Shown here piece after piece: positions 1-64,000 of a DNA stretch of 64,000 nt. The notes below the pieces were generated by a model that worked only from the letters and a program-made list of their open reading frames with translations, made no database searches and was not told the origin of the DNA. The stretch is from positions 2,790,001 through 2,854,000 of the forward strand of contig NZ_CP013862.1 in assembly GCF_001307805.1 (NCBI RefSeq), in the 5' to 3' direction. Every line of letters begins with the position of its first letter. The first letter of the stretch is position 1. Both the position numbers and the translations under genes were made by a program. Source of the DNA: Lentibacillus amyloliquefaciens. Lineage in GTDB: Bacteria; Bacillota; Bacilli; Bacillales; Amphibacillaceae.

Positions 1-1040
1 TTCCCTTTGGTCAAGGTTCCTGTTTTATCGAAGGCAATTGCGTTAATGTGGCTCAGATTCTCCACATGGATGCCGCCTTTGAACAGAACACCTTTGCGTG
101 CAGCGTTGGATATCGCCGACAGCGTAGCCGGTGTAATCGATGCCACTAGGGCACAAGGTGATGCAACGACCAAGAGCACCAGCGCCCGGTAGATACTTTC
201 CGATAATGCCCAGTCAAAAAGGAGATAGGGCAGGAAAAGCATAATGACAACTGTAATTAAAACACCATAAACATAGGTTGATTCAAACCGGTCGATAAAT
301 AACTGGGATGGTGATTTTTCTTTCTGTGCGGACTGCACCATGCTGATAATCTTTTGAAAGACTGTCTCGGTCGGCTTTTTCGTAATTCTGACTGTCAATG
401 TACCGTCCAGCGCAACCGTCCCGGCATACACATCATTTCCATTCTTCTTGCTTAATGGCATGGATTCACCGGTGATCGCATTTTCATCAATGGCGCTTGT
501 GCCTTTGGTGATTGCGCCGTCAGCCGGAATGCGTTCACCTGCCCGGACAAGGATGGCATCATCAATTGCAAGCGTTGAAACAGGTACGGTCTTTTCTACG
601 TCATTCTCCAGCAGGATGGCTTCTTCGGGCTGCATTTCCATTAAAGAAGAAATGGCTCGGTTGCTTTTATTCATGGAGTACGTTTCCAGAGCGCCTGACA
701 ATGCAAAGATGAAAATCAGGATCGCCCCCTCTGTCCAATAACCGATGGCAACGGATCCGACAGCGGCAAAAATCATTAACATCTCCACGTTTAATTTCTT
801 TGTACGGATTGTTTCCATAATGCCCTCTTTGGCTTTTGCATACCCGCCGATGGCAAATGCAATCAAATGAAGGATGACCCACATCGGCTGGGAAAGGATA
901 CTTTCCATTGACCATGTCAGGAGGATAAGAAAACCGCTGATGAGTGCAGCGATTAATTCGATATGATCACGGATCCTCCTGTAAAACGCATTCTCCTGAA
1001 AGAAATTGAGGGGGTCAGACTCCTTATTATCCGTCGCCAT
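1..1040 (-). CDS. pfeT: P1B-type metal-efflux ATPase, N-terminal part (runs off window start)
   Basis: Transports a divalent transition metal out of the cell at the cost of ATP. About 346 residues are visible; the rest lies beyond base 1. The ORF opens at ATG 1040 behind GGAGGTATCGAG. The product shows N-terminal membrane helices, the actuator motif ITGES, the membrane metal motif SPC near residue 294, and the phosphorylation motif DKTGTLTKG at about residue 338, where the window cuts it. SPC rather than CPC is typical of P1B-4 ATPases, which export Fe(II) or Co(II). In B. subtilis the PerR-linked member is PfeT (formerly ZosA). A perfect PerR-type operator in the leader supports that identity. 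No N-terminal CxxC metal-binding domain is seen. Substrate is inferred, not shown. Confidence 0.85.
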   Translation of the reverse strand, partial: MATDNKESDPLNFFQENAFYRRIRDHIELIAALISGFLILLTWSMESILSQPMWVILHLIAFAIGGYAKAKEGIMETIRTKKLNVEMLMIFAAVGSVAIGYWTEGAILIFIFALSGALETYSMNKSNRAISSLMEMQPEEAILLENDVEKTVPVSTLAIDDAILVRAGERIPADGAITKGTSAIDENAITGESMPLSKKNGNDVYAGTVALDGTLTVRITKKPTETVFQKIISMVQSAQKEKSPSQLFIDRFESTYVYGVLITVVIMLFLPYLLFDWALSESIYRALVLLVVASPCALVASITPATLSAISNAARKGVLFKGGIHVENLSHINAIAFDKTGTLTKG

Positions 1041-1083
1041 TCTCGATACCTCCTAATTGATAATAATAACCATTCGCATCTAA

Positions 1084-1098
1084 TTATAATAATTATAA
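1084..1098 (-). promoter_or_regulatory. PerR-type operator (7-1-7 inverted repeat)
   Basis: TTATAATAATTATAA is a perfect match to the Bacillus PerR box TTATAATnATTATAA. It lies between the promoter and the start codon of the ATPase gene, so a bound repressor would block elongation or open-complex escape. Fur and Zur boxes share this architecture, but the core base pattern fits PerR best. Binding is inferred. Confidence 0.75.
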
Positions 1099-1114
1099 TT
1101 TAATATTTATTATA

Positions 1115-1142
1115 ATTATACTATGTGAGAGGAAGAAGTCAA
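1115..1142 (-). promoter_or_regulatory. sigma-A promoter of the metal ATPase gene
   Basis: On the minus strand, -35 TTGACT (1142-1137) and -10 TATAAT (1120-1115) are separated by 16 bp. The PerR-type box follows about 17 bp downstream of the -10. Confidence 0.7.
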
Positions 1143-1177
1143 TGGGTAAATTGTCCGTTTAAATGCTAATAGAAGGA

Positions 1178-1573
1178 TTAGAGTGCTTCGGTTGGCGTTT
1201 CATGCTTTTTATAATAATTATTAATAAGTTCCATATAAAAGATGAGCGTGTTTTGTTTTAATGTGCGGATTTCCAGATAACCCCCGAACATAAACTGAAA
1301 AGTTACAACGGCTGATTCAACATATTCACCGATGAACAGCGCCCCAATCACTGCAATCGTAACGAGCAATTCAATGCTGAATGCTTTCATCCTATGGGCC
1401 TGAAATGTCTTGATGAAAATCGGGATCCCTGCCAGGAAGGTCGCCGCAAACAGCGTTCCGGTCTGGGATGCTTGCCAATTCATAAAATGAAAGATAGGTG
1501 CCAGAACTAATAATCTACCGGTAATCGCCGTAATGTGGTTTTTGTGCCTGTTAATTAAACCAATCATGATCAT
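1178..1573 (-). pseudogene. Truncated metal-transporting P-type ATPase (N-terminal membrane region only)
   Basis: A 131-codon ORF whose first ~105 residues read like the opening membrane segment of a CadA/ZosA-type ATPase, including MKAFSIELLVTIAVIGALF and IGEYVESAVVTF and ending in YLEIRTL. The family then continues for about 500 residues with actuator, phosphorylation and nucleotide domains, but here the frame runs into an unrelated tail and stops. It sits directly upstream of, and in the same orientation as, the intact ATPase. It is therefore probably the remnant of a tandem paralogue, not a functional transporter. A good SD (GGGGGAGG) precedes two closely spaced ATGs (1573 and 1567), of which the second has the better spacing. 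The fragment could still be translated. Confidence 0.75.
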
Positions 1574-1823
1574 CTTCCTCCCCCTTCATTTCATCATAAG
1601 GGGTTTGCAGTCAAAAGAAATTGACCGGTGTCAAGTCTGGGAAAGTTAAAATGCAGTTTTTACAAAAATCGGGTTAACAGAGCCGAATAACCAGCAAGAA
1701 AAATCGATGAGCGATTGATCCGCCGAGTCAATTGTTTAACAGCAAAATTAAAAAAGAAGCATTTTGGTTATCCATTCCTTGCCAGTCTGCTATAGTATAA
1801 GAAAGCAAGTATGAGGTGATCGG

Positions 1824-2438
1824 ATGGATCTGCAATCAATCATGACTAAAATCAAATACCACACACCATCTGTCCTGGGGCATGAGCAATTCATGAAATC
1901 AGCTGTACTTTTGCCATTAATACAGAAGGACAATGAACTGCATGTGCTGTTTGAAGTGCGTGCGGAGAGCATGAGGCGGCAACCGGGAGAAATATGCTTT
2001 CCGGGAGGCCGGATTGACCCGCAGGACAGAGACGTGTGTTCTGCGGCGATTCGGGAAACGACAGAGGAGCTCGGTATCGGTTCAGAAGCGATTTCGAATG
2101 TCTACCCATTGGACTATATGGTAACGCCTTTTGGCATGATCGTTTACCCGCATACGGGCCTGATCACCCTTCAGGGGCAGCTTCAACCGAACCCATCCGA
2201 AGTCGGTGAGCTGTTTTCGGTGCCGTTGTCATTTTTCCTTGAAAATGAACCGGACATACACCATGTTCATCTGCAGGTACAGCCTGATGCTTCCTTTCCG
2301 GTTGAATTGATCCCGGGTGGTGAGAATTATAACTGGCGCACGAGTCATATTAATGAGTATTTTTACATTTACGGGGATAGAGTCATTTGGGGATTGACAG
2401 CGCGCATTCTTTCTCATTTTATTGATATGATCCGTTAA
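1824..2438 (+). CDS. NUDIX hydrolase, CoA pyrophosphatase type
   Basis: A 204-residue NUDIX protein that probably hydrolyses coenzyme A or acyl-CoA to phosphopantetheine products and 3',5'-ADP. The stretch FPGGRIDPQDRD followed by AAIRETTEELGI (about residues 53-76) fits the variant NUDIX box of the CoA-pyrophosphatase subfamily (NudL/YeaB type), where the first box glutamate is not strictly kept. ATG 1824 is preceded by GAGGTGAT at good spacing. It is a single-gene unit with no obvious partner. The following 400 bp are a repeat element. Substrate specificity is family inference. Confidence 0.8.
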   Translation: MDLQSIMTKIKYHTPSVLGHEQFMKSAVLLPLIQKDNELHVLFEVRAESMRRQPGEICFPGGRIDPQDRDVCSAAIRETTEELGIGSEAISNVYPLDYMVTPFGMIVYPHTGLITLQGQLQPNPSEVGELFSVPLSFFLENEPDIHHVHLQVQPDASFPVELIPGGENYNWRTSHINEYFYIYGDRVIWGLTARILSHFIDMIR

Positions 2439-2443
2439 AGTGG

Positions 2444-2865
2444 TTGTTCAAAAAGTCCGGTAAAAATGACACTTCGACTAGGACCTTCTGTGCCTGCGAT
2501 TACTCGGCACAAAAAAATTGCTAAAACCGCCCACGTCAATCGCTGGACACAGAACTCACCACAACACGCGAGAAGCTCGCTGGCTTGCTTTTCCGTTCCT
2601 CACGTATAACTGCATATGTTCCGGGACCGGGAGCTTCGCCGCCTCGAACTTTCGAAGCGATTGACGTGCTAGTGCCGGTATCCGCACAGGACGCCCGAGG
2701 CCTTATCCGACCGGTCTTTTTTCCTCGCATATAATGAATCAGTAACCCGCCGGAAAACGCCGGCTAACTGACCATAAATGCTCGATTCTGTTCAACTAAC
2801 ATTCAAACGGAGAAAGTCATTCCGCTGAATAAAGTTTCACATTATCCTCCTTTTTGAACACGCGC
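2444..2865. repeat. Intergenic MITE-like element, long form, with terminal inverted repeats
   Basis: The element runs from TTGTTCAAAAAG to CTTTTTGAACA. Its two ends are nearly identical to both ends of a ~50-bp element at 48862-48910 in the opposite orientation, which looks like an internally deleted version. Within it, 2727-2790 contains CAGTAACCCGCCGG and GCCGGCTAACTG, a module shared with 8651-8735. No transposase is encoded; the 64-codon minus-strand ORF at 2536-2730 matches nothing recognisable. Confidence 0.6.
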
Positions 2866-3029
2866 TTAAATGAAAAATTCTGAAAAATAGAGCTCCTGAG
2901 TTTGACATCTTGGGAGCTTTTATAATATACTTAATTCAACAATGTTGAACAAAGAGAAACCAAATTGAATAACATAAGATGACAAAGGGAATAGAAATTA
3001 TACAAGTAATTGTTTTTATTCACTCTTAT

Positions 3030-3043
3030 TGAAAGCGCATTCA
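3030..3043 (+). promoter_or_regulatory. cre-like site (CcpA)
   Basis: TGAAAGCGCATTCA differs from the cre consensus TGWAANCGNTNWCA at one position and is nearly palindromic. It lies 43 bp upstream of the HMG-CoA lyase start, so carbon catabolite control of this catabolic gene is plausible. Confidence 0.45.
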
Positions 3044-3085
3044 AATTTTTGCTGTTCGGGGTCTCATAATTTAAAAGGAGGGGTC

Positions 3086-3994
3086 ATGATGGGGCGTTGG
3101 CCTGATTTTGTCCAGGTGAAGGAAGTCGGTCCGCGCGATGGGCTGCAGAATGAAAAGAAGCGGATTTCAACGGCAGATAAGGTTCAATGGATCAATACAC
3201 TGTCCGAATCGGGAGTTAAGGAAATCGAGTATTCATCTTTTGTTCATCCCAAATGGGTTCCAGCCCTCTCGGATGCTCACGAAGTTGGAAAACGGATTAA
3301 TCGGAATCCGGATGTCCGCTACTCGGCGCTCGTACCGAATATGAAAGGTTTGGATCTGGCACTCGAAGCTGGAATCGACGGCGCATCAGTATTCATGTCT
3401 GCAAGTGAGACGCACAACAAGAAAAATATTAATAAATCAATTGATGAAACGTATCCGGTACTGGAGGAAGTGATTAAGGGCGCAAAAGAAGCTGGAAAAC
3501 ATGTGACAGGTTATGTCTCGACGGTATTTGATTGCCCGTATGAAGGAAGAATTTCCCCGGAGCAGGTGCTAAGCGTTTGTGACCATCTGATTGAATCTGG
3601 GGTGGATGATCTTTCCCTTGGCGATACAATTGGTACGGCGGTTCCATCACAGGTGGATCAGCTGCTTTTAGAAATTTTAACGCGTTTTCCGAACGAAAAG
3701 ATTATCATGCATTTTCATGATACGCGTGGTATGGCAATTGCCAATATTATGCGGTCGATGGAACACGGTCTCACCCGCTTTGACAGTGCAATCGGAGGGC
3801 TTGGCGGTTGTCCTTACGCGCCGGGGGCAGCCGGTAATGTGGCAACCAATGATGTGCTGTATCTTCTGAATGGTCTTGGCATTAAAACCGGTATGGACGA
3901 GGCGAAACTCCAGGAAGCAGCAATGTTTATTCAAAGCAAACTTGGAAAGTCATTGCCGAGCAAATCCCTGGCATACGCCGCCAGCCAAGGCTGA
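3086..3994 (+). CDS. mvaB: Hydroxymethylglutaryl-CoA lyase
   Basis: Cleaves 3-hydroxy-3-methylglutaryl-CoA into acetoacetate and acetyl-CoA, the last step of leucine breakdown. The DRE-TIM metallolyase features are present: VKEVGPRDGLQNE near the N terminus (catalytic Arg-Asp), the metal-binding MHFHDTRG, and the signature GLGGCPYAPGA with its catalytic cysteine near the C terminus. ATG 3086 follows AAAAGGAGGGG at ideal spacing. An upstream in-frame start at 3029 has no ribosome site. At about 302 residues it matches the family length. No other leucine-catabolism genes adjoin it. A cre-like site lies upstream. Confidence 0.9.
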   Translation: MMGRWPDFVQVKEVGPRDGLQNEKKRISTADKVQWINTLSESGVKEIEYSSFVHPKWVPALSDAHEVGKRINRNPDVRYSALVPNMKGLDLALEAGIDGASVFMSASETHNKKNINKSIDETYPVLEEVIKGAKEAGKHVTGYVSTVFDCPYEGRISPEQVLSVCDHLIESGVDDLSLGDTIGTAVPSQVDQLLLEILTRFPNEKIIMHFHDTRGMAIANIMRSMEHGLTRFDSAIGGLGGCPYAPGAAGNVATNDVLYLLNGLGIKTGMDEAKLQEAAMFIQSKLGKSLPSKSLAYAASQG

Positions 3995-4021
3995 AATGTT
4001 ATTGACACACAGACATGAATG

Positions 4022-4062
4022 CCTCACCCCCTTATGAATTTCTGATTGCGGGTGGGGTTTTT
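4022..4062 (+). terminator. Rho-independent terminator after mvaB
   Basis: CCTCACCC pairs with GGGTGGGG around an 18-20 nt loop, followed by TTTTT. It lies 27 bp after the mvaB stop. Confidence 0.75.
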
Positions 4063-4103
4063 CCATGTGTTCAAGACCGAACAGATTAACGAACGATTTC
4101 CTG

Positions 4104-4132
4104 TTGCCATAATATAAGATTTCATCTATGCT
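4104..4132 (+). promoter_or_regulatory. Promoter of the XRE-cupin regulator
   Basis: TTGCCA (4104-4109), a 17-bp spacer and TATGCT (4127-4132). Transcription would begin near 4139, downstream of the ATG at 4133, which argues against that ATG as the true start. Confidence 0.5.
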
Positions 4133-4177
4133 ATGATAGAGAAGACTGTATTTATAAGGCGAAAGGAGCGATTTACC

Positions 4178-4732
4178 ATAAATCTTGAAACGATTGGCCA
4201 AAAGCTGAAGCAAGCCCGTTTAAAAAGCAAACACACGCAGCAGCAGATAGCAGATCGATGCGGTATCTCCAAAAGCCTGTTGTCAAAAATTGAAAATGGC
4301 CAGACATCTTCTGCGGTGGCTACATTATCGAAAATTGCAGAAGCACTGGATGTGCCGCTCTCATGGGTGCTGGACGGCCATCCTGAAACAGATTTGGTCG
4401 TGCTTCCGAAAGCAGAGAGAAGGCTCAGTGCTGATGATGAGAATATGGGGTATTCACTTGAATTGCTTGCAAGCCGTTCCCGTTTTTCCCGAATTGAACC
4501 GACAATCGTCCATGTGACACCAAAAGATTTTAATGATAGACAGGAACCTTACACGCACACGCAGGACGAATTCATATATATTGTTGAAGGCGCGATTGAG
4601 CTTTATTATGATGGTAAAAGGTATTATATGGAAAAGGGCGATACCGGCCATTTTAAAGGTGTTAAACCGCATCTTTTCATGCCGGTCGACAACGATGGTG
4701 CCAAAATTTTGACGGTGTTCATTGATGACTAA
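4178..4732 (+). CDS. XRE-family regulator with C-terminal cupin, apparent AUA start
   Basis: A DNA-binding regulator with an N-terminal helix-turn-helix (TQQQIADRCGISKSLLSKIE) and a C-terminal cupin barrel (QEPYTHTQDEFIYIVEGAIE), about 184 residues. Such proteins bind a small ligand in the cupin and repress small-molecule metabolism or transport genes. Start choice is odd. The only strong ribosome site, AAAGGAG (4162-4168), lies 9 bp before ATA 4178, giving I/M-NLETIGQKLKQARLKSK, which matches the usual N terminus of the family. The in-frame ATG 4133 has no ribosome site and would precede the predicted transcription start. Either the start codon is AUA, or ATG has mutated or been misread. Target unknown. 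Confidence 0.75.
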   Translation: MNLETIGQKLKQARLKSKHTQQQIADRCGISKSLLSKIENGQTSSAVATLSKIAEALDVPLSWVLDGHPETDLVVLPKAERRLSADDENMGYSLELLASRSRFSRIEPTIVHVTPKDFNDRQEPYTHTQDEFIYIVEGAIELYYDGKRYYMEKGDTGHFKGVKPHLFMPVDNDGAKILTVFIDD

Positions 4733-4783
4733 ATGACTGTGTATTAAAAACACTTTCCTTATTAAGGTTTTTTTACTGGTATA

Positions 4784-4824
4784 TGACACATTGTCATTTC
4801 CGGTTGACGTGTGACAGGGTGTCA
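4784..4824 (+). promoter_or_regulatory. Twin 13-bp operators around a promoter
   Basis: TGACACATTGTCA (4784-4796) and TGACAGGGTGTCA (4812-4824) are both perfect TGACA-N3-TGTCA inverted repeats, centred 28 bp apart. Between and over them lies a promoter: -35 TTGACG (4804-4809), 17-bp spacer, -10 TACGAT (4827-4832). The second operator fills the spacer. This is the layout expected for autorepression by the TetR protein encoded downstream. Confidence 0.65.
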
Positions 4825-4883
4825 TATACGATAGCTAATAGAGTGTTCACATAAACGTATGCTGTCAGGAGTGAGATACCATT

Positions 4884-4991
4884 ATGTTCATGACATACAG
4901 TTCTGATGAAAACTTGAGGCGGCTAGTCCGCGAGCTGCAGATGCAGGGAGTGAATGCTGAACTTTGCAAAAGACCTGAGAGAGTAGAATAG
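4884..4991 (+). CDS. Small ORF of 35 codons in the tetR leader
   Basis: ATG 4884 follows AGGAGTGAGA and opens a 35-residue hydrophilic product, MFMTYSSDENLRRLVREL onward, ending in KRPERVE. It lies between the TetR-type promoter/operators and the tetR gene, 89 bp before the latter, so it would be the first cistron of that transcript. I do not recognise a family. It could be a leader peptide, a small partner protein or a chance ORF. Confidence 0.4.
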   Translation: MFMTYSSDENLRRLVRELQMQGVNAELCKRPERVE

Positions 4992-5080
4992 AAATGCGAT
5001 CAACTTGTCTGCAAACATACATATGAGTGGGCCCGGCTAAGCAAGAAAAGCCTCATTAAGAATAAGATGGGGGCGAAATG

Positions 5081-5695
5081 ATGCCGAAACAGACATTTTT
5101 TAATCTGCCGCATGAAAAGAAGCAAACGCTGATCCGATCGGCTGAAGCAGAGTTTTCACGGGTGCCGCTATATCAAGCCTCCATTTCAAACATTGTAAAA
5201 GAGGCGGGCATACCGCGCGGCAGCTTTTATCAATATTTTCAAGATAAAGAGGATGCTTTCTTTTTCCTGCTGGATGATCTGTCGCGTAAAAGGCAGGAAG
5301 TTTTTACAAATCTTTTAAAAAAATATGACGGTGATTTATTTGCTGCACTGGAAGAATTTTTTCAAATAGTTATTACTGAAGTGGAGAACTTGGATTTTAT
5401 GCGCAATACATTTCTAAACATGACTTATAGAATTGAAGATTCATTTTTAAAAATGTTCAGCGGCCGCCAAAACGAAGAGCAGTTCAGGGAAGTCAGCTCA
5501 CTGATTGATAAACGGAAGCTGAATCTGGCGAATGATGAAGAGTTGCACCATGTGATGAAGATCCTGAAATCGGTCGTTGTCCATAACTTTGCTGCGAAAT
5601 TCGCCCGGAATTTAACGGACGAGGAGGCAATCAATAACTTTACAGTTGAAATGAAGCTGTTAAAAAAAGGCCTATATTACACGACAGAAATGTAA
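5081..5695 (+). CDS. TetR/AcrR-family transcriptional repressor
   Basis: A one-component repressor of about 204 residues. The N-terminal helix-turn-helix is clear: ISNIVKEAGIPRGSFYQYF (about residues 31-49), followed by DKEDAFFFLLDDL. The C-terminal ligand-binding half is variable and gives no substrate clue. Of two adjacent ATGs, 5081 has the better distance to GGGGG. The gene is probably autorepressed through the two TGACA-N3-TGTCA sites 260-300 bp upstream. No efflux pump or metabolic gene follows; the neighbour is convergent. Its other targets, if any, lie elsewhere. Confidence 0.85.
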   Translation: MPKQTFFNLPHEKKQTLIRSAEAEFSRVPLYQASISNIVKEAGIPRGSFYQYFQDKEDAFFFLLDDLSRKRQEVFTNLLKKYDGDLFAALEEFFQIVITEVENLDFMRNTFLNMTYRIEDSFLKMFSGRQNEEQFREVSSLIDKRKLNLANDEELHHVMKILKSVVVHNFAAKFARNLTDEEAINNFTVEMKLLKKGLYYTTEM

Positions 5696-5732
5696 CTGAT
5701 GGGTCTCAATAAACCGAAACCCTTTAAGAGAA

Positions 5733-5770
5733 AATCCCTCACGGACCTGCTAAAGTGCGCATGAGGGATT
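5733..5770. terminator. Bidirectional terminator between tetR and the hydroxylase gene
   Basis: AATCCCTCA and TGAGGGATT form a 9-bp stem; a T-rich tract follows on the plus strand and an A/T tract on the minus strand. It separates two convergent genes. Confidence 0.7.
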
Positions 5771-5774
5771 ATTT

Positions 5775-7091
5775 TTAACGGTTGTTATCCATTGTAAATT
5801 GCTGAAAGATGGTGTCATGTCTGTCTGGATAAACGTCGCGACCGGCAAGCAAATTGACGATTTTTATGTTCTTTTGAATAGCCAAGCCCAAGTTGGTGGC
5901 TGCGGTTCCATGAGAGTGCTCCAAATTCGTCATGGTAAAAAAGCGGTGATCCCGCTGATCATGGAAGACGAGCTGGTAATCTCTTGTCACTTTATAATGG
6001 TCCTCATCTTCCCACACGATTTTATCCTTGAAACGGTCATAGAACCATGCTGGAATATGTGGCTTATAGCCGGTTGCCAAAATAACTTTATTTGTTTCAT
6101 AATCAAAGGAATTTTCCTTTTGCCACTGATGACAGCGCAATATATACGTGTCATTTTGTCTGCTTATATTTTTAACCTCAGTATTTGGCTGAATGATCAC
6201 GGGTTGCGGCTTTTGGCCGATCGTTTTATGGTAAAGCGTTTCGTATAATTCCATTAATGTCTGTGGATTAATCCCCTTTCTGAGCGTTCCTAATGTGTCT
6301 AATGTGTCGAGTCGCTGCTTAAAGCCAAGCGAATGAAAATACGACACAAAATCAGGAGAGAAATATTCCTGGCCAAATTTAGCTTTCTCCAATTGAAATA
6401 GGCCACTGGAGCGGGTGAATAACGTGAGTTGAAATACGTTATTTTCCTGTTCTTTTAACAGATACAGAAAGACCTCTATGGCACTCTGGCCGGACCCTAT
6501 CACTGTGATATGCGGGGATTCCACTAAGTTTTCTTTTTCATACATGTACCGATTCGTATGTAACACATCTTCATTATGATGTCCTGTCATGCTGTCCAGA
6601 ACGAAGGGTTCACTGCCCGTTGCCATGGCTATATTTTTGGCGAAATATGAAAGTTGCTTTTCACTGGCGGTATCTTTCACGACCACCTCATAGTGAGGCT
6701 CGGCAGTGTTTTCATGGTCAATGACATCGATGACCTCATAACCGAAGTGGAGCTGTTCCAATTGATTTGCAACCCATTGCAAGTAGTGGTTATACTCCTG
6801 ACGCGGAATTTGAAACTTGTTATAAAAGTAGAACTGGTACAGACGATTATGTTCATGCAGATAATTGATGTAAGTAAACCGGCTTGTTGGATCGGCGAAT
6901 GTGACAAGGTCTCCTAAAAAGGGGGTTGTTAAATTCATCCGTTCAATTAACATCCCGGGATGCCACTCAAATTTTGGTGTCTTATCAAAAAACAGCCCTT
7001 CAATTTCTGGTGTATTGTCCAAAAGTGCTGCTAATCCAAGATTATAAGGTCCTATACCAACCCCGATAATATCGTACAATTTGCCGGGCAT
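5775..7091 (-). CDS. Lysine N6-hydroxylase / ornithine N5-oxygenase family protein
   Basis: A flavin- and NADPH-dependent monooxygenase of about 438 residues that N-hydroxylates a lysine- or ornithine-type side chain, normally the first step of hydroxamate siderophore synthesis. Visible motifs are the FAD site GVGIGPYNLGLAALL at the N terminus, the NADPH site GSGQSAIEVFLYLL mid-protein, and the late ATGY motif (LATGYKPHIP). I chose ATG 7091, giving MPGKLYDIIGVG, because GGAGGG precedes it; the ORF extends upstream to 7175 without support. No siderophore synthetase or exporter adjoins it, so its pathway is elsewhere or lost. Two TGATAAT half-sites (near 7125 and 7210, minus strand) hint at Fur control, weakly. 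Confidence 0.85.
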   Translation of the reverse strand: MPGKLYDIIGVGIGPYNLGLAALLDNTPEIEGLFFDKTPKFEWHPGMLIERMNLTTPFLGDLVTFADPTSRFTYINYLHEHNRLYQFYFYNKFQIPRQEYNHYLQWVANQLEQLHFGYEVIDVIDHENTAEPHYEVVVKDTASEKQLSYFAKNIAMATGSEPFVLDSMTGHHNEDVLHTNRYMYEKENLVESPHITVIGSGQSAIEVFLYLLKEQENNVFQLTLFTRSSGLFQLEKAKFGQEYFSPDFVSYFHSLGFKQRLDTLDTLGTLRKGINPQTLMELYETLYHKTIGQKPQPVIIQPNTEVKNISRQNDTYILRCHQWQKENSFDYETNKVILATGYKPHIPAWFYDRFKDKIVWEDEDHYKVTRDYQLVFHDQRDHRFFTMTNLEHSHGTAATNLGLAIQKNIKIVNLLAGRDVYPDRHDTIFQQFTMDNNR

Positions 7092-7275
7092 TTGGCCCAC
7101 TCCCTCCAGACGAAATCTGGACATTATCATTCCCGTTTCATCAGGAGTTATGCTTTGTTCACGTGTGAAAAGCAATAACTGAAATCCCCCTGACTAAAAT
7201 GGGCTCGGCTGATATTATCAGGTCTGCGCTGGTCGATGCCGCACCGGAGCGGCTCTATATCACCTTCAATCAAGG

Positions 7276-8514
7276 TCATTCGATATCCGTTTGTTCACTT
7301 TCCTGTGACTTTTCTGTCTTACTGATAATGTTCGTTCCGACAAGGTCGCCGGTGACATTTAAGGATGTAGCGCCCATGCCGACCAATACATCAATGGCAG
7401 TCAATAGCCCGACTGCTTCCATTGGCAGATTAAGTTGGGCAAACACGGTGGCGATCATGATGATGCCGGCCCCGGGAACGCCTGCGGTACCGATTGATGC
7501 CAATGTGCCAACCAGGACGACTTGCAGGACCTCTGCAAAGCTTAGCGGATCCCCAATCACATTTGCGGCAAAGACAGCTGAGACGGCTATACGGATTGCA
7601 GCGCCGTCCATATTGACCGTTGCACCAAGCGGCAGGCTGAACCCATACAGGCTTTTCGGCAGGTTCAATTCACTGGCAGCATTGAGTGTGAGCGGCAGTG
7701 TGCCGGAACTGCTCTGTGTTACAAATGCTGTAATCATCGGTGTGCGCCCATGCTTGAAAAATGATGTAATATTGATTTTGAAAAGCAACATGAACAAGAC
7801 ATAAATCAAAAGGTGAACGATGATGGCGATATAAAAGACACCTACCATGCTCCCCAGCTCGACCAATGTGTCAGCGCCCTGATTTCCGACTACTTCTGCA
7901 ATAATGGCAAAAATACCGATGGGGACGTATTGAATGATAGCTTTCATGATGCTCAGGGTGGCTTCATTCAGTCCGTCAATGACCTTATACACGGTTTCAC
8001 CCAGTTCCTGATTTTTCTCGGATGAACGGAGTGCCGAAATCGCAATCCCGAATGCAAGTGCCGTGAAAATAATACCCAGCAGGTTCGGTTCGCTGAAGGC
8101 GGAGATGATATTATCCGGGACGATGTTCAGTAACACACTGACGACACCCGGGTTCTCCGGTACTTCAAACGATTCATTTGTATCCAGTGTCATTCCGGTC
8201 CCTGGGTTGAAAATGCTTGCGACAGTAATCCCCACGGTAATGGCAAACGCTGAGGATATTATGTAGTAGATAAATACTTTTCCGCCCATGCGTCCAAGGT
8301 CGCCCAGTTTTGTTTGGTTCACCCCGACAATCAGCGTGAATAAAATCAGCGGCACTATCAGAAATTGCAATAAGCGCAGCAGCAAATCACCAAATGGTGC
8401 AAGAACGGCAGCATCTTCACCGAAAATCAGTCCAATCAGAACACCCAAGACAAGTGCGACGGAGATCTTTTTAATCAATGATGCCTCTATATAGCCTCTC
8501 CACAATGCTTTCAT
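7276..8514 (-). CDS. Dicarboxylate/amino acid:cation symporter (DAACS family)
   Basis: A 412-residue Na+- or H+-coupled importer of glutamate/aspartate or C4-dicarboxylates, of the GltP/DctP type. It shows the hallmarks of the family in the right order: a serine-rich re-entrant loop (SSSGTLPLTL), the NMDG motif (TVNMDGAAIRIA), and a second hairpin (GVPGAGIIMIATVF). The hydrophobic segments fit about eight transmembrane helices. ATG 8514 is preceded by AAAGGGAG at good distance. It is a single-gene unit. Sequence alone does not separate glutamate from succinate/fumarate transport. Confidence 0.88.
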   Translation of the reverse strand: MKALWRGYIEASLIKKISVALVLGVLIGLIFGEDAAVLAPFGDLLLRLLQFLIVPLILFTLIVGVNQTKLGDLGRMGGKVFIYYIISSAFAITVGITVASIFNPGTGMTLDTNESFEVPENPGVVSVLLNIVPDNIISAFSEPNLLGIIFTALAFGIAISALRSSEKNQELGETVYKVIDGLNEATLSIMKAIIQYVPIGIFAIIAEVVGNQGADTLVELGSMVGVFYIAIIVHLLIYVLFMLLFKINITSFFKHGRTPMITAFVTQSSSGTLPLTLNAASELNLPKSLYGFSLPLGATVNMDGAAIRIAVSAVFAANVIGDPLSFAEVLQVVLVGTLASIGTAGVPGAGIIMIATVFAQLNLPMEAVGLLTAIDVLVGMGATSLNVTGDLVGTNIISKTEKSQESEQTDIE

Positions 8515-8650
8515 CGTTAAATCTCCCTTTTAATTATGATTCCAATATTAATCGAGGTTGCTGTGTTTAAACATTATCTTGATTAGACCGGGCTGTCAAA
8601 AGTATTGTTTCGCCTGTAATAATAACGAAGCCATGCTCCATCGAACATAG

Positions 8651-8735
8651 CTTTATCCCGCATGTAAAGGACAGTAATCCGCCCAGGAACGGCGGTTAAC
8701 TGTCCCTAAATGTCCGATTCGTTCATCTCGAGGAT
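8651..8735. repeat. Dispersed intergenic repeat, copy B
   Basis: TCCCGCATGTAAAGGACAGT at 8657 leads into CCGCCCAGGAACGGCGG and TTAACTGTCCCTAAATGTCC. The same ordered blocks occur inside the element at 2717-2790 and, shortened, at 59528-59560. The GC-rich inverted repeat CCGCC/GGCGG suggests a folded REP-like unit. Confidence 0.6.
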
Positions 8736-8746
8736 TCAATTTATTT

Positions 8747-9628
8747 TCACTTCTCAATAAACATCTGTGTCCAGTAGTTGCCATCAGCTGAATACCCTAC
8801 GCCAATGTGAGTAAAGGATGCATCAAGGATATTTTCCCGGTGCTTTTCATTGTTCATCCAGGCATTCACGACCTGTCTCGGAGATTGCTGGTCTCTGGCA
8901 ATATTTTCTCCGGCTGATTCAAATGTCACATTGAATTCTTTCATCATGTTAAAGGGAGAGCCATAAGTTGGGCTTGTATGGGAAAAATAATTTTTTATCT
9001 GCATGTCTTCCGATTTCTTGCGCGCGACCCGACTCAATGGCTTGCTTGTTTTCAAGTCGGACAAGCCGTGCTGACTTCGTTTTTGATTCGTTAATTTAAT
9101 GACTTTAAAAGCATATTCGCCCATGGTCAGCTGGGAAGAAGGCTGCTTATTACTTTGTTCGTCCTGTGCTTGAGGGGTCTGGTTTGATTCCGGCACAGAT
9201 TGCTGTTCCGATTGATTGCCTGTATCTGCTTGATCTTCTCCCGTTTGATGCCGGGCTTCCGATTGATCCTCATCCGGCTGCAGCCTATTCTGCCTTTGCC
9301 GGTTTCGTTCCTGGATTTCTCGATCCTGAATTCGGCCGGGGTCTCTTGCATTTCCGCTGAGCGGTCCCCGGTTATGCGTTTGGCCATTAAACCCATCAAA
9401 GTCGTCATTCGGGTAGCCTTCCCGGAAACCGGAATTATTGTCAGTTCCTTCGTCAAACCCGATTTTTTGCGTGCCCGGACCTGCTCCATCACTGGATGAA
9501 TCTGTCCGTGTCGCAGAAATTGGAAGCTGGTTCTCATCCACATCCGTATGTGATTCATATTCCGGGCTGCATGCCGCCAGAAGCATAATGGCTGTTATCG
9601 GAATGAAGAGCGTTTTAATTAACTTCAT
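8747..9628 (-). CDS. CAP/SCP-domain lipoprotein (YkwD-like)
   Basis: A 293-residue exported protein. The lipobox LLAAC after a hydrophobic N terminus predicts lipid anchoring to the outer face of the membrane. Residues ~25-165 are a polar, low-complexity linker rich in Q, N, D, R and E. The C-terminal ~125 residues are a CAP domain: MTLTNQKR-like opening (KLTNQKRSQHGLSDL), YFSHTSPTYGSPFNMM, GENIA and HRENILDASFTHIGVGY, the standard order in bacterial YkwD proteins. Function of these proteins in bacilli is poorly known; spore or cell-wall roles have been suggested. Two short pieces of the linker coding region are copied into a nearby pseudogene. Confidence 0.88.
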   Translation of the reverse strand: MKLIKTLFIPITAIMLLAACSPEYESHTDVDENQLPISATRTDSSSDGAGPGTQKIGFDEGTDNNSGFREGYPNDDFDGFNGQTHNRGPLSGNARDPGRIQDREIQERNRQRQNRLQPDEDQSEARHQTGEDQADTGNQSEQQSVPESNQTPQAQDEQSNKQPSSQLTMGEYAFKVIKLTNQKRSQHGLSDLKTSKPLSRVARKKSEDMQIKNYFSHTSPTYGSPFNMMKEFNVTFESAGENIARDQQSPRQVVNAWMNNEKHRENILDASFTHIGVGYSADGNYWTQMFIEK

Positions 9629-9701
9629 CTGTTGACTCCTTTTTTGCTTAATTTTCCACCCCCTTGTGTAAGTTTATTGATGGGGATGTGTGGTATATCT
9701 T

Positions 9702-9886
9702 CTAAGGACCGCTTTCGGACAAGCCTTCCAGATCAACATTTTGCTCATGATTCATTTCATCAAGCGGGAAGATGGTTGCGCTGGTTTGATCAGAATTTAT
9801 TTCTTTTAAATAACAGGGAAACCGTGAAAATTTACGTTTATCATGGTGATGGAATTTATGATTTCCTGTGCGCGGTACCGATCCAT
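9702..9886 (-). pseudogene. sspH: Frameshifted small acid-soluble spore protein SspH
   Basis: ATG 9886 follows GAAAGGAG at good spacing and reads MDRYRAQEIINSITMINV, then NFHGFPV, after which the frame stops. Moving the frame by one base at about 9808-9814 (GTTATTTAAAA, where GTTTATTTAAAA would be in frame) continues as YLKEINSDQTSATIFPLDEM and NHEQNVDLEGLSESGP, stop at 9702. The conceptual 61-residue protein has the full SspH pattern (RAQEI, MINV, F-G-PVY, TA, PLDE). The span is 185 nt, one short of 62 codons. SspH belongs to the minor spore-core proteins made in the forespore. It is either a real 1-nt deletion or a sequencing error. Confidence 0.75.
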
Positions 9887-10136
9887 AAAATAACTCCTTT
9901 CAAATCAGCCTCACGTTTATTTTTTGCCGGCTGATAAGGAATATGCGAGGATGTATTAACCATTTTACAGATTGTTTTCACTGACGGATTAGCTTAAAAT
10001 TGGTGGCAGACTGTTAGTACGTTAAGGTGGTGCAGCTTATCGGTAGACTTGGTCTCTTTTTTTCAGGCCCGGGACAGACGTATTCAAATTCAGCATTTAT
10101 TGATCAGTATATAAATGATTTTGGCTGGTCACGCAC

Positions 10137-10192
10137 GGCAATCAATCGGATCAGCAATCTGTGCCGGAATCAAACCAGACCCCTCAAGCACA
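10137..10192 (+). repeat. Patch 1: 56-bp copy of the CAP-lipoprotein gene
   Basis: Matches the reverse complement of 9165-9220 with one mismatch in 56 bp. It fills the first internal gap of the MFS remnant. Confidence 0.9.
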
Positions 10193-10272
10193 CCTGGTTG
10201 CTCAATGGTTCGTGAAAAAAAGAGGCCGGGCATTCAGCTTCATGACAATGGGAAGCTTTATCAGTGCGATGT

Positions 10273-10336
10273 GAAACCGGCAAAAGCAGAATAGGCTGCA
10301 GCCGGATGAGGATCAATCGGAAGCCCGGCATCAAAC
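10273..10336 (+). repeat. Patch 2: 64-bp copy of the CAP-lipoprotein gene
   Basis: Matches the reverse complement of 9243-9306 with one mismatch in 64 bp. It fills the second gap of the MFS remnant. The two patches lie in the opposite order to their order in the CAP gene. Confidence 0.9.
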
Positions 10337-10472
10337 ACATTTTTCATAATTATACACCGGTGCTGCTCGCCTCACTCATATTTCCAATCATTGGGGTCAT
10401 TTGTGCTGTAACGGCACGACGACCGCAAAAGAGCAAGTTGCAAACAAACTAAACTAAAAGCGGTGATTGTGA

Positions 10473-11090
10473 ATGTTAAAAGATACCGGGGAGCGTGTCA
10501 TCCCCGAAAAGATGAAAGCAACAGATGAAATGCTTATGGAACATATGGCAAGGTATTATTTTGCTGTTGAATATGTTTATGGACGTGTGCTTGATATTGC
10601 CAGCGGGACGGGGTACGGCACACAGCTTCTTGCTAAAAAAAGAAAAGGAATTGTCGATGAGGTCGTCGGGGTTGATCTTGAGACGGAGGCGATAAAATAC
10701 GCAAAAGGGGCATACCACCATCCTAACGCCACGTTCATCGAAGGCGATGTCACAGACTCGGAACTGCCGGAAAAATTGGGACAGTTTGATTGCATCGTCA
10801 GCTTTGAAACGATTGAGCACATTGCGGACGAGGAGCAGTTTTTGGCTAATATTTATAATCTGTTGAAACCAGGCGGGAAGCTTATTCTGTCAACACCGTT
10901 TGGCAAAGGGCGCGGCAAGTTGTGCGGGTCGCCCTTTCATGTCCATCAGCTCTCTGTGGATGAGTTTATGGGGTTATTTCCTGATTATGCATCAGCGGTG
11001 TTTTACTTTCAGAAGGGCCCTCTGATTGAACCGGCTAATCGTACAGATGACCGGCATTTCCCCCTTGGAATTGCTGTTTGCCGGAAGTAG
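10473..11090 (+). CDS. Class I SAM-dependent methyltransferase
   Basis: A 205-residue Rossmann-fold methyltransferase. Motif I is VLDIASGTGYGTQLL (about residues 39-53), the acidic end of strand 2 is VVGVDLETEAI, motif II region is FIEGDVTD, then FDCIVSFETIEHI, and LLKPGGKLILSTPFG is the typical post-I/motif III segment. This is the UbiE/Methyltransf_11 type, whose substrate cannot be read from sequence. The ribosome site is weak (GCGGTGATTGTG). It is alone, and a five-unit 21-bp tandem array begins 22 bp after its stop, followed by a terminator. Confidence 0.8.
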   Translation: MLKDTGERVIPEKMKATDEMLMEHMARYYFAVEYVYGRVLDIASGTGYGTQLLAKKRKGIVDEVVGVDLETEAIKYAKGAYHHPNATFIEGDVTDSELPEKLGQFDCIVSFETIEHIADEEQFLANIYNLLKPGGKLILSTPFGKGRGKLCGSPFHVHQLSVDEFMGLFPDYASAVFYFQKGPLIEPANRTDDRHFPLGIAVCRK

Positions 11091-11111
11091 ATGCACTGCC
11101 AGGGGTGAAAT

Positions 11112-11216
11112 CCCGAAGTTCGAGTCAAAGTTCCCGAAGTTCACAGGCGAAACCCCGAAGTTCACGCAACAATTCCCGAAGTTCACAACTAAAATCCCGG
11201 AGTTTACAAATCCGAA
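11112..11216. repeat. Tandem array, five units of exactly 21 bp
   Basis: CCCGAAGTTC-type cores begin at 11112, 11133, 11154, 11175 and 11196 (the last as CCCGGAGTTT). The last ~10 bases of each unit vary. In one plus-strand frame it would read as a 7-residue repeat (FPKFT..), but no start with a ribosome site leads into it. It lies between the methyltransferase stop and a terminator. Confidence 0.9.
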
Positions 11217-11223
11217 CATCATT

Positions 11224-11262
11224 AAAAACCCTGCCAGGGCAGCTTGCCTTGGCAGAGTTTTT
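11224..11262. terminator. Bidirectional terminator between methyltransferase and inhA
   Basis: AAAAAC-CTGCCA and TGGCAG-GTTTTT form a strong hairpin with A and T runs on both sides, serving the two convergent genes. Confidence 0.8.
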
Positions 11263-11269
11263 GTGAAAT

Positions 11270-13657
11270 TTATTTGAAGAGCAGGACGTCACCGACTGTG
11301 TTGTCTTGACTTTTTCCGATAACACGGAATTTCAAGCCGTATTCCGGCACATTGCGTCCGGCATCAACTAAGCCGGGATTGCTCCAGTCAGCCTGATCGT
11401 TAAACAGTGGTGTGCGTTTTGTATAATTGTCTTTCATGGTGACATTTTGCAAATTCAAGTAATCCAAGTACATCTTATCGGTTTTCTCAAACGTAAACGC
11501 TGCATCATGCAACTGATAACGTGTTGGTCCGACAGAATGATCGCTCCATTCAACAGCGCGCTGATCGGCATCGACCACGCCAAGGAAACCGTCACCCGGA
11601 TGCTGGCCTGTCCAGTTGTTATCATACGATTCGTCAACATACCAGACAACAAGACCATCGCCATAGGTCATTAAGCTATCACCGCGGCGGATGTTGGCCA
11701 GACCTTCATCAACACCATTGTGCGTGCGCCATTCAAGCAGATAATAATGATCGGTGTAATAGGTTCCATCATGTTCGACAAAACCGTTCAAACCAAATTG
11801 ACTATCATCTTCTGCGCCGTCTGAGAAAACTTCTTCTCCGTCAGCCGTTACAGCAACGTTATCGAAGAAGATACCGTCAAGGTTTGTTGCCCAGTCGGTC
11901 ATGGAACGGAACTGAATTTGGATTTCCTGACCGGCATAGTCACTGATATCAATGGATTCATGGATCCAGCCGTCACTAGAGCCGGTATAGCCAGGCAAAT
12001 TTTCTTTAATGGCCGGGTAACCGTTTGGATCGATTGTATCGGTCGTGCGTTCACTGGACAGTGATTCCCACGTTTCGCCGCCATCAGTTGATACTTGCGC
12101 CATTGCAAAATCCCAGTTCGATTCAATGTTATACCAGGTATCAAAGTCGAGTGTTGCGCTAGTTGCGCCCGTTAAATCAACGGTTGCTGTCATTTTATTG
12201 TCCATTTCATTGCCTTTGCCGCCGTAGTATGCGTTCTCACCGGAAGCGGGCGTTGTGAGGACGTTTTCTTTCTCTGGCAGGTCAACTCTGACAGCATCAT
12301 TGTTTGTTCCTTTTGTAACACCTTCATCAAGCAGGACGCTTGTCCCGTTTTCTGTAATCTCATCAGCATGAATCGTTGTTCCGCTCAGCCAGTTGCCGCC
12401 ATGATTGGTCTGCAGCATTTCTTTAGCGTACGGGCTCATGCCGGGCGGTTCAGTTCCCGGCACATCACCGGCCCAGCTGCCGCTTGCCATCAGTGACCAG
12501 TAGGCAACTGCTTCACCTTCACCAGTATATTGTGTGTCGTACTCATCAGGAAGCCCCAGGTCGTGGCCGTATTCATGGGCAAACACGCCGGCTGCACCAT
12601 CTTCAGGCTCGATTGTGTAATCCGAGGCACCCAACACACCGCCAAAGCGGTCACTGTCTGACTCTGCTCCCGGTACAGCAACAGGTCCTTCTGAGTTCAA
12701 GTTCCAGCGATGTGACCAGATAGCATCAGCGCCAAGTGCACCGCCGCCAGCCTCTTCACCGACACCGGAGTGGATAACCATCAGATGGTCAATGATGCCA
12801 TCCGGTTCGTCATAGACGCCGTCACCGTCATAATCATTGCGATCCCAAACGTCGTAGTCACTTAAGTCAACATTCGGATCTTCAGAAGCTTTTACCAGCG
12901 CTTCATATACTAATTCACGCGGACGGATATCACTGCCATCAGCTGTCGGATAGTTTCCGCCGTAATAAGTCGCAGGATTCTCCGCTGTATACCAGCCGGC
13001 AATTTCACCGTCAACCGTATAGCTTCCGCCTGATTGTTCTTCATAATACTGTTTCATGGATACCAGATTTTCACCGTTTGGCCCTTCATAGCCGTTTTCA
13101 CCAAAAATCATATTTTGGAAATGTTCATCGGTATAGTCATCATAGTACATGTCCGTTTCTTCCGGCTGAATGGAGTTCCGTGAATAATCCGGAAAATCGA
13201 TTGCCAGAACGAGAACTTTATCTTCCCGCACGTCGCCGTTATATGTTTCTTCATCAACCGAATCGACTTTGTTCTTTTTGGCATGGCCCAGTTTATTGCC
13301 CTTGCCGTTCGTGAGCGGGTTGTTGTTTTTCTTTTCGTTATGTTTCATTTGGGCATCTTCAGCAGTTGCTTCGTTGGCTTTCATTTTCTTGCCGCTATTT
13401 GCCTTGGTTTGTAAGTATTTTTTAAGTGCCTTTTCTGCTTCTGCCGGAGTGGCATCTTGTGAGATAGTTCCTTTTTCTTTAAGCATCTCGATCAGCTTTT
13501 CATCATTGGCAACGCCCATATCAACCGGCGAGCCTAGTGATGAAGGTATTTGGTTTTGCAGTTCAGCATTTGCATTGCTCGCTTGTTCTGCACCGACCGG
13601 CAGTCCGAGGCTTAATGTAAGTGCTGTTGCAGCAGATAGAATAAATCCCTTTTTCAT
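11270..13657 (-). CDS. inhA: Immune inhibitor A-type secreted M6 metalloprotease
   Basis: A 795-residue secreted zinc protease. Residues 1-24 are a Sec signal peptide (MKKGFILSAATALTLSLGL), followed by a charged propeptide of about 110 residues. The peptidase M6 domain carries the zinc site HEYGHDLGLPDEYD at about residue 361. A C-terminal beta-rich half (about residues 480-790) resembles the MAM/VEG-like part of Bacillus InhA, with several Asp-rich calcium-type stretches such as DRNDYDGDGVYDEPDG. ATG 13657 follows CCAGGAGGG. InhA proteases degrade host antimicrobial peptides in pathogens, but in environmental bacilli they act as general exoproteases. Nearby 13658-13900 is AT-rich and holds no gene. 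Confidence 0.92.
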   Translation of the reverse strand: MKKGFILSAATALTLSLGLPVGAEQASNANAELQNQIPSSLGSPVDMGVANDEKLIEMLKEKGTISQDATPAEAEKALKKYLQTKANSGKKMKANEATAEDAQMKHNEKKNNNPLTNGKGNKLGHAKKNKVDSVDEETYNGDVREDKVLVLAIDFPDYSRNSIQPEETDMYYDDYTDEHFQNMIFGENGYEGPNGENLVSMKQYYEEQSGGSYTVDGEIAGWYTAENPATYYGGNYPTADGSDIRPRELVYEALVKASEDPNVDLSDYDVWDRNDYDGDGVYDEPDGIIDHLMVIHSGVGEEAGGGALGADAIWSHRWNLNSEGPVAVPGAESDSDRFGGVLGASDYTIEPEDGAAGVFAHEYGHDLGLPDEYDTQYTGEGEAVAYWSLMASGSWAGDVPGTEPPGMSPYAKEMLQTNHGGNWLSGTTIHADEITENGTSVLLDEGVTKGTNNDAVRVDLPEKENVLTTPASGENAYYGGKGNEMDNKMTATVDLTGATSATLDFDTWYNIESNWDFAMAQVSTDGGETWESLSSERTTDTIDPNGYPAIKENLPGYTGSSDGWIHESIDISDYAGQEIQIQFRSMTDWATNLDGIFFDNVAVTADGEEVFSDGAEDDSQFGLNGFVEHDGTYYTDHYYLLEWRTHNGVDEGLANIRRGDSLMTYGDGLVVWYVDESYDNNWTGQHPGDGFLGVVDADQRAVEWSDHSVGPTRYQLHDAAFTFEKTDKMYLDYLNLQNVTMKDNYTKRTPLFNDQADWSNPGLVDAGRNVPEYGLKFRVIGKSQDNTVGDVLLFK

Positions 13658-13905
13658 TCCCGTAAAAACCCTCCTGGAATTATGGTTTGATTAATCCACT
13701 ATTAAAAATAATTCCTCCTTTCGCTAAAATTAATAGAATATGTCAATCATATAATTCTAAACAAAAATTGTAAATATTTTGTAAAGTATATAACAAAAAA
13801 TCCACCATTAGACCTATTTAAAGACTAGGTATTTTGGCTCATATAGGCTCAAAACGTTTATGGGAGGGTATTTCATTTTCAAACTGTTTTGCAGCTTATA
13901 ATGCT

Positions 13906-13946
13906 ATATGACATTTGTCATATCCAATGCCTGACATTTATGACTT
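13906..13946 (+). promoter_or_regulatory. Probable DesR operator upstream of des
   Basis: ATATGACATTTGTCATAT (13906-13923) is an 8-2-8 inverted repeat. A second related block, TGACATTTATGAC (13932-13944), repeats TGACATTT 23 bp further on. The position, about 75-115 bp before the des start codon, fits the double DesR site known from B. subtilis des, although I have not matched the bases to a published consensus. Confidence 0.5.
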
Positions 13947-14020
13947 CTATAGCTTGTTTGTTTTGGATACCATATGGGTTAGGATGATTAACATTACATA
14001 TCTTTACCTGGGAGGCGGTT

Positions 14021-15055
14021 ATGAGTAAACAAAAGCAAGCTAATTTAAAAAAACATGTTGCAGCCTTTGCTGTATCTGATAAGAAAGCAAGTATCCTGCA
14101 ACTTATCAATACGATACTGCCGTTTTTCCTGATCTGGTTTATCGCATATCAAAGTTTGTCTGTTTCAATTTGGTTAACCCTTGCACTTACGGTTGTCGCG
14201 GCAGGATTTGTCGTTCGTATTTTTATTATTTTCCATGATTGTACACATGGTTCCTTTTTCAAAAATCCCAAGGCAAACCGGATTGTGGGTACGATTACGG
14301 GAATCATTACGCTGTTTGCTTTTGAAAAATGGAAGCGAAGTCATGCGATTCATCATGCAACCAGCAGTAATCTGGACAAACGCGGCACCGGTGATGTGTG
14401 GGTGATGACGGTTGAGGAATATGCTGATGCTTCCTTTTGGGGAAGACTGGCTTACCGTCTTTACAGGAATCCGATTGTCATGTTCGGGTTAGGCCCATTC
14501 TATCTGTTTCTCCTATCGAATCGTTTTAACCGAAAAGGTGCTAAACGGAAGGAACGGATCAACACGTATATCATCAATGCTTCTGTTGCAGTCATCTATG
14601 GTCTGTTAATATGGGCGATCGGCTGGCAGGCTTTTCTCATTATCCAAATGCCCATTATCTTTATAGCGGGGTCCCTGGGTATCTGGCTGTTTTATGTCCA
14701 GCATCAGTTCGAGGATTCTTACTTTGAAAATGAAGATGAATGGGATTTTGTAAAGGCTGCGGTGGATGGCAGTTCCTATTATAAGCTGCCGAAGATTATG
14801 CAATGGATGACTGGCAGTATCGGCTTCCACCATGTACACCATTTAAGTCCAAGAGTACCGAACTATCATTTGGAAAAGGCGCACGAATCCACGCCGTCTT
14901 TAAAGAAGGCCACAACAATTACGCTGGCCTCCAGCTTAAAATCAATTCGATTTCGATTGTATGATGAAGCAAGCAAGTCATTTGTAAGCTTTAAAGAAGT
15001 AAAAGGGCTCCTGCGTAAAAGGAACCGGGCAAATACACATTTGCAGGAAAATTAA
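14021..15055 (+). CDS. des: Membrane fatty acid desaturase (delta-5 type)
   Basis: Introduces a cis double bond into acyl chains of membrane phospholipids after cold shock. The 344-residue protein has the three histidine boxes of the membrane desaturases: HDCTHGS at residue 72, HAIHH at 108, and HHVHH at 270, with about four transmembrane helices in two hairpins. ATG 14021 follows GGGAGGCGG. A terminator separates it from desK-desR, which encode its thermosensor system. The upstream inverted repeat is the likely DesR binding region. Gene order des-desK-desR is that of B. subtilis, so function is well supported. Confidence 0.95.
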   Translation: MSKQKQANLKKHVAAFAVSDKKASILQLINTILPFFLIWFIAYQSLSVSIWLTLALTVVAAGFVVRIFIIFHDCTHGSFFKNPKANRIVGTITGIITLFAFEKWKRSHAIHHATSSNLDKRGTGDVWVMTVEEYADASFWGRLAYRLYRNPIVMFGLGPFYLFLLSNRFNRKGAKRKERINTYIINASVAVIYGLLIWAIGWQAFLIIQMPIIFIAGSLGIWLFYVQHQFEDSYFENEDEWDFVKAAVDGSSYYKLPKIMQWMTGSIGFHHVHHLSPRVPNYHLEKAHESTPSLKKATTITLASSLKSIRFRLYDEASKSFVSFKEVKGLLRKRNRANTHLQEN

Positions 15056-15068
15056 ATTCATTAACGAA

Positions 15069-15107
15069 AGATCCTCTATATTCATGGTATAGGAGGGTCT
15101 TTTTTTC
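15069..15107 (+). terminator. Terminator after des
   Basis: AGATCCTCTATA and TATAGGAGGGTCT form a stem with one bulge, followed by seven T. The extended -10 element TGGTATACT directly after it (15108-15116) may start desKR transcription. Confidence 0.7.
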
Positions 15108-15145
15108 TGGTATACTTAATTTAGCCGGAAGGAGGAGGATCCTAT

Positions 15146-16282
15146 ATGCAGAACTGGTATCATATCATTCCAAAAAATACGGGACTTAGTATTTATGCGT
15201 GGATTATTTTTTGTGTTCTCCCTTTTTATTTTATATTTCGGACATCCGGAACATGGGAAATTATTTTCGGGATTTTAATGATATTCTTGTTTTTTACGGC
15301 CTACAGGGTATCCTTCCTTTCAAAAGGCTGGACGGTTTATTTGTCCGTCAGTATTGAAATGGTCATAAGCATAGTGATGACAATATTATTAGGCTATGTT
15401 TACTTCGCCTTGTTTCTGGCGTTTTACATTGGGAATTTACAACATAAAGTACGTTTTATAACACTATATGTCGTCCACCTTGTTACGACGATTGCAGCTG
15501 TTACAGTTGGTTTTTTTACACAAAACGACATCTTCCTCTCACAGCTTCCGTTTATTGCCTTTAGTGTCATTGGTGTGATTCTCCTGCCTATAACCCTTTA
15601 TCAACGTAATAAGCGGGAAAGGCTGGAAAGCCAATTAAGGGATGCTAATCAAAAACTTTCCCAAATGGCAGTCCTCCAAGAACGTCAGCGCATTGCCCGT
15701 GATTTGCATGATACATTGGGGCAGAAGCTTTCCCTTATTGGATTAAAAAGTGACTTGTCCGGCAAATTAATCGATGTAAAACCTGACAAAGCTAAAAGTG
15801 AAATCGATGATATCCACCAAACGGCACGGACAGCATTAAAAGAAGTCCGTGAGATGGTTTCCGATATGAAAGGCACAAAGCTGGAAGATGAAATGACCCG
15901 TATCCAACAAGTATTGAAAGCAGCCAACATTGAATTTCATTTGGATGGGAGCCCGCAATTGAAAAAAACACCTCCACTGGTGGAAAATGTATTAAGTATG
16001 TGTTTGAAGGAAGCTGTCACAAATGTCGTCAAGCATAGCAAGGCTGTAACTTGCCATGTGACGGTTGAACAAACGCCGGAGAAAGTGCGTATTCAGGTGC
16101 AGGATAACGGTCTCGGCATGACGGACCATAAAGATTCTTACGCAGAAAACGGCCTTCAAGGAATGAGAGAACGGCTGGAATTTGTGAACGGGCGTTTGGC
16201 TGTTGCATCGAAAAACGGCACAATACTTACCATTCAGGTGCCAAGTGTGCTTCATCGTACTGAACAGGAGGGCTTGTCATGA
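15146..16282 (+). CDS. desK: Sensor histidine kinase DesK (membrane thermosensor)
   Basis: A 378-residue kinase that phosphorylates DesR when the membrane becomes ordered in the cold and dephosphorylates it when fluid. About five N-terminal transmembrane helices (residues 10-155) are followed by a HisKA_3 dimerisation domain with the phospho-acceptor in RDLHDTLGQK at His188, the same number as in B. subtilis DesK. The C-terminal HATPase domain shows N-box NVVKHS and G-box DNGLGM. ATG 15146 follows GGAAGGAGGAGG. It overlaps desR by 4 bp (ATGA), indicating translational coupling. Confidence 0.95.
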   Translation: MQNWYHIIPKNTGLSIYAWIIFCVLPFYFIFRTSGTWEIIFGILMIFLFFTAYRVSFLSKGWTVYLSVSIEMVISIVMTILLGYVYFALFLAFYIGNLQHKVRFITLYVVHLVTTIAAVTVGFFTQNDIFLSQLPFIAFSVIGVILLPITLYQRNKRERLESQLRDANQKLSQMAVLQERQRIARDLHDTLGQKLSLIGLKSDLSGKLIDVKPDKAKSEIDDIHQTARTALKEVREMVSDMKGTKLEDEMTRIQQVLKAANIEFHLDGSPQLKKTPPLVENVLSMCLKEAVTNVVKHSKAVTCHVTVEQTPEKVRIQVQDNGLGMTDHKDSYAENGLQGMRERLEFVNGRLAVASKNGTILTIQVPSVLHRTEQEGLS

Positions 16283-16878
16283 TAAACATTGTGATTGCTG
16301 AGGACCAAAGTATGCTGCTTGGGGCTTTGGGGTCATTGCTTGAGTTGGAAGAGGATATGCAAGTTGTCGGTAAAGCCAGGAATGGTGAAGAAGCACTGGC
16401 ATTGGTGGAGCGGAATGAGCCCGATATTTGCATCATGGATATTGAAATGCCGGTGAAAAGCGGACTTGATACAGCAGAAAAATTAAAGGATCACCCTTGT
16501 AAAGTGATTGTTTTAACAACGTTTGCACGTACAGGCTATTTTCAACGGGCACGTAAAGCCGGCGTTGACGGTTATTTATTAAAAGACAGTCCGAGCGAAG
16601 AATTAGCCAGTTCGATTCGCACGATTATGGACGGCAGGCGGATCTATGCACCCGAGCTGATTGATATGGTATATGACAATGAAAACCCGCTGACCGAAAG
16701 AGAGACACAGGTGATTAAACTGATTGCTGACGGTGAAAATACAAAAGAAATCGCAAGCCAACTTTATTTAACAAATGGCACTGTCCGCAATTATGTTTCG
16801 GTGATACTTGATAAATTGGAAGTGACAAATCGGATTGAAGCCATTTCAAAAGCGAAAGAAAAAGGCTGGCTCACATAA
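16279..16878 (+). CDS. desR: Response regulator DesR (NarL/LuxR type)
   Basis: A 199-residue regulator that activates des when phosphorylated by DesK. The receiver domain has the acceptor Asp54 in CIMDIEMP, again the same position as in B. subtilis, and the conserved late lysine in YLLKDSPS. The C-terminal LuxR-type helix-turn-helix reads LTERETQVIKLIADGENTKE. It is translated from the ATGA overlap with desK. A short inverted repeat, GCCCCT/AGGGC, follows the stop but lacks a T run. Confidence 0.95.
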   Translation: MINIVIAEDQSMLLGALGSLLELEEDMQVVGKARNGEEALALVERNEPDICIMDIEMPVKSGLDTAEKLKDHPCKVIVLTTFARTGYFQRARKAGVDGYLLKDSPSEELASSIRTIMDGRRIYAPELIDMVYDNENPLTERETQVIKLIADGENTKEIASQLYLTNGTVRNYVSVILDKLEVTNRIEAISKAKEKGWLT

Positions 16879-16936
16879 TTTTGCTGTATAAACAAAGCCC
16901 CTGATTCAAAAACTAGGGCATGAAAGGGGTGCAATC

Positions 16937-17071
16937 ATGTCTGAGAAGAACAACCAATTCAAAGAAAATAAAAACCATGGTGAGTTTCGGAATGGCCGCA
17001 AGAGTCAATATAAAAACAGCAGTGTGCATGGCAAACAATTAAACGAGTACGTCAGTAAAAAAGAAGATTAA
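16937..17071 (+). CDS. Small hydrophilic protein, 44 residues
   Basis: ATG 16937 follows GAAAGGGGTGC. The product, MSEKNNQFKENKNHGEF onward to EYVSKKED, is very polar with N, K, E, H and G, and has no hydrophobic core. Composition resembles minor spore or stress proteins of bacilli, but I cannot assign a family. It lies 58 bp behind desR and is closed by a strong terminator at 17102-17139, which supports it as a real transcript end. Confidence 0.55.
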   Translation: MSEKNNQFKENKNHGEFRNGRKSQYKNSSVHGKQLNEYVSKKED

Positions 17072-17101
17072 TTTTTTTTCGGTGGACGAAAAATCAAGAT
17101 A

Positions 17102-17139
17102 AGCGGTGTGATCCTCAAAACGTCACACTGCTTTTTTTA
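17102..17139 (+). terminator. Terminator after the 44-residue protein
   Basis: AGCGGTGTGA and TCACACTGCT form a 10-bp stem with an 11-nt loop, followed by seven T. The gmhB-like ribosome site begins only a few bases later. Confidence 0.85.
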
Positions 17140-17155
17140 TAGGAGGCCTCCAGCG

Positions 17156-17683
17156 ATGAGTAAAGGGATGTTTCTTGATCGTGATGGTGTCATCAATGAA
17201 GTGCTGACGAACCGGGTCAAATTTGTCAATCAACCGCGTGACTTTCACCTGTTAGAGGGAGCCGGTGAAGCAATTAGAGTTTTCAATGATTTGGGCTATT
17301 ACGTCTTTGTCGTAACCAACCAGGGCGGTATTGGACTGGGGTATATGCAGGAAGCGGCTTTGACAGAGATACATCATAAAATGAAATCAGATCTGGAGAC
17401 GTTTGGTGCATCTATTGACGATATCGCCTATTGTCCGCATAAACCGCACGCCGGCTGCCCCTGCCGCAAGCCGAAGCCGCAGATGATTCTCGATCTGGCT
17501 GAAAAACACCAGATTGATTTGTATCAAAGCTATATGACAGGTGACCGGAAGCCGGATATTGAAGCCGGGAAACAAGCAGGTGTCAAAACGGTCCTCCTGG
17601 GCGGTCGGGACGATGAAACCACCACTCCGGATGCGTATTTTTCCGATCTCCTTGCATTTGCAGACTGGCTGAAAAAGCAGTAA
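17156..17683 (+). CDS. gmhB: HAD-IIIA phosphatase, GmhB-like
   Basis: A 175-residue haloacid dehalogenase phosphatase of the D-glycero-D-manno-heptose 1,7-bisphosphate / histidinol-phosphate type. It shows the nucleophile motif FLDRDGVINE at the N terminus, motif II TNQGGIG, the structural zinc loop CPHKPHAGCPCRKPK, and the acidic motif MTGDRKPDIEAG. ATG 17156 has AGGAGG upstream; the longer ORF reading from 17108 passes through a terminator hairpin and is rejected. No heptose or histidine genes are nearby, so the physiological substrate is uncertain. Confidence 0.85.
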   Translation: MSKGMFLDRDGVINEVLTNRVKFVNQPRDFHLLEGAGEAIRVFNDLGYYVFVVTNQGGIGLGYMQEAALTEIHHKMKSDLETFGASIDDIAYCPHKPHAGCPCRKPKPQMILDLAEKHQIDLYQSYMTGDRKPDIEAGKQAGVKTVLLGGRDDETTTPDAYFSDLLAFADWLKKQ

Positions 17684-17760
17684 TAATTTTTCATGGATTT
17701 ATCGTTTCGGGGAAGACTAATTCTTGTTGCAAAAAATTACGAACGAAAGGATGAATCTGC

Positions 17761-18501
17761 ATGAAAGGTTTCATTTTTTTAATGGCACTTTCCCTGATGT
17801 TATCTACGAGCGTGCCATCTGCATCTGCTTTTTATAAAGGGTTTGCCGAAGACCTGCAGCAGGAAAGACAGTCCGAAAAATCGAAAAAAGAGACATATCA
17901 TCATATTTTCCTGAAACTTCAAGCAGAGGAGCTTGGGATTGAAACAGAAGGAAAAGATAAAGAGCAGCTGCACAAGGAAGTTGCTGAGCGAAAGATTAAG
18001 CAGTCAGCAAAAGAGAAAGGCGTTGAAACAGATGGTAAAGATGTCAAAGAATTGGCCAAAGAAGTCCATCACGCCGAGGTAAAGGAAAAAGCAGAGGAAT
18101 TGGGAATCAAAATAAAGGGTAAAGACCCCCAATTACTTGCCGAAGAAGTCTATGAAAAATTGCTCAATCAGCGGGCAAAGGAGCTTGGGGTTGACCCCGC
18201 CGGAAAGGATATCGAAGAACTGAAAAAAGTTGTGATGGAAGCGTCAATTAAACAAAAAGCAAATGCATTAAATATTAAAACGGAAGAAAAAGATGTCGGG
18301 GAACTGAGAAAAGCCATCCACGAAAAGAAAATTTTTCAGACGGCTGAAGAGTTAGGGATTAACACTGATGGCCGGAATGCTGAGAAATTGCTTGATGAAA
18401 TTATGACAAAACATGCAAAGGAAGCAAAGAAGCAGAAATTGTATCCGTTTGAAAAAAAGGAAGGAGTACTCTTTCAAGGGCATCATATGGGTGAAAAATA
18501 G
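17761..18501 (+). CDS. Secreted protein with six ~28-residue SAP/HeH-like repeats
   Basis: A 246-residue protein with a clear signal peptide (MKGFIFLMALSLMLS, cleavage near ASA-FYKG). The mature part consists of about six consecutive ~28-residue units on the pattern xxKAxELGIxTxGKDxxEL followed by xxEVxExxI. For example, KEKAEELGIKIKGKDPQLL and NQRAKELGVDPAGKDIEEL. Each unit looks like helix-turn-helix with a conserved GKD turn, reminiscent of SAP/HeH folds, which usually bind nucleic acid. The tail is basic. Start ATG 17761 follows GAAAGGATG. No close named family comes to mind. A cell-surface or DNA-contacting role would be speculation. Confidence 0.75.
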   Translation: MKGFIFLMALSLMLSTSVPSASAFYKGFAEDLQQERQSEKSKKETYHHIFLKLQAEELGIETEGKDKEQLHKEVAERKIKQSAKEKGVETDGKDVKELAKEVHHAEVKEKAEELGIKIKGKDPQLLAEEVYEKLLNQRAKELGVDPAGKDIEELKKVVMEASIKQKANALNIKTEEKDVGELRKAIHEKKIFQTAEELGINTDGRNAEKLLDEIMTKHAKEAKKQKLYPFEKKEGVLFQGHHMGEK

Positions 18502-18585
18502 AAGATTCTTCTAACTTTCTGCACATATTGGTTGATGTATATATCAGAATATTCTATATTTAATGTAAAGGGAGCGGGAGAATTT

Positions 18586-18904
18586 ATGGCAAACTGGCTC
18601 ACAACATTAGACAGATACACCTCAGGAAGGTTTTGAACTGGCTTTGACATTATCCAGGAAAGGGGTGGCTTACACGCAGCCTTCAGCTGAGGTGCGAAAT
18701 AAGTTGCGTCCGGAATATGCTGAACATCCGGACAGTCTGACAATGGCTTCGCACGTTGTAGCTGTTCATTTTCAAACAGTTGCAGCAGCTAATACTGAAA
18801 ATGACAAACGGAAAGATCTGCAAAGGCCAAATCGCAAAGCCGGTCTGGCCTTTTGGTTTAAATCACCACTGCAAACGCGGTGTGAAAGGGGCAATGGAAT
18901 ATGA
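18586..18904 (+). pseudogene. Frameshifted gene of unknown function upstream of the CDGSH gene
   Basis: ATG 18586, behind AAAGGGAGCGGGAG, opens MANWLTTLDR and then stops after 16 codons. One base later the frame continues as TPQEGFELALTLSRKGVAYT, then PSAEVRNKLRPEYAEHPDSL and on to a TGA that overlaps the next ATG (ATGA at 18901). The span of 319 nt is one more than a multiple of three, so a single inserted base near 18617 explains the break. The ~105-residue conceptual product has no motif I can name. Coupling to the CDGSH gene suggests a shared process. Confidence 0.55.
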
Positions 18905-19104
18905 GTGAAAAGGCAACAATCAAAGTAAACGACAACGGACCTTATCTGGTGAAAGGTGAGGTGGAAATGGTCGATGCAGAAGGAAATGTTTTTGAAACGA
19001 AAAAAGCATTTTCCATTTGCCGCTGCGGCCATTCGAGCAATAAGCCGTTCTGTGATGGCACCCACCGTAAAGTCGGCTTTGAAAGCGAGGTACGTGCGGA
19101 TTAA
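18901..19104 (+). CDS. CDGSH-type iron-sulfur protein
   Basis: A 67-residue protein with the [2Fe-2S] ligand motif CRCGHSSNKPFCDGTHR (three Cys, one His), the mitoNEET-like CDGSH signature. Small bacterial members carry electrons or sense redox/iron status, but the exact role is open. ATG 18901 overlaps the stop of the preceding broken gene, and GAAAGGGGC provides the ribosome site. Confidence 0.9.
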   Translation: MSEKATIKVNDNGPYLVKGEVEMVDAEGNVFETKKAFSICRCGHSSNKPFCDGTHRKVGFESEVRAD

Positions 19105-19220
19105 GACTCCTCGTGAACGCGTATTTGATCCAGTTTTAGAAACAGCATAGTTGTCATCATCCCCTCGTTTTGGAATAATATTAATGTATGGATTAATTCT
19201 AATCATGAGGAGTGGGATAC

Positions 19221-19868
19221 ATGAAAGTCTTAGTGGTAGGCGCAAATGGTCAAATTGGACAACATATTGTAAAACAGTTGCATAATAATGATAAACATAC
19301 AGTTCGGGCGATGGTCCGGAAAGAAGAACAGGCAGAAGAGTTGAAGAAAAATGGCGTTGATGCTGTTATTGCCAACCTTGAAGGCAGCAAGAAATCGATT
19401 GTCAAAGCAGCAAAGGGCTGTGAAGCAGTTGTTTTCACTGCAGGCTCAGGCGGCAGCACCGGTGCTGATAAAACATTGCTCATTGATTTGGACGGCGCTG
19501 TCAAATCAATTGAAGCGGCCGAAGAAGCGGGTGTGGATCGATTTGTGATGGTGAGTGCATTGCAAGCCAATAACCGTGAAAAATGGAATGAAAAAATCAA
19601 GCATTACTATGCGGCCAAGCATTATGCTGACAGAATGCTCGCCTTAAGCAATCTGAATTACACAGTTGTGCGCCCGGGCGGCCTATTGACCGAAGAAGGA
19701 ACAGGGAATGTCACGGTTGCCGAGAATCTCGATGAGCGCGGCTCTGTTCCGCGTGAAGACGTGGCCAGAGCAGTGATTGTCTCGCTGACGGAGGAGAACA
19801 CGTATAAACGCGGGTATGATCTGGTCTCCGGTGATACGGCAATTGCTGATGCTTTAGGCGACCTGTAA
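19221..19868 (+). CDS. NAD(P)-binding epimerase/reductase-like protein (YhfK type)
   Basis: A 215-residue atypical short-chain dehydrogenase (SDR_a5/NmrA-like). The dinucleotide motif VVGANGQIGQHIVKQL is at the very N terminus. VVFTAGSGGS ends strand 4, and YTVVRPGGLLTEEG is the typical substrate-side segment. The Tyr-x3-Lys dyad appears as YYAAKHYAD. ATG 19221 follows TGAGGAGTGGG. Substrate unknown; B. subtilis YhfK is the closest named relative. A terminator follows at once. Confidence 0.85.
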   Translation: MKVLVVGANGQIGQHIVKQLHNNDKHTVRAMVRKEEQAEELKKNGVDAVIANLEGSKKSIVKAAKGCEAVVFTAGSGGSTGADKTLLIDLDGAVKSIEAAEEAGVDRFVMVSALQANNREKWNEKIKHYYAAKHYADRMLALSNLNYTVVRPGGLLTEEGTGNVTVAENLDERGSVPREDVARAVIVSLTEENTYKRGYDLVSGDTAIADALGDL

Positions 19869-19880
19869 GGAGCTGAGCGA

Positions 19881-19913
19881 CACCAAAAGCCGATGTGCTT
19901 TTGGTGTTTTTTG
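19881..19913 (+). terminator. Terminator after the SDR-like gene
   Basis: CACCAAAAGC and GCTTTTGGTG form a perfect 10-bp stem with a 6-nt loop, followed by TTTTTT. Confidence 0.9.
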
Positions 19914-19951
19914 TGTTAAAGGTTGTATAATGAGTCAAGAGGTGAATACAT

Positions 19952-20877
19952 ATGTCAAAGAAAATCATAATCGACTGTGATCCAGGCCATGATGATGCGA
20001 TGGCGATCATTCTGGCAGCTTCCGGTGTCAGTGATTTGCAAATTGAGGCTATCGCAACGGTAGCCGGCAATGTTGGTGTGGAAAAAAATACGAAGAATGC
20101 ACTGCGCATTTGTGATCTCGCCGGCCTGGATGATGTGCCGGTTGCAATGGGAGCCAGCCGGCCGCTGGTAAGAGAGCCATTTGAGGCATCTGACGTACAC
20201 GGCGAAAGTGGTCTCGATGGAACGGGTTTGCCGGAAGAGCCGGTCAAACGTTTAGCTGAGGGACATGCGGTTGATATGTTAATCGAAAAATTAATGGCAT
20301 CTGACGAAAAAATTACCCTGGCACCAATCGGTCCGCTGACAAATATTGCGATGGCTATAAGGAAAGAACCGCAAATCGTCACAAAAATCAGGGAAATCGT
20401 ACTGATGGGCGGCGGCACGTATGGCAACCGGACACCGGTAGCTGAATTTAATATCTATGCGGATGCTGAAGCGGCCAAAATCGTGTTTGAGTGCGGCGCA
20501 CCGATTACAATGTTCGGACTTGATCTCACGCATCAGGCACTCGCCACCCCAGATATACTCGAAGCCCTGCAAGCGATCGATAACCCTGTCGCTGCTGCTG
20601 TTACGGATATGGTTGAATTTTACGCAGGTGCGTATAAAGATAATTTCGCCGGAGCCGCTTTGCATGACCCTTGTCCGATTGCTTATTTAATAGACCCTTC
20701 AATGGTTGAATTCCAGCCGGGGTGATTGATGTGGAAACACATGGTGAGTTCACATATGGCATGACGGTTGCAGACTTTAAAGGAAGAACGAATAAAAAGC
20801 CAAACGTGCAGTTTGCCACTCGCCTTAATCAGGAAAAATTCTGGGAGCTGTTTTTGGAAGCACTGAGGGCTTACTAA
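19952..20877 (+). pseudogene. Inosine-uridine nucleoside hydrolase, split by a 1-nt frameshift
   Basis: Would hydrolyse purine or pyrimidine ribonucleosides to ribose and base. The N-terminal 257 codons are intact: IIDCDPGHDDAMA (calcium-binding aspartates), PIGPLTNIAMA, VLMGGG and AEFNIYADAEAAK. The frame stops at 20723 after VEFQPG. One frame over it continues VIDVETHGEFTYGMTV and FWELFLEALRAY to stop 20877, the normal C terminus. The break is in a run of four G (20718-20721); five G would restore a 308-residue protein. The missing tail contributes to the active-site pocket, so the truncated form is probably inactive if the shift is real. Confidence 0.8.
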
Positions 20878-20923
20878 ACGTTCTTGTTTACCCCGGCAAG
20901 CATGAGATAGCGAAACTTCAATC

Positions 20924-20947
20924 AGTGGGGGGTTCTCCTACCCCACT
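20924..20947. repeat. Inverted repeat AGTGGGG/CCCCACT
   Basis: A 7-bp stem with a 10-nt loop, 46 bp after the nucleoside hydrolase end, without a clear T run. It resembles the palindromes at 25045 and 33066 and may be a decayed IS605-type end or a weak terminator. Confidence 0.4.
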
Positions 20948-21006
20948 TATCCTGCTTTATTTACACTGTAATGCTGTCCAAAGCAAATAAGTAAATAAAT
21001 CATTGG

Positions 21007-21041
21007 GAACACTTGTTCTTTTAAATGGTTCGTGCTATTAT
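21007..21041 (+). promoter_or_regulatory. Promoter with LexA-like box before the Rpn gene
   Basis: -35 TTGTTC (21013-21018), 17-bp spacer, -10 TATTAT (21036-21041). GAACACTTGTTC (21007-21018) fits the Bacillus SOS-box skeleton GAAC-N4-GTTC and overlaps the -35, an ideal place for repression. Confidence 0.45.
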
Positions 21042-21098
21042 GTTTATAGTGAAGACACCCCGGTATTCCGCTTCATAACCCACAAAGGATGTGCTGAA

Positions 21099-21968
21099 AT
21101 GCAATTAGCCACAGTGGTACGTGAACAAACAGAAACCTCCGACTACACGAAACATGATCTCCTATTCAAAGATCTCATTCAGACATTTTTCAAAGAATTC
21201 ATCGACATATTTTTCCCGGATGTTCACAGACATATTGATTATCATCACACGAGAATGCTGTCCGAGGAAATGCACACAGATTTGCATGATGGTGGCACCC
21301 GCAGACTTGATGTCGTTGTTGAAACAAAACTAAAGGGCGAGGATTCCATTATCATCATCCATGTTGAACCGCAGAGTTACCGACTGCCGGAATTCAATGA
21401 ACGGATGTTTCATTATTATAACTTGCTGTACAATAAGTATCGCAAACCTATTGTACCGATCGCTGTTCTTAATCCTGACAAAACACGTGATGAACCGGTT
21501 ACCTTCACGCAGGCGTTTCCGTTCTTTCATATACTTAATTTTTTGAAACTGGAGCTCAGGAAAAAGAATTGGCGTGACTACATCAAATCAGATAATCCCG
21601 CCGCTGCAGCATTGCTCAGCAAAATGTGCTACACGAATGAAGAGCGCGTTGAGGTAAAGAAAGAATTTTTGCGGATGTTAGTGAGAATGCAGTTAAATTC
21701 GGCCAAGGAGTATTTGATATACGGCTTTTTTGAAAGTTACTTGGATCTAAACGAGAAGGAGGAGGAAAAATTGCGCGAAGAGATTGGCAAAATTGATGAC
21801 GGAGTAAAGGTTATGGAGCTCACGATTTCTTATGAAGAGAAAGGGAAAAAAGAAGGCAAGCAGGAAGTAGCAATTGAGATGCTGAGAAAGGGTGCTTCAA
21901 TCCAATTTATCACCGAGGTAACTCACCTTGAAAAACAGGAGATTGAGCGGTTGAGAAAAATGTTATAA
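21099..21968 (+). CDS. Rpn-family recombination-promoting nuclease / PDDEXK transposase-like
   Basis: A 289-residue protein of the Rpn/DUF4351-like group. HDLLFKDLIQTFFKEFIDIF is the family opening, RRLDVVVETK with IIIIHVEPQS forms the PD-(D/E)xK-type nuclease core, and the C terminus is a charged helix with KKEGKQEVAIEMLRKG, a common end of these proteins. E. coli Rpn proteins are DNases that promote RecA-independent recombination, and many homologues are variable, mobile genes. ATG 21099 is chosen because the predicted promoter lies downstream of the ORF's first GTG at 21003, and AAAGGATG precedes the ATG. A possible LexA box overlaps the promoter. Confidence 0.8.
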   Translation: MQLATVVREQTETSDYTKHDLLFKDLIQTFFKEFIDIFFPDVHRHIDYHHTRMLSEEMHTDLHDGGTRRLDVVVETKLKGEDSIIIIHVEPQSYRLPEFNERMFHYYNLLYNKYRKPIVPIAVLNPDKTRDEPVTFTQAFPFFHILNFLKLELRKKNWRDYIKSDNPAAAALLSKMCYTNEERVEVKKEFLRMLVRMQLNSAKEYLIYGFFESYLDLNEKEEEKLREEIGKIDDGVKVMELTISYEEKGKKEGKQEVAIEMLRKGASIQFITEVTHLEKQEIERLRKML

Positions 21969-22151
21969 CAGTAATCGACCTGCTGTTATGAGCGCACCAG
22001 CGATCACTTTAATTCTTGGATCATTGGATTAAAATCTGATTTCCAAATAAATGAAAACATTTGAATGTTTCATTCGTATGAAAAATGAAGGATTTTCAAA
22101 TAATTTTGTCGAAATAATCTATTGCCACATTTTTAAAAGAGGAGAAATGAT

Positions 22152-23177
22152 ATGTCTGATTTCACTGTAAACATATTTCAGCATAGGGGTAGCTCGTATC
22201 AAACCGGGTTTAATCTGGGGCAGCAGTTGACTGGCAGCCGAGTCCCACAGATGTTTGAAAACATCACTCGACCGGCAATTGATGCAGGCAATATGAAGGA
22301 AATTTACCGGATATTTGCACCACATATGATTGATGAGCTGGAAGGATTGGCGGACGGGCTGAACATTTCCTGGAAAAAGGCAGTAGCACTTTTCGGTGGC
22401 TATAATGTCCCGAGACCGCCAGCGCTGGGGTGTTCAGCAATGCTTACGGATAGCTATTATGTGCGGAATTATGACTTCACCCCTGATCTTTATGACGGCT
22501 ATTTTAGTCTGATTCAGCCGAAAGCAGCGTTTGCATCAGCCGGGTATAACCTTCAGGTAATCGGCAGGCATGAGGGTGTCAATCAGCACGGGCTTGTTGC
22601 AGGACTCCATTTTGTGAGCAACAGCGGCTATACAACCGGTATATCGGCGTGGATGGCTATTCGAATGCTGCTTGATACGTGTGCAACTGCCTCTGAAGCA
22701 ATCAATATGCTAAAAGAAATGCCGCATGCCGCGTGCTACAACTTTTCAATTGGGGATAAGCACGGGAATACTGTTGTTGTGGAGGTAACGCCTGATAACG
22801 TTGAAACGCGGTGTGCACCATCATTTTTAAAGTGCACCAACCATTTTCAAAACAAATCACTTCAGCATAAAAACAGGCCTGTCATCAATAATTCTGTTGA
22901 TCGGCATACATATATAAAAACGATGGATGAGAAACATCTTATGCATGAAGAAGCGTTTGAACATTTCCGGGATAAGACCTCACCGCTTTTTTATACGGAT
23001 TATGATGGTTTGTTCGGCACGCTCCATACTTTCTCATATAGTTATAAGAACGCGAGAATATTGACATCTATTGCCCAGAGTGATCAGGTGCTCGACATTC
23101 ACTTTGATAACTGGGTTGCCGGGAATAATATCTCTGAGGAGCAGCTTCAGGGAATAATTAAGCAATCGTCGAAATAA
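22152..23177 (+). CDS. C45-family acyltransferase (penicillin acyltransferase-like)
   Basis: A 341-residue N-terminal nucleophile hydrolase of the isopenicillin N acyltransferase-like group. The self-cleavage site is GCSAML, with the future N-terminal nucleophile at Cys94. This would yield a ~93-residue alpha chain and a ~248-residue beta chain. Downstream VRNYDFTPD and GVNQHGLVAGLHF are typical. ATG 22152 follows AGAGGAGAAATG. These enzymes act on amide bonds of acyl-amino acids, beta-lactams, quorum signals or bile-type conjugates. The substrate here is unknown. It stands alone. Confidence 0.85.
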   Translation: MSDFTVNIFQHRGSSYQTGFNLGQQLTGSRVPQMFENITRPAIDAGNMKEIYRIFAPHMIDELEGLADGLNISWKKAVALFGGYNVPRPPALGCSAMLTDSYYVRNYDFTPDLYDGYFSLIQPKAAFASAGYNLQVIGRHEGVNQHGLVAGLHFVSNSGYTTGISAWMAIRMLLDTCATASEAINMLKEMPHAACYNFSIGDKHGNTVVVEVTPDNVETRCAPSFLKCTNHFQNKSLQHKNRPVINNSVDRHTYIKTMDEKHLMHEEAFEHFRDKTSPLFYTDYDGLFGTLHTFSYSYKNARILTSIAQSDQVLDIHFDNWVAGNNISEEQLQGIIKQSSK

Positions 23178-23243
23178 CAATAAATTTCCAACTGGTATCC
23201 CGTTATTACATAAACTTAGATTGTTTAGCTGAGGTGATGTTTT

Positions 23244-23662
23244 GTGGATCATGTTGCACCGGAACCGAGGTTTTGGATAGAGTTGTTAGGTCTTTTAGCT
23301 TTTATGTTTCTGCTGATATCCGGGTTTAACCTGATTTTGCGAAAGGTGCTAAGTGTTAAACGGAGGAAGGTTTTTTCAAACGATTATGTGAATGACCAGC
23401 ATAAAAAAGGTGACAATTTTTTCAGGATTATTTCGGTGATTGCTGTCATTCCGATTGTTATAATAATGCCCCGATCTACTATTGTTCTACTGTGGGTTCC
23501 GATTGCCATTACCGCTCTTGGCGAGATATTCCGTGCGTTTATAGAGTGGAAATACAGGGGGAGACGAATGATTACCTATACACGATTTTCCAGATGATAT
23601 TTCTACTGACGGTTTTTTATGTTGTGATTGATACCCAAGGACTTGGATTGTTTGAGTTTTAA
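23244..23662 (+). pseudogene. DUF4181 membrane protein, split by a 1-nt frameshift
   Basis: GTG 23244 (ribosome site GAGGTGATG) opens a small membrane protein with three or four helices and the family stretch FSNDYVNDQHKKGDNFFRI. The given frame ends at 23597 with an odd basic tail. One frame over, the DUF4181 C terminus continues: GETNDYLYTIFQMIFLLTVF, then YVVIDTQGLGLFEF, stop 23662. The break lies in the five-G run near 23557-23561, and six G would restore a 139-residue protein. The family has no known function. Confidence 0.75.
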
Positions 23663-23753
23663 GAGGATCGTATCAGGTGGAGATTCGCTGTTTAATCCAG
23701 TAACTGTACTGATAGAATATGAACCACTTTTTAATTTCAAGGGAGTTTTAAAT

Positions 23754-24572
23754 ATGAACCAAGCTAAAATAGGTATCGATGCCGGGGGAACACTCATTAA
23801 AATAGCTTATTGTCAGAACGGCAGTATAAACTATCGATCATTTCAATCGAAATCTATGGAAGAGGCTGCATTATGGATTACGCAACACTTTGAAAATCCT
23901 ACGATATGCATAACCGGCGGAAAAAGCGAAGTACTGGCGGAAAAACTGAACACTCAGCCAAAAATCATTCTTGAATTTGATGCAACCGCTCAGGGTATTA
24001 CATATTTGGCAAGCCGGCAACAACAATCTATCGGAAACAATTTTCTATTTGTCAATGTTGGGACCGGAACGTCGATGCATTACGTCCAGAATGGCAGGCA
24101 GGAGCGGGTCGGCGGATCCGGTATCGGCGGAGGCACGCTGCTAGGTCTTGCTTTTTTAATGACAGGCATACAAGACTATGAACAAATCGTTCAGAATGCA
24201 GCTGAGGGCAACCGGGAAAATGTTGACCTGAAAGTAAAGGACATTTTCGAAGGAGCAATCCCGCCGATTTCCGGAGATCTGACTGCCAGTAACTTTGGAA
24301 AAACAGAAGCAATTGTGAGCGAACGGCCCGCTGATGAGGATATTTTAGCTGCCATGATCGGCTTTGTCGGTGAGGTTCTTGTAACCATCAGCAGCCAAAT
24401 GGCAGGCCAGTATGATGCGGATACAATTGTTTATGTCGGCTCGTCATTCCGTTCAAACCCGCTGTTGCAGGAAATTATTGAAATGTATGCCGGAATGATT
24501 GGAAAAAAGCCGGTATTTTTAGATCGTGGGGAATACAGTGGGGCAGTCGGAGCGCTATTAGCACTTGGATAA
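23754..24572 (+). CDS. coaW: Type II pantothenate kinase
   Basis: Phosphorylates pantothenate, the first committed step of coenzyme A synthesis. The 272-residue protein has the type II (CoaW/PanK2) layout: phosphate 1 motif IGIDAGGTLIKIAY at the N terminus, FVNVGTGTSMHYV, and VGGSGIGGGTLLGLAF for the adenosine/phosphate site, ending in YSGAVGALLALG. This type is characteristic of staphylococci and some bacilli and is not inhibited by CoA. ATG 23754 follows AAGGGAG; the longer ORF from 23628 overlaps the DUF4181 tail. Confidence 0.92.
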   Translation: MNQAKIGIDAGGTLIKIAYCQNGSINYRSFQSKSMEEAALWITQHFENPTICITGGKSEVLAEKLNTQPKIILEFDATAQGITYLASRQQQSIGNNFLFVNVGTGTSMHYVQNGRQERVGGSGIGGGTLLGLAFLMTGIQDYEQIVQNAAEGNRENVDLKVKDIFEGAIPPISGDLTASNFGKTEAIVSERPADEDILAAMIGFVGEVLVTISSQMAGQYDADTIVYVGSSFRSNPLLQEIIEMYAGMIGKKPVFLDRGEYSGAVGALLALG

Positions 24573-24721
24573 ATGTTCGTTTGAATTTTAAGAGCCCTGC
24601 CGTTTTGGATGTGCGCTTAAATCTTAATTTGGTATAATAGTATCGTGTGAAAACGGGAAAAGATTTTAAAAGCAATTTTATTTAAAATGTAATAAAGCAA
24701 AATGGCAGGTGTAAATATAGT

Positions 24722-25084
24722 ATGACGTTAGAAGGAAGCATTCCGGCTATTATCTTTTTTATTCTATTTATTATCATTGCGCTGGCTGCCAGTTATCTTT
24801 ATGGCTGGAAAATGATTGAAATGACAGGCTTTTTTGCTTCTCAGGCAGTTATCGCAAGTATTATTAATCTATTTTTATGGGCCTGTGCGGTGTTCGGCTG
24901 GTTTCTCTATACGACAGGAATCAGCGAAGAGCTGTTTTTTGGCGGATTAGTGCTGATGGGGGTGCTGCTGGTTATCAGTGAAGCATCACTTATCATAATG
25001 CTATTCCTCCAGCGGGATAAATTTATCATTCACAGGCGAGAAGACTCCCACTTCAATTTTAAGAAGGGCGACAGCCCAAAATAA
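24722..25084 (+). CDS. Small membrane protein of unknown family
   Basis: A 120-codon ORF with three strong hydrophobic segments (residues ~8-30, 38-68, 74-96). After FLQRDKFIIHRRE the last ~14 codons are read from an IS605-type palindrome (25045-25091), so the native C terminus has probably been replaced or extended by that insertion. The ribosome site is weak (GGCAGGTG about 12 bp before the start). Function unknown. Confidence 0.5.
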   Translation: MTLEGSIPAIIFFILFIIIALAASYLYGWKMIEMTGFFASQAVIASIINLFLWACAVFGWFLYTTGISEELFFGGLVLMGVLLVISEASLIIMLFLQRDKFIIHRREDSHFNFKKGDSPK

Positions 25085-25260
25085 GTGGGAGATGAATCGC
25101 CTTTTTGCGTAGCAAAACTTTGAAGTAGCGAAAACCAAGCAAAGTAGGGCGTGTGGTGAGTCCAACGTACAAGATATTTTGGTTTCACCGTAGGGACTAT
25201 GGGTAGAGCCTACTCAAAACTTTCGGTTACGAAGGTGTTCGTAGAAATCTCCCACTTCAA
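25045..25260 (+). mobile_element. IS200/IS605-type non-coding remnant (palindromic ends, possible omega-RNA region)
   Basis: CTCCCACTT (25045-25053) pairs with AAGTGGGAG (25083-25091) around a second small stem GGGC-GACA-GCCC. After ~150 bp of unassigned, structured-looking sequence the same nine bases CTCCCACTT recur at 25249-25257. IS605-group elements end in such subterminal hairpins, and their tnpB-linked guide RNA lies next to the right one. No tnpA or tnpB remains here. It joins the 3' end of the membrane-protein ORF to the 3' end of a broken MFS gene. Confidence 0.5.
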
Positions 25261-25261
25261 A

Positions 25262-25805
25262 CAGTTCGTATACAATTAATGCAGCACTAGAAACGTACAA
25301 GCCACTATAGCCAAATGCAGGAACCATATAACCTAATAGGAATGGTCCTACTTCTATACCAAGATCCAAAAAAAGAAATATGTTGAGGTAGCTAATCCTA
25401 TTCGGTGTGGTGGTGTTACTTTTATGGCAAGTGTTTGAATGGCAGACTGGAAATGAAATTGCCGTACCCGAATCCAATTAATACAGCAGCGATTAAGAAA
25501 ACAACACTGGAATGGGCTTGGCTTAATAGGTACATTCCTAATGCAAATGCGACTAAGGCTGGGTCGGCTACACTATTACCTCCTTTAATATCCATCAGCC
25601 TTCCTGTAAATGGACGAGAAACTAAAACAGCAACGCATACACAAAGAAGAACATACTACCTGCCCCTATTAAATTAATTTCTGCGGCATAGGTTGTGACA
25701 AATGATAATATACCGGAATAGGCAATAGCAATTACGAACATCACGATAGAAACAGGTAATGCTTTTGGTTCCAAAAAGTTTGATAGTCATTTTTGTTTCC
25801 ATTTT
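25262..25805 (-). pseudogene. MFS transporter, C-terminal half, several frameshifts
   Basis: Read on the minus strand, 25805-25660 gives EPKALPVSIVMFVIAIAYSG and ILSFVTTYAA (helix 7 region). Middle pieces read FVVFLIAAVLIGFGYGNF-like sequence out of frame, and 25375-25262 gives DLGIEVGPFLLGYMVPAFGY and SGLYVSSAALIVYELFE, the last two helices. Helices 1-6 are absent and at least two frame changes occur. The 3' end abuts the IS605-type remnant, whose arrival may have started the decay. Confidence 0.7.
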
Positions 25806-25854
25806 TAATGTTTGCGATAGGTAACGGAACCCGTTAGACTGAATGCCCTCTTTT

Positions 25855-27333
25855 TTAATTCAAATCAAGCGACTGCTTTGTCCAAGATTGAACTTTGGCA
25901 ATAAGCTCAGGATTGTCGGATAACTTTTCGCCATATGAAGGAATCATTTCTTTTAATTTTGGCTTCCAGTCATTAAGTTGTTGTGGGAAACATTCTTCAA
26001 TTAAACTAACCATATCTGAAACTGAAGTTGAAGCACCTGGAGAACCACCAAGTAATGCCGCTAAGGAACCATCTTGACTTCGTACAACTTCTGTATTACT
26101 AAATTGAATTGTTCCTTTGCCCTCGGATGTATCTTTAATTACTTGTACACGTTGTCCTCCCACTTTCAGTTCCCAATCTTCATCTTTTGCATTAGGGAAA
26201 AATTCCCGCAGTTCTTCCATTCGTTCTTTTTTTGATAGTCTTAACTGTTCGATCAAGTATTGTAATAAAGACATATTTTTTGTGCCTGAAGCAATCATCG
26301 TGATTAGATTATGCAGTTTCATTGAGGCAAACAAATCCATGTTTGAACCTGTTTTAAGAAATTTAGGCGAAAAACCGGCAAATGGTCCGAAAATCAATGT
26401 TTGTTTACCATCAATAAATCGTGTATCCAGATGAGGAACAACGATTAACGGAGCACCCTCTGGATTCTTGCCATATACCTTCGCAAAATGCTGTTCTATC
26501 ACCTCGGGATTATCACATTCCAAATATTGTCCACTGATTGGAAATCCTCCAATATGTTTTCCCTCAGGAATTTGAGTTTTCTGTAGTAAAGGCAAGCTAC
26601 CGCCACCAGCACCAATAAAAACAAACTTCGATGTGTGTGTTCCAATCGCCCCGTTGCGGTCCCGAACTTTCAATTCCCATTGGCCGTCTTTGGTACGATT
26701 TATATCTTCTACATTATAATTATATTGGATATTTACATTTTTATTTTCTAAGTGATCACACATTGCACGGGTGAGTGCGCCATAATTGATGTCCGTGCCA
26801 TCATCAATTTTTGTCCCTGCGACAGGTTCATTGGTTGAGCGATTTTTCATCATAAGCGGAAACCATTCTTTTAGTTTACTTGGGTCATCCGAGAATTCCA
26901 TATCTTTAAATAACGGGTGCTTAGACATAGTTTCGAATCGTTTTTTTAAAAATGCGATGCTTTTTTCCCCTTTTACAAAACTGAGATGAGGCAACCCTGT
27001 GATAAAATTATGTGATTTTCCGATTAAATTGTGATCAACCAAGTAAGCCCAGAGTTGTCTTGACAATTGAAAACGCTCATTTATTCTGATTGCGGCATCC
27101 ATATCAATGGTGCCGTCAGGTTGTTCGGTCGTATAATTCATTTCGCATAATGCGGCATGTCCTGTTCCTGAATTATTCCGTTCGTTCGAGCTTTCTTTCC
27201 CGGCTTTATCGAGCTTTTCAAAAATGGTAATCTTCCAATCTGGTTCTAGTTCTTTAAGCAATACTCCCAAGGTAGCACTCATAACCCCAGCACCAATTAA
27301 AACAACGTCTGAAGTGGCTGATTTTTCATTCAT
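25855..27333 (-). CDS. mqo: Malate:quinone oxidoreductase
   Basis: Membrane-associated FAD enzyme that oxidises malate to oxaloacetate and passes electrons to quinone, bypassing NAD-dependent malate dehydrogenase. The 492-residue protein has the FAD site [14 protein letters not shown] at residues ~9-22, the family stretch [25 protein letters not shown], and the C-terminal [17 protein letters not shown] 27333 follows GAGGAGG; an upstream in-frame start at 27387 lacks a ribosome site. Lying next to LutR and lactate permease, it fits respiratory use of lactate and malate. Confidence 0.93.
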
Positions 27334-27560
27334 ATAGATCCTCCTCATAATAATCTGGTGATTTAGTTCGTCATAGCGATCATTCAATTATTCCATTTAT
27401 AATATTATCAGCAAAACTTTCTCCTTTGATCCTGGATTATAGACGGATGAAAAGAGAAACTTTAAGATAAGTTCACTTTTAAAACAGTTGAAGAACAGGT
27501 CATCCTACGACCGGGTTATTTAGAAAAGCTTTACGGTTTGTAAAGCCTGGATGAAAAATT

Positions 27561-28268
27561 TCAATCGATATACTCTGCTAATAAACGGTCAACATTTATC
27601 AGATGTTCACTCATTGCATTTTGAGCATCGCCAAAATTTCTGGATGTAATAGCTTCAAAAATACGTTGATGTTCTTCAAAGAGTGATGCTCTTTTTTCAC
27701 TGGAATATAAAACCAGTCGACGTGTTTCCCGCATGGATTCAACTACAATATCGGACACACTTGACATCAAGTTTATCAGCATTTTGTTATGTGTTGCATT
27801 TACAATTGCGAAATGGAATTCAAGGTCGGCTTTTTCACCAAGTTCGCCCTTTCCCTTCGCATCATACATTTTCTGTAATGCTTCTTTCATTGGAATTAAA
27901 TCTTCTTCCCGGTGATTAATTGCTGCTTGGCCAGCCGAACCAACTTCAAGAATTTTCCGTACCTCGGATAACTCTTTGATGTCTTCGCGCTTCAGCAGTA
28001 ACGCAGTGGAGACAGGGAGTGAAAATTGTGAAGCATCAAACTCGGTAATATAGGTTCCTTCACCTTGGCGCGTTTCCACTAAACCGATGGCACGCAACCC
28101 GCTTAATGCTTCCCGAACAGCTGAACGGCTCACATTATAGCTTTTCGCTAGTTGTTCAACTGAAGCTAACTTATCGCCCGGAGAAAGCTCACCGGATTTT
28201 AACATGTTAATTAATGAATCTGAAATTTCTTCATATGTCTTTCTTATCTTAATTGGTTTGACTTCCAA
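27561..28268 (-). CDS. lutR: GntR/FadR-family regulator, LutR-like
   Basis: A 235-residue repressor with an N-terminal winged helix (LASVEQLAKSYNVSRSAVRE, ALSGLRAIGLVETRQGEGTY) and a C-terminal FCD ligand domain with several histidines that bind metal and a carboxylate ligand. LutR of B. subtilis represses lactate uptake and oxidation genes. The start is TTG 28268 behind GGAGGGG. Downstream of lctP in the same orientation, it is likely to act on the TCATC-N-GATGA site before lctP. Lactate-oxidation genes lutABC are not in the window. Confidence 0.85.
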   Translation of the reverse strand: MEVKPIKIRKTYEEISDSLINMLKSGELSPGDKLASVEQLAKSYNVSRSAVREALSGLRAIGLVETRQGEGTYITEFDASQFSLPVSTALLLKREDIKELSEVRKILEVGSAGQAAINHREEDLIPMKEALQKMYDAKGKGELGEKADLEFHFAIVNATHNKMLINLMSSVSDIVVESMRETRRLVLYSSEKRASLFEEHQRIFEAITSRNFGDAQNAMSEHLINVDRLLAEYID

Positions 28269-28396
28269 GATATCCCCTCCATAGCTTAACTTCTAGTCTA
28301 TCGTATAGGAGCGAAATAGGAAAGAGGAGAACTCTGTCGTTTGTTCAGCATATATCCGCTCATCAGGCTTTCATCCATTGGTGAACGGTCGGCGTA

Positions 28397-29983
28397 TTAA
28401 AAGAATTGCATGATGATAAATCCACCAACACCAGCCAATATTCCATATATTAATGCTGGTAACAAGGTCTTCCTGATTATATCTCCTTCTTTACCAGACA
28501 AACCAACAACTGTCGACGCTGCAACCACATTATGCACACAAATCATATTCCCTGCAGCGCTGCCAATAACCTGTAATCCCAATATAATTTGGGTATTCAT
28601 GCCAACTTCATTTGCAACATTATACTGAATTGGCGAAAACGTTAGTGTTGACACTGTTGCACTTCCGGTAATAAATGAACCAAGCTCCCCAAGGAATGGA
28701 GCAACAAATAACCATCTGGAACCAAACGTTGCTGCCAGTGACTCTGCAATGTATTGTGGCATACTAACTAGGTCATCCATATTCATTCCGGTGTTGGTAA
28801 ACACCTGTACCAGTGCAAGTGTTGAAAACAAAGCCATGCCCGCGCTCTTGATTTGTCCAAGTGATTCTTTTGAAGCCTTTGCGAAATTCGAAAATGACTT
28901 ACGCTGGATTAATATTGCGAATACAGCCGCAACAACTAAAACTGTACCAGGTGAGTACAACACTTCCCACCCGGAAGTAATCCCTTCAATTCCAAGAATA
29001 TTGCTCCATGTCAAATCAACGTAGGTAAGGGTGAACTCTTTAATTGGGTCTATGATTCTAGTAATAAGCAGTAACCCTACCACTACCAGATATGGTGACC
29101 ATGCTTTTATCAGTCCCATACTGGATTTCTCCTCTGATTCTTTGAAATCAGACTGAAGTGCTTCGTTCCATGTTATTTTTGGTAGAAAAAAACCTTTTCT
29201 TGCAGTTAAGGTAGCAACAGCCAATCCTGTTAACGCTGCCAAAATTGACACAAACTCCTGTCCGAAGAGTGCTGCATATAAAAGTGATGACCCAGTATAG
29301 GCTATACCAATGAGAAGTGCCCATGGAGCCATCGATAATGTACTGGACAATTCTTTTTTCTTACCAAAGAATAGCGTCAGAATAGCAACTAAAATGAGTG
29401 GTATAAATGTCCCGGCGAATAAATCAATTAGCGTAATTTTTAAACCAATCTCATTAAAAAATGCCAAATCTGCACCAGGAATATTACTCAAACCTATCTG
29501 AACCGGTGTACCGACCGCACCGAAAGATACGGGTGAACTATCAGCGATTAGAGCCAATGCTGCGGCAGCCATCGGATTAAAACCAAGCGCAACCATCAAA
29601 GGACCTGTTACAACAGCTGGTGTTCCAAACCCTGCTGCTCCCTCAATCAGAGCACCGAACAAAAAGGCAACAATAATAACTTGAACACGCATATCACTCG
29701 ATATATTACGAAATCCCCGGTTGATCCGATCTACTGCACCGGTATGCCGGAGTGTATTTAGTAGAACAACAGCGCCAAATAGAATTAGTAGAATTGTCAA
29801 CGCTTTATGTAACCCCTGAAGAATAGAAGCGATGACAACTGTTCCACCCATTCCCCAAACAAAAAACGCTAAGCCAATCACAATAAGTGCACTGTAAAAC
29901 ATCCCTTTAACTGCCGGCATTCGAAAGATAACCAGGAAAATAAACGGTGCAATTATGGCACTTAATGCTACGAGTAAATGCAC
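28397..29983 (-). CDS. lctP: L-lactate permease
   Basis: A 528-residue proton-coupled lactate (and glycolate) importer of the LctP family with about 12-13 transmembrane helices. Family stretches are visible, such as [20 protein letters not shown] and [16 protein letters not shown] near one third, and [18 protein letters not shown] and near the end [12 protein letters not shown]. The start is GTG 29983 behind AGGGGGG. It is preceded by a LutR-type operator and followed by lutR, a regulator-transporter pair as in B. subtilis. Confidence 0.93.
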
Positions 29984-30061
29984 TTTTAAGCCCCCCTATT
30001 TTGATTCAACCAAAAAAGCGTTTTCATTTCACCTTAAAAGTTAGGTCTTATGGTTTTCTGG

Positions 30062-30072
30062 TCATCTGATGA
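30062..30072. promoter_or_regulatory. LutR-type operator upstream of lctP
   Basis: TCATCTGATGA is a perfect TCATC-N-GATGA inverted repeat, the form I recall for B. subtilis LutR sites, 79 bp before the lctP start codon. The rest of 29984-30421 is non-coding. It holds an imperfect GGGAC/GTCCC repeat (30193-30226) of unknown meaning and no gene that I can support. Confidence 0.65.
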
Positions 30073-30421
30073 GTTGGTGTTATTTTATAGCGGATTTAAA
30101 TTATTGTCAATAGCAATCAATAGTTTCAAAAGTTAATTTGTAAAAAAGCACCACATTTCCTGCGGAGCAAGACGTTTTGTTGAAGGTTGCTTAAGGGACT
30201 TGGGGCAGTTTCATTGTCATGTCCCTAGAAAACTTGTTTGAAAACGCATGAGATAATAATATCGCATTTCTTTCTATCATCCTGAGAAAACAATTTGTCA
30301 ACTTGAGGTTGCAATTCTGTCATACAAGGGATTTATCAAGGGTTATATAATTGTAACAATCATCTAAAAATAATCATGTTATAATTATAACAAACAAACG
30401 GTTAGTGAAGGAGACATCTTC

Positions 30422-30583
30422 ATGAGTGACAATAATAATTCTGATAATCCTATGGGCCTTGGAATCGCAATCGGTCTTTCATTGGGCGTTGCATTTGGTG
30501 TGGCGTTTGATAATCTCGCTATAGGAATTGCGATTGGTGTTGCACTGGGAGCAGGTCTTGGTTCTTTATGGAACGCTAAGTAA
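30422..30583 (+). CDS. Small glycine-zipper membrane protein, 53 residues
   Basis: ATG 30422 follows GAAGGAGAC. The product begins MSDNNNSDNPMG and then runs GLGIAIGLSLGVAFGVAF and GIAIGVALGAGLGS, a G-x3-G zipper hairpin of about 40 residues that should insert into the membrane. Such small glycine-zipper proteins are common and unassigned in bacilli. An AT-rich promoter region with TATAAT lies about 40 bp upstream. Confidence 0.7.
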   Translation: MSDNNNSDNPMGLGIAIGLSLGVAFGVAFDNLAIGIAIGVALGAGLGSLWNAK

Positions 30584-30645
30584 CTAATGAAAAATTTATC
30601 AGTGCTGTCAAATAGAAGTTGCTGACTTGGAGAAGGAGAATGTAT

Positions 30646-31074
30646 GTGGAATCAAACTGTGTTTTTTGCGAACCGAAGCTGGAAGCGGATCAGAAAATCA
30701 TTTTAAGCAATGATTACTGTATGTTTTTGCAGCTGGATCAGGCTCGGATCAAAGGGGTTAAGCTTGAAGGTGCTGGGCTAATTGTCCCGAAAACGCACAG
30801 ACAGACGGCTTTTGATTTGAGTCTGGAGGAATGGCAGGCGACATACGAGCTGCTTCCGCATGTAAAAAAATATATTGACGAAACGTATCAGCCTGACGGT
30901 TATAATCTTGGCTGGAATTGCGGTGAAATCAGTGGACAGCATATTCCTCATGCGCATTTGCATGTGTTGCCCAGATACGCGGATGAGCCACTTGCTGGTA
31001 AAGGGATACGGTATATGTTTAAGAACGATAAGAATGAAAGAAAAGGATTCACAGGACTCAACTGGAATAAGTAA
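30646..31074 (+). CDS. HIT-family nucleotide-binding protein
   Basis: A 142-residue histidine-triad hydrolase/transferase. The catalytic triad is HIPHAHLHVLPRY; the N-terminal NCVFCEPK suggests a Cys-pair metal site seen in many Hint/HinT relatives. Members hydrolyse AMP-linked or dinucleotide substrates. Start: AGGAG at 30634-30638 has optimal spacing (7 nt) to GTG 30646, giving MESNCVFC. The in-frame ATG 30640 is too close to it. Confidence 0.85.
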   Translation: MESNCVFCEPKLEADQKIILSNDYCMFLQLDQARIKGVKLEGAGLIVPKTHRQTAFDLSLEEWQATYELLPHVKKYIDETYQPDGYNLGWNCGEISGQHIPHAHLHVLPRYADEPLAGKGIRYMFKNDKNERKGFTGLNWNK

Positions 31075-31095
31075 TATAAAAAGGGGTATCCGATT

Positions 31096-31656
31096 ATGAA
31101 GCGGAATCTCATGGGCCTTTTCATGCTAATCAGTTTGGCAGCCCTATTATTAACTGGCTGCACGTCAGACACAACGGAGGACGACACAATGAGTGAAGAA
31201 GGACCGGTCACGAAGGAAAAGTCAGAACTTTCATTTAAGACGATTGATGTTGGTGAAGCGCCGAACAGTGTGCAGGAATGGGTCGAGAAAAACAGGAAAG
31301 AAGAAACGAAAAAAGTTTTTCACGCGGAAGGCAAAACGTACGTCATTATCATGCTTGGACAGAAATCGACCGGCGGCTATGCCGTAACGATTGATGAGAT
31401 GCAGCTTGAGAAAATTGTTTCGCCGGAATCCAAAGCAGGTAAGGGAACGGTTCACGTCACATACCACACCATTGCACCGGAAGAAGGCAGCATTAACACG
31501 CAAGCCCTGACTTATCCGATGGCGATAGCTGAACTGGAAGGAACGCGTGATTATGAATATCAGTTTTCAGAACAAGGCAAACAGAATGAGCTGAAAGGAA
31601 GCAACAACGAAGAGATGGGTGATCCCGTTCACCCTGACAAGCTGACGGGCAGCTGA
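31096..31656 (+). CDS. Lipoprotein with PrcB-like C-terminal domain
   Basis: A 186-residue predicted lipoprotein: hydrophobic leader, lipobox LLTGC, then a polar linker. From about residue 60 the sequence fits a PrcB_C-type domain, with KTYVIIMLGQKSTGGYAVTI as the signature and a matching strand GKGTVHVTYHTIAPEEGS. PrcB-type proteins were first described as partners of spirochaete protease complexes; the role in bacilli is unknown. ATG 31096 follows AAAGGGG. The gene lies 21 bp behind the HIT gene, so both may be co-transcribed. Confidence 0.75.
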   Translation: MKRNLMGLFMLISLAALLLTGCTSDTTEDDTMSEEGPVTKEKSELSFKTIDVGEAPNSVQEWVEKNRKEETKKVFHAEGKTYVIIMLGQKSTGGYAVTIDEMQLEKIVSPESKAGKGTVHVTYHTIAPEEGSINTQALTYPMAIAELEGTRDYEYQFSEQGKQNELKGSNNEEMGDPVHPDKLTGS

Positions 31657-31670
31657 GGAATGGAGTGGAC

Positions 31671-32171
31671 ATGACGATGATTATCAGACCAATCGAAGTA
31701 GAAGATGCAGAGAAAATTTTAAAACTGAATAAACGAATTGATGCGTCAGGTTTTATGCTGCATGAGCCCGGCGAGCGAAAAACAACTGCCTGTCAGCAAA
31801 AAGAGGCTATTGAAAAAATCACATTGGAGGAGCGATCAGTCTTTTTTGTAGCTGAAGCTGATGGCCATCTCACTGGTTTCATCGCTGCATTTGGCGGCAA
31901 ATTGAAGCGGAACAAGCATTCAGCATATCTCGCCTTGGGTGTTCATGATGGGTTTTACGGACAAGGCATTGCAACATCATTGATTACGAAAGTATTTGAA
32001 TGGGCTGACGACACCGATATATCAAGGCTGGAGTTGACAGTCATTAAAGACAATGAGAAAGCGATCAAGCTCTACCAGAAAATGGGCTTCCAGATTGAAG
32101 GTGAAAAAGTCCATTCACTGATGATCGATGGACAGCCTGCAAATGAGTATTATATGTACAAGCTGGTTTAA
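31671..32171 (+). CDS. GNAT-family N-acetyltransferase
   Basis: A 166-residue acetyl-CoA-dependent transferase. The fold is visible through FFVAEADGHLTGFIAAFGG (strands 2-4), the acetyl-CoA pyrophosphate loop VHDGFYGQGIATSLI (Q-x2-G-x-A type) and the C-terminal LTVIKDNEKAIKLYQKMGF. Substrate unknown. ATG 31671 follows GGAATGGAG; GTG 31665 and ATG 31677 are alternatives. It starts 14 bp after the PrcB-like gene. Confidence 0.85.
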   Translation: MTMIIRPIEVEDAEKILKLNKRIDASGFMLHEPGERKTTACQQKEAIEKITLEERSVFFVAEADGHLTGFIAAFGGKLKRNKHSAYLALGVHDGFYGQGIATSLITKVFEWADDTDISRLELTVIKDNEKAIKLYQKMGFQIEGEKVHSLMIDGQPANEYYMYKLV

Positions 32172-32286
32172 GAACGGGTGAGTTTGGCTGTTTGCGCTGT
32201 AGATTCGTGCGGAATCGCTATAGTTTTCCGTGAGTTGTTCCCGTTGAATGTAATCATTCAAGAAATTGAGAAAGCAGGTGGAAGCG

Positions 32287-32745
32287 ATGGCAGGAAAAAT
32301 TCCGAAGCTGACTTTTACGCCGGAAGAGAAATCGAATTTGCGAAAGGCTCAAGTCAAATTGAGCGAAGTCTATTTGCTGGAAACAGACGATTTAGCCCAC
32401 CATTTGAATGCGCCAAACGAACGAGCGAAATATATCAAGGCGCTGGCAACGTTTCAGCAGATTCCCTCAATCGGTCACAAATTTGCTGATACACTCGTTA
32501 ACAATTTAAACTTTTATAATCTTGATGATTTAACGGATAAAAACGGTGCTGCATTATTGGATCAACTGGAACGCGATCTGGGATATTGGGTTGACCCGTG
32601 TGTCGAGGATCAAATCAGGTGTGTTATATATCATGCCAATCATCCTGGATCCACGAAACAATGGTTTGATTTCACAAGGGAGCGAAAGACTTACCGCGAG
32701 AAGAACGGCTATCCGGAATCAAGGCCGGTGGATGCATGGTATTAA
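32287..32745 (+). CDS. Helix-hairpin-helix protein of the Cdd1 / pathogenicity locus family
   Basis: A 152-residue protein with a central helix-hairpin-helix (FQQIPSIGHKFADTLVNNL), then LERDLGYWVDPCVEDQIRCV and a Trp-rich tail. This is the Cdd1 family, sometimes annotated as mitomycin resistance protein McrB. A non-specific DNA-binding role is likely from the HhH motif but unproven. ATG 32287 follows GCAGGTGGAAG. Confidence 0.8.
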   Translation: MAGKIPKLTFTPEEKSNLRKAQVKLSEVYLLETDDLAHHLNAPNERAKYIKALATFQQIPSIGHKFADTLVNNLNFYNLDDLTDKNGAALLDQLERDLGYWVDPCVEDQIRCVIYHANHPGSTKQWFDFTRERKTYREKNGYPESRPVDAWY

Positions 32746-32837
32746 TAGGTTTTTTGAATAAAGAGCAAACTATTAACTGAGCCGATGAGGGTATTAAGGG
32801 TTCGTTTAAAAGCAGTAAGTTTAATCTTGAAATTTAA

Positions 32838-33035
32838 TCAGAAAAGTTTCACTCGGTAAACGATGGAAGAAGGAAAGGTTTTCGATACGACTACGACTTG
32901 TCTGCCGTACCATTCAGCTTTATAAGTCAGCATTTCCTTGAAGGTCGACCACGATACATCACTGATTGCTTTCGCCAAACGATGATTTTTTAGCATGTTT
33001 ACAACCTGCAAATCTAGCGGGGCTAGCCTAATCAA
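32838..33035 (-). pseudogene. tnpB: TnpB fragment (IS200/IS605 group)
   Basis: The minus-strand frame reads [20 protein letters not shown] then [25 protein letters not shown]: the conserved stretch of TnpB RNA-guided nucleases just before the zinc finger. The CxxC finger and RuvC parts that should flank it are missing. A palindromic end (33066-33105) lies beside it but in an arrangement not expected for an intact element, so the locus is rearranged. Confidence 0.8.
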
Positions 33036-33065
33036 AACTGGCCATGAGGCTGGTGTTCTTAGGAA

Positions 33066-33105
33066 TCCCCCACTTCAAACAATCCGCAGGTTGTTAAGTG
33101 GTGGG
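33066..33105. mobile_element. IS605-type end hairpin
   Basis: CCCCCACTT...AAGTGGTGGG with internal AACAA/TTGTT pairing forms a long hairpin with one bulge, the usual subterminal palindrome of IS200/IS605 elements. It abuts the 5'-truncated antitoxin gene at about 33109, showing where the element inserted. Confidence 0.65.
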
Positions 33106-33108
33106 TAG

Positions 33109-33285
33109 TTCAATCAAGTAGGCAATCAAAAATATTTACTGATGGAAGTAAATGAAGTATATGAAACGAATTCTTATGAAGTAACTGATCCGGAAGAGGA
33201 AAGAAAATTAAAAAAAGCTTTAAAAGATGATAACCCCATTTTGTCTGATGAAGAAATGAACAAAATGTTAGGTAAAAATAAATGA
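33109..33285 (+). pseudogene. Antitoxin remnant, N terminus removed by IS insertion
   Basis: The open frame reads FNQVGNQKYLLMEVNEVYE, TNSYEVTDPEEERKLKKALK, DDNPILSDEEMNKMLGKNK and ends in TGA overlapping the next ATG (ATGA). Size, charge and coupling to a short RelE/ParE-like ORF identify a type II antitoxin C terminus. The upstream part is lost at the IS605-type hairpin. Confidence 0.6.
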
Positions 33286-33500
33286 AAGTGCTATGGAGAA
33301 AATCCGCAGTAGAATCATTAATGGAGTTGGATAGATGGAGAGAAAGTATTGATCTTGACCCCATTGCGGATTATATAATCCATACTGTAGAAATGTATTT
33401 CGGAAAGTAGGATTTTTCAATTTATACACCAGGACGCCAAGTCTTTATCCAGGCAATTCCTGTTGAATTAAGAATGGTGCTAATTGCTATTGGAAATTCC
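33282..33500 (+). pseudogene. RelE/ParE-type toxin with internal amber codon
   Basis: ATG 33282 opens MKVLWRKSAVESLMELDRWR and continues to EMYFGK, then TAG at 33408-33410. In the same frame the toxin continues DFSIYTPGRQVFIQAIPVEL and RMVLIAIGNS. The full reading is therefore one nonsense codon away from a ~75-100 residue toxin. Loss of both partners fits decay after the IS insertion into the antitoxin. Confidence 0.6.
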
Positions 33501-33636
33501 AGTCCCTTGAACAATTATGCTATACTGTCCTTACCAACAATGAAAGGTGTGATGCTTATGTTTACATTAAATTTTCACGAAGGTCGTCGTGTCACGTATG
33601 GAATTTCGGCAAATTTAATGAAAGGCAGGCATCACA

Positions 33637-34182
33637 TTGTTAAAAGGCGAAAAAATAGAACTTAGAGCGGTAACAAAAGAGGACTTGAAAAATCAGTACA
33701 AATGGCGGAATGATGAAGCGTTTGCCAATCTTGCCGCGGGATCTGATTCATTTCAGTATAACAACACGCCACTTGAAATGATGGAAGCTTTTTATGAAAA
33801 AAATCTGATGACAGTGAGCGTTCAGGAAGGCTGTGTATTTTCGGTCTATACATTAACGGACGGTAAACATATCGGGAAATGTGACTATCGGGACGTCAAC
33901 CTTGTCACCAGAACAGCAACGATCGGTTTGTCGATTGGTGAGCGTGATTATTGGGATGGTGGTTATGGCTCGGATATCATTCGGACGTTGGTTCGTCACT
34001 TGTTTAACAGTATGAACTTGAGGCGGATACAACTGGATACGTGGAGCGGCAACAAACGGGCGATCAGAGCTTATGAAAAATGCGGCTTCGAAGTTGAAGG
34101 ACGTCTAAGGGAAAATGAGTATGTTGATGGAGCGTACTATGACACCATTGTGATGGGATTGCTGCGCTCAAGGGTTTTGTGA
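33637..34182 (+). CDS. RimJ/RimL-type GNAT acetyltransferase
   Basis: A 181-residue acetyltransferase of the ribosomal-protein-serine/alanine or aminoglycoside-like RimJ/RimL group: IELRAVTKEDLKNQYKWRND at the N terminus, GLSIGERDYWDGGYGSDIIR (acetyl-CoA loop) and LDTWSGNKRAIRAYEKCGF with EGRLRENEYVDGAYYDTIVM. The likely start is TTG 33637, giving M-LKGEKIELRAV; the ribosome site GAAAGGCAGG is modest. Substrate unknown. A terminator follows. Confidence 0.85.
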   Translation: MLKGEKIELRAVTKEDLKNQYKWRNDEAFANLAAGSDSFQYNNTPLEMMEAFYEKNLMTVSVQEGCVFSVYTLTDGKHIGKCDYRDVNLVTRTATIGLSIGERDYWDGGYGSDIIRTLVRHLFNSMNLRRIQLDTWSGNKRAIRAYEKCGFEVEGRLRENEYVDGAYYDTIVMGLLRSRVL

Positions 34183-34189
34183 GTTATTT

Positions 34190-34225
34190 AAAAGGTTCAG
34201 TCATCGTTGGCTGAGCCTTTTAATT
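34190..34225 (+). terminator. Terminator after the RimJ/RimL-type gene
   Basis: AAAAGGTTCAG and CTGAGCCTTTT form an 11-bp stem with a 10-nt loop, followed by T-rich sequence. Between here and 34396 lies only an unrecognised minus-strand open fragment reading FLNQKFESSLPYEGFADKM, possibly a gene tail. Confidence 0.75.
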
Positions 34226-34396
34226 TTCAGCGTTCTCCGGCATTTTATCAGCAAAGCCCTCATAAGGCAGGGAAGATTCAAACTTCTGATTTAAGAAATT
34301 GATGCGTTCGTCATTAATTCAATTATATCATCATATTGTTTAAACAAGTCAAAAGTCACAATCAAACTTGAAAAAGAATAAAGGGGATGAATGGTA

Positions 34397-34801
34397 ATGG
34401 GGGCAAAGTGGATTAAGATAGCTGTGATTTATTTTATCCTGGGTATTGCGATTGGAATGTTTATGTCCTCCACACTTCAGCTTCAATGGGCGGCTGCTCA
34501 TGCGCATGTGAATTTAGCGGGGTGGGCATCGATCGGTATTACAGGGCTTGTGTATACTGCCTATCCTCAAGCTGGCAGCAGTGTATTGGGAAAGTGGCAT
34601 TTTTGGCTTTATAATATAGGTATGCCGTTTCTGCTTTTAAGCATGTTTATGGTACAAATTCCGGGTATGCTGTCGGTTGCGCATATCTTCACTTTCGGTG
34701 GAGGTATAGCAGTGGCTGCAGGTGTTGTGCTTTTTATTATAAATGTTTTCATGAATGTACATGAGTCCAATGCTTATAATCAAAACAAGCAAACTTCATA
34801 G
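34397..34801 (+). CDS. Small four-helix protein resembling part of heme-copper oxidase subunit I
   Basis: A 134-residue membrane protein with four hydrophobic helices. MSSTLQLQWAAAHAHVNLAG resembles the helix-2 heme-ligand region of cytochrome c oxidase / nitric oxide reductase large subunits (H-A-H-V-N-x-x-G-W), but those proteins are 450 residues or longer. Homologues of this short form are often labelled cytochrome-c oxidase in bacilli. It has no partner subunit here. It may bind heme or be a small sensor. ATG 34397 follows AAGGGGATG. Confidence 0.65.
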   Translation: MGAKWIKIAVIYFILGIAIGMFMSSTLQLQWAAAHAHVNLAGWASIGITGLVYTAYPQAGSSVLGKWHFWLYNIGMPFLLLSMFMVQIPGMLSVAHIFTFGGGIAVAAGVVLFIINVFMNVHESNAYNQNKQTS

Positions 34802-34990
34802 AGGGATAGAGAATGTTAGGGTATGAACGATGGACTTTTGACTGAAGGGAAACGATAATAACGCATCGGAACGAAAGACTTTTTTCTTACGAGATAACAG
34901 TCTTTTGCCATTAGCAGCATAATGAGCGCTATAGAATAAAAGTCGAAAATTCATCTGCATTCGTCTGATATTAATGGTATAATAGTAGGG

Positions 34991-35201
34991 TTAGATGGCG
35001 TAAGAACAGATATAACCGATTTGAAACAAGGGCAGAAAAGGATTGAAGGCGGTCAGGAAAGACTTTAAAAAAATCTCCGTCGCCAGTTTAGGTGACTATA
35101 CTGAAAAGATAATTGATCAGTTTGATGATAAGACAGATGCACTGAACAATCGCGTATTCAAAGTTGAATCAGAAGTAAAAAGTTTAAGCAGGCAGCAATG
35201 A
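34991..35201 (+). pseudogene. Coiled-coil protein remnant with frameshift
   Basis: A first frame reads LDGVRTDITDLKQGQKRIEG, GQERL then stops. After a one-base change at the TTTAAAAAAA run (35066-35075) it continues KKISVASLGDYTEKIIDQFD, DKTDALNNRVFKVESEVKSL, SRQQ, stop 35201. Heptad-like spacing suggests a coiled coil. The N terminus is missing or non-canonical; a promoter-like TATAAT (34978-34983) lies right before the coding part. 34802-34977 holds no gene I can support. Confidence 0.5.
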
Positions 35202-35226
35202 GATAAATCATTGCTGCCTTTATATT
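35191..35226 (+). terminator. Terminator overlapping the coiled-coil remnant stop
   Basis: GGCAGCAATGA and TCATTGCTGCC form a perfect 11-bp stem with a 6-nt loop and a T-rich tail. Confidence 0.8.
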
Positions 35227-35373
35227 TTAACGTGCTCGGCAAGAAGTCCCCTTCAAAATCTACAATTTAGGTGGAGAGGTTCACCAATGCTTCCCTTCCT
35301 TCCATGGATATATTTCATTAAAATGATACATCCTACTTAATAGAAAGTTTTATAAAAGGTGGGGACCAGACAA

Positions 35374-36987
35374 ATGAACATTGCAGATATTATGACAGTG
35401 ATTGGGTTTGTTGTTGTTTCGCTTATCGTGCTAATCCTTTTGGCAATTAGCATATACATATATTTCGTCGACCGTACGCAGCGTCAGCATCCGGTCCTGC
35501 GCAATTATCCGGTAGTGGGACGGGCGCGTTATTTTTTTGAAAAAATCGGTCCGGAGCTGCGGCAGTATTTCTTTAATAATGACAGGGAAAGCAAACCGAT
35601 TTCGCGGGAAGAGTATGGCCATATTGTGAAGAAAGCGAAATATAAACGTGATGTGGAAGGCTTCGGCTCGCAGCGCGATTTTGAAAAAGAAGGCTACTAT
35701 ATCCGGAATAGCATGTTTCCAATGTTGACTGAAGAATTGAAAATGGACAGGGAGGCAAAAGTGACGACCAATCGTTATTTACTGACCAAGGATCCACTGT
35801 TCACTCAACGTGAAGAGCACTTGGAGGAAGAGAATTCGCCGGTTTATTTGCTTGATGAGGACGATACGATCGTCATTGGCGAAAATTGCCAGGACCCGTT
35901 CAGAGTGCGCGGGCAGATTGGCATGTCGGCGATGAGTTATGGATCACTTGGGGAGCGGGCGATTACGGCCTTGTCGGAAGGGCTCGGCATTGCAAAAGGC
36001 ACGTGGATGAATACAGGAGAAGGCGGTCTGTCGGATTATCATTTGAAAGGCGGGGGCGACATTATCATGCAGATCGGCCCCGGCATGTTCGGTCTCAGGG
36101 ATAAGGAAGGCAATTTCAATTGGGATGAACTGAAGGAAAAAAGCAAGATACCACAGTTGAAGGCGTTTGAAGTGAAGTTGGGTCAAGGTGCGAAAACGCG
36201 CGGCGGTCATGTTGATGCCGAGAAAGTGAACGAAGAAATTGCCCGAATCCGGATGGTTGAACCTTTTACGTCTATCGACAGCCCAAACCGATTTCCGGAG
36301 TTCAGTGATTTACCGTCGCTGTTTGATTTTATTGAACAAGTGCGGGAACATTCCGGCAAGCCGGTCGGTATGAAAGTTGTGGTGGGAAGTCACTTTGAAG
36401 CGGAAGATTTGGCAAAAGGGATACGTGATACCGGAAAAGGCCCTGATTTCATCACAATCGATGGCAGTGAAGGCGGAACGGGTGCATCGTATCAGGAGCT
36501 CACAGACAGTGTCGGGCTACCGATCAAATCTGCTTTGCCATTGGTGGATAACGCATTGAAAAAACACGGAGTCCGGGACCGGGTAAAAATCATTGCTTCA
36601 GGCAAGCTGTATTCGCCTGACCAGGTTGCGATAGCGCTGGCCATGGGCGCTGATCTCGTCAATATCGCCCGGGCATTCATGATTACAGTTGGCTGCATCC
36701 AGACGCTGGAATGCCACTCCAACGGTTGTCCGGTTGGTGTTGCGACGACCGATCCGGATCTCCAGAAAGCACTCGTTGTTGATGAAAAGAAACACCGTAC
36801 CGCTAACTATCTGATTTCCATGCGCAAAGGTTTATACCGCGTTGCAGCGGCGGCCGGGCTTGAGTCTCCACTGCACTTTAAGCGTGAACATGTCATTTAT
36901 AAAGATGAAAAAGGTAAGACATGGTCGCTTGATGATATTTACCAGTCGATGATTCAGCCTGGCGGGGAAGGCTCGATGAATGCATGA
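35374..36987 (+). CDS. yerD: FMN-binding glutamate synthase family protein (YerD-like)
   Basis: A 537-residue protein with one N-terminal transmembrane helix (residues ~8-31) and a GltS-type FMN barrel, but without the amidotransferase and beta-helix parts of true glutamate synthase. Visible core stretches: NTGEGGLSDYHLKGGGDI, KLGQGAKTRGGHVD, IDGSEGGTGASYQEL (FMN phosphate loop) and CHSNGCPVGVAT (Cys-rich loop that holds the 3Fe-4S cluster in GltS). ATG 35374 follows AAAGGTGGGG; GTG 35359 lies inside the ribosome site. B. subtilis YerD is the named homologue; its reaction is unproven. Confidence 0.88.
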   Translation: MNIADIMTVIGFVVVSLIVLILLAISIYIYFVDRTQRQHPVLRNYPVVGRARYFFEKIGPELRQYFFNNDRESKPISREEYGHIVKKAKYKRDVEGFGSQRDFEKEGYYIRNSMFPMLTEELKMDREAKVTTNRYLLTKDPLFTQREEHLEEENSPVYLLDEDDTIVIGENCQDPFRVRGQIGMSAMSYGSLGERAITALSEGLGIAKGTWMNTGEGGLSDYHLKGGGDIIMQIGPGMFGLRDKEGNFNWDELKEKSKIPQLKAFEVKLGQGAKTRGGHVDAEKVNEEIARIRMVEPFTSIDSPNRFPEFSDLPSLFDFIEQVREHSGKPVGMKVVVGSHFEAEDLAKGIRDTGKGPDFITIDGSEGGTGASYQELTDSVGLPIKSALPLVDNALKKHGVRDRVKIIASGKLYSPDQVAIALAMGADLVNIARAFMITVGCIQTLECHSNGCPVGVATTDPDLQKALVVDEKKHRTANYLISMRKGLYRVAAAAGLESPLHFKREHVIYKDEKGKTWSLDDIYQSMIQPGGEGSMNA

Positions 36988-36996
36988 ATTTAATAT

Positions 36997-37030
36997 AAGG
37001 AGATTGCACCTTTGCAATCTCCTTAAATTT
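36997..37030. terminator. Terminator after yerD, also serving yidC
   Basis: AAGGAGATTGCA and TGCAATCTCCTT form a perfect 12-bp stem with a short loop and A/T-rich flanks on both sides, between convergent genes. Confidence 0.85.
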
Positions 37031-37841
37031 TAGGACGATTCAGCTGCAGCCGTCCTTTTTTTATGGGCTAAATAAATTTTCTTGGAAATCAGTGTTTGGC
37101 CGATAATGAACAACCCCCAACCGCCCAGTACAACGGTAATGCTGCCGGTGCATTCAGAGAGACGATACCAATCATGACCGGAGACACCATGCCAATGACA
37201 GCCATTTGCTTTTTCTGTTGCGGTTCCAGTCCAATTTGTGAAACCTTGAATTGGACAAAATAAATGACGACCGCCAGGATAGTCAGCAAAATGTCGGTCT
37301 CACCAAGGTCAAACCACAAAAACTGATGTTCCGCAATCTCCGGTGTCCGGTAAATCGCATAGTAAAAAGCAATCAAAACCGGCATTTGGATGAGCATTGG
37401 CAAGCATCCGGCTACTGAGGCGAGCGGATTGAAATTGTGGTTTTGATAGAGTTGCATCATTTCCTGCTGCATGTTCATTTGTGATTCCCGGTCTTTGTTA
37501 TCTTTGTATTTAGATTGGATCTCGTCCATTTCCGGTTTGAGTTCCTTCATTTTATCCTGCATTTCCAAACTGCTTCTCGTCTGCTTCAGCATGAACGGCA
37601 TGATGATAAGCCGGATGATGAGTGTAATGATGATAATCGACAGGCCGTAACTCCCGTTCAGAAATGAGGCCAGCCCCTTGATTAAAAGGGAAAAATTGTA
37701 GACGAAGTAGTGATTGAAAAAACCTTCTGTGTCAGCATTAATGGGCTCATTGAGTGATCCACAGCCTGCCAGGAAAATGACAAGTAACAGCCCAATCAGG
37801 CTATATTTGTTCGCAAAAGTGAATACAGATTTTCGTTCCAT
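37030..37841 (-). pseudogene. yidC: YidC/OxaA membrane insertase, C terminus frameshifted
   Basis: Inserts proteins into the membrane with or without SecYEG. A lipobox (LVIFLAGC) follows the N-terminal signal, as in Bacillus SpoIIIJ/YqjG. Five helices with the conserved arginine (IIRLIIMPFMLKQTR) and a hydrophilic groove follow. In the given sequence the frame ends at 37089 after YWAVGG with a false tail. One frame over it continues LFIIGQTLISKKIYLAHKKR, TAAAESS, stop 37030, giving 270 residues. The break is a five-G run (37121-37125 region) where six G would fit. The gene is listed as broken, but a sequencing error is likely because the last helix is essential. Confidence 0.8.
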
Positions 37842-38164
37842 CTATGTCCTCCTCTTTTTTTCATTATTACGTTGAAAAAAGAGAAGGCGTGGTGGTCGGT
37901 ATCATCATCCGGGGCATCTACTCGTTTGGCTTTTTGAACGATCCAGTCCATGACATCTGTAGTCTCTCCGATTGATTCCTGGTTCGGGGCCGACTGGATT
38001 TCAATGGAGTGTGAATGTTTCGTATGCACATGAGTATGCCCGATGAACTTGTACAAATTGAATTGAGTGATTTTAATCGTGCCAATGACAGACATGACGA
38101 TACTGAAATAGAAGTAAAAAGGTGAAGTATCGGCAAGTAGTTCGTATAATAGTTCGATGATCAT
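37796..38164 (-). CDS. Histidine-rich small membrane protein upstream of yidC
   Basis: ATG 38164 has an excellent ribosome site (AAAGGAGGTGAATACAG). The ORF begins MIIELLYELLADTSPF with one transmembrane helix (residues ~14-32), then the unusual cluster GHTHVHTKHSHSIEI (five His in 12 residues), then an acidic stretch. As given it runs 122 codons and overlaps the yidC start by 46 bp. One extra A in the run of seven A near 37855 would instead end it with KKKRRT directly before yidC. No family recognised. It appears to be the first gene of a yidC operon. Confidence 0.6.
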   Translation of the reverse strand: MIIELLYELLADTSPFYFYFSIVMSVIGTIKITQFNLYKFIGHTHVHTKHSHSIEIQSAPNQESIGETTDVMDWIVQKAKRVDAPDDDTDHHAFSFFNVIMKKRGGHRWNENLYSLLRTNIA

Positions 38165-38425
38165 CTGTATTCACCTCCTTTCACGATGTTCGTACATATA
38201 TCTAATATCAATCATACTACAAATGGCTGAAAATAGTAAGCGTGAAGAGAGGATCTGAGCGCCTTTATGTAAATTTATTATCTGTTTGATGGTATTATGA
38301 AGGCAACATGTTAAAATTTGTTTGAACTGACCGGTCTTATGGAATAGTAAGGATGGTCAATGAAATTATCCGTATTATATGATGCATGCGGAATCTGTTT
38401 AGAGAGGAAGGAGCATCATTTTTTT

Positions 38426-39694
38426 ATGGGAATCTATCAGTTTGAAGACTTGAAACGGTATAATCAGATATTGCTCGTAATTGGAATTATTGTGATTGCC
38501 TTTAATTTGCGTGCGGCGATTACATCTGTCGGCCCATTAGCGAACGTTATCGGGGACGACCTGGGTCTTGCCAGCTGGAGTGTCGGAATTCTGACCAGTC
38601 TCCCACTCATTGCGTTTGCCGTGATGTCGCCGATTGCACCTAAGCTCGGTAACAAATATTCGAACGAAATTGTGCTGATCAACGGCATGGTGGTGCTTTT
38701 CATTGGCATACTGGCGCGGTCGGTGCCGATGCCGGTTTTTCTCTTCGGCGGGACATTGTTGATTGGGGTGGGAATCGCGGTTTCCAATGTTCTTTTACCT
38801 GGTATTATTAAGGAAAGATTCCCAAATCGAGTGCCACTCATGACCAGTGTTTATTCAATTGCCATGGGGCTTGTGGCTTCTCTGGCTTCCGGGATCAGTG
38901 TGCCACTGGCGAATAATGCAGGTCTCGGGTGGGAGTGGTCGCTTGCCATCTGGGGGCTCCCGGCGATTGCTGGAATTGGCATTTGGGTTTATTTTGTCAA
39001 AAAGCGACGTGCCGCCAACGAGGTTAGCATGCATTATGTTACAGCCAGTGACGTGCGGATGTGGAAATCGCGTCTTGCCTGGGAAGTAGCTGCATTTCTT
39101 GGCTTACAGGCTTTTTTATATTACGTCATTATTGCGTGGCTTCCGGCTATTTTACAGGATTATGGTGCAAGCAGCAGTACAGCGGGCTGGATGCTGTCAT
39201 ATGCACAATTCATCGGTCTTCCGGCCAGCTTGCTCCCGGTGCTTGCCGGCAAAATTAAATCACAAAGCAGTCTGACAGTCGGTGTTTGTTTGCTGGCAAC
39301 TGCAGGATCCGCCGGGCTGTTGTTCGGGCAATCCAACTTTATCATGATCGCAAGCGTTACGCTGCTCGGTGTTTCGACAGGCGGTTTGTTCCCATTGGCA
39401 CTCTCTTTTCTGGGTATGCGGACAGAAGATGCACAACAGGCAGCGGAGTTATCAGGGATGGCCCAGGCACTTGGCTATTTTCTGGCTGCCTTGGGGCCGA
39501 TTGTTCTTGGTTCATTAAATGATATTACCTCAAGCTGGCAGACGCCGCTTATAGTGTTGCTTACCGTGTCGATTCTAATGGCAGTTGTCGGCTACGGTGC
39601 CGGCCGGAATCGGACAGTGGAGGATGAATTCAGGGATATGTCCGGGCTGGAAGAAGAAAGTGCTGGAGCCGATATGCGTTCCCGGAATTTGTAG
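38426..39694 (+). CDS. MFS transporter, CynX/NimT type (YycB-like)
   Basis: A ~422-residue 12-helix transporter of the cyanate/2-nitroimidazole group. The family opening FNLRAAITSVGPLANVI is near the N terminus, and GVGIAVSNVLLPGIIKERFP, a variant of motif A region, lies near residue 115. Members have been linked to cyanate uptake, nitroimidazole or purine-analogue export. The start is uncertain: ATG 38426 (AGGAAGGAG upstream, spacing long) or ATG 38360. Substrate unknown. Confidence 0.8.
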   Translation: MGIYQFEDLKRYNQILLVIGIIVIAFNLRAAITSVGPLANVIGDDLGLASWSVGILTSLPLIAFAVMSPIAPKLGNKYSNEIVLINGMVVLFIGILARSVPMPVFLFGGTLLIGVGIAVSNVLLPGIIKERFPNRVPLMTSVYSIAMGLVASLASGISVPLANNAGLGWEWSLAIWGLPAIAGIGIWVYFVKKRRAANEVSMHYVTASDVRMWKSRLAWEVAAFLGLQAFLYYVIIAWLPAILQDYGASSSTAGWMLSYAQFIGLPASLLPVLAGKIKSQSSLTVGVCLLATAGSAGLLFGQSNFIMIASVTLLGVSTGGLFPLALSFLGMRTEDAQQAAELSGMAQALGYFLAALGPIVLGSLNDITSSWQTPLIVLLTVSILMAVVGYGAGRNRTVEDEFRDMSGLEEESAGADMRSRNL

Positions 39695-39737
39695 GCATTA
39701 ATTGATACTTGAGATTAATAAGAAACAGGTGATTTTT

Positions 39738-40124
39738 ATGCAAGTGCTGCTTGTTATGGCTGGCGGATTTCTGGGAGCGGTTGTCCGGTTTGCGCTTAGT
39801 GATTGGCTTTATGCGGGAGAGTTCCCGCTGAATACATTAATTATCAATTTAGCCGGGTGTTTATTTCTGGGATGGTTTCTGACATTTGTAAGTCAAAGTG
39901 GAAAATTGAAGCCTGGCATTGCGTTATTGATCGGTACTGGATTTACGGGTTCATTCACTACCTTTTCGACGTTTTCATTGGAAGCCATGAATTTATTGCA
40001 ACAAGGCTTCGCTTTTCAGGTGATACTTTACATTATTGCAAGTACGGGTGGCGGTTTGCTATTGGCATATGCCGGGTTCAAATTGGCGGTCTTTCATGAC
40101 CGGAGTGGAGCTGATGACGAATGA
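39738..40124 (+). CDS. crcB: Fluoride channel subunit CrcB/Fluc 1
   Basis: A 128-residue four-helix protein that exports fluoride as part of a dual-topology channel. Family signatures are GGFLGAVVRFALSD at the N terminus, LIINLAGCLFLGWF (conserved Asn) and GFTGSFTTFSTFSLE, the Phe-box and sodium-site stretch. ATG 39738 follows ACAGGTGATT; the ORF upstream to 39702 lacks support. It overlaps the second crcB by 4 bp, so the two halves form a heterodimer, as in other Firmicutes. No fluoride riboswitch is visible upstream. Confidence 0.93.
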   Translation: MQVLLVMAGGFLGAVVRFALSDWLYAGEFPLNTLIINLAGCLFLGWFLTFVSQSGKLKPGIALLIGTGFTGSFTTFSTFSLEAMNLLQQGFAFQVILYIIASTGGGLLLAYAGFKLAVFHDRSGADDE

Positions 40125-40477
40125 TAGTATGGTTGGTTGGACTCGGTGGTTCGATGGGAGCTGCGGCACGGTATTTGTTGAGTGATTGTATTAATAAAAG
40201 ACGTACATATCCATTTCCACTCAGCACATGGCTTGCGAATATAGCTGGTTCCTTTTTACTTGGGCTGCTTGCCGGTCTTTATGGGGCGAGTGCTATTAGT
40301 GAGGGTGTATGGTTTTTCTTTGGAGCAGGTTTTTGCGGAGCATTTACCACCTTTTCAACTTTTGGTCATGAGACGATTTCATTGCTCGAGGCCAAAAGGT
40401 GGAGAACTGCTGTAGTTTATGTTTTGACATCTGTTGCTCCCGGGATTGGTGCAGCTTCTCTGGGATTACTATTATAA
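40121..40477 (+). CDS. crcB: Fluoride channel subunit CrcB/Fluc 2
   Basis: A 118-residue partner of the preceding gene with the same signatures: VGLGGSMGAAARYLLSD, WLANIAGSFLLGLL and GFCGAFTTFSTFGHE. Translation starts in an ATGA overlap, which favours equal production. Opposite charge distribution at the helix ends would orient it inversely to its partner. A terminator follows. Confidence 0.93.
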   Translation: MIVWLVGLGGSMGAAARYLLSDCINKRRTYPFPLSTWLANIAGSFLLGLLAGLYGASAISEGVWFFFGAGFCGAFTTFSTFGHETISLLEAKRWRTAVVYVLTSVAPGIGAASLGLLL

Positions 40478-40521
40478 CGTCGGTAAGGTAACTTCATTCG
40501 GTTTCGAGTTCCACCCATTAT

Positions 40522-40558
40522 AAAAGCGACTGCCATGTCAGCAGTCGCTTTAAAAAAA
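40522..40558. terminator. Bidirectional terminator between crcB and actP
   Basis: AAAAGCGACTGC and GCAGTCGCTTTA form an 11-bp stem with an 8-nt loop; A and T runs flank it on both strands. Confidence 0.85.
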
Positions 40559-40562
40559 CCTT

Positions 40563-42101
40563 CTAACTTCCAGTGTCCCGATAGCCTGTATGTGCTTTCA
40601 CCTTAACTTCAGCATATCGTTTGGCGTCTGAACCGCCAGAGAGTATGGTGCCAAGATAGCCGCCAAGGAAGCCGATTGGCACAGATACCAGCGCCGGGTT
40701 ACTGAGCGGGAAGAGTGGATCCCCGACAAACAACGCTGCGCCTTCAGTCGGCGAGAAAACACTTGGGCTCATGGAAACAAGCACCAGCGCTGAAATCAGG
40801 CCGGACAGGACTGCTGAAACGGCGCCTGTTGTATTGAAACGCTTCCAGTACACGGTATACAGAATAACCGGCAAATTGGCGCTTGCCCCGATACAGAAAG
40901 CGAGCGAAACAAGGAATGCTACATTCAAATACTGTGCGAACACCGATAGGACAATCGATAGTACCGATACGCCCAGAGCAGCATAACGCGCTGCCAGCAT
41001 TTGCTGCTTATCGGAGGCTTGGCCTTTTTTAATGATCTGTCCGTATAAATCATGGGCGAATGCTGATGCGCCTGACAAAACAAGGCCGGCAACAACTGCC
41101 AGAATGGTGGCAAATGCCACAGCAGATATGAACGCAAACAAGAACTCGCCACCGATTGCTTCAGCCAGAAGTGGTGCTGCCATGTTTCCGCCAGGGTTAG
41201 CTTCAGTAATCGTTCCTTCACCGACGAAAATAGCTGCGCCGAATCCGAGGAACAATGTCAGAACATAGAACGCGCCAATGATCCATGTAGCGGTGACGAC
41301 TGATTTTCGGGCTGTTTTAGCATCTTTCACTGTGAAAAAGCGCATCAAGATATGTGGCAATCCGGCTGTACCAAGGACGAGCGCAAGCATTAGTGAGATC
41401 GTATCAAGTGGTGATGTGTACTTAAGCCCCGGGTTCAAATAATCAGCCCCGTGAGATGTAGCCGTTTTGGCCTCTTCGAACATGGCTCCGATATTAAAAT
41501 TGAAATGCATCAGAACAAGGAACGACAGAATCAGCATTCCGGCCATCAGAAGAACTGCTTTGACGATCTGAACCCAGCTTGTAGCGACCATGCCGCCAAA
41601 TAGAACATAAATCGTCATCATGACCCCGACAATCAGAACGGCGACTGTATATGGAATATCAAACAATAACTGGATAAGGGCGCCGGCACCGACAAGCTGG
41701 GCGATCATATAGAACAAAGAGATTGTAATCGTGCTCAATGCTGCAGCGCCTCTGACCTTTTTGGCATCGAACCGTGAATTAAGCATATCGGCGATTGTAT
41801 ATTTGCCAAGGTTTCTGAGTGGTTCCGCGACTAAAAACAATACAACCAGATAAGCAATTAAAAACCCTATGCTGTAAAAGAAGCCGTCAAAGCCAAAAAG
41901 GGCAATTGAACCGGCAATCCCAAGGAAAGAAGCTGCCGATAAGTAGTCACCTGAGATGGCGAGTCCGTTTTGAAAGCCGGTCAGCCCTCCGCCAGCTGTA
42001 TAAAAATCGCCGGTTGTCTGGGTCTGTCTGGAAGCCCAGAACGTAATGGCAAGCGTCAGAGAAACGATGATCAAAAACAGTACAACAACTGTAGTACTCA
42101 T
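40563..42101 (-). CDS. actP: Cation/acetate symporter, SSS family
   Basis: A 512-residue sodium:solute symporter with 13 helices. GDYLSAASFLGIAGSIAL (sodium-site helix 1-2), GTAGLPHILMRFFTVKDAK and SGASAFAHDLYGQIIKKG are characteristic of the ActP/YwcA acetate and glyoxylate importers. It starts at ATG 42101 within a TCATGA overlap with the DUF485 gene and shares an operon-like run with acsA. Import of acetate followed by AcsA activation is the expected function. Confidence 0.9.
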   Translation of the reverse strand: MSTTVVVLFLIIVSLTLAITFWASRQTQTTGDFYTAGGGLTGFQNGLAISGDYLSAASFLGIAGSIALFGFDGFFYSIGFLIAYLVVLFLVAEPLRNLGKYTIADMLNSRFDAKKVRGAAALSTITISLFYMIAQLVGAGALIQLLFDIPYTVAVLIVGVMMTIYVLFGGMVATSWVQIVKAVLLMAGMLILSFLVLMHFNFNIGAMFEEAKTATSHGADYLNPGLKYTSPLDTISLMLALVLGTAGLPHILMRFFTVKDAKTARKSVVTATWIIGAFYVLTLFLGFGAAIFVGEGTITEANPGGNMAAPLLAEAIGGEFLFAFISAVAFATILAVVAGLVLSGASAFAHDLYGQIIKKGQASDKQQMLAARYAALGVSVLSIVLSVFAQYLNVAFLVSLAFCIGASANLPVILYTVYWKRFNTTGAVSAVLSGLISALVLVSMSPSVFSPTEGAALFVGDPLFPLSNPALVSVPIGFLGGYLGTILSGGSDAKRYAEVKVKAHTGYRDTGS

Positions 42102-42460
42102 GAGGCTTTCCCTCCATCCCCATTATCAATTTGATCTTCAAGGATCTGGTCTGTTTCTTCATCAAATTTGGCTGCTTTTTTGACATAAATCGTACACAGA
42201 ACCCATGTCATCACAAACTGGGCAAAGGCAAACAGCCATACCCACGAAATATCACCGAATACCGGTGTGTTTAAGAAGGTTGTGTATGACGTCAAGATTG
42301 GCAGCATAAAGTAAAAAACCAGGAAAAATATCGTATAAGGTATTATGAATTTTTTCTTGTTTTTCATAAACCTTTGAAACTGCTCACTTTGTTCCATCTT
42401 TTCAAAGTCAACCTTTTGATTGGTTTGGCCGTCTGTTTTCATTTCGTTAACAGTACTCAT
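42098..42460 (-). CDS. DUF485 membrane protein, ActP partner
   Basis: A 120-residue two-helix membrane protein of DUF485 (YjcH/YwcB). FQRFMKNKKKFIIPYTIFFL leads into helix 1, and SWVWLFAFAQFVMTWVLCTI is helix 2. DUF485 genes precede actP in many bacteria and probably assist the symporter. ATG 42460 follows GGGAGGTTTTT. The stop overlaps the actP start. Confidence 0.9.
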   Translation of the reverse strand: MSTVNEMKTDGQTNQKVDFEKMEQSEQFQRFMKNKKKFIIPYTIFFLVFYFMLPILTSYTTFLNTPVFGDISWVWLFAFAQFVMTWVLCTIYVKKAAKFDEETDQILEDQIDNGDGGKAS

Positions 42461-42557
42461 AAAAACCTCCCATGTTAAGTGGAGGGGCACCGCTTTCAAA
42501 GAAGGGGCCCCGGTTAAACCTCACCACAAATGTTTGAGAATACGATGAAGATTCGCT

Positions 42558-44288
42558 TTATTTTTCCATCGTTGACAGATCCCCCGCCGGCTCATCAAGC
42601 TCCCATGCCTTTAAGACACGGCGCATGATTTTGCCGCTTCGGGTTTTCGGCAGAAAGTCGCGGATTTCCATTTCCCGTGGTGCGGCGTGTGCGGCTAACC
42701 CTTTTTTGACGAACGAACTGAGTTCCTGTTCCAGTTCATCGCTTCTGGTATAACCGTCTTTAAGTGCGACAAATGCCTTAATGATATGGCCGCGGACAGG
42801 ATCAGGTTTACCGATGACAGCCGCTTCAGCAACAGAAGGATGTTCGACCAGTTTGCTCTCGACTTCGAATGGTCCAACCCGCTCACCTGAAGTGGTAATG
42901 ACGTCATCATCCCGTCCCTCGAACCAGAAATAGCCGTCTTCATCTCTTGACGCCAGGTCGTCTGAATCAAACCAGCCTTCAAATGGAAAATATTTTTTGA
43001 ATCGTTCTTCATTATTCCAAACGGTCCGAAGCATGGATGGCCATCCGGATTTAATGCATAATTTGCCCATCTGACCCGGCGGAAGCTCATTGCCTTCTTC
43101 GTCCAGTATAGCCGCTTCAACACCCGGGAATGGTTTACCCATTGAGCCGGGTTTCATTGGCATGGCGGGGTAGTTCGCGATAATCACACCACCGGTTTCG
43201 GTCATCCACCAATGATCATGGATCCGCCGGTTATAAACGTCCATGCCCCAATGGATGACCTCAGCGTTCAACGGCTCGCCGACACTGAGCACATGTCTGA
43301 GTGAGCTTAAGTCAAACTTTTTAACAGCTTCATCACCGGCACCCATCAGCTTGCGGAATGCAGTCGGCGCACTCAGCCAGACGGATACCTGGTACTTTTC
43401 GATGGTGCCATACCAGTCTTCAGGACTGAAACGCCCGCCGCGGACCAAGTTGGAAACACCGTTCAGCCACGGTCCGAATATGCCATAGGACGTGCCGGTT
43501 ACCCACCCCGGGTCAGCTGTGCACCAGTATATGTCATCTTCCTTAAGGTCCATGATCCATTTGGCGGTCTGATATTGCTGGATCATGGCATTATGGACGT
43601 GCAATACACCTTTTGGTTTACCGGTCGATCCGGATGTATAATGCAGAATCATGCCATCTTCACGGTCAACCCATTCAATGTTCAGATCTCGTGAGTTTTT
43701 TTCCATTTCCTGTTCATACCTGAAAAACTTTACGTCTCCATCTTCAGGGGCGTCCCCGTCACCGACGAGAATAATATTTTCCAGATGTGGCAGTTCGTTG
43801 TACGGAACACGATCAATCAGTGAAGGTGACGTAATCAATACACTTGCTTCACTGTTTTCAAGACGGTCGCGGACTGCCTGTTCCATGAATGCTTCAAACA
43901 ATGGTCCGGTAATGGCCCCGATTTTCAAGGTGCCTAACAGGCTGGTGTACAGTTCGGGCGAGCGCGATAGAAATAAAAAGACACGATCGCCTTTTTCAGT
44001 CCCTATGCTGCGCAGCACATTCCCGAACTTGTTGGATAGAAACTTCATGTCCTGAAATGTATATTTTTCATCCCGCTCATCGTCACTGTAATAGAGTGCC
44101 ACTTTGTTCCTGCGCCATGTTTCGGCATGTCTGTCGATGGCCTCGTGTGCCATGTTCACTTTCCCTGTTTCATGCCAGGAAAAGGATTTTTCGACTTCCT
44201 CCCAAGAAAAATCGGCACGTGCCGTATCATAATCAGGCATATTAGCCTGCCCTGTTTTAGGTGCTATTGTATCAGCTACCACTTTCAT
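42558..44288 (-). CDS. acsA: Acetyl-CoA synthetase
   Basis: Activates acetate to acetyl-CoA through acetyl-AMP. The 576-residue ANL enzyme shows the P-loop YTSGSTGKPKGVLHVH, HDHWWMTETGG (A5), WFDSDDLASRDEDGYFWFEG (A7-A8 hinge) and the terminal lysine motif PKTRSGKIMRR, target of AcuA acetylation in B. subtilis. ATG 44288 lies behind GAGGGGGAATG. A cre site sits in the promoter region, as expected for a gene needed in gluconeogenic growth. It is transcribed toward the DUF485-actP pair. Confidence 0.93.
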   Translation of the reverse strand: MKVVADTIAPKTGQANMPDYDTARADFSWEEVEKSFSWHETGKVNMAHEAIDRHAETWRRNKVALYYSDDERDEKYTFQDMKFLSNKFGNVLRSIGTEKGDRVFLFLSRSPELYTSLLGTLKIGAITGPLFEAFMEQAVRDRLENSEASVLITSPSLIDRVPYNELPHLENIILVGDGDAPEDGDVKFFRYEQEMEKNSRDLNIEWVDREDGMILHYTSGSTGKPKGVLHVHNAMIQQYQTAKWIMDLKEDDIYWCTADPGWVTGTSYGIFGPWLNGVSNLVRGGRFSPEDWYGTIEKYQVSVWLSAPTAFRKLMGAGDEAVKKFDLSSLRHVLSVGEPLNAEVIHWGMDVYNRRIHDHWWMTETGGVIIANYPAMPMKPGSMGKPFPGVEAAILDEEGNELPPGQMGKLCIKSGWPSMLRTVWNNEERFKKYFPFEGWFDSDDLASRDEDGYFWFEGRDDDVITTSGERVGPFEVESKLVEHPSVAEAAVIGKPDPVRGHIIKAFVALKDGYTRSDELEQELSSFVKKGLAAHAAPREMEIRDFLPKTRSGKIMRRVLKAWELDEPAGDLSTMEK

Positions 44289-44362
44289 TCCCCCTCATGT
44301 TAATAATCATAATTATCCGGATAGTCTGCTGAATATGGCAGAATGACATCACCTCCGCATAT

Positions 44363-44376
44363 TGTAAGCGCTTACG
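44363..44376 (-). promoter_or_regulatory. cre site (CcpA) before acsA
   Basis: TGTAAGCGCTTACG is a near-perfect palindromic cre (consensus TGWAANCGNTNWCA, one mismatch). On the minus strand it lies just downstream of a TATACT -10 (44387-44382 region), a position for repression. B. subtilis acsA is also CcpA-repressed. Confidence 0.75.
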
Positions 44377-44469
44377 ACACAGTATAAGTGATGTTCATTT
44401 GGTTTGAGGGAGTTTTTGGGCCAAATGTTGTTTACGATGTCTGAAAAGTTTAAATTCAAAGGTGAATGG

Positions 44470-45234
44470 TTAATTTTTAAACATCTCGAGCAAAAATTTT
44501 CGCGCAGCCCGGCTGACCGGCAGGGTCGTATGATTTTTATCCTTCAGGGTGAGATTATACGCACCGTTGAACCATGGCGTAATCTCCCTCACATAGTCCA
44601 GGTTGACCAAGTAGCTGCGGTGCGTCCTGAAAAAGGAAAATCCTTTCAATCTATCTTCAAGTTCCTGCAATGTCATTCGACTTTCAATCACTTCATCGCG
44701 CGTATGGATTTCCAGCATTCGGTTGGATGGCACGGCATAATAGATGGAATCTGGTGAAAGAACCACCATACGCTCACCATCATCAATGAGAAGTTTTTCG
44801 GGAGCCTGGTCGGTTCGTGTTTCAGCGTGCTTCTCCTGTTTCATGCCAGTCTGCGCCATTTGTTTGCGTATGCGGCGCATGGTTTTCTGAAAACGGGTGT
44901 CATCATAGGGTTTCAGCAAGTAATCGACAGCCTCAATTTCAAACGCATCCATCGCATATTCATCATAGGCTGTCGTAAAAATGAATAGGGGCGGTTGAAT
45001 ATATGCCAGCTCGACTATCTGCTTCACAGCTTCCACTCCGGTCATCCCGGGCATTTCCACATCCAGAAAAATAACGTCAGGTTCATGGGCCACATACAAA
45101 TCAACCAGCTGATTGCCTGTTTCAGCACTGGGACAGAGTACGACATCCGGTTCTTTTTCCAGTAAATAAATCATGTCCTCCCGTGCCAACTGTTCATCTT
45201 CAGCAATCATGGCGTGAATGGTTCTCATCATCAT
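44470..45234 (-). CDS. lytT: LytTR-family response regulator
   Basis: A 254-residue regulator: receiver domain with acceptor Asp58 (VIFLDVEMPGMTG) and lysine LLKPYDD, and a C-terminal LytTR DNA-binding domain (FFRTHRSYLVNLDYVREITP, LPVSRAARKFL). It starts at one of three ATGs (45234-45228) behind AAGGAAAGAAGG. Its cognate kinase gene lies upstream, separated by a 260-bp repeat. LytST-type systems in bacilli and E. coli often control carboxylate uptake (pyruvate, for example), and here the flanking genes are for acetate. Confidence 0.9.
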   Translation of the reverse strand: MMMRTIHAMIAEDEQLAREDMIYLLEKEPDVVLCPSAETGNQLVDLYVAHEPDVIFLDVEMPGMTGVEAVKQIVELAYIQPPLFIFTTAYDEYAMDAFEIEAVDYLLKPYDDTRFQKTMRRIRKQMAQTGMKQEKHAETRTDQAPEKLLIDDGERMVVLSPDSIYYAVPSNRMLEIHTRDEVIESRMTLQELEDRLKGFSFFRTHRSYLVNLDYVREITPWFNGAYNLTLKDKNHTTLPVSRAARKFLLEMFKN

Positions 45235-45249
45235 ACCTTCTTTCCTTAA

Positions 45250-45502
45250 GGCTGTTTTTTAACACAAAATCTATAGACAGAATTGATTTCCGCTGCGGGC
45301 GGTCGCGCACCTTAGGGCAACGCTTCAGCTTCCTCGGAAGCAAAAACCGCTTCCTGCTCAGATTTCAGCCGCCCGCGGAAAGCGGCGTGTATTTCCGGAG
45401 CGGTCTCATAGCACTCAAACATTTTTTATAGTACTTCGCAGTTTACATCAATTACGAAGGTTAAAGAGCTGCAAAATTCACAAGAATAGTGTTCTTTAAC
45501 TT
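45250..45502. repeat. Bacillaceae-type dispersed repeat inside the lytS-lytT operon
   Basis: Contains the imperfect inverted repeat TTTCCGCTGCGGGCGG (45287-45302) and CCGCCCGCGGAAAGC (45371-45385) around CTTCCTCGGAAG, and ends with GGTTAAAGAG...TTCTTTAAC (45460-45502). I recall GC-rich intergenic units of this kind from other Bacillaceae genomes. Only one copy is in this window. Its right end touches the lytS stop region. Confidence 0.55.
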
Positions 45503-47247
45503 CGCTTGCATGGTATCGTAAAATAAACCTCACTGCCGCTTTCAGGCAGATTGCGAATATGGAGGCGTGCAGATTCACCGATGAGACTGATCAGGCGCTG
45601 GTTCACGTTATACAATCCGGCACCTCCGTCGTTTTGTCTGTTTGTCATTGTTGTTGTTCCCGCTATCTGGAGCTGGTTTTCCGGGAAGCCTGTTCCATTG
45701 TCACTGACGGCAATTCTTATCGTGTCGCCGTTATCTTCTATGGTGACATTTACTTCACCGCCGCTGGTTACATTTTTTAAACCATGCTTGATGCTATTTT
45801 CAACGAGCGGCTGAATCGTTGAGGGCGGGATGTTGGCCTGTGCTAGTTTTTCAGGTTCTGAAAAGTGAATGGTCAGCTGGCTGGAAAAACGGGTCTGGAT
45901 GATTTCAATGTATGATTTGACATGCTGATACTCCTTTTCCAATTTGATGAGTGAGTCTTTCACCAGGCCGATATTAAAACGCATATAGTGTGCCAGGCTG
46001 ACTGTAATGTGCCGTGCTTTCTCCGCGTCTTTTCGGAACAGGGCCGCAATCATATGGAGTGTATTAAACAGGAAATGCGGATTAATCTGTGCCTGCAGGT
46101 TTCTCAATTCAGCATCACGTATATGCTTTTTCAATTCTTCTGTTGCGATGGTATCCAGCTGATTGGTAATCAATTGACCCAGCCCCTTCGCCAGGACAAG
46201 TTCTACCGGGCGGATGTGCTGCGCTTTTTCAAAGTAAAATTGAATCAGTCCTGTTGCTTCCTGCGCATCGATAATCGGGATGAAGATGGCTGCTTCAAAC
46301 GGACAATTTTCATCGCGGCACTGAATTTCTGAACGTGAATAGGCAATTTGCATTTGACGCGATTCAAGTGCCTGATGGGATAACGATGTCGTGCTCTGAT
46401 CACCTTCCTGATGATGATCACCGCCTATGCCCCGATGTGCTAGAACTTCGCTTTCATTGGTGACAGCTACAGCGGCGAGATCCAGGCGGTCATGGAGCAA
46501 ATCAGCGATTCCTGATGCCATCTCCCTGGGTGAATGGTGTTTTCGTAAAAAAGGGAGGGCTTCTTCAGCAATGGTCAATGCCTGTCTCGTTGCCTGCGCT
46601 GCCTCATTTTCCTGCTCTTTGAGGACAATGCCGATCATCGCTGTAAAAATCGCAATGGAGATGCTGTTCGACAATACTAAAGGCAAACCAATTGTATTGA
46701 CCATCGTAATCATTTCTTCAGAGTTCGGCTCGGCTATCAGCAGCATATGCATCTGCAGGACAGGCGGAAAAACACCGATAAACAATGCCTTCATTGGCGC
46801 GATTACCCGCTCATTTGAGAAAAAACGTGTTGTCCACCCAGCCAAGAGCCCTGTAATGGGATTGACCAGAGTGTTCGCAACCACACCTAAGCCCCCTAGG
46901 AAAAAAAGGTGAGCACCCGCCATGATGCCTGCTCCAAGTCCGACTACAGGACCGCCAAGCAATCCGGCAATGACAATCGGGACAAGGCTTAAACTGGCAA
47001 TCATCTGATCATCGGCGACAGGCGTCAGAACAAAACTTCCGGCCGCAGCTGTATCGCCGTCAATTACGATGCCTGTAATGGTACCGGCAATCCCAAACAG
47101 GCCGAAAACAAAAGCATGGACGAACAGCATTTTTTTGCTGAATTCACGGTCAACGAGTGATCTGAAACCGCGGGTGCGTGTCAGGACAAAGGCAATAAGG
47201 AGCAATAACCCCAGACGTTCAAATAAAATCAGCGTCAAGTATTTCAT
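45496..47247 (-). CDS. lytS: LytS-type sensor histidine kinase
   Basis: A 583-residue kinase: six or so N-terminal helices of the 5TMR-LYT type (GLLGGPVVGLGAGIMAGAHL, NPITGLLAGW), a GAF-like domain (about residues 230-365) and a His_kinase/HATPase unit with LQAQINPHFLFNTLHMIAAL as the phospho-acceptor box and QPLVENSIKHGLKN as N-box. ATG 47247 overlaps the stop of the upstream symporter gene by 4 bp, so sensor and transporter are translationally coupled. The kinase probably signals to the LytTR regulator downstream. Confidence 0.92.
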   Translation of the reverse strand: MKYLTLILFERLGLLLLIAFVLTRTRGFRSLVDREFSKKMLFVHAFVFGLFGIAGTITGIVIDGDTAAAGSFVLTPVADDQMIASLSLVPIVIAGLLGGPVVGLGAGIMAGAHLFFLGGLGVVANTLVNPITGLLAGWTTRFFSNERVIAPMKALFIGVFPPVLQMHMLLIAEPNSEEMITMVNTIGLPLVLSNSISIAIFTAMIGIVLKEQENEAAQATRQALTIAEEALPFLRKHHSPREMASGIADLLHDRLDLAAVAVTNESEVLAHRGIGGDHHQEGDQSTTSLSHQALESRQMQIAYSRSEIQCRDENCPFEAAIFIPIIDAQEATGLIQFYFEKAQHIRPVELVLAKGLGQLITNQLDTIATEELKKHIRDAELRNLQAQINPHFLFNTLHMIAALFRKDAEKARHITVSLAHYMRFNIGLVKDSLIKLEKEYQHVKSYIEIIQTRFSSQLTIHFSEPEKLAQANIPPSTIQPLVENSIKHGLKNVTSGGEVNVTIEDNGDTIRIAVSDNGTGFPENQLQIAGTTTMTNRQNDGGAGLYNVNQRLISLIGESARLHIRNLPESGSEVYFTIPCKRS

Positions 47248-48788
47248 GAGCGATCGTCCCTCGTTTCAATCCCCGTCTGTGACTTGATGAAAAAACGGCG
47301 AAAATCCGTCGAGCTCTGTGTTGCAGGCCGCGTCAAGAGCGAGCCAAGAACCGCTCCCAAAAACCCGATAGGAATAGCGATAATCCCGGGGTTGGCCAGC
47401 GGCAGAACCGGTTCATGCGGAATCCAGCCGCTGACCGGGTTCATGATATGCGGCCCGAGCAACAGCAGCACCAGTGAAGCAACCAGACCGCTTGCCATTC
47501 CTGTAATCGCACCCTTTTCGTTGAAGCGCTTCCAGTAAATCGTAAGCAAAATCACCGGCAGATTGCTGGATGCCGCCACGATAAAGGTTAAGGAAACAAG
47601 GAATGTCACATTGATATTTTCCAGGCCAAGTGCAAATAAAGTTGAAATAAGACCCACAACAAAAGCTGTCCATTGCGCTGAACGAATCTGCTTTTTCTCA
47701 GTCGTCCTGCCTTTTTTAATGATGTGAAAATAAACATCGTGTGAAAAAGCGGTTGTGGCTGAAATCACCAGACCAGCGACAACTGCAATAATCGTTGTAA
47801 ACGCGATCGCCGCAATAAAAGCCATCAGAAAGTCGCCGCCCAATTCTCCCGCCAAAAGCGGTGCTGCGAGATTCCCCGTTTGATCTGCCCCGACTAATTG
47901 CTCGTAGCCGATTAAAGCAACGGTTCCGAGTCCGAGCACGAGTGCAATGATGTAAAATGTGCCGATAATCCAGCTTGCAGTCAAAAGTGATTTGCGCACT
48001 TCACGGGTATTGCTTACAGTAAAGAAACGAATCAGGATGTGCGGAAGGCCGGCTGTACCAAGAATTAATGCGAGATGCAGCGATATACTTTCCAGCGGTT
48101 CATCGTACAGGTTGCCTGGCAGGAAAAACTGCTCCCCCAGCGGTGTGCCTGTTTTAACCTCGGCAATCAGCGCTGCAGCACTCCAGTCAAACCGCGAGAA
48201 CACAATTAACATTAAGAGAAAGGTTCCTGACATGAGCACGACAGTCTTCACAATCTGCACCCAGGACGTGGCAAACATGCCGCCAAACACTACGTAAATG
48301 GTCATCAGACTGCCAATAATCAGGACAGAGGTGGAATAGTCAATATTTAAAAGCAGGCGCAGCAAAAGGCCGGCAGCTACCAATTGCGGAATCATATATA
48401 GTATGGAAATAATCAATGCCGCACTCGCCATCATCCAGCGCATCCGGCTGCCCGGAAAGCGCGAGCAGACAACATCCCCGAGTGAATATTTGCCTAAACG
48501 GTGCACAGGCTCGGCAATGAAAAATAATACTATTAAATAGGATACCAAAAAACCAATCGCATACAGAAAGCCGTCATAACCGCTGATGGCAATGGTTCCG
48601 ATAATCCCGAGAAACGATGCCGCACTAATGTAATCCCCGGCAATCGCCATGCCGTTTTGCACCCCGGTTAAGCTGCCTGCTGCCACATAGAACTGATTCG
48701 TCGTTTTACTTTGCTTGGCCGCCCAATATGTAATAATCAATGTGCACACAATGATGCACAGGAAAAACAGGAAATAAGTCAGATTCAC
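47244..48788 (-). CDS. Second SSS-family acetate-type symporter, coupled to lytS
   Basis: A 514-residue paralogue of ActP with the same landmarks: GDYISAASFLGIIGTIAISG, GTAGLPHILIRFFTVSNTR and SATTAFSHDVYFHIIKKGR. It has no DUF485 partner. Its stop overlaps the lytS start (ATGA), the arrangement expected when a transporter also acts as ligand-sensing input for a kinase. ATG 48788 follows GAAGGTG. The substrate is probably a short carboxylate; acetate is inferred from similarity and from acsA/actP nearby. Confidence 0.85.
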   Translation of the reverse strand: MNLTYFLFFLCIIVCTLIITYWAAKQSKTTNQFYVAAGSLTGVQNGMAIAGDYISAASFLGIIGTIAISGYDGFLYAIGFLVSYLIVLFFIAEPVHRLGKYSLGDVVCSRFPGSRMRWMMASAALIISILYMIPQLVAAGLLLRLLLNIDYSTSVLIIGSLMTIYVVFGGMFATSWVQIVKTVVLMSGTFLLMLIVFSRFDWSAAALIAEVKTGTPLGEQFFLPGNLYDEPLESISLHLALILGTAGLPHILIRFFTVSNTREVRKSLLTASWIIGTFYIIALVLGLGTVALIGYEQLVGADQTGNLAAPLLAGELGGDFLMAFIAAIAFTTIIAVVAGLVISATTAFSHDVYFHIIKKGRTTEKKQIRSAQWTAFVVGLISTLFALGLENINVTFLVSLTFIVAASSNLPVILLTIYWKRFNEKGAITGMASGLVASLVLLLLGPHIMNPVSGWIPHEPVLPLANPGIIAIPIGFLGAVLGSLLTRPATQSSTDFRRFFIKSQTGIETRDDRS

Positions 48789-48861
48789 GGTTTCACCTTC
48801 TTTTGGTCTGCTTCGGGCCGAGAGAATCCGAGTATCATAATCCGCACGATACTATTAGTGC

Positions 48862-48910
48862 GTGTTCAAAAAAGAGGCGATGTGTCATTGTTACCGGGCT
48901 TTTTGAACAA
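48862..48910. repeat. Short form of the MITE-like element
   Basis: TGTTCAAAAAAG (48863-48874) and CTTTTTGAACA (48899-48909) form an inverted repeat around GAGGCGATGTGTCATTGTTA. Both ends match the long element at 2444-2865 in opposite orientation. The remainder of 48789-49091 contains no gene that I can support. Confidence 0.65.
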
Positions 48911-49091
48911 TCTTTATTATTCAATGAATTATAAATTTAGAAAATACTCTTATTATGAATCGTACCGTATTCTATGATGTTCGTAAAGCTATTTAAGAGT
49001 GCTTCACATCAACGCTTCTAATGGCTGGAATTTCGTGCTATACTGACATTGAATTAGAAAAAGAACTAATGGGAGAAGGAGGAACCGTAAC

Positions 49092-49706
49092 ATGTTCAAA
49101 AAAATTGCTTCAGATGCACTGGGATTATCGGACATTGGTAAAATCATCGGCCCTGAGGACTATGACAAAACCGATGCGGATGATTATGTCCGGCACGAAG
49201 ACGATGAACAGATCTATTTTCTCATCAAGACAAAAGCGGATGAATATTGTTTCACGAATACTGCTTTGATCCATGTAGACGGGGAAAATGCAGCATCCTC
49301 CAAACGGACGCTGAACCGTTATCCTTACGCACAGCACAAAATTGCAAATGTCTTCCTCGAGACTGCCGGTAAAATCGATATGGATATTGAAATTAAATTC
49401 ACCCTCGGCAATCAGGTTTTCAGCATTGATGTCCATAAGGATGAAATCGAACAATTGAAAGATCTGTACAAGGCATTGTTACATATCGCAGAAACCATGC
49501 ATGAAAATGAAATTGTCCTGGAAATGGGCAATCAGAGTCTGGATAAAGCGGTGAACGTGCTCCAGCATTCAAGAGCAGCTGATACAGATTTGGCGAACCA
49601 GTATAAAGAGCTGACAGAGTACAGCTTCTCCTGGTTGAAGTCGGTAAGAGAAGATTACCATGCGAAAGATTTCGGCGCTATATTTGAAAAGTATATTAAT
49701 AATTAA
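49092..49706 (+). CDS. yvbH: PH-like domain protein (YvbH-like)
   Basis: A 204-residue soluble protein: an N-terminal bacterial PH domain (bPH_1/DUF1696; MFKKIASDALGLSDIGKII, DDEQIYFLIKTKADEYCFTN) and a C-terminal helical part of the YvbH oligomerisation type (TEYSFSWLKSVREDYHAKDF). The bPH domain forms rings in known structures. Role unknown. ATG 49092 follows GGGAGAAGGAGG. A terminator follows. Confidence 0.85.
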   Translation: MFKKIASDALGLSDIGKIIGPEDYDKTDADDYVRHEDDEQIYFLIKTKADEYCFTNTALIHVDGENAASSKRTLNRYPYAQHKIANVFLETAGKIDMDIEIKFTLGNQVFSIDVHKDEIEQLKDLYKALLHIAETMHENEIVLEMGNQSLDKAVNVLQHSRAADTDLANQYKELTEYSFSWLKSVREDYHAKDFGAIFEKYINN

Positions 49707-49712
49707 TCTTTA

Positions 49713-49753
49713 AATGAGCTGTATATGCTGTGGCATTGTACAGCTCATTTTGT
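49713..49753. terminator. Terminator after yvbH
   Basis: AATGAGCTGTA and TACAGCTCATT form an 11-bp stem with a 15-nt loop, then TTTGTG. Confidence 0.75.
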
Positions 49754-49865
49754 GATTGAACGGAGAAACCCGTCCCCTGGTTTTCATAGTGTGAAAAACG
49801 GGTATGACTATGATGGTTGAAACGAAAACTAATCAGAGGACTCGTCTTAAAGGAGGGCAGTGGTT

Positions 49866-50993
49866 TTGGCCAAAATGATAACTGTGGGATTGATCCCGGC
49901 TCCAGAGTTGCCGACATTCATAACTCATAAATTAGCTGAAATAATGCCCAATGAATTTAATCAAGAAATTGACGGGGATATTTCATGGGAACTCAGCGTT
50001 TTTCCCGATCCGCTGACAGGTGCTGCTGAAAATGTGGACAAGTTGATTGAACGGGCTGAAGCCATTAAAGAATCCAACCAATGGGATTATGCCGTGTGTC
50101 TGACTGATTTGCCCATTTTCTCCAAAAAGGGTGTCGTTCTGGGAGATGTAAATGACAATGAAGGTGTTGCACAAATATCCATCCCTGCATTCGGGCTGCC
50201 TCCTGTGCAAAAAAAGGTGAAGCAAGCTATTATACAGGTGGTCGGTGAATTATATTACAGAGTGAATGAGGATTACAGCATCAATGGGGAAAGTGCAAAC
50301 AGGCATAAAGGTTTGTTGGAGCGCGGCTTTCTATTTTCTCCAATCCGTAAAAATACCCAAACTGACGGGATTGAAAAATCGGATGTGCGCTTTATTCTCA
50401 AACCAAAGCTGTATGGCAGGTTAAAGTTGCTGCTTGGCATGACACATGCGAACCGGCCCTGGTCGATCATCCCATCATTTAAACGCGTGATGGCTATTGC
50501 TTTTGCGTACGGGCTTATATTTCCAACGCTTTGGCGGCTTAGTGCTGTTTATGAGTGGCCGCGTTTTATTATCTTAACACTTGCTGTCATTCTTGCCATG
50601 ATCATCTGGATTACATTTGCGCACAATTTATGGGAAAAACCAAGCGAAAAGAGTCAGCGAAAACTTCGGTTACTGTATAATACGACGACCATCATGACGT
50701 TGCTTGTCGCGGTGGGGGTGTATTATGTCACTTTGTTTATGCTGTTTTTGGGAGTTGTTGCCTTTCTTGTACCGCCGGAGACATTTAGTGATGTAGTGGG
50801 CATAGAAGAAAAGAAAATCAGTTTCCTTCATTTCTTCCATTTGGGCTGGCTTGTTACCTCTGTTGCAACTGTTGCCGGTGCGGTTGGTTCCAGTCTGGAA
50901 AGTGATGAGACTGCCCGGAACATCATGTATGGTTACCGGCAGCAGCGCCGTTATGAGGAAATGGAATACTATGGTGAGAACAGGGATGGTTGA
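49866..50993 (+). CDS. Membrane protein of unknown function with soluble N-terminal domain
   Basis: About 375 residues. The first ~190 are soluble and mixed alpha/beta (MITVGLIPAPELPTFITHKL, WDYAVCLTDLPIFSKKGVVL). The second half has about five helices (residues ~205-345), and the tail is charged with Tyr and Arg. Homologues in bacilli are sometimes labelled 5,10-methylene-tetrahydrofolate dehydrogenase, for which I see no support. TTG 49866 is chosen because AAAGGAGGG lies 8 bp upstream; GTG 49860 is too close. Confidence 0.65.
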   Translation: MAKMITVGLIPAPELPTFITHKLAEIMPNEFNQEIDGDISWELSVFPDPLTGAAENVDKLIERAEAIKESNQWDYAVCLTDLPIFSKKGVVLGDVNDNEGVAQISIPAFGLPPVQKKVKQAIIQVVGELYYRVNEDYSINGESANRHKGLLERGFLFSPIRKNTQTDGIEKSDVRFILKPKLYGRLKLLLGMTHANRPWSIIPSFKRVMAIAFAYGLIFPTLWRLSAVYEWPRFIILTLAVILAMIIWITFAHNLWEKPSEKSQRKLRLLYNTTTIMTLLVAVGVYYVTLFMLFLGVVAFLVPPETFSDVVGIEEKKISFLHFFHLGWLVTSVATVAGAVGSSLESDETARNIMYGYRQQRRYEEMEYYGENRDG

Positions 50994-51039
50994 CCGGTGA
51001 GATATGTTGGTTGCAATCACCAGAAAGGAAGGTTTGCCA

Positions 51040-51429
51040 GTGATTGAAGTCTATACGGATGGTGCATCCAGCGGCAATCCGGGGCCAAGCGGGGCTGGTG
51101 TGTATATAAAAGCCCAAGGGGATGTCAAGGAATTGTCGTTTGTACTCGGCGTCATGTCTAATCATGAAGCCGAATTTCATGCTGTTTTGAAAGCTCTCGG
51201 CGTGTGCATCAGCCATTTTCCCGGTGAGATTTTATCATTCCGCTCAGATTCAAAGCTCGTTGTTGATGCGGTAGATACCGGTTTTATCAAAAATCCGGTT
51301 TACAAGCCCTTACTTGCTGCCATCAACGATAAAGCGAGCCAGTTTCCTTATTTCTTTATCAAATGGATCCCGGAAAAGCAGAATCCGAACGCAGACAGGC
51401 TTGCCAGACAGGCGATTATGAGGGAATGA
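51040..51429 (+). CDS. RNase HI-like protein
   Basis: A 129-residue RNase H fold protein with the four acidic catalytic residues: YTDGASSGNPGPSGAG (Asp1), SNHEAEFHAVL (Glu), LSFRSDSKLVVD (Asp2), NPNADRLARQA (Asp3). B. subtilis relatives (YpeP/RnhA types) act on RNA of RNA-DNA hybrids, although some lack activity. GTG 51040 is preferred because AAAGGAAGG precedes it at 8 nt; the ORF from ATG 51004 would add 12 residues. Confidence 0.85.
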   Translation: MIEVYTDGASSGNPGPSGAGVYIKAQGDVKELSFVLGVMSNHEAEFHAVLKALGVCISHFPGEILSFRSDSKLVVDAVDTGFIKNPVYKPLLAAINDKASQFPYFFIKWIPEKQNPNADRLARQAIMRE

Positions 51430-51452
51430 ATAAGTGTGCGCAAACGCTTGAT

Positions 51453-52079
51453 TCAAACACCTTTTTGGCTGAACGGCAAGAATAATTTGATTCCGCGCTT
51501 ATTTCCCGGAATAAACCGCATGTCCGCCAGCAAATGACTCGCATACCCCAACACAAGTGTCCAGAATAACCCCTCCATGGCAAATCGTTCATTCACATAA
51601 AACGCAATGATGGCAAAAAAGATAAGTCCGATTATTGAATGTGTATAGCTCCTGTGAGCCACCAGCGCAGCCCCCGCTACGTAACTCCCTGACAGCCACA
51701 CCCAAATTTCCGACATGGCCAAACCAGCCGCAATAACCGCCACGCCACTTATGAGCAGCATTAACTTTTGGGAAAATTTGGGCGCAATCAATAACAGAAA
51801 AATGCCAAGTGCAAGCCCGATATACATCGCATAGCCTGATAAACCGAACCACGCATAGGCTCCTGCTAAAATACCGGTTGTCCGAACAAAGCCCTGGATC
51901 ATTTTATGGGATAACGATATTTTGTTTGCGAGTTTTCCTGCTGTATCGAGATCTGGCACTAATCCGGCGATGATACCCGCACCCATCAAAACAGCCGTCT
52001 CCACCGGCTCCATGCCGATTGACTGAGCAACGGCCACTCCGGTTCCGGCACCGATGACAGCGTGAAGTTTTCCATCCAT
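51453..52079 (-). CDS. YdjM-like membrane-bound metal-dependent hydrolase
   Basis: A 208-residue membrane protein with an N-terminal histidine (MDGKLHAVIGAG), GLVPDLDTAGK, and HRSYTHSIIGLIFFA with a final YASHLLADMRF. The spaced His/Asp pattern is that of the YdjM/DUF457 family of predicted membrane metal-dependent hydrolases; in E. coli ydjM is LexA-controlled. Start ATG 52079 follows CAGGGGAG. No SOS box was noted here. Confidence 0.82.
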   Translation of the reverse strand: MDGKLHAVIGAGTGVAVAQSIGMEPVETAVLMGAGIIAGLVPDLDTAGKLANKISLSHKMIQGFVRTTGILAGAYAWFGLSGYAMYIGLALGIFLLLIAPKFSQKLMLLISGVAVIAAGLAMSEIWVWLSGSYVAGAALVAHRSYTHSIIGLIFFAIIAFYVNERFAMEGLFWTLVLGYASHLLADMRFIPGNKRGIKLFLPFSQKGV

Positions 52080-52348
52080 ATTGATTCTCCCCTGACGCTT
52101 GATAATACCGCTATTATACAGCATGGCGTGCTTTTTGTGCAGGGTGAGGAAGGGATGTGGCCATGAAATGTTGACTTGTTTAAGCTCAATTTAGGAAAAT
52201 ATCGGATTTTGTTTGCAATAAATCTTTTAGGTGTTTTATCAGAGCGTCTCCCCAAACCATCCCTCTAACAGCGTGTTACCAAAATAGGCTTTCCGGCATA
52301 GGCTGAGATTGGAAGTATTTTACCTATATAGAGGAGGACTTTGCTGTT

Positions 52349-53332
52349 ATGACGATGCAACAGGAAGAAGCAGACTGGCTGGAGCGGTTAGTGGCGTGGA
52401 CGGAACAGTGCGATCAGCTGGTGGCTTCATTAGAAACGCGTTCAGATAAAGTACCGGGTGCAAATATTGATAGGAACGCGTGGCAGCTCCGTTTTCGCGA
52501 ACTGGGAGAAATGGCAGACGCCTACCGTGAGCAATTGCTGCAGGACGCGGAAACGGCTGATGCAGCGGATGAGATGGGATCATTGAATACAAAAGCACAC
52601 CAGCTCAAAAGTGAATTTGTTCAATTGATGAAGGAAAACAGTTCCGGGGAGTTTTCAGAAGACAGTGAACTTGATGCGGATGATGAGGAACGAAAATCAA
52701 CAACAACTGTTCCAATCGGCGAGCATACTCTGCCACCGCTCGCCTATGACTACAATGCGCTGGAACCGCATATCAGCGAGGAGATTATGCGGCTGCATCA
52801 TGACAAACACCATCAAGGCTATGTGGACGGCTTGAATAACGCTGAAAAAGAGATGCAAAAAGCCCGGAGGAACAGTGACTTCTCGCTGATTCGGCATTGG
52901 GAAGATGAAGCGGCATTCAATGGTGCCGGACACTATCTGCACACGATTTTCTGGGAAAATATGAGTCCGAACGGCGGCGGGAAACCGGACGGTGCGATTG
53001 CAAAAGAAATCAAGCGGACATTCGGTGATTTTAATCAATTTAAAGAGCATTTTTCCAAAGCAGCTGAAAATGTGCAGGCTGTCGGATGGGCGCTGCTTGT
53101 CTGGTCACCGCGTTCACACCGGACCGAAATCCTGCAGGCGGAGAAGCATCAGAATCTTACCCAACAGGATGTGATCCCGCTGCTCGTCCTTGATGTCTGG
53201 GAGCACGCGTATTACCTGCAGTATCACAACAACCGTAAAGATTACATCGATGCATGGTGGAACGTTGTCTGCTGGGACAGTGTGAATAGACGGTTTAACG
53301 AGGCGATAAAGGTAAAGTGGGAGCCTTATTAA
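52349..53332 (+). CDS. sodF: Iron/manganese superoxide dismutase with N-terminal extension (SodF-like)
   Basis: Converts superoxide to oxygen and peroxide. The C-terminal ~205 residues are a full Fe/Mn-SOD: HTLPPLAYDYNALEPHI, LHHDKHHQGYV (ligand His), GAGHYLHTIFWENM (ligand His), VQAVGWALLVW, and DVWEHAYYLQY (ligand Asp and His). Before it lie ~125 residues of predicted helix ending in an acidic linker (FSEDSELDADDEERKS). B. subtilis SodF also has such an extension of unknown role. ATG 52349 follows AGGAGGACTT. The stop overlaps an ATG that leads into a 21-bp tandem array. Confidence 0.9.
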   Translation: MTMQQEEADWLERLVAWTEQCDQLVASLETRSDKVPGANIDRNAWQLRFRELGEMADAYREQLLQDAETADAADEMGSLNTKAHQLKSEFVQLMKENSSGEFSEDSELDADDEERKSTTTVPIGEHTLPPLAYDYNALEPHISEEIMRLHHDKHHQGYVDGLNNAEKEMQKARRNSDFSLIRHWEDEAAFNGAGHYLHTIFWENMSPNGGGKPDGAIAKEIKRTFGDFNQFKEHFSKAAENVQAVGWALLVWSPRSHRTEILQAEKHQNLTQQDVIPLLVLDVWEHAYYLQYHNNRKDYIDAWWNVVCWDSVNRRFNEAIKVKWEPY

Positions 53333-53550
53333 TGAGCAAGAGCAGTATCAAAACGAGCGGGAATGTCACGATAACGAGCGACACGCCGGTGAAACCGAGC
53401 GGGAGCGTCCCCAGAACGAGCGACGCACCGGTTAAATCGAGCGGGACTGTCATCAGAACGAGCGGCATGCCGGTCAAATCGAGCAGGCGCGCCATCAGAA
53501 CGAGCGACAAACCTGTAAAATCGAGCGAGTATCACATCCTTAAATGCTAA
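53332..53550 (+). repeat. Tandem array, nine CGAGCG-phased units of 21 bp, within a 72-codon ORF
   Basis: CGAGCG begins at 53354, 53375, 53396, 53417, 53438, 53459, 53480, 53501 and 53522, exactly every 21 bp. A higher-order 42-bp unit alternates (A/C)CGAGCGRC and TCGAGCGGG. An ORF from ATG 53332, overlapping the SOD stop, reads through the array as 14-residue repeats of the TSDAPVKSSGTVIR type. No family matches, and the ORF has no ribosome site of its own, so it may be a by-product of the 21-bp (in-frame) period. Confidence 0.85.
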
Positions 53551-53568
53551 AATTTCTTTATCCTTAAA

Positions 53569-53594
53569 AAGCTTCCGGCGTCTGCCGGAAGCTT
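53569..53594 (-). terminator. Terminator of the DUF819 gene
   Basis: GCTTCCGGC and GCCGGAAGC form a 9-bp stem; on the minus strand it is followed by TTTTTAAGG. Confidence 0.7.
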
Positions 53595-53638
53595 CCATAC
53601 CATGAAGGGTGTGCCGTAAAAAGCCATCGACCAACCAA

Positions 53639-54865
53639 TTACATCACCGTCTGGAACCACATACCAAGTCCGGTTCCGATGTAATTGCCGATAATGTAAC
53701 CAAGCGTACCGACAAGCAAAATTGGCACAATCAGTTTGTTCCAGCCTTTGGCGATAGCCATGGCGGCAGCGGTTGTGGGCCCGCCAAGGTTGGCGTTGCT
53801 GGCAAGCACCACTTCCTCGAGGTTAAATTTAAACAGCTTTCCGAGGACAAGTGAGAAAAGCAGGTTGAATACAACAATGATCAGCGTAAACACAAGCAGA
53901 AGCGGTGCGGTTGTCACGACCAAAGCGAGTGATGCCGGGACACCGATCACGACAAAGAATATGTAAATCAGGAATGTTCCAATCTCTTGTGTCCCCCGGA
54001 TATTTTCAAAATAATTCGGGAAGGCAACAACCACCAGAACGGTCAGAGTCGTTAACACCAAGTACTGATCACCGATAATCCCGCCCAGTAACTGAAAGAA
54101 AATGTTGGTATTCGCACCAGTCGGAACAATACGAGCAAAGAAATCAGCCAGATGGAACGATACCGCAACGAGGACGAACGCCGTGGCAACACTTGCGGCA
54201 ATATCCTTTAACGACATCTCTTTACGCTGCCAGAACGAGGCTGCTTGTGTTTCCCCTTCGTTGTCGGCTGTTTTTGCTTCAACTTCTTCCACATGCGGTG
54301 TCTGGTACCTTCTCCGGAAAAATCCGATAGCCGGAATCGCCATCAGAACAAAAAAGAACAGGGCCATCATCGCGTTATCAGCAACAACAAGCGCTGAAAC
54401 GAGCTCCCCCGGCGCTTCGAATTTAGAAGCCATGGCTGCAAGGTTCACGCTTCCGCCGGTGTAAGAACCTGCCATCATCGCTCCCAGCTTATCCAGATGC
54501 GGAATAACATCCTTAAGCAAAGAAAATGAGACAATGGTCCCCGCCACAGTCCCGATAGCGCTTAACAGGAAAATTGTCAGCATCCGGCCACTTTCCTGCC
54601 AGATTTTTTTAATGTTGGCCTGAAATAGCAAGAGCGGAATGGCGAGTGGCACCACATAATTCCAGACTGCATCATAGACACTTGACTCAAGCGGAATCAC
54701 GTTGAAGTTAGCAAGCAACATGGCCCCAATCAGGGCAATGATCGCACCGGACATCTTGGACGCCCAGGCATATTTTTGCTCCAGATAAATGCTCGCCGCT
54801 GCCCAGCCGGTCAAAAACGCCCAGAGCGCCCACGTGTTATCCGGAGATATCAATGACGTTTCCAA
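53639..54865 (-). CDS. DUF819 integral membrane protein (YjcL-like)
   Basis: A 408-residue protein with about 10-12 helices. GSYTGGSVNLAAMASKFEAP and ASNANLGGPTTAAAMAIAKG are the twin conserved stretches of DUF819, arranged as an inverted repeat like those in transporters of the bile acid/arginine superfamily. A transporter role is likely, with unknown substrate. ATG 54865 is followed by ETSLISPDNTWALWAFLTGW. GAGGTGAACC precedes it. Confidence 0.82.
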   Translation of the reverse strand: METSLISPDNTWALWAFLTGWAAASIYLEQKYAWASKMSGAIIALIGAMLLANFNVIPLESSVYDAVWNYVVPLAIPLLLFQANIKKIWQESGRMLTIFLLSAIGTVAGTIVSFSLLKDVIPHLDKLGAMMAGSYTGGSVNLAAMASKFEAPGELVSALVVADNAMMALFFFVLMAIPAIGFFRRRYQTPHVEEVEAKTADNEGETQAASFWQRKEMSLKDIAASVATAFVLVAVSFHLADFFARIVPTGANTNIFFQLLGGIIGDQYLVLTTLTVLVVVAFPNYFENIRGTQEIGTFLIYIFFVVIGVPASLALVVTTAPLLLVFTLIIVVFNLLFSLVLGKLFKFNLEEVVLASNANLGGPTTAAAMAIAKGWNKLIVPILLVGTLGYIIGNYIGTGLGMWFQTVM

Positions 54866-55056
54866 TTTGGTTCACCTCGATATAAGTTTATTAATTATAA
54901 CAATACTTTTATGTAATCGTTTCATTTGCTTTGATACATAACAGTGTACACCATTTGTGTTAGCATATAAATAGAAAGACTGTTGTGCTAATGGTGATTA
55001 TATGAGTGTTTTAAACATCAATTTGGTAAAATGGATCTACTGTAGGAGGTGAGAAA

Positions 55057-57870
55057 ATGTATAAAGAAAACAATCTAATTGTAAATTCTGAGCAAACAAA
55101 TCTACTAAAAGAATTAACGTCTTCCTTGGAAACATGTAATCGATTCTATTTTAGTGTAGCCTTTGTTAATTTCAGTGGTCTCCAGCTTCTTTTGGATGCA
55201 TTGAAGGAAGCGAAACAAAGGGGAGTAGAAGGAAAAATTATTACTTCTACTTACCTGAATTTCACGGAACCAAAAGCGTTGGATAGAATACGAGAATTTG
55301 AGAATATAGATTTGAAGATTTTTGTGACTGAGCGTAATATTGGGTTCCATACAAAAGCATACATATTTGAATATGATGATTATTTTAAAGTAATGATTGG
55401 CTCCTCAAACATTACTCAATCTGCGTTAAAAAGTAATGTGGAATGGAATGTTGAGATTATTTCAAAAAATGATGAATCTTTTATCCAGCAAGTAATTTCG
55501 GAGTTCCATGGATTATGGGATAGAAGTACAGTTGTTGATGATTTTTTTATACAGGATTATAAACAGTTTATTAAGAATATTGATCGCGTAACTTCTTCTC
55601 AAACTATGATCTATGAGAAAGCTGAGTACATTGTTCCTAATTCAATGCAACACAAGGCGATGGAAAACTTGGAACGGCTTCGCAATCTGGGCGAGAAAAA
55701 AGCTTTGGTAATAGCGGCGACAGGGACAGGGAAAACATATATGTCCGCATTTGATGTAAAGAAATTGAAGCCTAAGAAACTTCTGTTTGTCGTTCACCGT
55801 GAAGAGATTTTGGCAAAAGCGAAGGAAACGTACGAAAAGCTGCTTCCAAATAGTAATTTAACATTTGGAATGTTAACAGGGACTAGGAAAGATTTTGATG
55901 CAGATTATATATTTGCGACGAATAAGACGATTTCACGATATTATCATAGGTTCAATTCAAATGAATTTGATTATATTATTTATGATGAAGCGCACCATGT
56001 TACAGCGGAAACTTATCAACATGTAATTGACTATTTTAAACCTGACTTCATGTTAGGAATGACAGCGACACCTGAGCGTGGAGACAGTCAATCTATCTTT
56101 GGAATTTTTGATTTTAACGTGGCGCTTGAGGTCCGTTTGCACGATGCGCTAGAAGATGACATCGTTGTTCCATTCCATTACTTTGGGATCACGGATATTG
56201 ATGAAATTGATCTTAGTGATGTTCCCGTTGATGATTTAGATGAAATTACAAAACGGCTTAAAGTCAACGAGCGTGTAGACTTTGTTATCGAAAAGATGAA
56301 GTTTTATGGGCATGATGGAAAGAAACGTAAATGTTTAGGATTCTGTGCCAGTAAGGAGCATGCCCGTTATATGGCAGCAGAATTTAATAACCGTGGTATT
56401 CCAAGCTCATATTTGTCAGGGGAGGACGACGTGCCTGTAAGAGAAGCACGAATAGCAGAACTGGAAGATGATTTGAACGAGTTACAAGTAATTTTTACAG
56501 TAAATATTTTTAATGAAGGAGTCGATATACCTTCTGTTAATACGGTTTTAATGCTTCGACCAACGAACTCCCCGATCGTATTTATTCAACAGCTAGGGCG
56601 TGGGTTGAGAAAGTATCAGGACAAATCCTTCTTAACAGTACTTGATTTCATAGGGAATCATACGAAGACATTCTTAATTGCGATAGCCCTAAATGGAAAT
56701 CGTTATTATGATAAGGAAAGTCTGAAGGTAGCAATATCTACAGGATTTGCACATCTGCCAGGTGCTACTCATATTCAAATGGATAAAATATCACAGGAAC
56801 GTATTTTGGCACAAATTGATCAGGAGAAGTTCACGTCGATGAAGTATTTAAAAGAGGAGTATTTCGAGTTTAAGAAAATGAACAGTGGCCGAGTACCTGA
56901 CTTGTTGATGGATTACTATAAGTACGATGGAGCACCCGATCCGGTAAGATTCATTGATAAAGAAAAGTCCTACTTAAACTTTGTGGCAAAAGTGGAAAAA
57001 GATCAACAGCTACAACAGTTACTAGCCTATGAAAGCTTTGAAAAGGTATTGAAGTGGCTATCCAGCATGTTACCATTAAAGCGAATCTATGACTTTATTA
57101 TATTAAACTATTTGTTGGAACATCCTTCGGTAACGATAGATGAAGTTGAGCAAGAGATTTTGAAATGGGTAGAAATGGTGGACGAGGATAGTGTATTTCA
57201 TGCCATGGAGTTCCTGAATCAGAAATTCTTTGACGACACCCAGAAAAAAAGGGTTCCTAAGTTAGCAAACCTACATGGAGAGCGTCTTACCAGGTCTCAC
57301 TTATTTGAACAGCTCTTAGCAAACCCTAATTATAAGAGATATCTATATGATGTTATTGAGTACGGCTTGTTTAGGTATGAAAGAGAATTTGGAGAGGACT
57401 ATTTAGGTGTTCCTCATTTTAAACTATATGAGCAGTATCGTATGATGGATGCAGCTTTACTTTCAAATTTTAGAAAAACTCATAGTTCTTTCCGAGGTTC
57501 TGGGCTTTTGGTAAATGGGAAGGACTATTTTCTTTATATTGACTTACATAAAGAAGCTGATATAAAGGAGAGCATCAATTATAATGATAAAATTATAGAT
57601 CGCATTCATTTTCAATGGGAAACACCAAATAAAACATCTCAAGGTACGGATCAAGGTAAAAATATTATTTTTAACCAGGATAGAGGGATTAATCTACATT
57701 TATTTGTTCGGAAATTTAAAGAGATCGAGAAGAATAGTATCGAACCGTACATTTATATTGGAAAAGGTAACACGATCTCCTTTAAAGGAGAAAAACCGAT
57801 CGAAGTACAACTGGAATTGGAGAATACACTCCCACAACAACTATATACTGAACTAACAGAAAAAGTATAG
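55057..57870 (+). CDS. PLD-nuclease/SF2 helicase fusion with DUF3427
   Basis: A 937-residue protein with three parts. Residues ~10-150: phospholipase-D-like nuclease with HTK at 98-100 and GSSN at 115-118. Residues ~195-540: superfamily 2 helicase with Walker A ATGTGKT (~221-227), DEAHH (~310-314), MTATPE (~335-340) and QQLGRGLR (~511-518). Residues ~560-930: DUF3427-like C-terminal region. This architecture occurs sporadically in bacteria, and I infer a DNA-processing or defence role. Base composition is visibly more AT-rich than that of the neighbours, suggesting transfer. ATG 55057 follows GTAGGAGGTG. It is convergent with a NUDIX gene that shares its terminator. Confidence 0.85.
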   Translation: MYKENNLIVNSEQTNLLKELTSSLETCNRFYFSVAFVNFSGLQLLLDALKEAKQRGVEGKIITSTYLNFTEPKALDRIREFENIDLKIFVTERNIGFHTKAYIFEYDDYFKVMIGSSNITQSALKSNVEWNVEIISKNDESFIQQVISEFHGLWDRSTVVDDFFIQDYKQFIKNIDRVTSSQTMIYEKAEYIVPNSMQHKAMENLERLRNLGEKKALVIAATGTGKTYMSAFDVKKLKPKKLLFVVHREEILAKAKETYEKLLPNSNLTFGMLTGTRKDFDADYIFATNKTISRYYHRFNSNEFDYIIYDEAHHVTAETYQHVIDYFKPDFMLGMTATPERGDSQSIFGIFDFNVALEVRLHDALEDDIVVPFHYFGITDIDEIDLSDVPVDDLDEITKRLKVNERVDFVIEKMKFYGHDGKKRKCLGFCASKEHARYMAAEFNNRGIPSSYLSGEDDVPVREARIAELEDDLNELQVIFTVNIFNEGVDIPSVNTVLMLRPTNSPIVFIQQLGRGLRKYQDKSFLTVLDFIGNHTKTFLIAIALNGNRYYDKESLKVAISTGFAHLPGATHIQMDKISQERILAQIDQEKFTSMKYLKEEYFEFKKMNSGRVPDLLMDYYKYDGAPDPVRFIDKEKSYLNFVAKVEKDQQLQQLLAYESFEKVLKWLSSMLPLKRIYDFIILNYLLEHPSVTIDEVEQEILKWVEMVDEDSVFHAMEFLNQKFFDDTQKKRVPKLANLHGERLTRSHLFEQLLANPNYKRYLYDVIEYGLFRYEREFGEDYLGVPHFKLYEQYRMMDAALLSNFRKTHSSFRGSGLLVNGKDYFLYIDLHKEADIKESINYNDKIIDRIHFQWETPNKTSQGTDQGKNIIFNQDRGINLHLFVRKFKEIEKNSIEPYIYIGKGNTISFKGEKPIEVQLELENTLPQQLYTELTEKV

Positions 57871-57899
57871 GCTTCTTCTATAGGGAGAAGCCTATACTT
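57863..57899. terminator. Shared bidirectional terminator overlapping both stop codons
   Basis: AAGTATAGGCTTCT (57863-57876) and AGAAGCCTATACTT (57886-57899) form a perfect 14-bp stem. The helicase stop TAG (57868-57870) and the NUDIX stop (57892-57894) both lie inside the stem. Confidence 0.85.
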
Positions 57900-58287
57900 C
57901 TTTAATTAGCTGTTCTACTGCCGGGATGTCTGCAGGAGCCCAGGAGAGTGATTGCAGGTCTTCCCTCTTTAACCAAATAACTTTGGAATGCTCGTTTAAG
58001 GTTGGTTCACCTTCAATTAAATTAGCTTTAAGGGCTATAAGATTGATAATGAAAGTATCGTACTCATGAACGTTTTCATTAAAAACTTCTGATGCTTTAA
58101 TTGTACAAGTAAATTCTTCTGTAATTTCACGTTCTAATGCGGTGAAAAGGTCTTCACCATCTTCAACTTTTCCACCTGGAAATTCCCACGTGTTTGGGAT
58201 TGACATTTCTGGAGAGCGGAGTGCACATAATATTTCTTCATTTTCATTTTCGATAATAGCTGCAACTACTTTTACTGTTTTTTTCAT
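57892..58287 (-). CDS. MutT-like NUDIX (deoxy)nucleoside triphosphate pyrophosphohydrolase
   Basis: A 131-residue enzyme of the MutT/CTP-pyrophosphohydrolase type. The NUDIX box is complete: GGKVEDGEDLFTALEREI followed by TEEF (about residues 38-59), preceded by the strand NTWEFPGG. Such enzymes hydrolyse oxidised or non-canonical (d)NTPs. It is convergent with the PLD-helicase gene and shares a terminator stem with it. Both may be one imported unit. ATG 58287 follows AGGAGGTCG. Confidence 0.88.
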   Translation of the reverse strand: MKKTVKVVAAIIENENEEILCALRSPEMSIPNTWEFPGGKVEDGEDLFTALEREITEEFTCTIKASEVFNENVHEYDTFIINLIALKANLIEGEPTLNEHSKVIWLKREDLQSLSWAPADIPAVEQLIKEV

Positions 58288-58385
58288 GAAACGACCTCCT
58301 CTTTAGGTTATCTTAGCACAATGACTTAAGATTTTATATAGTCACTCGTAGGTGGATGAATAACTCATGAAAAAGTCTTTATTAG

Positions 58386-58568
58386 ATAAAAAATTCCAAT
58401 CTTGAGTACTTAGTAGACATTCGGGAGCGCCTATCTTTTTTTAGTGCCGACACCTTGAAGGAATCGGGCTATTCACCCGCCGGTGTATCAGTACTGGCGG
58501 TATTTTTCTACATCACCTTAAATTATGCGCTCCCAAAATTCTCCCTCCAAATCTTCACCAAATCCTAA
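58386..58568 (+). other. Open fragment without start, possible gene tail
   Basis: A 60-codon stop-to-stop frame reading SFFSADTLKESGYSPAGVSV and LAVFFYITLNYALPKFSL, with one hydrophobic segment. It lacks a start codon and ribosome site. It might be the end of a lost membrane-protein gene. I do not recognise it. No other gene is visible between 58288 and 58636. Confidence 0.25.
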
Positions 58569-58636
58569 CACCATATTAATTCCCACTTTACATTCAGTTG
58601 TTATGCTTGATTTACAAAAGGAAGGAGGAAAGAAAC

Positions 58637-59425
58637 ATGAGTATACGTGCTATGTTCATTGATATGGATGGAACATTGCTGACGTCATCAAACGAGATTT
58701 CCCAGCGCAATGCGGAAGCAATTAACAGGCTGATAAATCAGGGAGTAAAGGTATTTCTGGCTACAGGACGGCAATATGAGATTACGGCACCTTATCACCG
58801 TATGCTTGGGTTGAAGACGCCAATGATTTGTTTAAATGGTGCCTCGATTCACGATGGGATCACGGGTGATATTGCCGGTAAGAAACCCGTTATTTTGGAT
58901 GAAGGGCGTTTCCATCGGATTATCAATGAGAACTCCTGTAACGTCATTGTACACACAACTGATGGACTCTTTTGCAACAGAACGTCTAAGGAGGTCGATG
59001 TGTGGACCAGGGAAGGCAAAGTTCCGCCAAGGTATATCGGTGATTTGCGGGAGGCGGATTACCGTAACGTGTTGAAATACACTGTCAAGACCGGCCGTCA
59101 TGGTTCGCATATGTCACATTTGTTCAGTGAGGAGGCGGATGTTATTAACTGGCAAGACGGGTTTGAGATTGTTGCGCCCGGCGTTTCGAAATGGGCAGCT
59201 ATCAAAACGCTGATCGGAGCTTTTGGCATTAATCCTGAAGAAACAGCAACCATTGGGGACGGTCCGAATGATATCCAAATGCTTACCGGCGCAGGTATAG
59301 GTGTTGCAATGGAAAATGCTGTGCCGGAAACGAAAACAGCAGCCAATTTTGTTACGGGCCATCATGAAAGTGACGGCTTGGCTGAATTTATTGAGCAATA
59401 CTTGATCCAGTCATTTGCCATGTGA
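58637..59425 (+). CDS. Cof-type HAD-IIB phosphatase
   Basis: A 262-residue sugar-phosphate/flavin phosphatase of the Cof (YwpJ/YcsE) group. Motif I FIDMDGTLLTSSNEIS is at the N terminus, motif II FLATGRQYEI follows, and the late GDGPNDIQMLTGAGIGVAM is motifs III/IV with the cap inserted between them. ATG 58637 follows AAAGGAAGGAGG. Bacilli have many paralogues acting on pyridoxal phosphate, FMN precursors or sugar phosphates; the substrate here is open. Confidence 0.88.
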   Translation: MSIRAMFIDMDGTLLTSSNEISQRNAEAINRLINQGVKVFLATGRQYEITAPYHRMLGLKTPMICLNGASIHDGITGDIAGKKPVILDEGRFHRIINENSCNVIVHTTDGLFCNRTSKEVDVWTREGKVPPRYIGDLREADYRNVLKYTVKTGRHGSHMSHLFSEEADVINWQDGFEIVAPGVSKWAAIKTLIGAFGINPEETATIGDGPNDIQMLTGAGIGVAMENAVPETKTAANFVTGHHESDGLAEFIEQYLIQSFAM

Positions 59426-59524
59426 GGTCTGGTGAAACGAAAACTGTAAACATTTTGAAGACATGATTTGCAGATGACCACATATGCCTTCTCTTTTTAC
59501 ACCCCAATCATTCTTTCGATACGG

Positions 59525-59560
59525 GTTACTTTTTTATCCCGCATGTAATAGCAGTAAACC
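59525..59560. repeat. Dispersed intergenic repeat, short copy C
   Basis: TTTTATCCCGCATGTAATAG followed by CAGTAAACCCCCAACTG repeats the opening block of copy B (8654-8700) with the middle hairpin collapsed. The rest of 59426-59784 is non-coding; GATAAACTATGAATAGACTA near 59746 may be promoter sequence for the antiporter. Confidence 0.5.
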
Positions 59561-59784
59561 CCCAACTGATTGAAGATTCACTTTATCCAACCACATCCAG
59601 TTCACAACATAATTGCTTTTCACCGGTTATCTCCCCTGAAAAAATTACCGAAACACAGCACGGATCATCCGCGCTATAAGCCGTAATATCCGGTCATCTA
59701 AACCTTCCATTAAACTGAATTCTTTGTTTTAGATGGTGAAATTCGATAAACTATGAATAGACTATAGTTGAAAGGACTTGCTCC

Positions 59785-61290
59785 ATGGATGCCTCTGTAA
59801 CATCATTCGTATTAATGTTCGCAATCATGCTCCTTGTCGGTGTGTTTACAACAAAATTCTCGGCTCGTCTTGGCTTGCCTTCACTTGTTCTTTTCTTGTT
59901 TGTTGGGATGATCCTCAACGAATTCATTTATTTTGAGAATGTGGAACTTACCCAGTTGGTCGGTATCATGGCGCTGATTATCATCCTGTTTGAGGGTGGT
60001 ACACAGACGAAATGGAATAATATGCGTCAGGTCGTTGCACCGGCGAGTGTGCTGGCAACTGTTGGGGTTTTGATTACCTCGGTTATTATTGGATTTGCAG
60101 CTTATTATATTCTTGGTTTGACCATGCTGGAAGGTATGCTGTTTGGGGCGATTGTTGGTTCAACTGACGCTGCAGCGGTCTTCGCTGTGCTTGGTAGTAA
60201 AAATATTAATAAGCGATTGACGGCAACCCTGGAAGCTGAATCCGGGTCGAATGATCCGATGGCAGTCTTTTTGACCGTTATGTTTATTGAAATGATTCAA
60301 GTTCCGGACACCACGATTTGGTCGGCGGTCGGCGACTTTTTTCTCCAAATGGGATTTGGCTTGATCTTCGGCTTGGTATTTGGCCGGTTAAGTGTGCTCT
60401 TAATCAATAAAATACAATTGGATGTCTCCGGGATGTACCCGCTACTGGCATTGGGGAGCGCTGTTTTAACATTTGGCGTGACCGATTATCTGGGCGGGAG
60501 CGGATTTTTAGCCGTATACGTGATGGGTATTCTGGTTGGGAATAGTGATTTGATGCATAAATTCTCAATCGTTCGATTTAATGAAGGATTTGCATGGATG
60601 ATGCAGATCATCATGTTTATTTTCCTTGGAATGCTCGTCTTCCCAAGCGATTTGTTAGAAGTGGGCTGGCAAGGGATTCTATTAGCGATTATCCTCATGT
60701 TCGTGGCCAGGCCGATTGCAACCTTTTTATGTATGGTATTTTTCAAGTACAATTTGAAAGAACAGGTATTTCTGTCATGGACAGGGTTGAAAGGTGCCGT
60801 GCCAATTGTCCTGGCAACTTACCCGATTATAGCGGGTGTTGAAAATTCTTATGTGATTTTTAATGCGGTCTTTTTCGTTGTCTTGATCTCGGCTCTCGTA
60901 CAGGGAAGTACACTATCACCATTTGCATCAAAATTGGGATTGACAGAGGAAGGGACGGATTTTGATTCGAGCGGTTTTGAAATGATCCATTTGGGCAACA
61001 CGAATTCTGAAATCATCAAACTGCCAATCGGCAAAAAAGCACCGGTCGTTCAGTCCACACTGACAGACATTACGCTGCCGAATGATACATTGGTCATTGG
61101 CATTGTTCGGAATGAAGAATTAATCACGCCGAGCGGGGCTACGATGATTGAAACCGGTGATATGCTATTTGTTCTCAGTGAAAGAGAAAAACGGCCTGAA
61201 GTCAGAGAAGTCTTTTTAGGGAAGAAAGAAAAGAAGGAAAAGCCGAAGAAGAAAAGATGGTGGAAAATTTTCGGCAGTAAAAGGGAATAG
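59785..61290 (+). CDS. K+(Na+)/H+ antiporter, CPA1/NhaP2 type with RCK_C domain
   Basis: A 501-residue antiporter for cation efflux, relevant to pH and salt homeostasis. Twelve or so helices are followed by a TrkA-C (RCK_C) regulatory domain (about residues 400-475: LPIGKKAPVVQSTLTDITLP, TMIETGDMLFVLSEREK) and a very basic tail (KKEKKEKPKKKRWWKIF). FEGGTQTKW, GSTDAAAVFAVLG and AESGSNDPMAVFLTVMF are typical of CPA1 cell-volume proteins. ATG 59785 follows GAAAGGAC. The RCK_C domain suggests gating by a nucleotide such as c-di-AMP. Confidence 0.9.
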   Translation: MDASVTSFVLMFAIMLLVGVFTTKFSARLGLPSLVLFLFVGMILNEFIYFENVELTQLVGIMALIIILFEGGTQTKWNNMRQVVAPASVLATVGVLITSVIIGFAAYYILGLTMLEGMLFGAIVGSTDAAAVFAVLGSKNINKRLTATLEAESGSNDPMAVFLTVMFIEMIQVPDTTIWSAVGDFFLQMGFGLIFGLVFGRLSVLLINKIQLDVSGMYPLLALGSAVLTFGVTDYLGGSGFLAVYVMGILVGNSDLMHKFSIVRFNEGFAWMMQIIMFIFLGMLVFPSDLLEVGWQGILLAIILMFVARPIATFLCMVFFKYNLKEQVFLSWTGLKGAVPIVLATYPIIAGVENSYVIFNAVFFVVLISALVQGSTLSPFASKLGLTEEGTDFDSSGFEMIHLGNTNSEIIKLPIGKKAPVVQSTLTDITLPNDTLVIGIVRNEELITPSGATMIETGDMLFVLSEREKRPEVREVFLGKKEKKEKPKKKRWWKIFGSKRE

Positions 61291-61353
61291 CGATCAAAAT
61301 AACATTTCCTGCATGCAATATACTTTAGACACTACAAAAGGAGACAGATCAAT

Positions 61354-62286
61354 ATGGCAAAACAAGTACAACTAGGCAAAACCGATCTATCTATAAATCC
61401 GGTTGGACTGGGAACAAACGCAGTCGGCGGGCATAACCTGTTTCCTGACACAGATGAAGAAACAGGAAAAGAACTTGTCCAAACAGCTATCGATAATGGC
61501 ATCAACTTTCTCGATACAGCTTATTTATACGGCCAGGGACGGTCGGAAGAATTAGTTGGTGAAGTTGTCAAAGCAAGCGGCAAACGTTCTGATTTGGTCA
61601 TTGCCTCAAAAGTGTCGCCGATTTTTCAAGATGGCGGCATGAAAAATGACAATGCACCGGCCTTTTTAAAGCAGGAAGTTGAAAACAGCTTGAGACGCCT
61701 CCAGACCGACTATATTGATTTAATGTATATCCATTATCCAGATGAAAAAACACCTGAAGCAGAAGCGGTCGGTGCGTTAAAAGAATTAAAAGATGAAGGG
61801 AAAATCCGTGCCATCGGTATTTCCAATTTCACCCCTGATCAATTGAAAGCAGCCAACCAGGACGGTTATGTTGATGTTTATCAGGGTGAATATAACCTGT
61901 TGAACCGGGGCGCGGAAAAGGCGCTGTTCCCTTACACAACAGAGCATCAGATATCGTTTATTCCTTTCTTTCCACTGGCGGCGGGACTATTGGCAGGTAA
62001 ATATGATAAAAATGCGCAATTCACAGATATACGTTCAGGAATGCCATACTTTGAAGGAGATGCCTTTGAGGAAAATCTGGCAAAGGTGGATAAACTGCGA
62101 CAAATCGCTGATGCAAAAGGTGCAGAAGTCGCACATGTCGTGCTTGCCTGGTACCTGAGGCGAGATGCGATCGATGCTATCATCCCTGGTGCCAAGCGGG
62201 CTGAGCAGGTGCTCAATAATCAGAAGACATTGGATGTTCAGTTGACAGATAATGAAATCCATGAAATTGACCGGATTTTTCAATAA
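61354..62286 (+). CDS. Aldo/keto reductase
   Basis: A 310-residue NADPH-dependent oxidoreductase of the AKR11/YhdN type. The (beta/alpha)8 barrel is evident: FLDTAYLYGQGRSEELVGE with catalytic Asp and Tyr, LVIASKVSP with Lys, DYIDLMYIHYPD with the active-site His, and a late GAKRAEQVLNN for cofactor binding. ATG 61354 follows AAAGGAGAC. Substrates of this group (methylglyoxal, small aldehydes) cannot be fixed from sequence. A perfect terminator follows. Confidence 0.92.
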   Translation: MAKQVQLGKTDLSINPVGLGTNAVGGHNLFPDTDEETGKELVQTAIDNGINFLDTAYLYGQGRSEELVGEVVKASGKRSDLVIASKVSPIFQDGGMKNDNAPAFLKQEVENSLRRLQTDYIDLMYIHYPDEKTPEAEAVGALKELKDEGKIRAIGISNFTPDQLKAANQDGYVDVYQGEYNLLNRGAEKALFPYTTEHQISFIPFFPLAAGLLAGKYDKNAQFTDIRSGMPYFEGDAFEENLAKVDKLRQIADAKGAEVAHVVLAWYLRRDAIDAIIPGAKRAEQVLNNQKTLDVQLTDNEIHEIDRIFQ

Positions 62287-62296
62287 GAAAGTGAGA

Positions 62297-62335
62297 AACG
62301 TACAGGCGCTGTGTCTACAGTCCTGTACGTTTTTG
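62297..62335 (+). terminator. Terminator after the aldo/keto reductase
   Basis: AACGTACAGG and CCTGTACGTT form a perfect 10-bp stem with a 15-nt loop, followed by TTTTGTT. Confidence 0.88.
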
Positions 62336-62426
62336 TTATGCTTTATGCCTCTTTTTGTTTCTTCTGCAACAATCTTTCCGTATAAGTTCAGTTTTTCACG
62401 ACCTTTATCGACTATTTAATTGGCCT

Positions 62427-62465
62427 AAACGCTTCATTGTCAGCTGCACCAATAATGAAGCGTTT
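62427..62465. repeat. Long inverted repeat upstream of the permease gene
   Basis: AAACGCTTCATT (62427-62438) and AATGAAGCGTTT (62454-62465) form perfect 12-bp arms with a 15-nt loop and no T run. A second stem, ACTCGG/CCGAGT (62558-62586), lies nearer the gene. The first could be an operator or an RNA hairpin. Nothing else is recognisable in 62336-62676. Confidence 0.6.
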
Positions 62466-62676
62466 ACATAAATGTGATGGGCATATCACTACGATAAAAG
62501 CAGTTATACATAGATAAAAGACGTTTTTCACATTATTACCACAATATATGTAAGAATACTCGGTTTGATACCTTATGACCCCGAGTGTTAGGTTTAATAA
62601 CATTGCGGCAAAATTGTGTTTCCCATTTTGAACAGGAAAAGAATGTGAAATTCTTAACAAGAATAGGAGTGATACA

Positions 62677-64000
62677 ATGGAATCTGTTCCAACTAAACAA
62701 CAAACCAGTGAAGAAATGGATAGTGATTATTCCCTGGACCGGGTTCCCCGTGAAAAAAGGAACATGGGTTGGTTAAGCATTACAAATATTACGTTTGGTA
62801 TTGCAACGGCGATTTTTTATTTTCAAATGGGGAGTGTGATGGCCCTTCAATTTGGGGCAATTAATGCTATCATATCAGCTATATACGCTATTGTTGTCGC
62901 AGGTATTCTGGGAACATTTATTGCATACTTATCCGCTAAGTCTGGAATGAACGTTAACCTGTTGTCCCGCGGCGGCGGATTTGGATATGTGGGCGCTTCG
63001 TTAACATCTTTTATTTACGCCACGAATTTTATTATGTATTGTGCACTGGAGGGTTTAATCCTCGTAGCTGCCGTTCACAATTTTTTCCCTATCATTCCGG
63101 AGTGGCTATTAATTGTTGTCTTTGGGTCAATCGTCATTCCATTAAATTGGTTTGGCATTAAACAATTGGATAAATTGCAGAAATGGTCACTGCCGCTCTT
63201 CTTCGTATTTCTAATTGCAGCAATTATTATGGCTGCACTCACACCTTCCACCTATGATGGTGCCTTTTGGAACTATATGCCGGAGGGAGTTCAGGTTGGC
63301 GGAACGGCGTTGCTGCTTTGTATTGGAATGCAGCACGGAATCATGGGGCTGACACCATTGCTTGCCTCAGATTATGCCCGTTTTCTAAAACCAAAAGATA
63401 CAAAAGTAGGGATATTCGCTATTGGCTTTATTCCTCAGATTTTCTGCTTTGGTGTCATGGGCGGTCTTGGTATTTTGTTTGGCGTTCGTCTTGGAGAGCC
63501 AAATCCAGGCGTATATATTGTACTTCTCCTTGGTATCTGGGGTGCATTATTTACAATGCTGACACAAATAAGAATTAATATTACCAATATATACAGCGGT
63601 TCCCTGTCTCTGTCCTCTTTCTTTGAAAATATTTTTAAATTTACACCGGGCAGACGTTTTTGGGTTGTGGTAACAGGAATAACCGCTATGGTTTTAATGC
63701 TTGCAGGCATCGTCAATCATCTGGATACGGTTATGACTTTCCAGGGGGTTTTTCTGATGACCTGGGCATCTATATTGGTGGCTGATGCCGTTATTGTTAA
63801 AAAAATATTAAAACTTGGTCCGGGTTACTATGAAGCACGCCAGGAGAATTTGTATAAATGGAACCCGGTGGGCGTTGTATCCTTAATAGTGGCGAGTGCT
63901 TTGGGAACGGCGGCCGCATTAGGTTTCATGGGATCATTCCTGCAAAGTACCGCTGCATTTTTCGCAGCACTTCTGGCTGCTGTATTAACCGTAACATTGG
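62677..64000 (+). CDS. NCS1-family purine/cytosine permease (runs off window end)
   Basis: A nucleobase:cation symporter-1 protein; 441 codons are visible and the frame is still open at 64000. DYSLDRVPREKRNMGWLSIT is the usual N-terminal tail, and LSRGGGFGYVGASLTSFIYA, MQHGIMGLTPLLASDYARF and GPGYYEARQENLYKWNPVG are family stretches of the CodB/PurP-like group. ATG 62677 follows AGGAGTGATAC. Cytosine is the usual substrate, but allantoin, hydantoin or thiamine-like compounds are possible. A deaminase or catabolic gene may follow beyond the window. Confidence 0.88.
   Translation, partial: MESVPTKQQTSEEMDSDYSLDRVPREKRNMGWLSITNITFGIATAIFYFQMGSVMALQFGAINAIISAIYAIVVAGILGTFIAYLSAKSGMNVNLLSRGGGFGYVGASLTSFIYATNFIMYCALEGLILVAAVHNFFPIIPEWLLIVVFGSIVIPLNWFGIKQLDKLQKWSLPLFFVFLIAAIIMAALTPSTYDGAFWNYMPEGVQVGGTALLLCIGMQHGIMGLTPLLASDYARFLKPKDTKVGIFAIGFIPQIFCFGVMGGLGILFGVRLGEPNPGVYIVLLLGIWGALFTMLTQIRINITNIYSGSLSLSSFFENIFKFTPGRRFWVVVTGITAMVLMLAGIVNHLDTVMTFQGVFLMTWASILVADAVIVKKILKLGPGYYEARQENLYKWNPVGVVSLIVASALGTAAALGFMGSFLQSTAAFFAALLAAVLTVTL

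What the first reader, a model, noticed from the sequence alone, without database searches (positions are those of the whole stretch)
10027..10452. MFS pseudogene whose deletions are plugged with short copies of the CAP-lipoprotein gene
Two gaps in the MFS gene contain 56-bp and 64-bp copies of segments 9165-9220 and 9243-9306 (one mismatch each), in inverted orientation and swapped order. The donors are only 22 bp apart in the repeat-like linker of the CAP gene. This looks like templated insertion during break repair, with the neighbour used as template twice. I know of no standard bacterial element that does this.
Basis: seen in the sequence. Interest (0 to 1): 0.75.

Follow-up and report, generated by a model that had tools for sequence, protein, structure and literature searches.

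The report
Broken transporter gene with neighbour patches
A salt-loving bacterium has a dead transporter gene in which two missing stretches are filled with short backward copies of the gene next door, most likely a scar of inaccurate DNA repair rather than a working element.

Summary
Window 10137-10192 and 10273-10336 are inverted copies of 9165-9220 and 9243-9306, one mismatch each, found nowhere else in the one-contig 3.86 Mb genome. The closest relative held is Lentibacillus persicus, where the same neighbourhood carries an intact MFS transporter gene. Against it the window gene lost about 229 and 690 bp, replaced by 56 and 64 nt of CAP-gene sequence, and about 60 bp near its start in a plain deletion. 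None of 11 same-genus relatives matches the patches. P2 is CAP-native and moved from CAP to MFS; 48 of 56 nt of P1 lie in an insertion of the CAP linker absent from 9 relatives, so its direction is only probable. Microhomology at the four joins is 2, 0, 0, 0 nt, no more than random sites give (mean 0.69). Ku and LigD are encoded. Best reading: one recent, clustered illegitimate repair event in which short CAP fragments were captured by end joining; template switching and SPDIR-like annealing are rivals. It is a pseudogene scar of a known general kind, unusual in using one donor region twice.

The parts
8747..9628 (-). Donor gene: CAP-domain (YkwD-like) lipoprotein, 293 aa, intact
   Evidence: Open reading frame; PF00188 E 1.8e-21; orthologues in the genus
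9243..9306 (-). Donor segment of patch P2, in the CAP linker; has a homologous stretch in the L. persicus CAP gene
9165..9220 (-). Donor segment of patch P1; 48 of its 56 nt lie in a 54-nt insertion (9173-9226) of the CAP linker found in none of 9 aligned relatives
10014..10036 (+). Site of a third, unpatched deletion of about 60 bp over the start region
10037..10138 (+). MFS remnant 1 (N-terminal part), 87% identical to the L. persicus gene
10137..10192 (+). Patch P1: inverted copy of 9165-9220, one mismatch, in place of about 229 bp of MFS (GG at 10137-10138 shared with remnant 1)
10193..10272 (+). MFS remnant 2, 80 bp, 89% identical to the L. persicus gene
10273..10336 (+). Patch P2: inverted copy of 9243-9306, one mismatch, in place of about 690 bp of MFS
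10337..10452 (+). MFS remnant 3 (C-terminal end with a stop at the orthologous place), 76% identical over 10339-10449

Best explanation
The MFS gene was destroyed in one recent, clustered illegitimate repair event. The region suffered breaks or gaps at several points; two missing stretches were closed with short double-stranded fragments of the CAP gene about 1 kb away, joined flush by non-homologous end joining (Ku/LigD), while the resident CAP gene stayed intact because the fragments came from another copy of the locus (sister chromosome or DNA of lysed siblings). Shown: the copies, the deletions, the order and orientation, the lack of microhomology beyond chance, the presence of Ku and LigD genes. 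Inferred: that it was one event, that the fragments were captured rather than synthesised, that Ku/LigD did it, and the source molecule.
For: Two donors 22 bp apart in a 3.86 Mb genome, same relative orientation, same target gene. A full-length gene in 7 of 11 same-genus relatives and no match to the patches in any of the 11. Join overlaps 2, 0, 0, 0 nt against a random mean of 0.69 (the side that needs the lost bases judged by eye from relatives); matches around the joins not enriched. Ku and an adjacent LigD with ligase and primase-polymerase domains. The swapped order excludes insertion of one contiguous donor piece (inference). The copies differ from the donors at 2 of 120 sites, and 92 remnant codons differ from L. 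persicus at 32 synonymously and at 10 by amino acid, so the loss looks recent.
Against: Capture of 56 and 64 bp from one 142-bp stretch needs local shattering of the donor, of which there is no direct sign. Flush joins are also what chance gives (0 nt in 56.5% of random pairs), so they do not point to Ku/LigD by themselves; and passages on LigD describe its polymerase domain as bridging ends through microhomologies. The lost MFS bases are known only from relatives (remnants are 76-89% identical to L. persicus), so short microhomologies could be hidden. The collections hold one genome per species, so the pre-event state of this species was not seen. No paper with such a capture was recognised in the listings (open-licence papers only).
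Confidence: 0.45

Rival explanations
1. Serial template switching: a polymerase extending a broken or stalled MFS strand jumped to the opposite strand of the CAP gene, copied 56 nt, returned to MFS for 80 nt, jumped to CAP again for 64 nt and returned about 690 bp further on.
For: The MFS-CAP-MFS-CAP-MFS alternation, the short tracts and the inverted template 1 kb away are what such a chain would give. It explains the intact donor and repeated use of one donor without a source of fragments.
Against: Four switches with overlaps 2, 0, 0, 0 nt, not above random; the MMBIR abstract read describes switching at microhomology.
Confidence: 0.28
2. Short-patch double illegitimate recombination: short single strands from the CAP gene annealed to single-stranded MFS DNA at a replication fork and were incorporated, replacing the resident DNA (the mechanism is recalled).
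For: Substitution by short segments of intragenomic origin is the outcome named in the title of Harms et al. 2016 (seen as a citation).
Against: As I recall, SPDIR needs microhomology at the joins, which is not seen beyond chance; two substitutions from neighbouring donors would need two strands. [quoted passage not shown] The paper itself is not held.
Confidence: 0.14
3. Reverse transcription of chimeric transcripts: an RT jumped between MFS and CAP mRNAs and the cDNA recombined into the chromosome.
For: The patches are in CAP mRNA sense within MFS mRNA sense; two RVT_1 matches over the cut-off are in the genome.
Against: Sense agreement has a one-half chance if it was one event; the RTs were not classified; no recombination of cDNA is shown.
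Confidence: 0.03
4. Assembly chimera.
For: No independent assembly of this species was found. The one search aimed at it, with the frame 10264-10449, found nothing, but it did not list the window's own frame either, so it is weak.
Against: Each copy differs from its donor by a base, the deletions are flanked by normally diverged MFS sequence, and the genome is a single contig.
Confidence: 0.04

Closest known systems
[quoted passage not shown] Harms et al. 2016; cited in Acinetobacter baylyi papers)
   Same: Short segments of intragenomic DNA replace resident DNA in a bacterium
   Different: Two neighbouring donors used for one target, hundreds of bases lost, no microhomology beyond chance; details of SPDIR are recalled, the paper was not held
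Ku/LigD non-homologous end joining with fragment capture
   Same: Flush joins and deletions; both proteins encoded in this genome
   Different: Capture of two short fragments from one nearby gene was not recognised in the papers listed; involvement cannot be tested from sequence
Templated insertions by MMBIR (abstract) or polymerase theta (listing), eukaryotes
   Same: Short copies of nearby sequence at rearrangement joins
   Different: Bacterial; microhomology at the switch points is not seen beyond chance
Short-range template-switch mutations / quasipalindrome correction (listings)
   Same: Inverted copies from nearby sequence
   Different: About 1 kb apart, 56 and 64 nt long, with deletions of 229 and 690 bp

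Membership tests
SPDIR | Resident DNA replaced by a short segment present elsewhere in the genome | tested here: met
SPDIR | Microhomology at the joins (recalled) | tested here: not met
   2, 0, 0, 0 nt against random mean 0.69; no enrichment around the joins. L. persicus stands in for the lost bases
MMBIR / serial template switching | Copies of nearby sequence at the joins with the donor kept | tested here: met
MMBIR / serial template switching | Microhomology at switch points | tested here: not met
   with the same caveat
Ku/LigD end joining | Ku and LigD encoded | tested here: met
   PF02735 E 1.7e-57; LigD ligase and Prim-Pol domains
Ku/LigD end joining | Joins with little or no microhomology | tested here: inconclusive
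   2, 0, 0, 0 nt; any random join would look the same
Ku/LigD end joining | Dependence on ku and ligD | not testable with these tools
   Needs experiment
Diversity-generating retroelement | Adenine-specific changes in the copied repeat (recalled) | tested here: not met
   One mismatch per copy, in CAP sense one A to T and one G to A
Mobile element or dispersed repeat | Further dispersed copies or element ends | tested here: not met
   Only donor and patch in the genome at E 0.001; both donors lie in the CAP reading frame

The most novel reading that the evidence does not exclude
A single bacterial repair event chained five tracts (MFS, inverted CAP, MFS, inverted CAP, MFS) with flush joins: a prokaryotic counterpart of eukaryotic shattering-and-patching or polymerase-theta-like insertion, in a lineage with Ku and LigD.
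Probability: 0.3. Interest if true: 0.6.

Novelty: new variant of a known kind. Interest (0 to 1): 0.42.

Why it matters
As far as I recall, complex illegitimate repair in bacteria is known mostly from selected laboratory events. A natural scar with its donor and intact relatives at hand gives exact tracts, order and joins, and suggests a genome-wide search for short gene-to-gene patches as a record of how often bacteria repair this way.

Tried and rejected
Reverse direction (MFS to CAP): rejected for P2, because the L. persicus CAP gene has a homologous stretch and none of 11 relatives matches P2 in its MFS gene. For P1 it is less certain: 9 of 9 aligned relatives' CAP proteins lack the segment. 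The P1 copy also carries 8 nt (CAAGCACA) that align to the CAP sequence next to the insertion, which favours CAP to MFS, but the gap placement is ambiguous because CAAGCA stands on both sides.

One contiguous insertion of 9165-9306: rejected, the order is swapped and 80 bp of MFS lies between.

Dispersed repeat or mobile element: rejected, each segment is found at two places in the whole genome. Lost MFS pieces moved elsewhere in the genome: not found with the L. persicus gene as query (only the three remnants at E 0.001).

Frequent patching in this genome: a 454 kb sample (11.8% of the genome, window included) gave 46 repeat pairs of 30-200 bp at 90% identity or more and E 1e-6. Two are these patches. 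I looked at the surroundings of 8 places from four groups of the other 44: 5 of 8 overlap no open frame of 100 codons or more, 3 of 8 overlap one end of such a frame, one of which looks like a transposase by eye. The remaining pairs were not examined one by one; many share recurring coordinates, as dispersed repeats do. So other patches in the sample are not excluded, and the rest of the genome was not scanned in this way.

Patches at other MFS breaks: relatives G008 and G009 have truncated MFS genes that look like plain deletions, and no repeat pair at E 0.01 was seen in their fetched loci. In the same call four of the 11 stretches compared gave pairs: the window (the two patches), L066 and L071 (neighbouring or overlapping direct repeats) and L073 (one direct pair of 92 nt at 86%, 1.2 kb apart, not explained).

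Same-species intact gene: not found. With the L. persicus MFS protein as query the listed hits are L. persicus itself and then 85% or less (best 120 of 181 listed; only the 8000 candidates sharing most words were scored).

Pfam on the two window frames over the remnants: no family.

Papers: PMC8116780 and PMC7192050 passages: Harms et al. 2016 was seen only as a reference and one sentence, and is not held. PMC5312590: passages, no useful statement. PMC8656161: passages. PMC8421209: abstract and outline. Ten paper searches showed no paper on a bacterial double patch like this, judged by listed titles and starts of abstracts.

Full report
What is there. The two inverted copies are real and at the stated places. 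The genome is a single contig of 3,858,284 bases; a search of it with window 9000-10500 finds each donor and each patch and nothing else at E 0.001. The named records found by a methyltransferase search are Lentibacillus persicus and L. kapialis. No tool named the window species; its size recalls L. amyloliquefaciens, from memory only.

Pre-event state. The L. persicus locus (G002, L066) has the same order: CAP gene on one strand, MFS gene and methyltransferase on the other. Its MFS gene is a 430-codon open frame (PF07690). Against it the window keeps three remnants: 10037-10138, 10194-10272 and 10339-10449 by BLAST. Between them 229 bp and 690 bp are missing, replaced by the 56 and 64 nt patches. 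A further deletion of about 60 bp around window 10035 removes the start region without a patch (length by eye).

Relatives. Of 11 same-genus genomes (E 1e-40), 7 have a near full-length match without stops, one has a single TGA inside, two are truncated (279 and 126 residues reached) and one has no match. None of the 11 matches the patch positions. The gene is thus damaged or missing in several members of the genus, but patched only here. In the two truncated relatives the breaks look like plain deletions.

Direction. The P2 donor aligns to the L. persicus CAP linker, so P2 went from CAP to MFS. Of the P1 donor, 48 of 56 nt lie in a 54-nt insertion (9173-9226) of the window's CAP linker that is absent from 9 of 9 aligned relatives and bordered by CAAGCA on both sides. 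The P1 copy includes 8 nt of CAP sequence beyond the insertion as aligned, so CAP to MFS is likely there too. The linker varies in length among the 9 relatives.

Joins. The overlap is 2 nt (GG) at the left end of P1 and 0 at the other three joins. The comparison of retained MFS with uncopied donor is exact; the comparison of copied donor with lost MFS uses relatives and was read by eye. Random pairs of sites from the window's MFS-methyltransferase stretch and the CAP gene give a mean of 0.69 nt, and 0 in 56.5% of draws. Matches within 5, 8 and 10 nt of the joins are not enriched against L. persicus (lowest P 0.21). One or two extra bases may sit at the right-hand joins (by eye).

Age. The copies differ from the donors at 2 of 120 positions. 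The P2 change is probably in the copy, since the donor base agrees with the one relative aligned, L. persicus; the P1 change cannot be polarised. In 92 remnant codons 32 differ synonymously and 10 by amino acid from L. persicus, 8 of the 10 in the C-terminal piece. The gene was thus probably functional until recently (inference).

Mechanism. Two donors 22 bp apart used in the same gene point to one event (inference). Flush joins, several nearby deletions, short blocks (56, 80, 64 bp) and the presence of Ku and LigD fit capture of small fragments during end joining. Against this stand the lack of any sign of a shattered donor, the fact that flush joins are also what chance gives, and that passages on LigD describe its polymerase domain as bridging ends by microhomologies. 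A chain of template switches explains the intact donor more simply but would be expected to leave microhomology (abstract). SPDIR lies between the two, and a review passage calls its natural rate insignificant. I put 0.45, 0.28 and 0.14 on these, together about 0.87 on illegitimate repair using the neighbour's sequence.

Control. In 454 kb of the same genome 46 short repeat pairs were listed. The two patches are the only ones I recognised as lying inside two unrelated genes, but only 8 places from four groups of the other 44 were looked at, and no other genome was scanned in this way.

Verdict. A real, well-defined repair scar in a pseudogene, unusual in using one donor region twice with flush joins; not an element and not a new kind of system.

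Noticed in passing
window 9173-9226 (CAP linker): The CAP linker has a 54-nt in-frame insertion absent from 9 aligned relatives, bordered by CAAGCA on both sides; linker length varies among these relatives.
   Followed up: partly
window 11104-11208: Short direct repeats with the core CCCGAAGTTC follow the methyltransferase gene; direct repeats also follow that gene in the L. persicus locus.
   Followed up: no
window 8657-8728: Intergenic repeat next to the CAP gene, with further copies at genome positions near 2907048 and 3534842.
   Followed up: partly
L068 (reverse complement) about 3038-3044 and L075 about 2093: Relatives G008 and G009 lost parts of the same MFS gene by what look like plain deletions, one running into the methyltransferase gene, the other apparently into the protease gene beyond it (the second by eye).
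   Followed up: partly
L073 164-253 and 1358-1449: A direct pair of 92 nt, 86% identical, stands on either side of the CAP gene in relative G010.
   Followed up: no
G000:C1:2788784-2788838 and 2857827-2857881: A 55-bp inverted pair 69 kb apart, one copy at the end of a frame that looks like a transposase by eye, the other alone: possibly a solitary insertion-sequence end.
   Followed up: no
window 53350-53527: Two direct copies of about 94 bp at 84-bp spacing, 81% identical.
   Followed up: no
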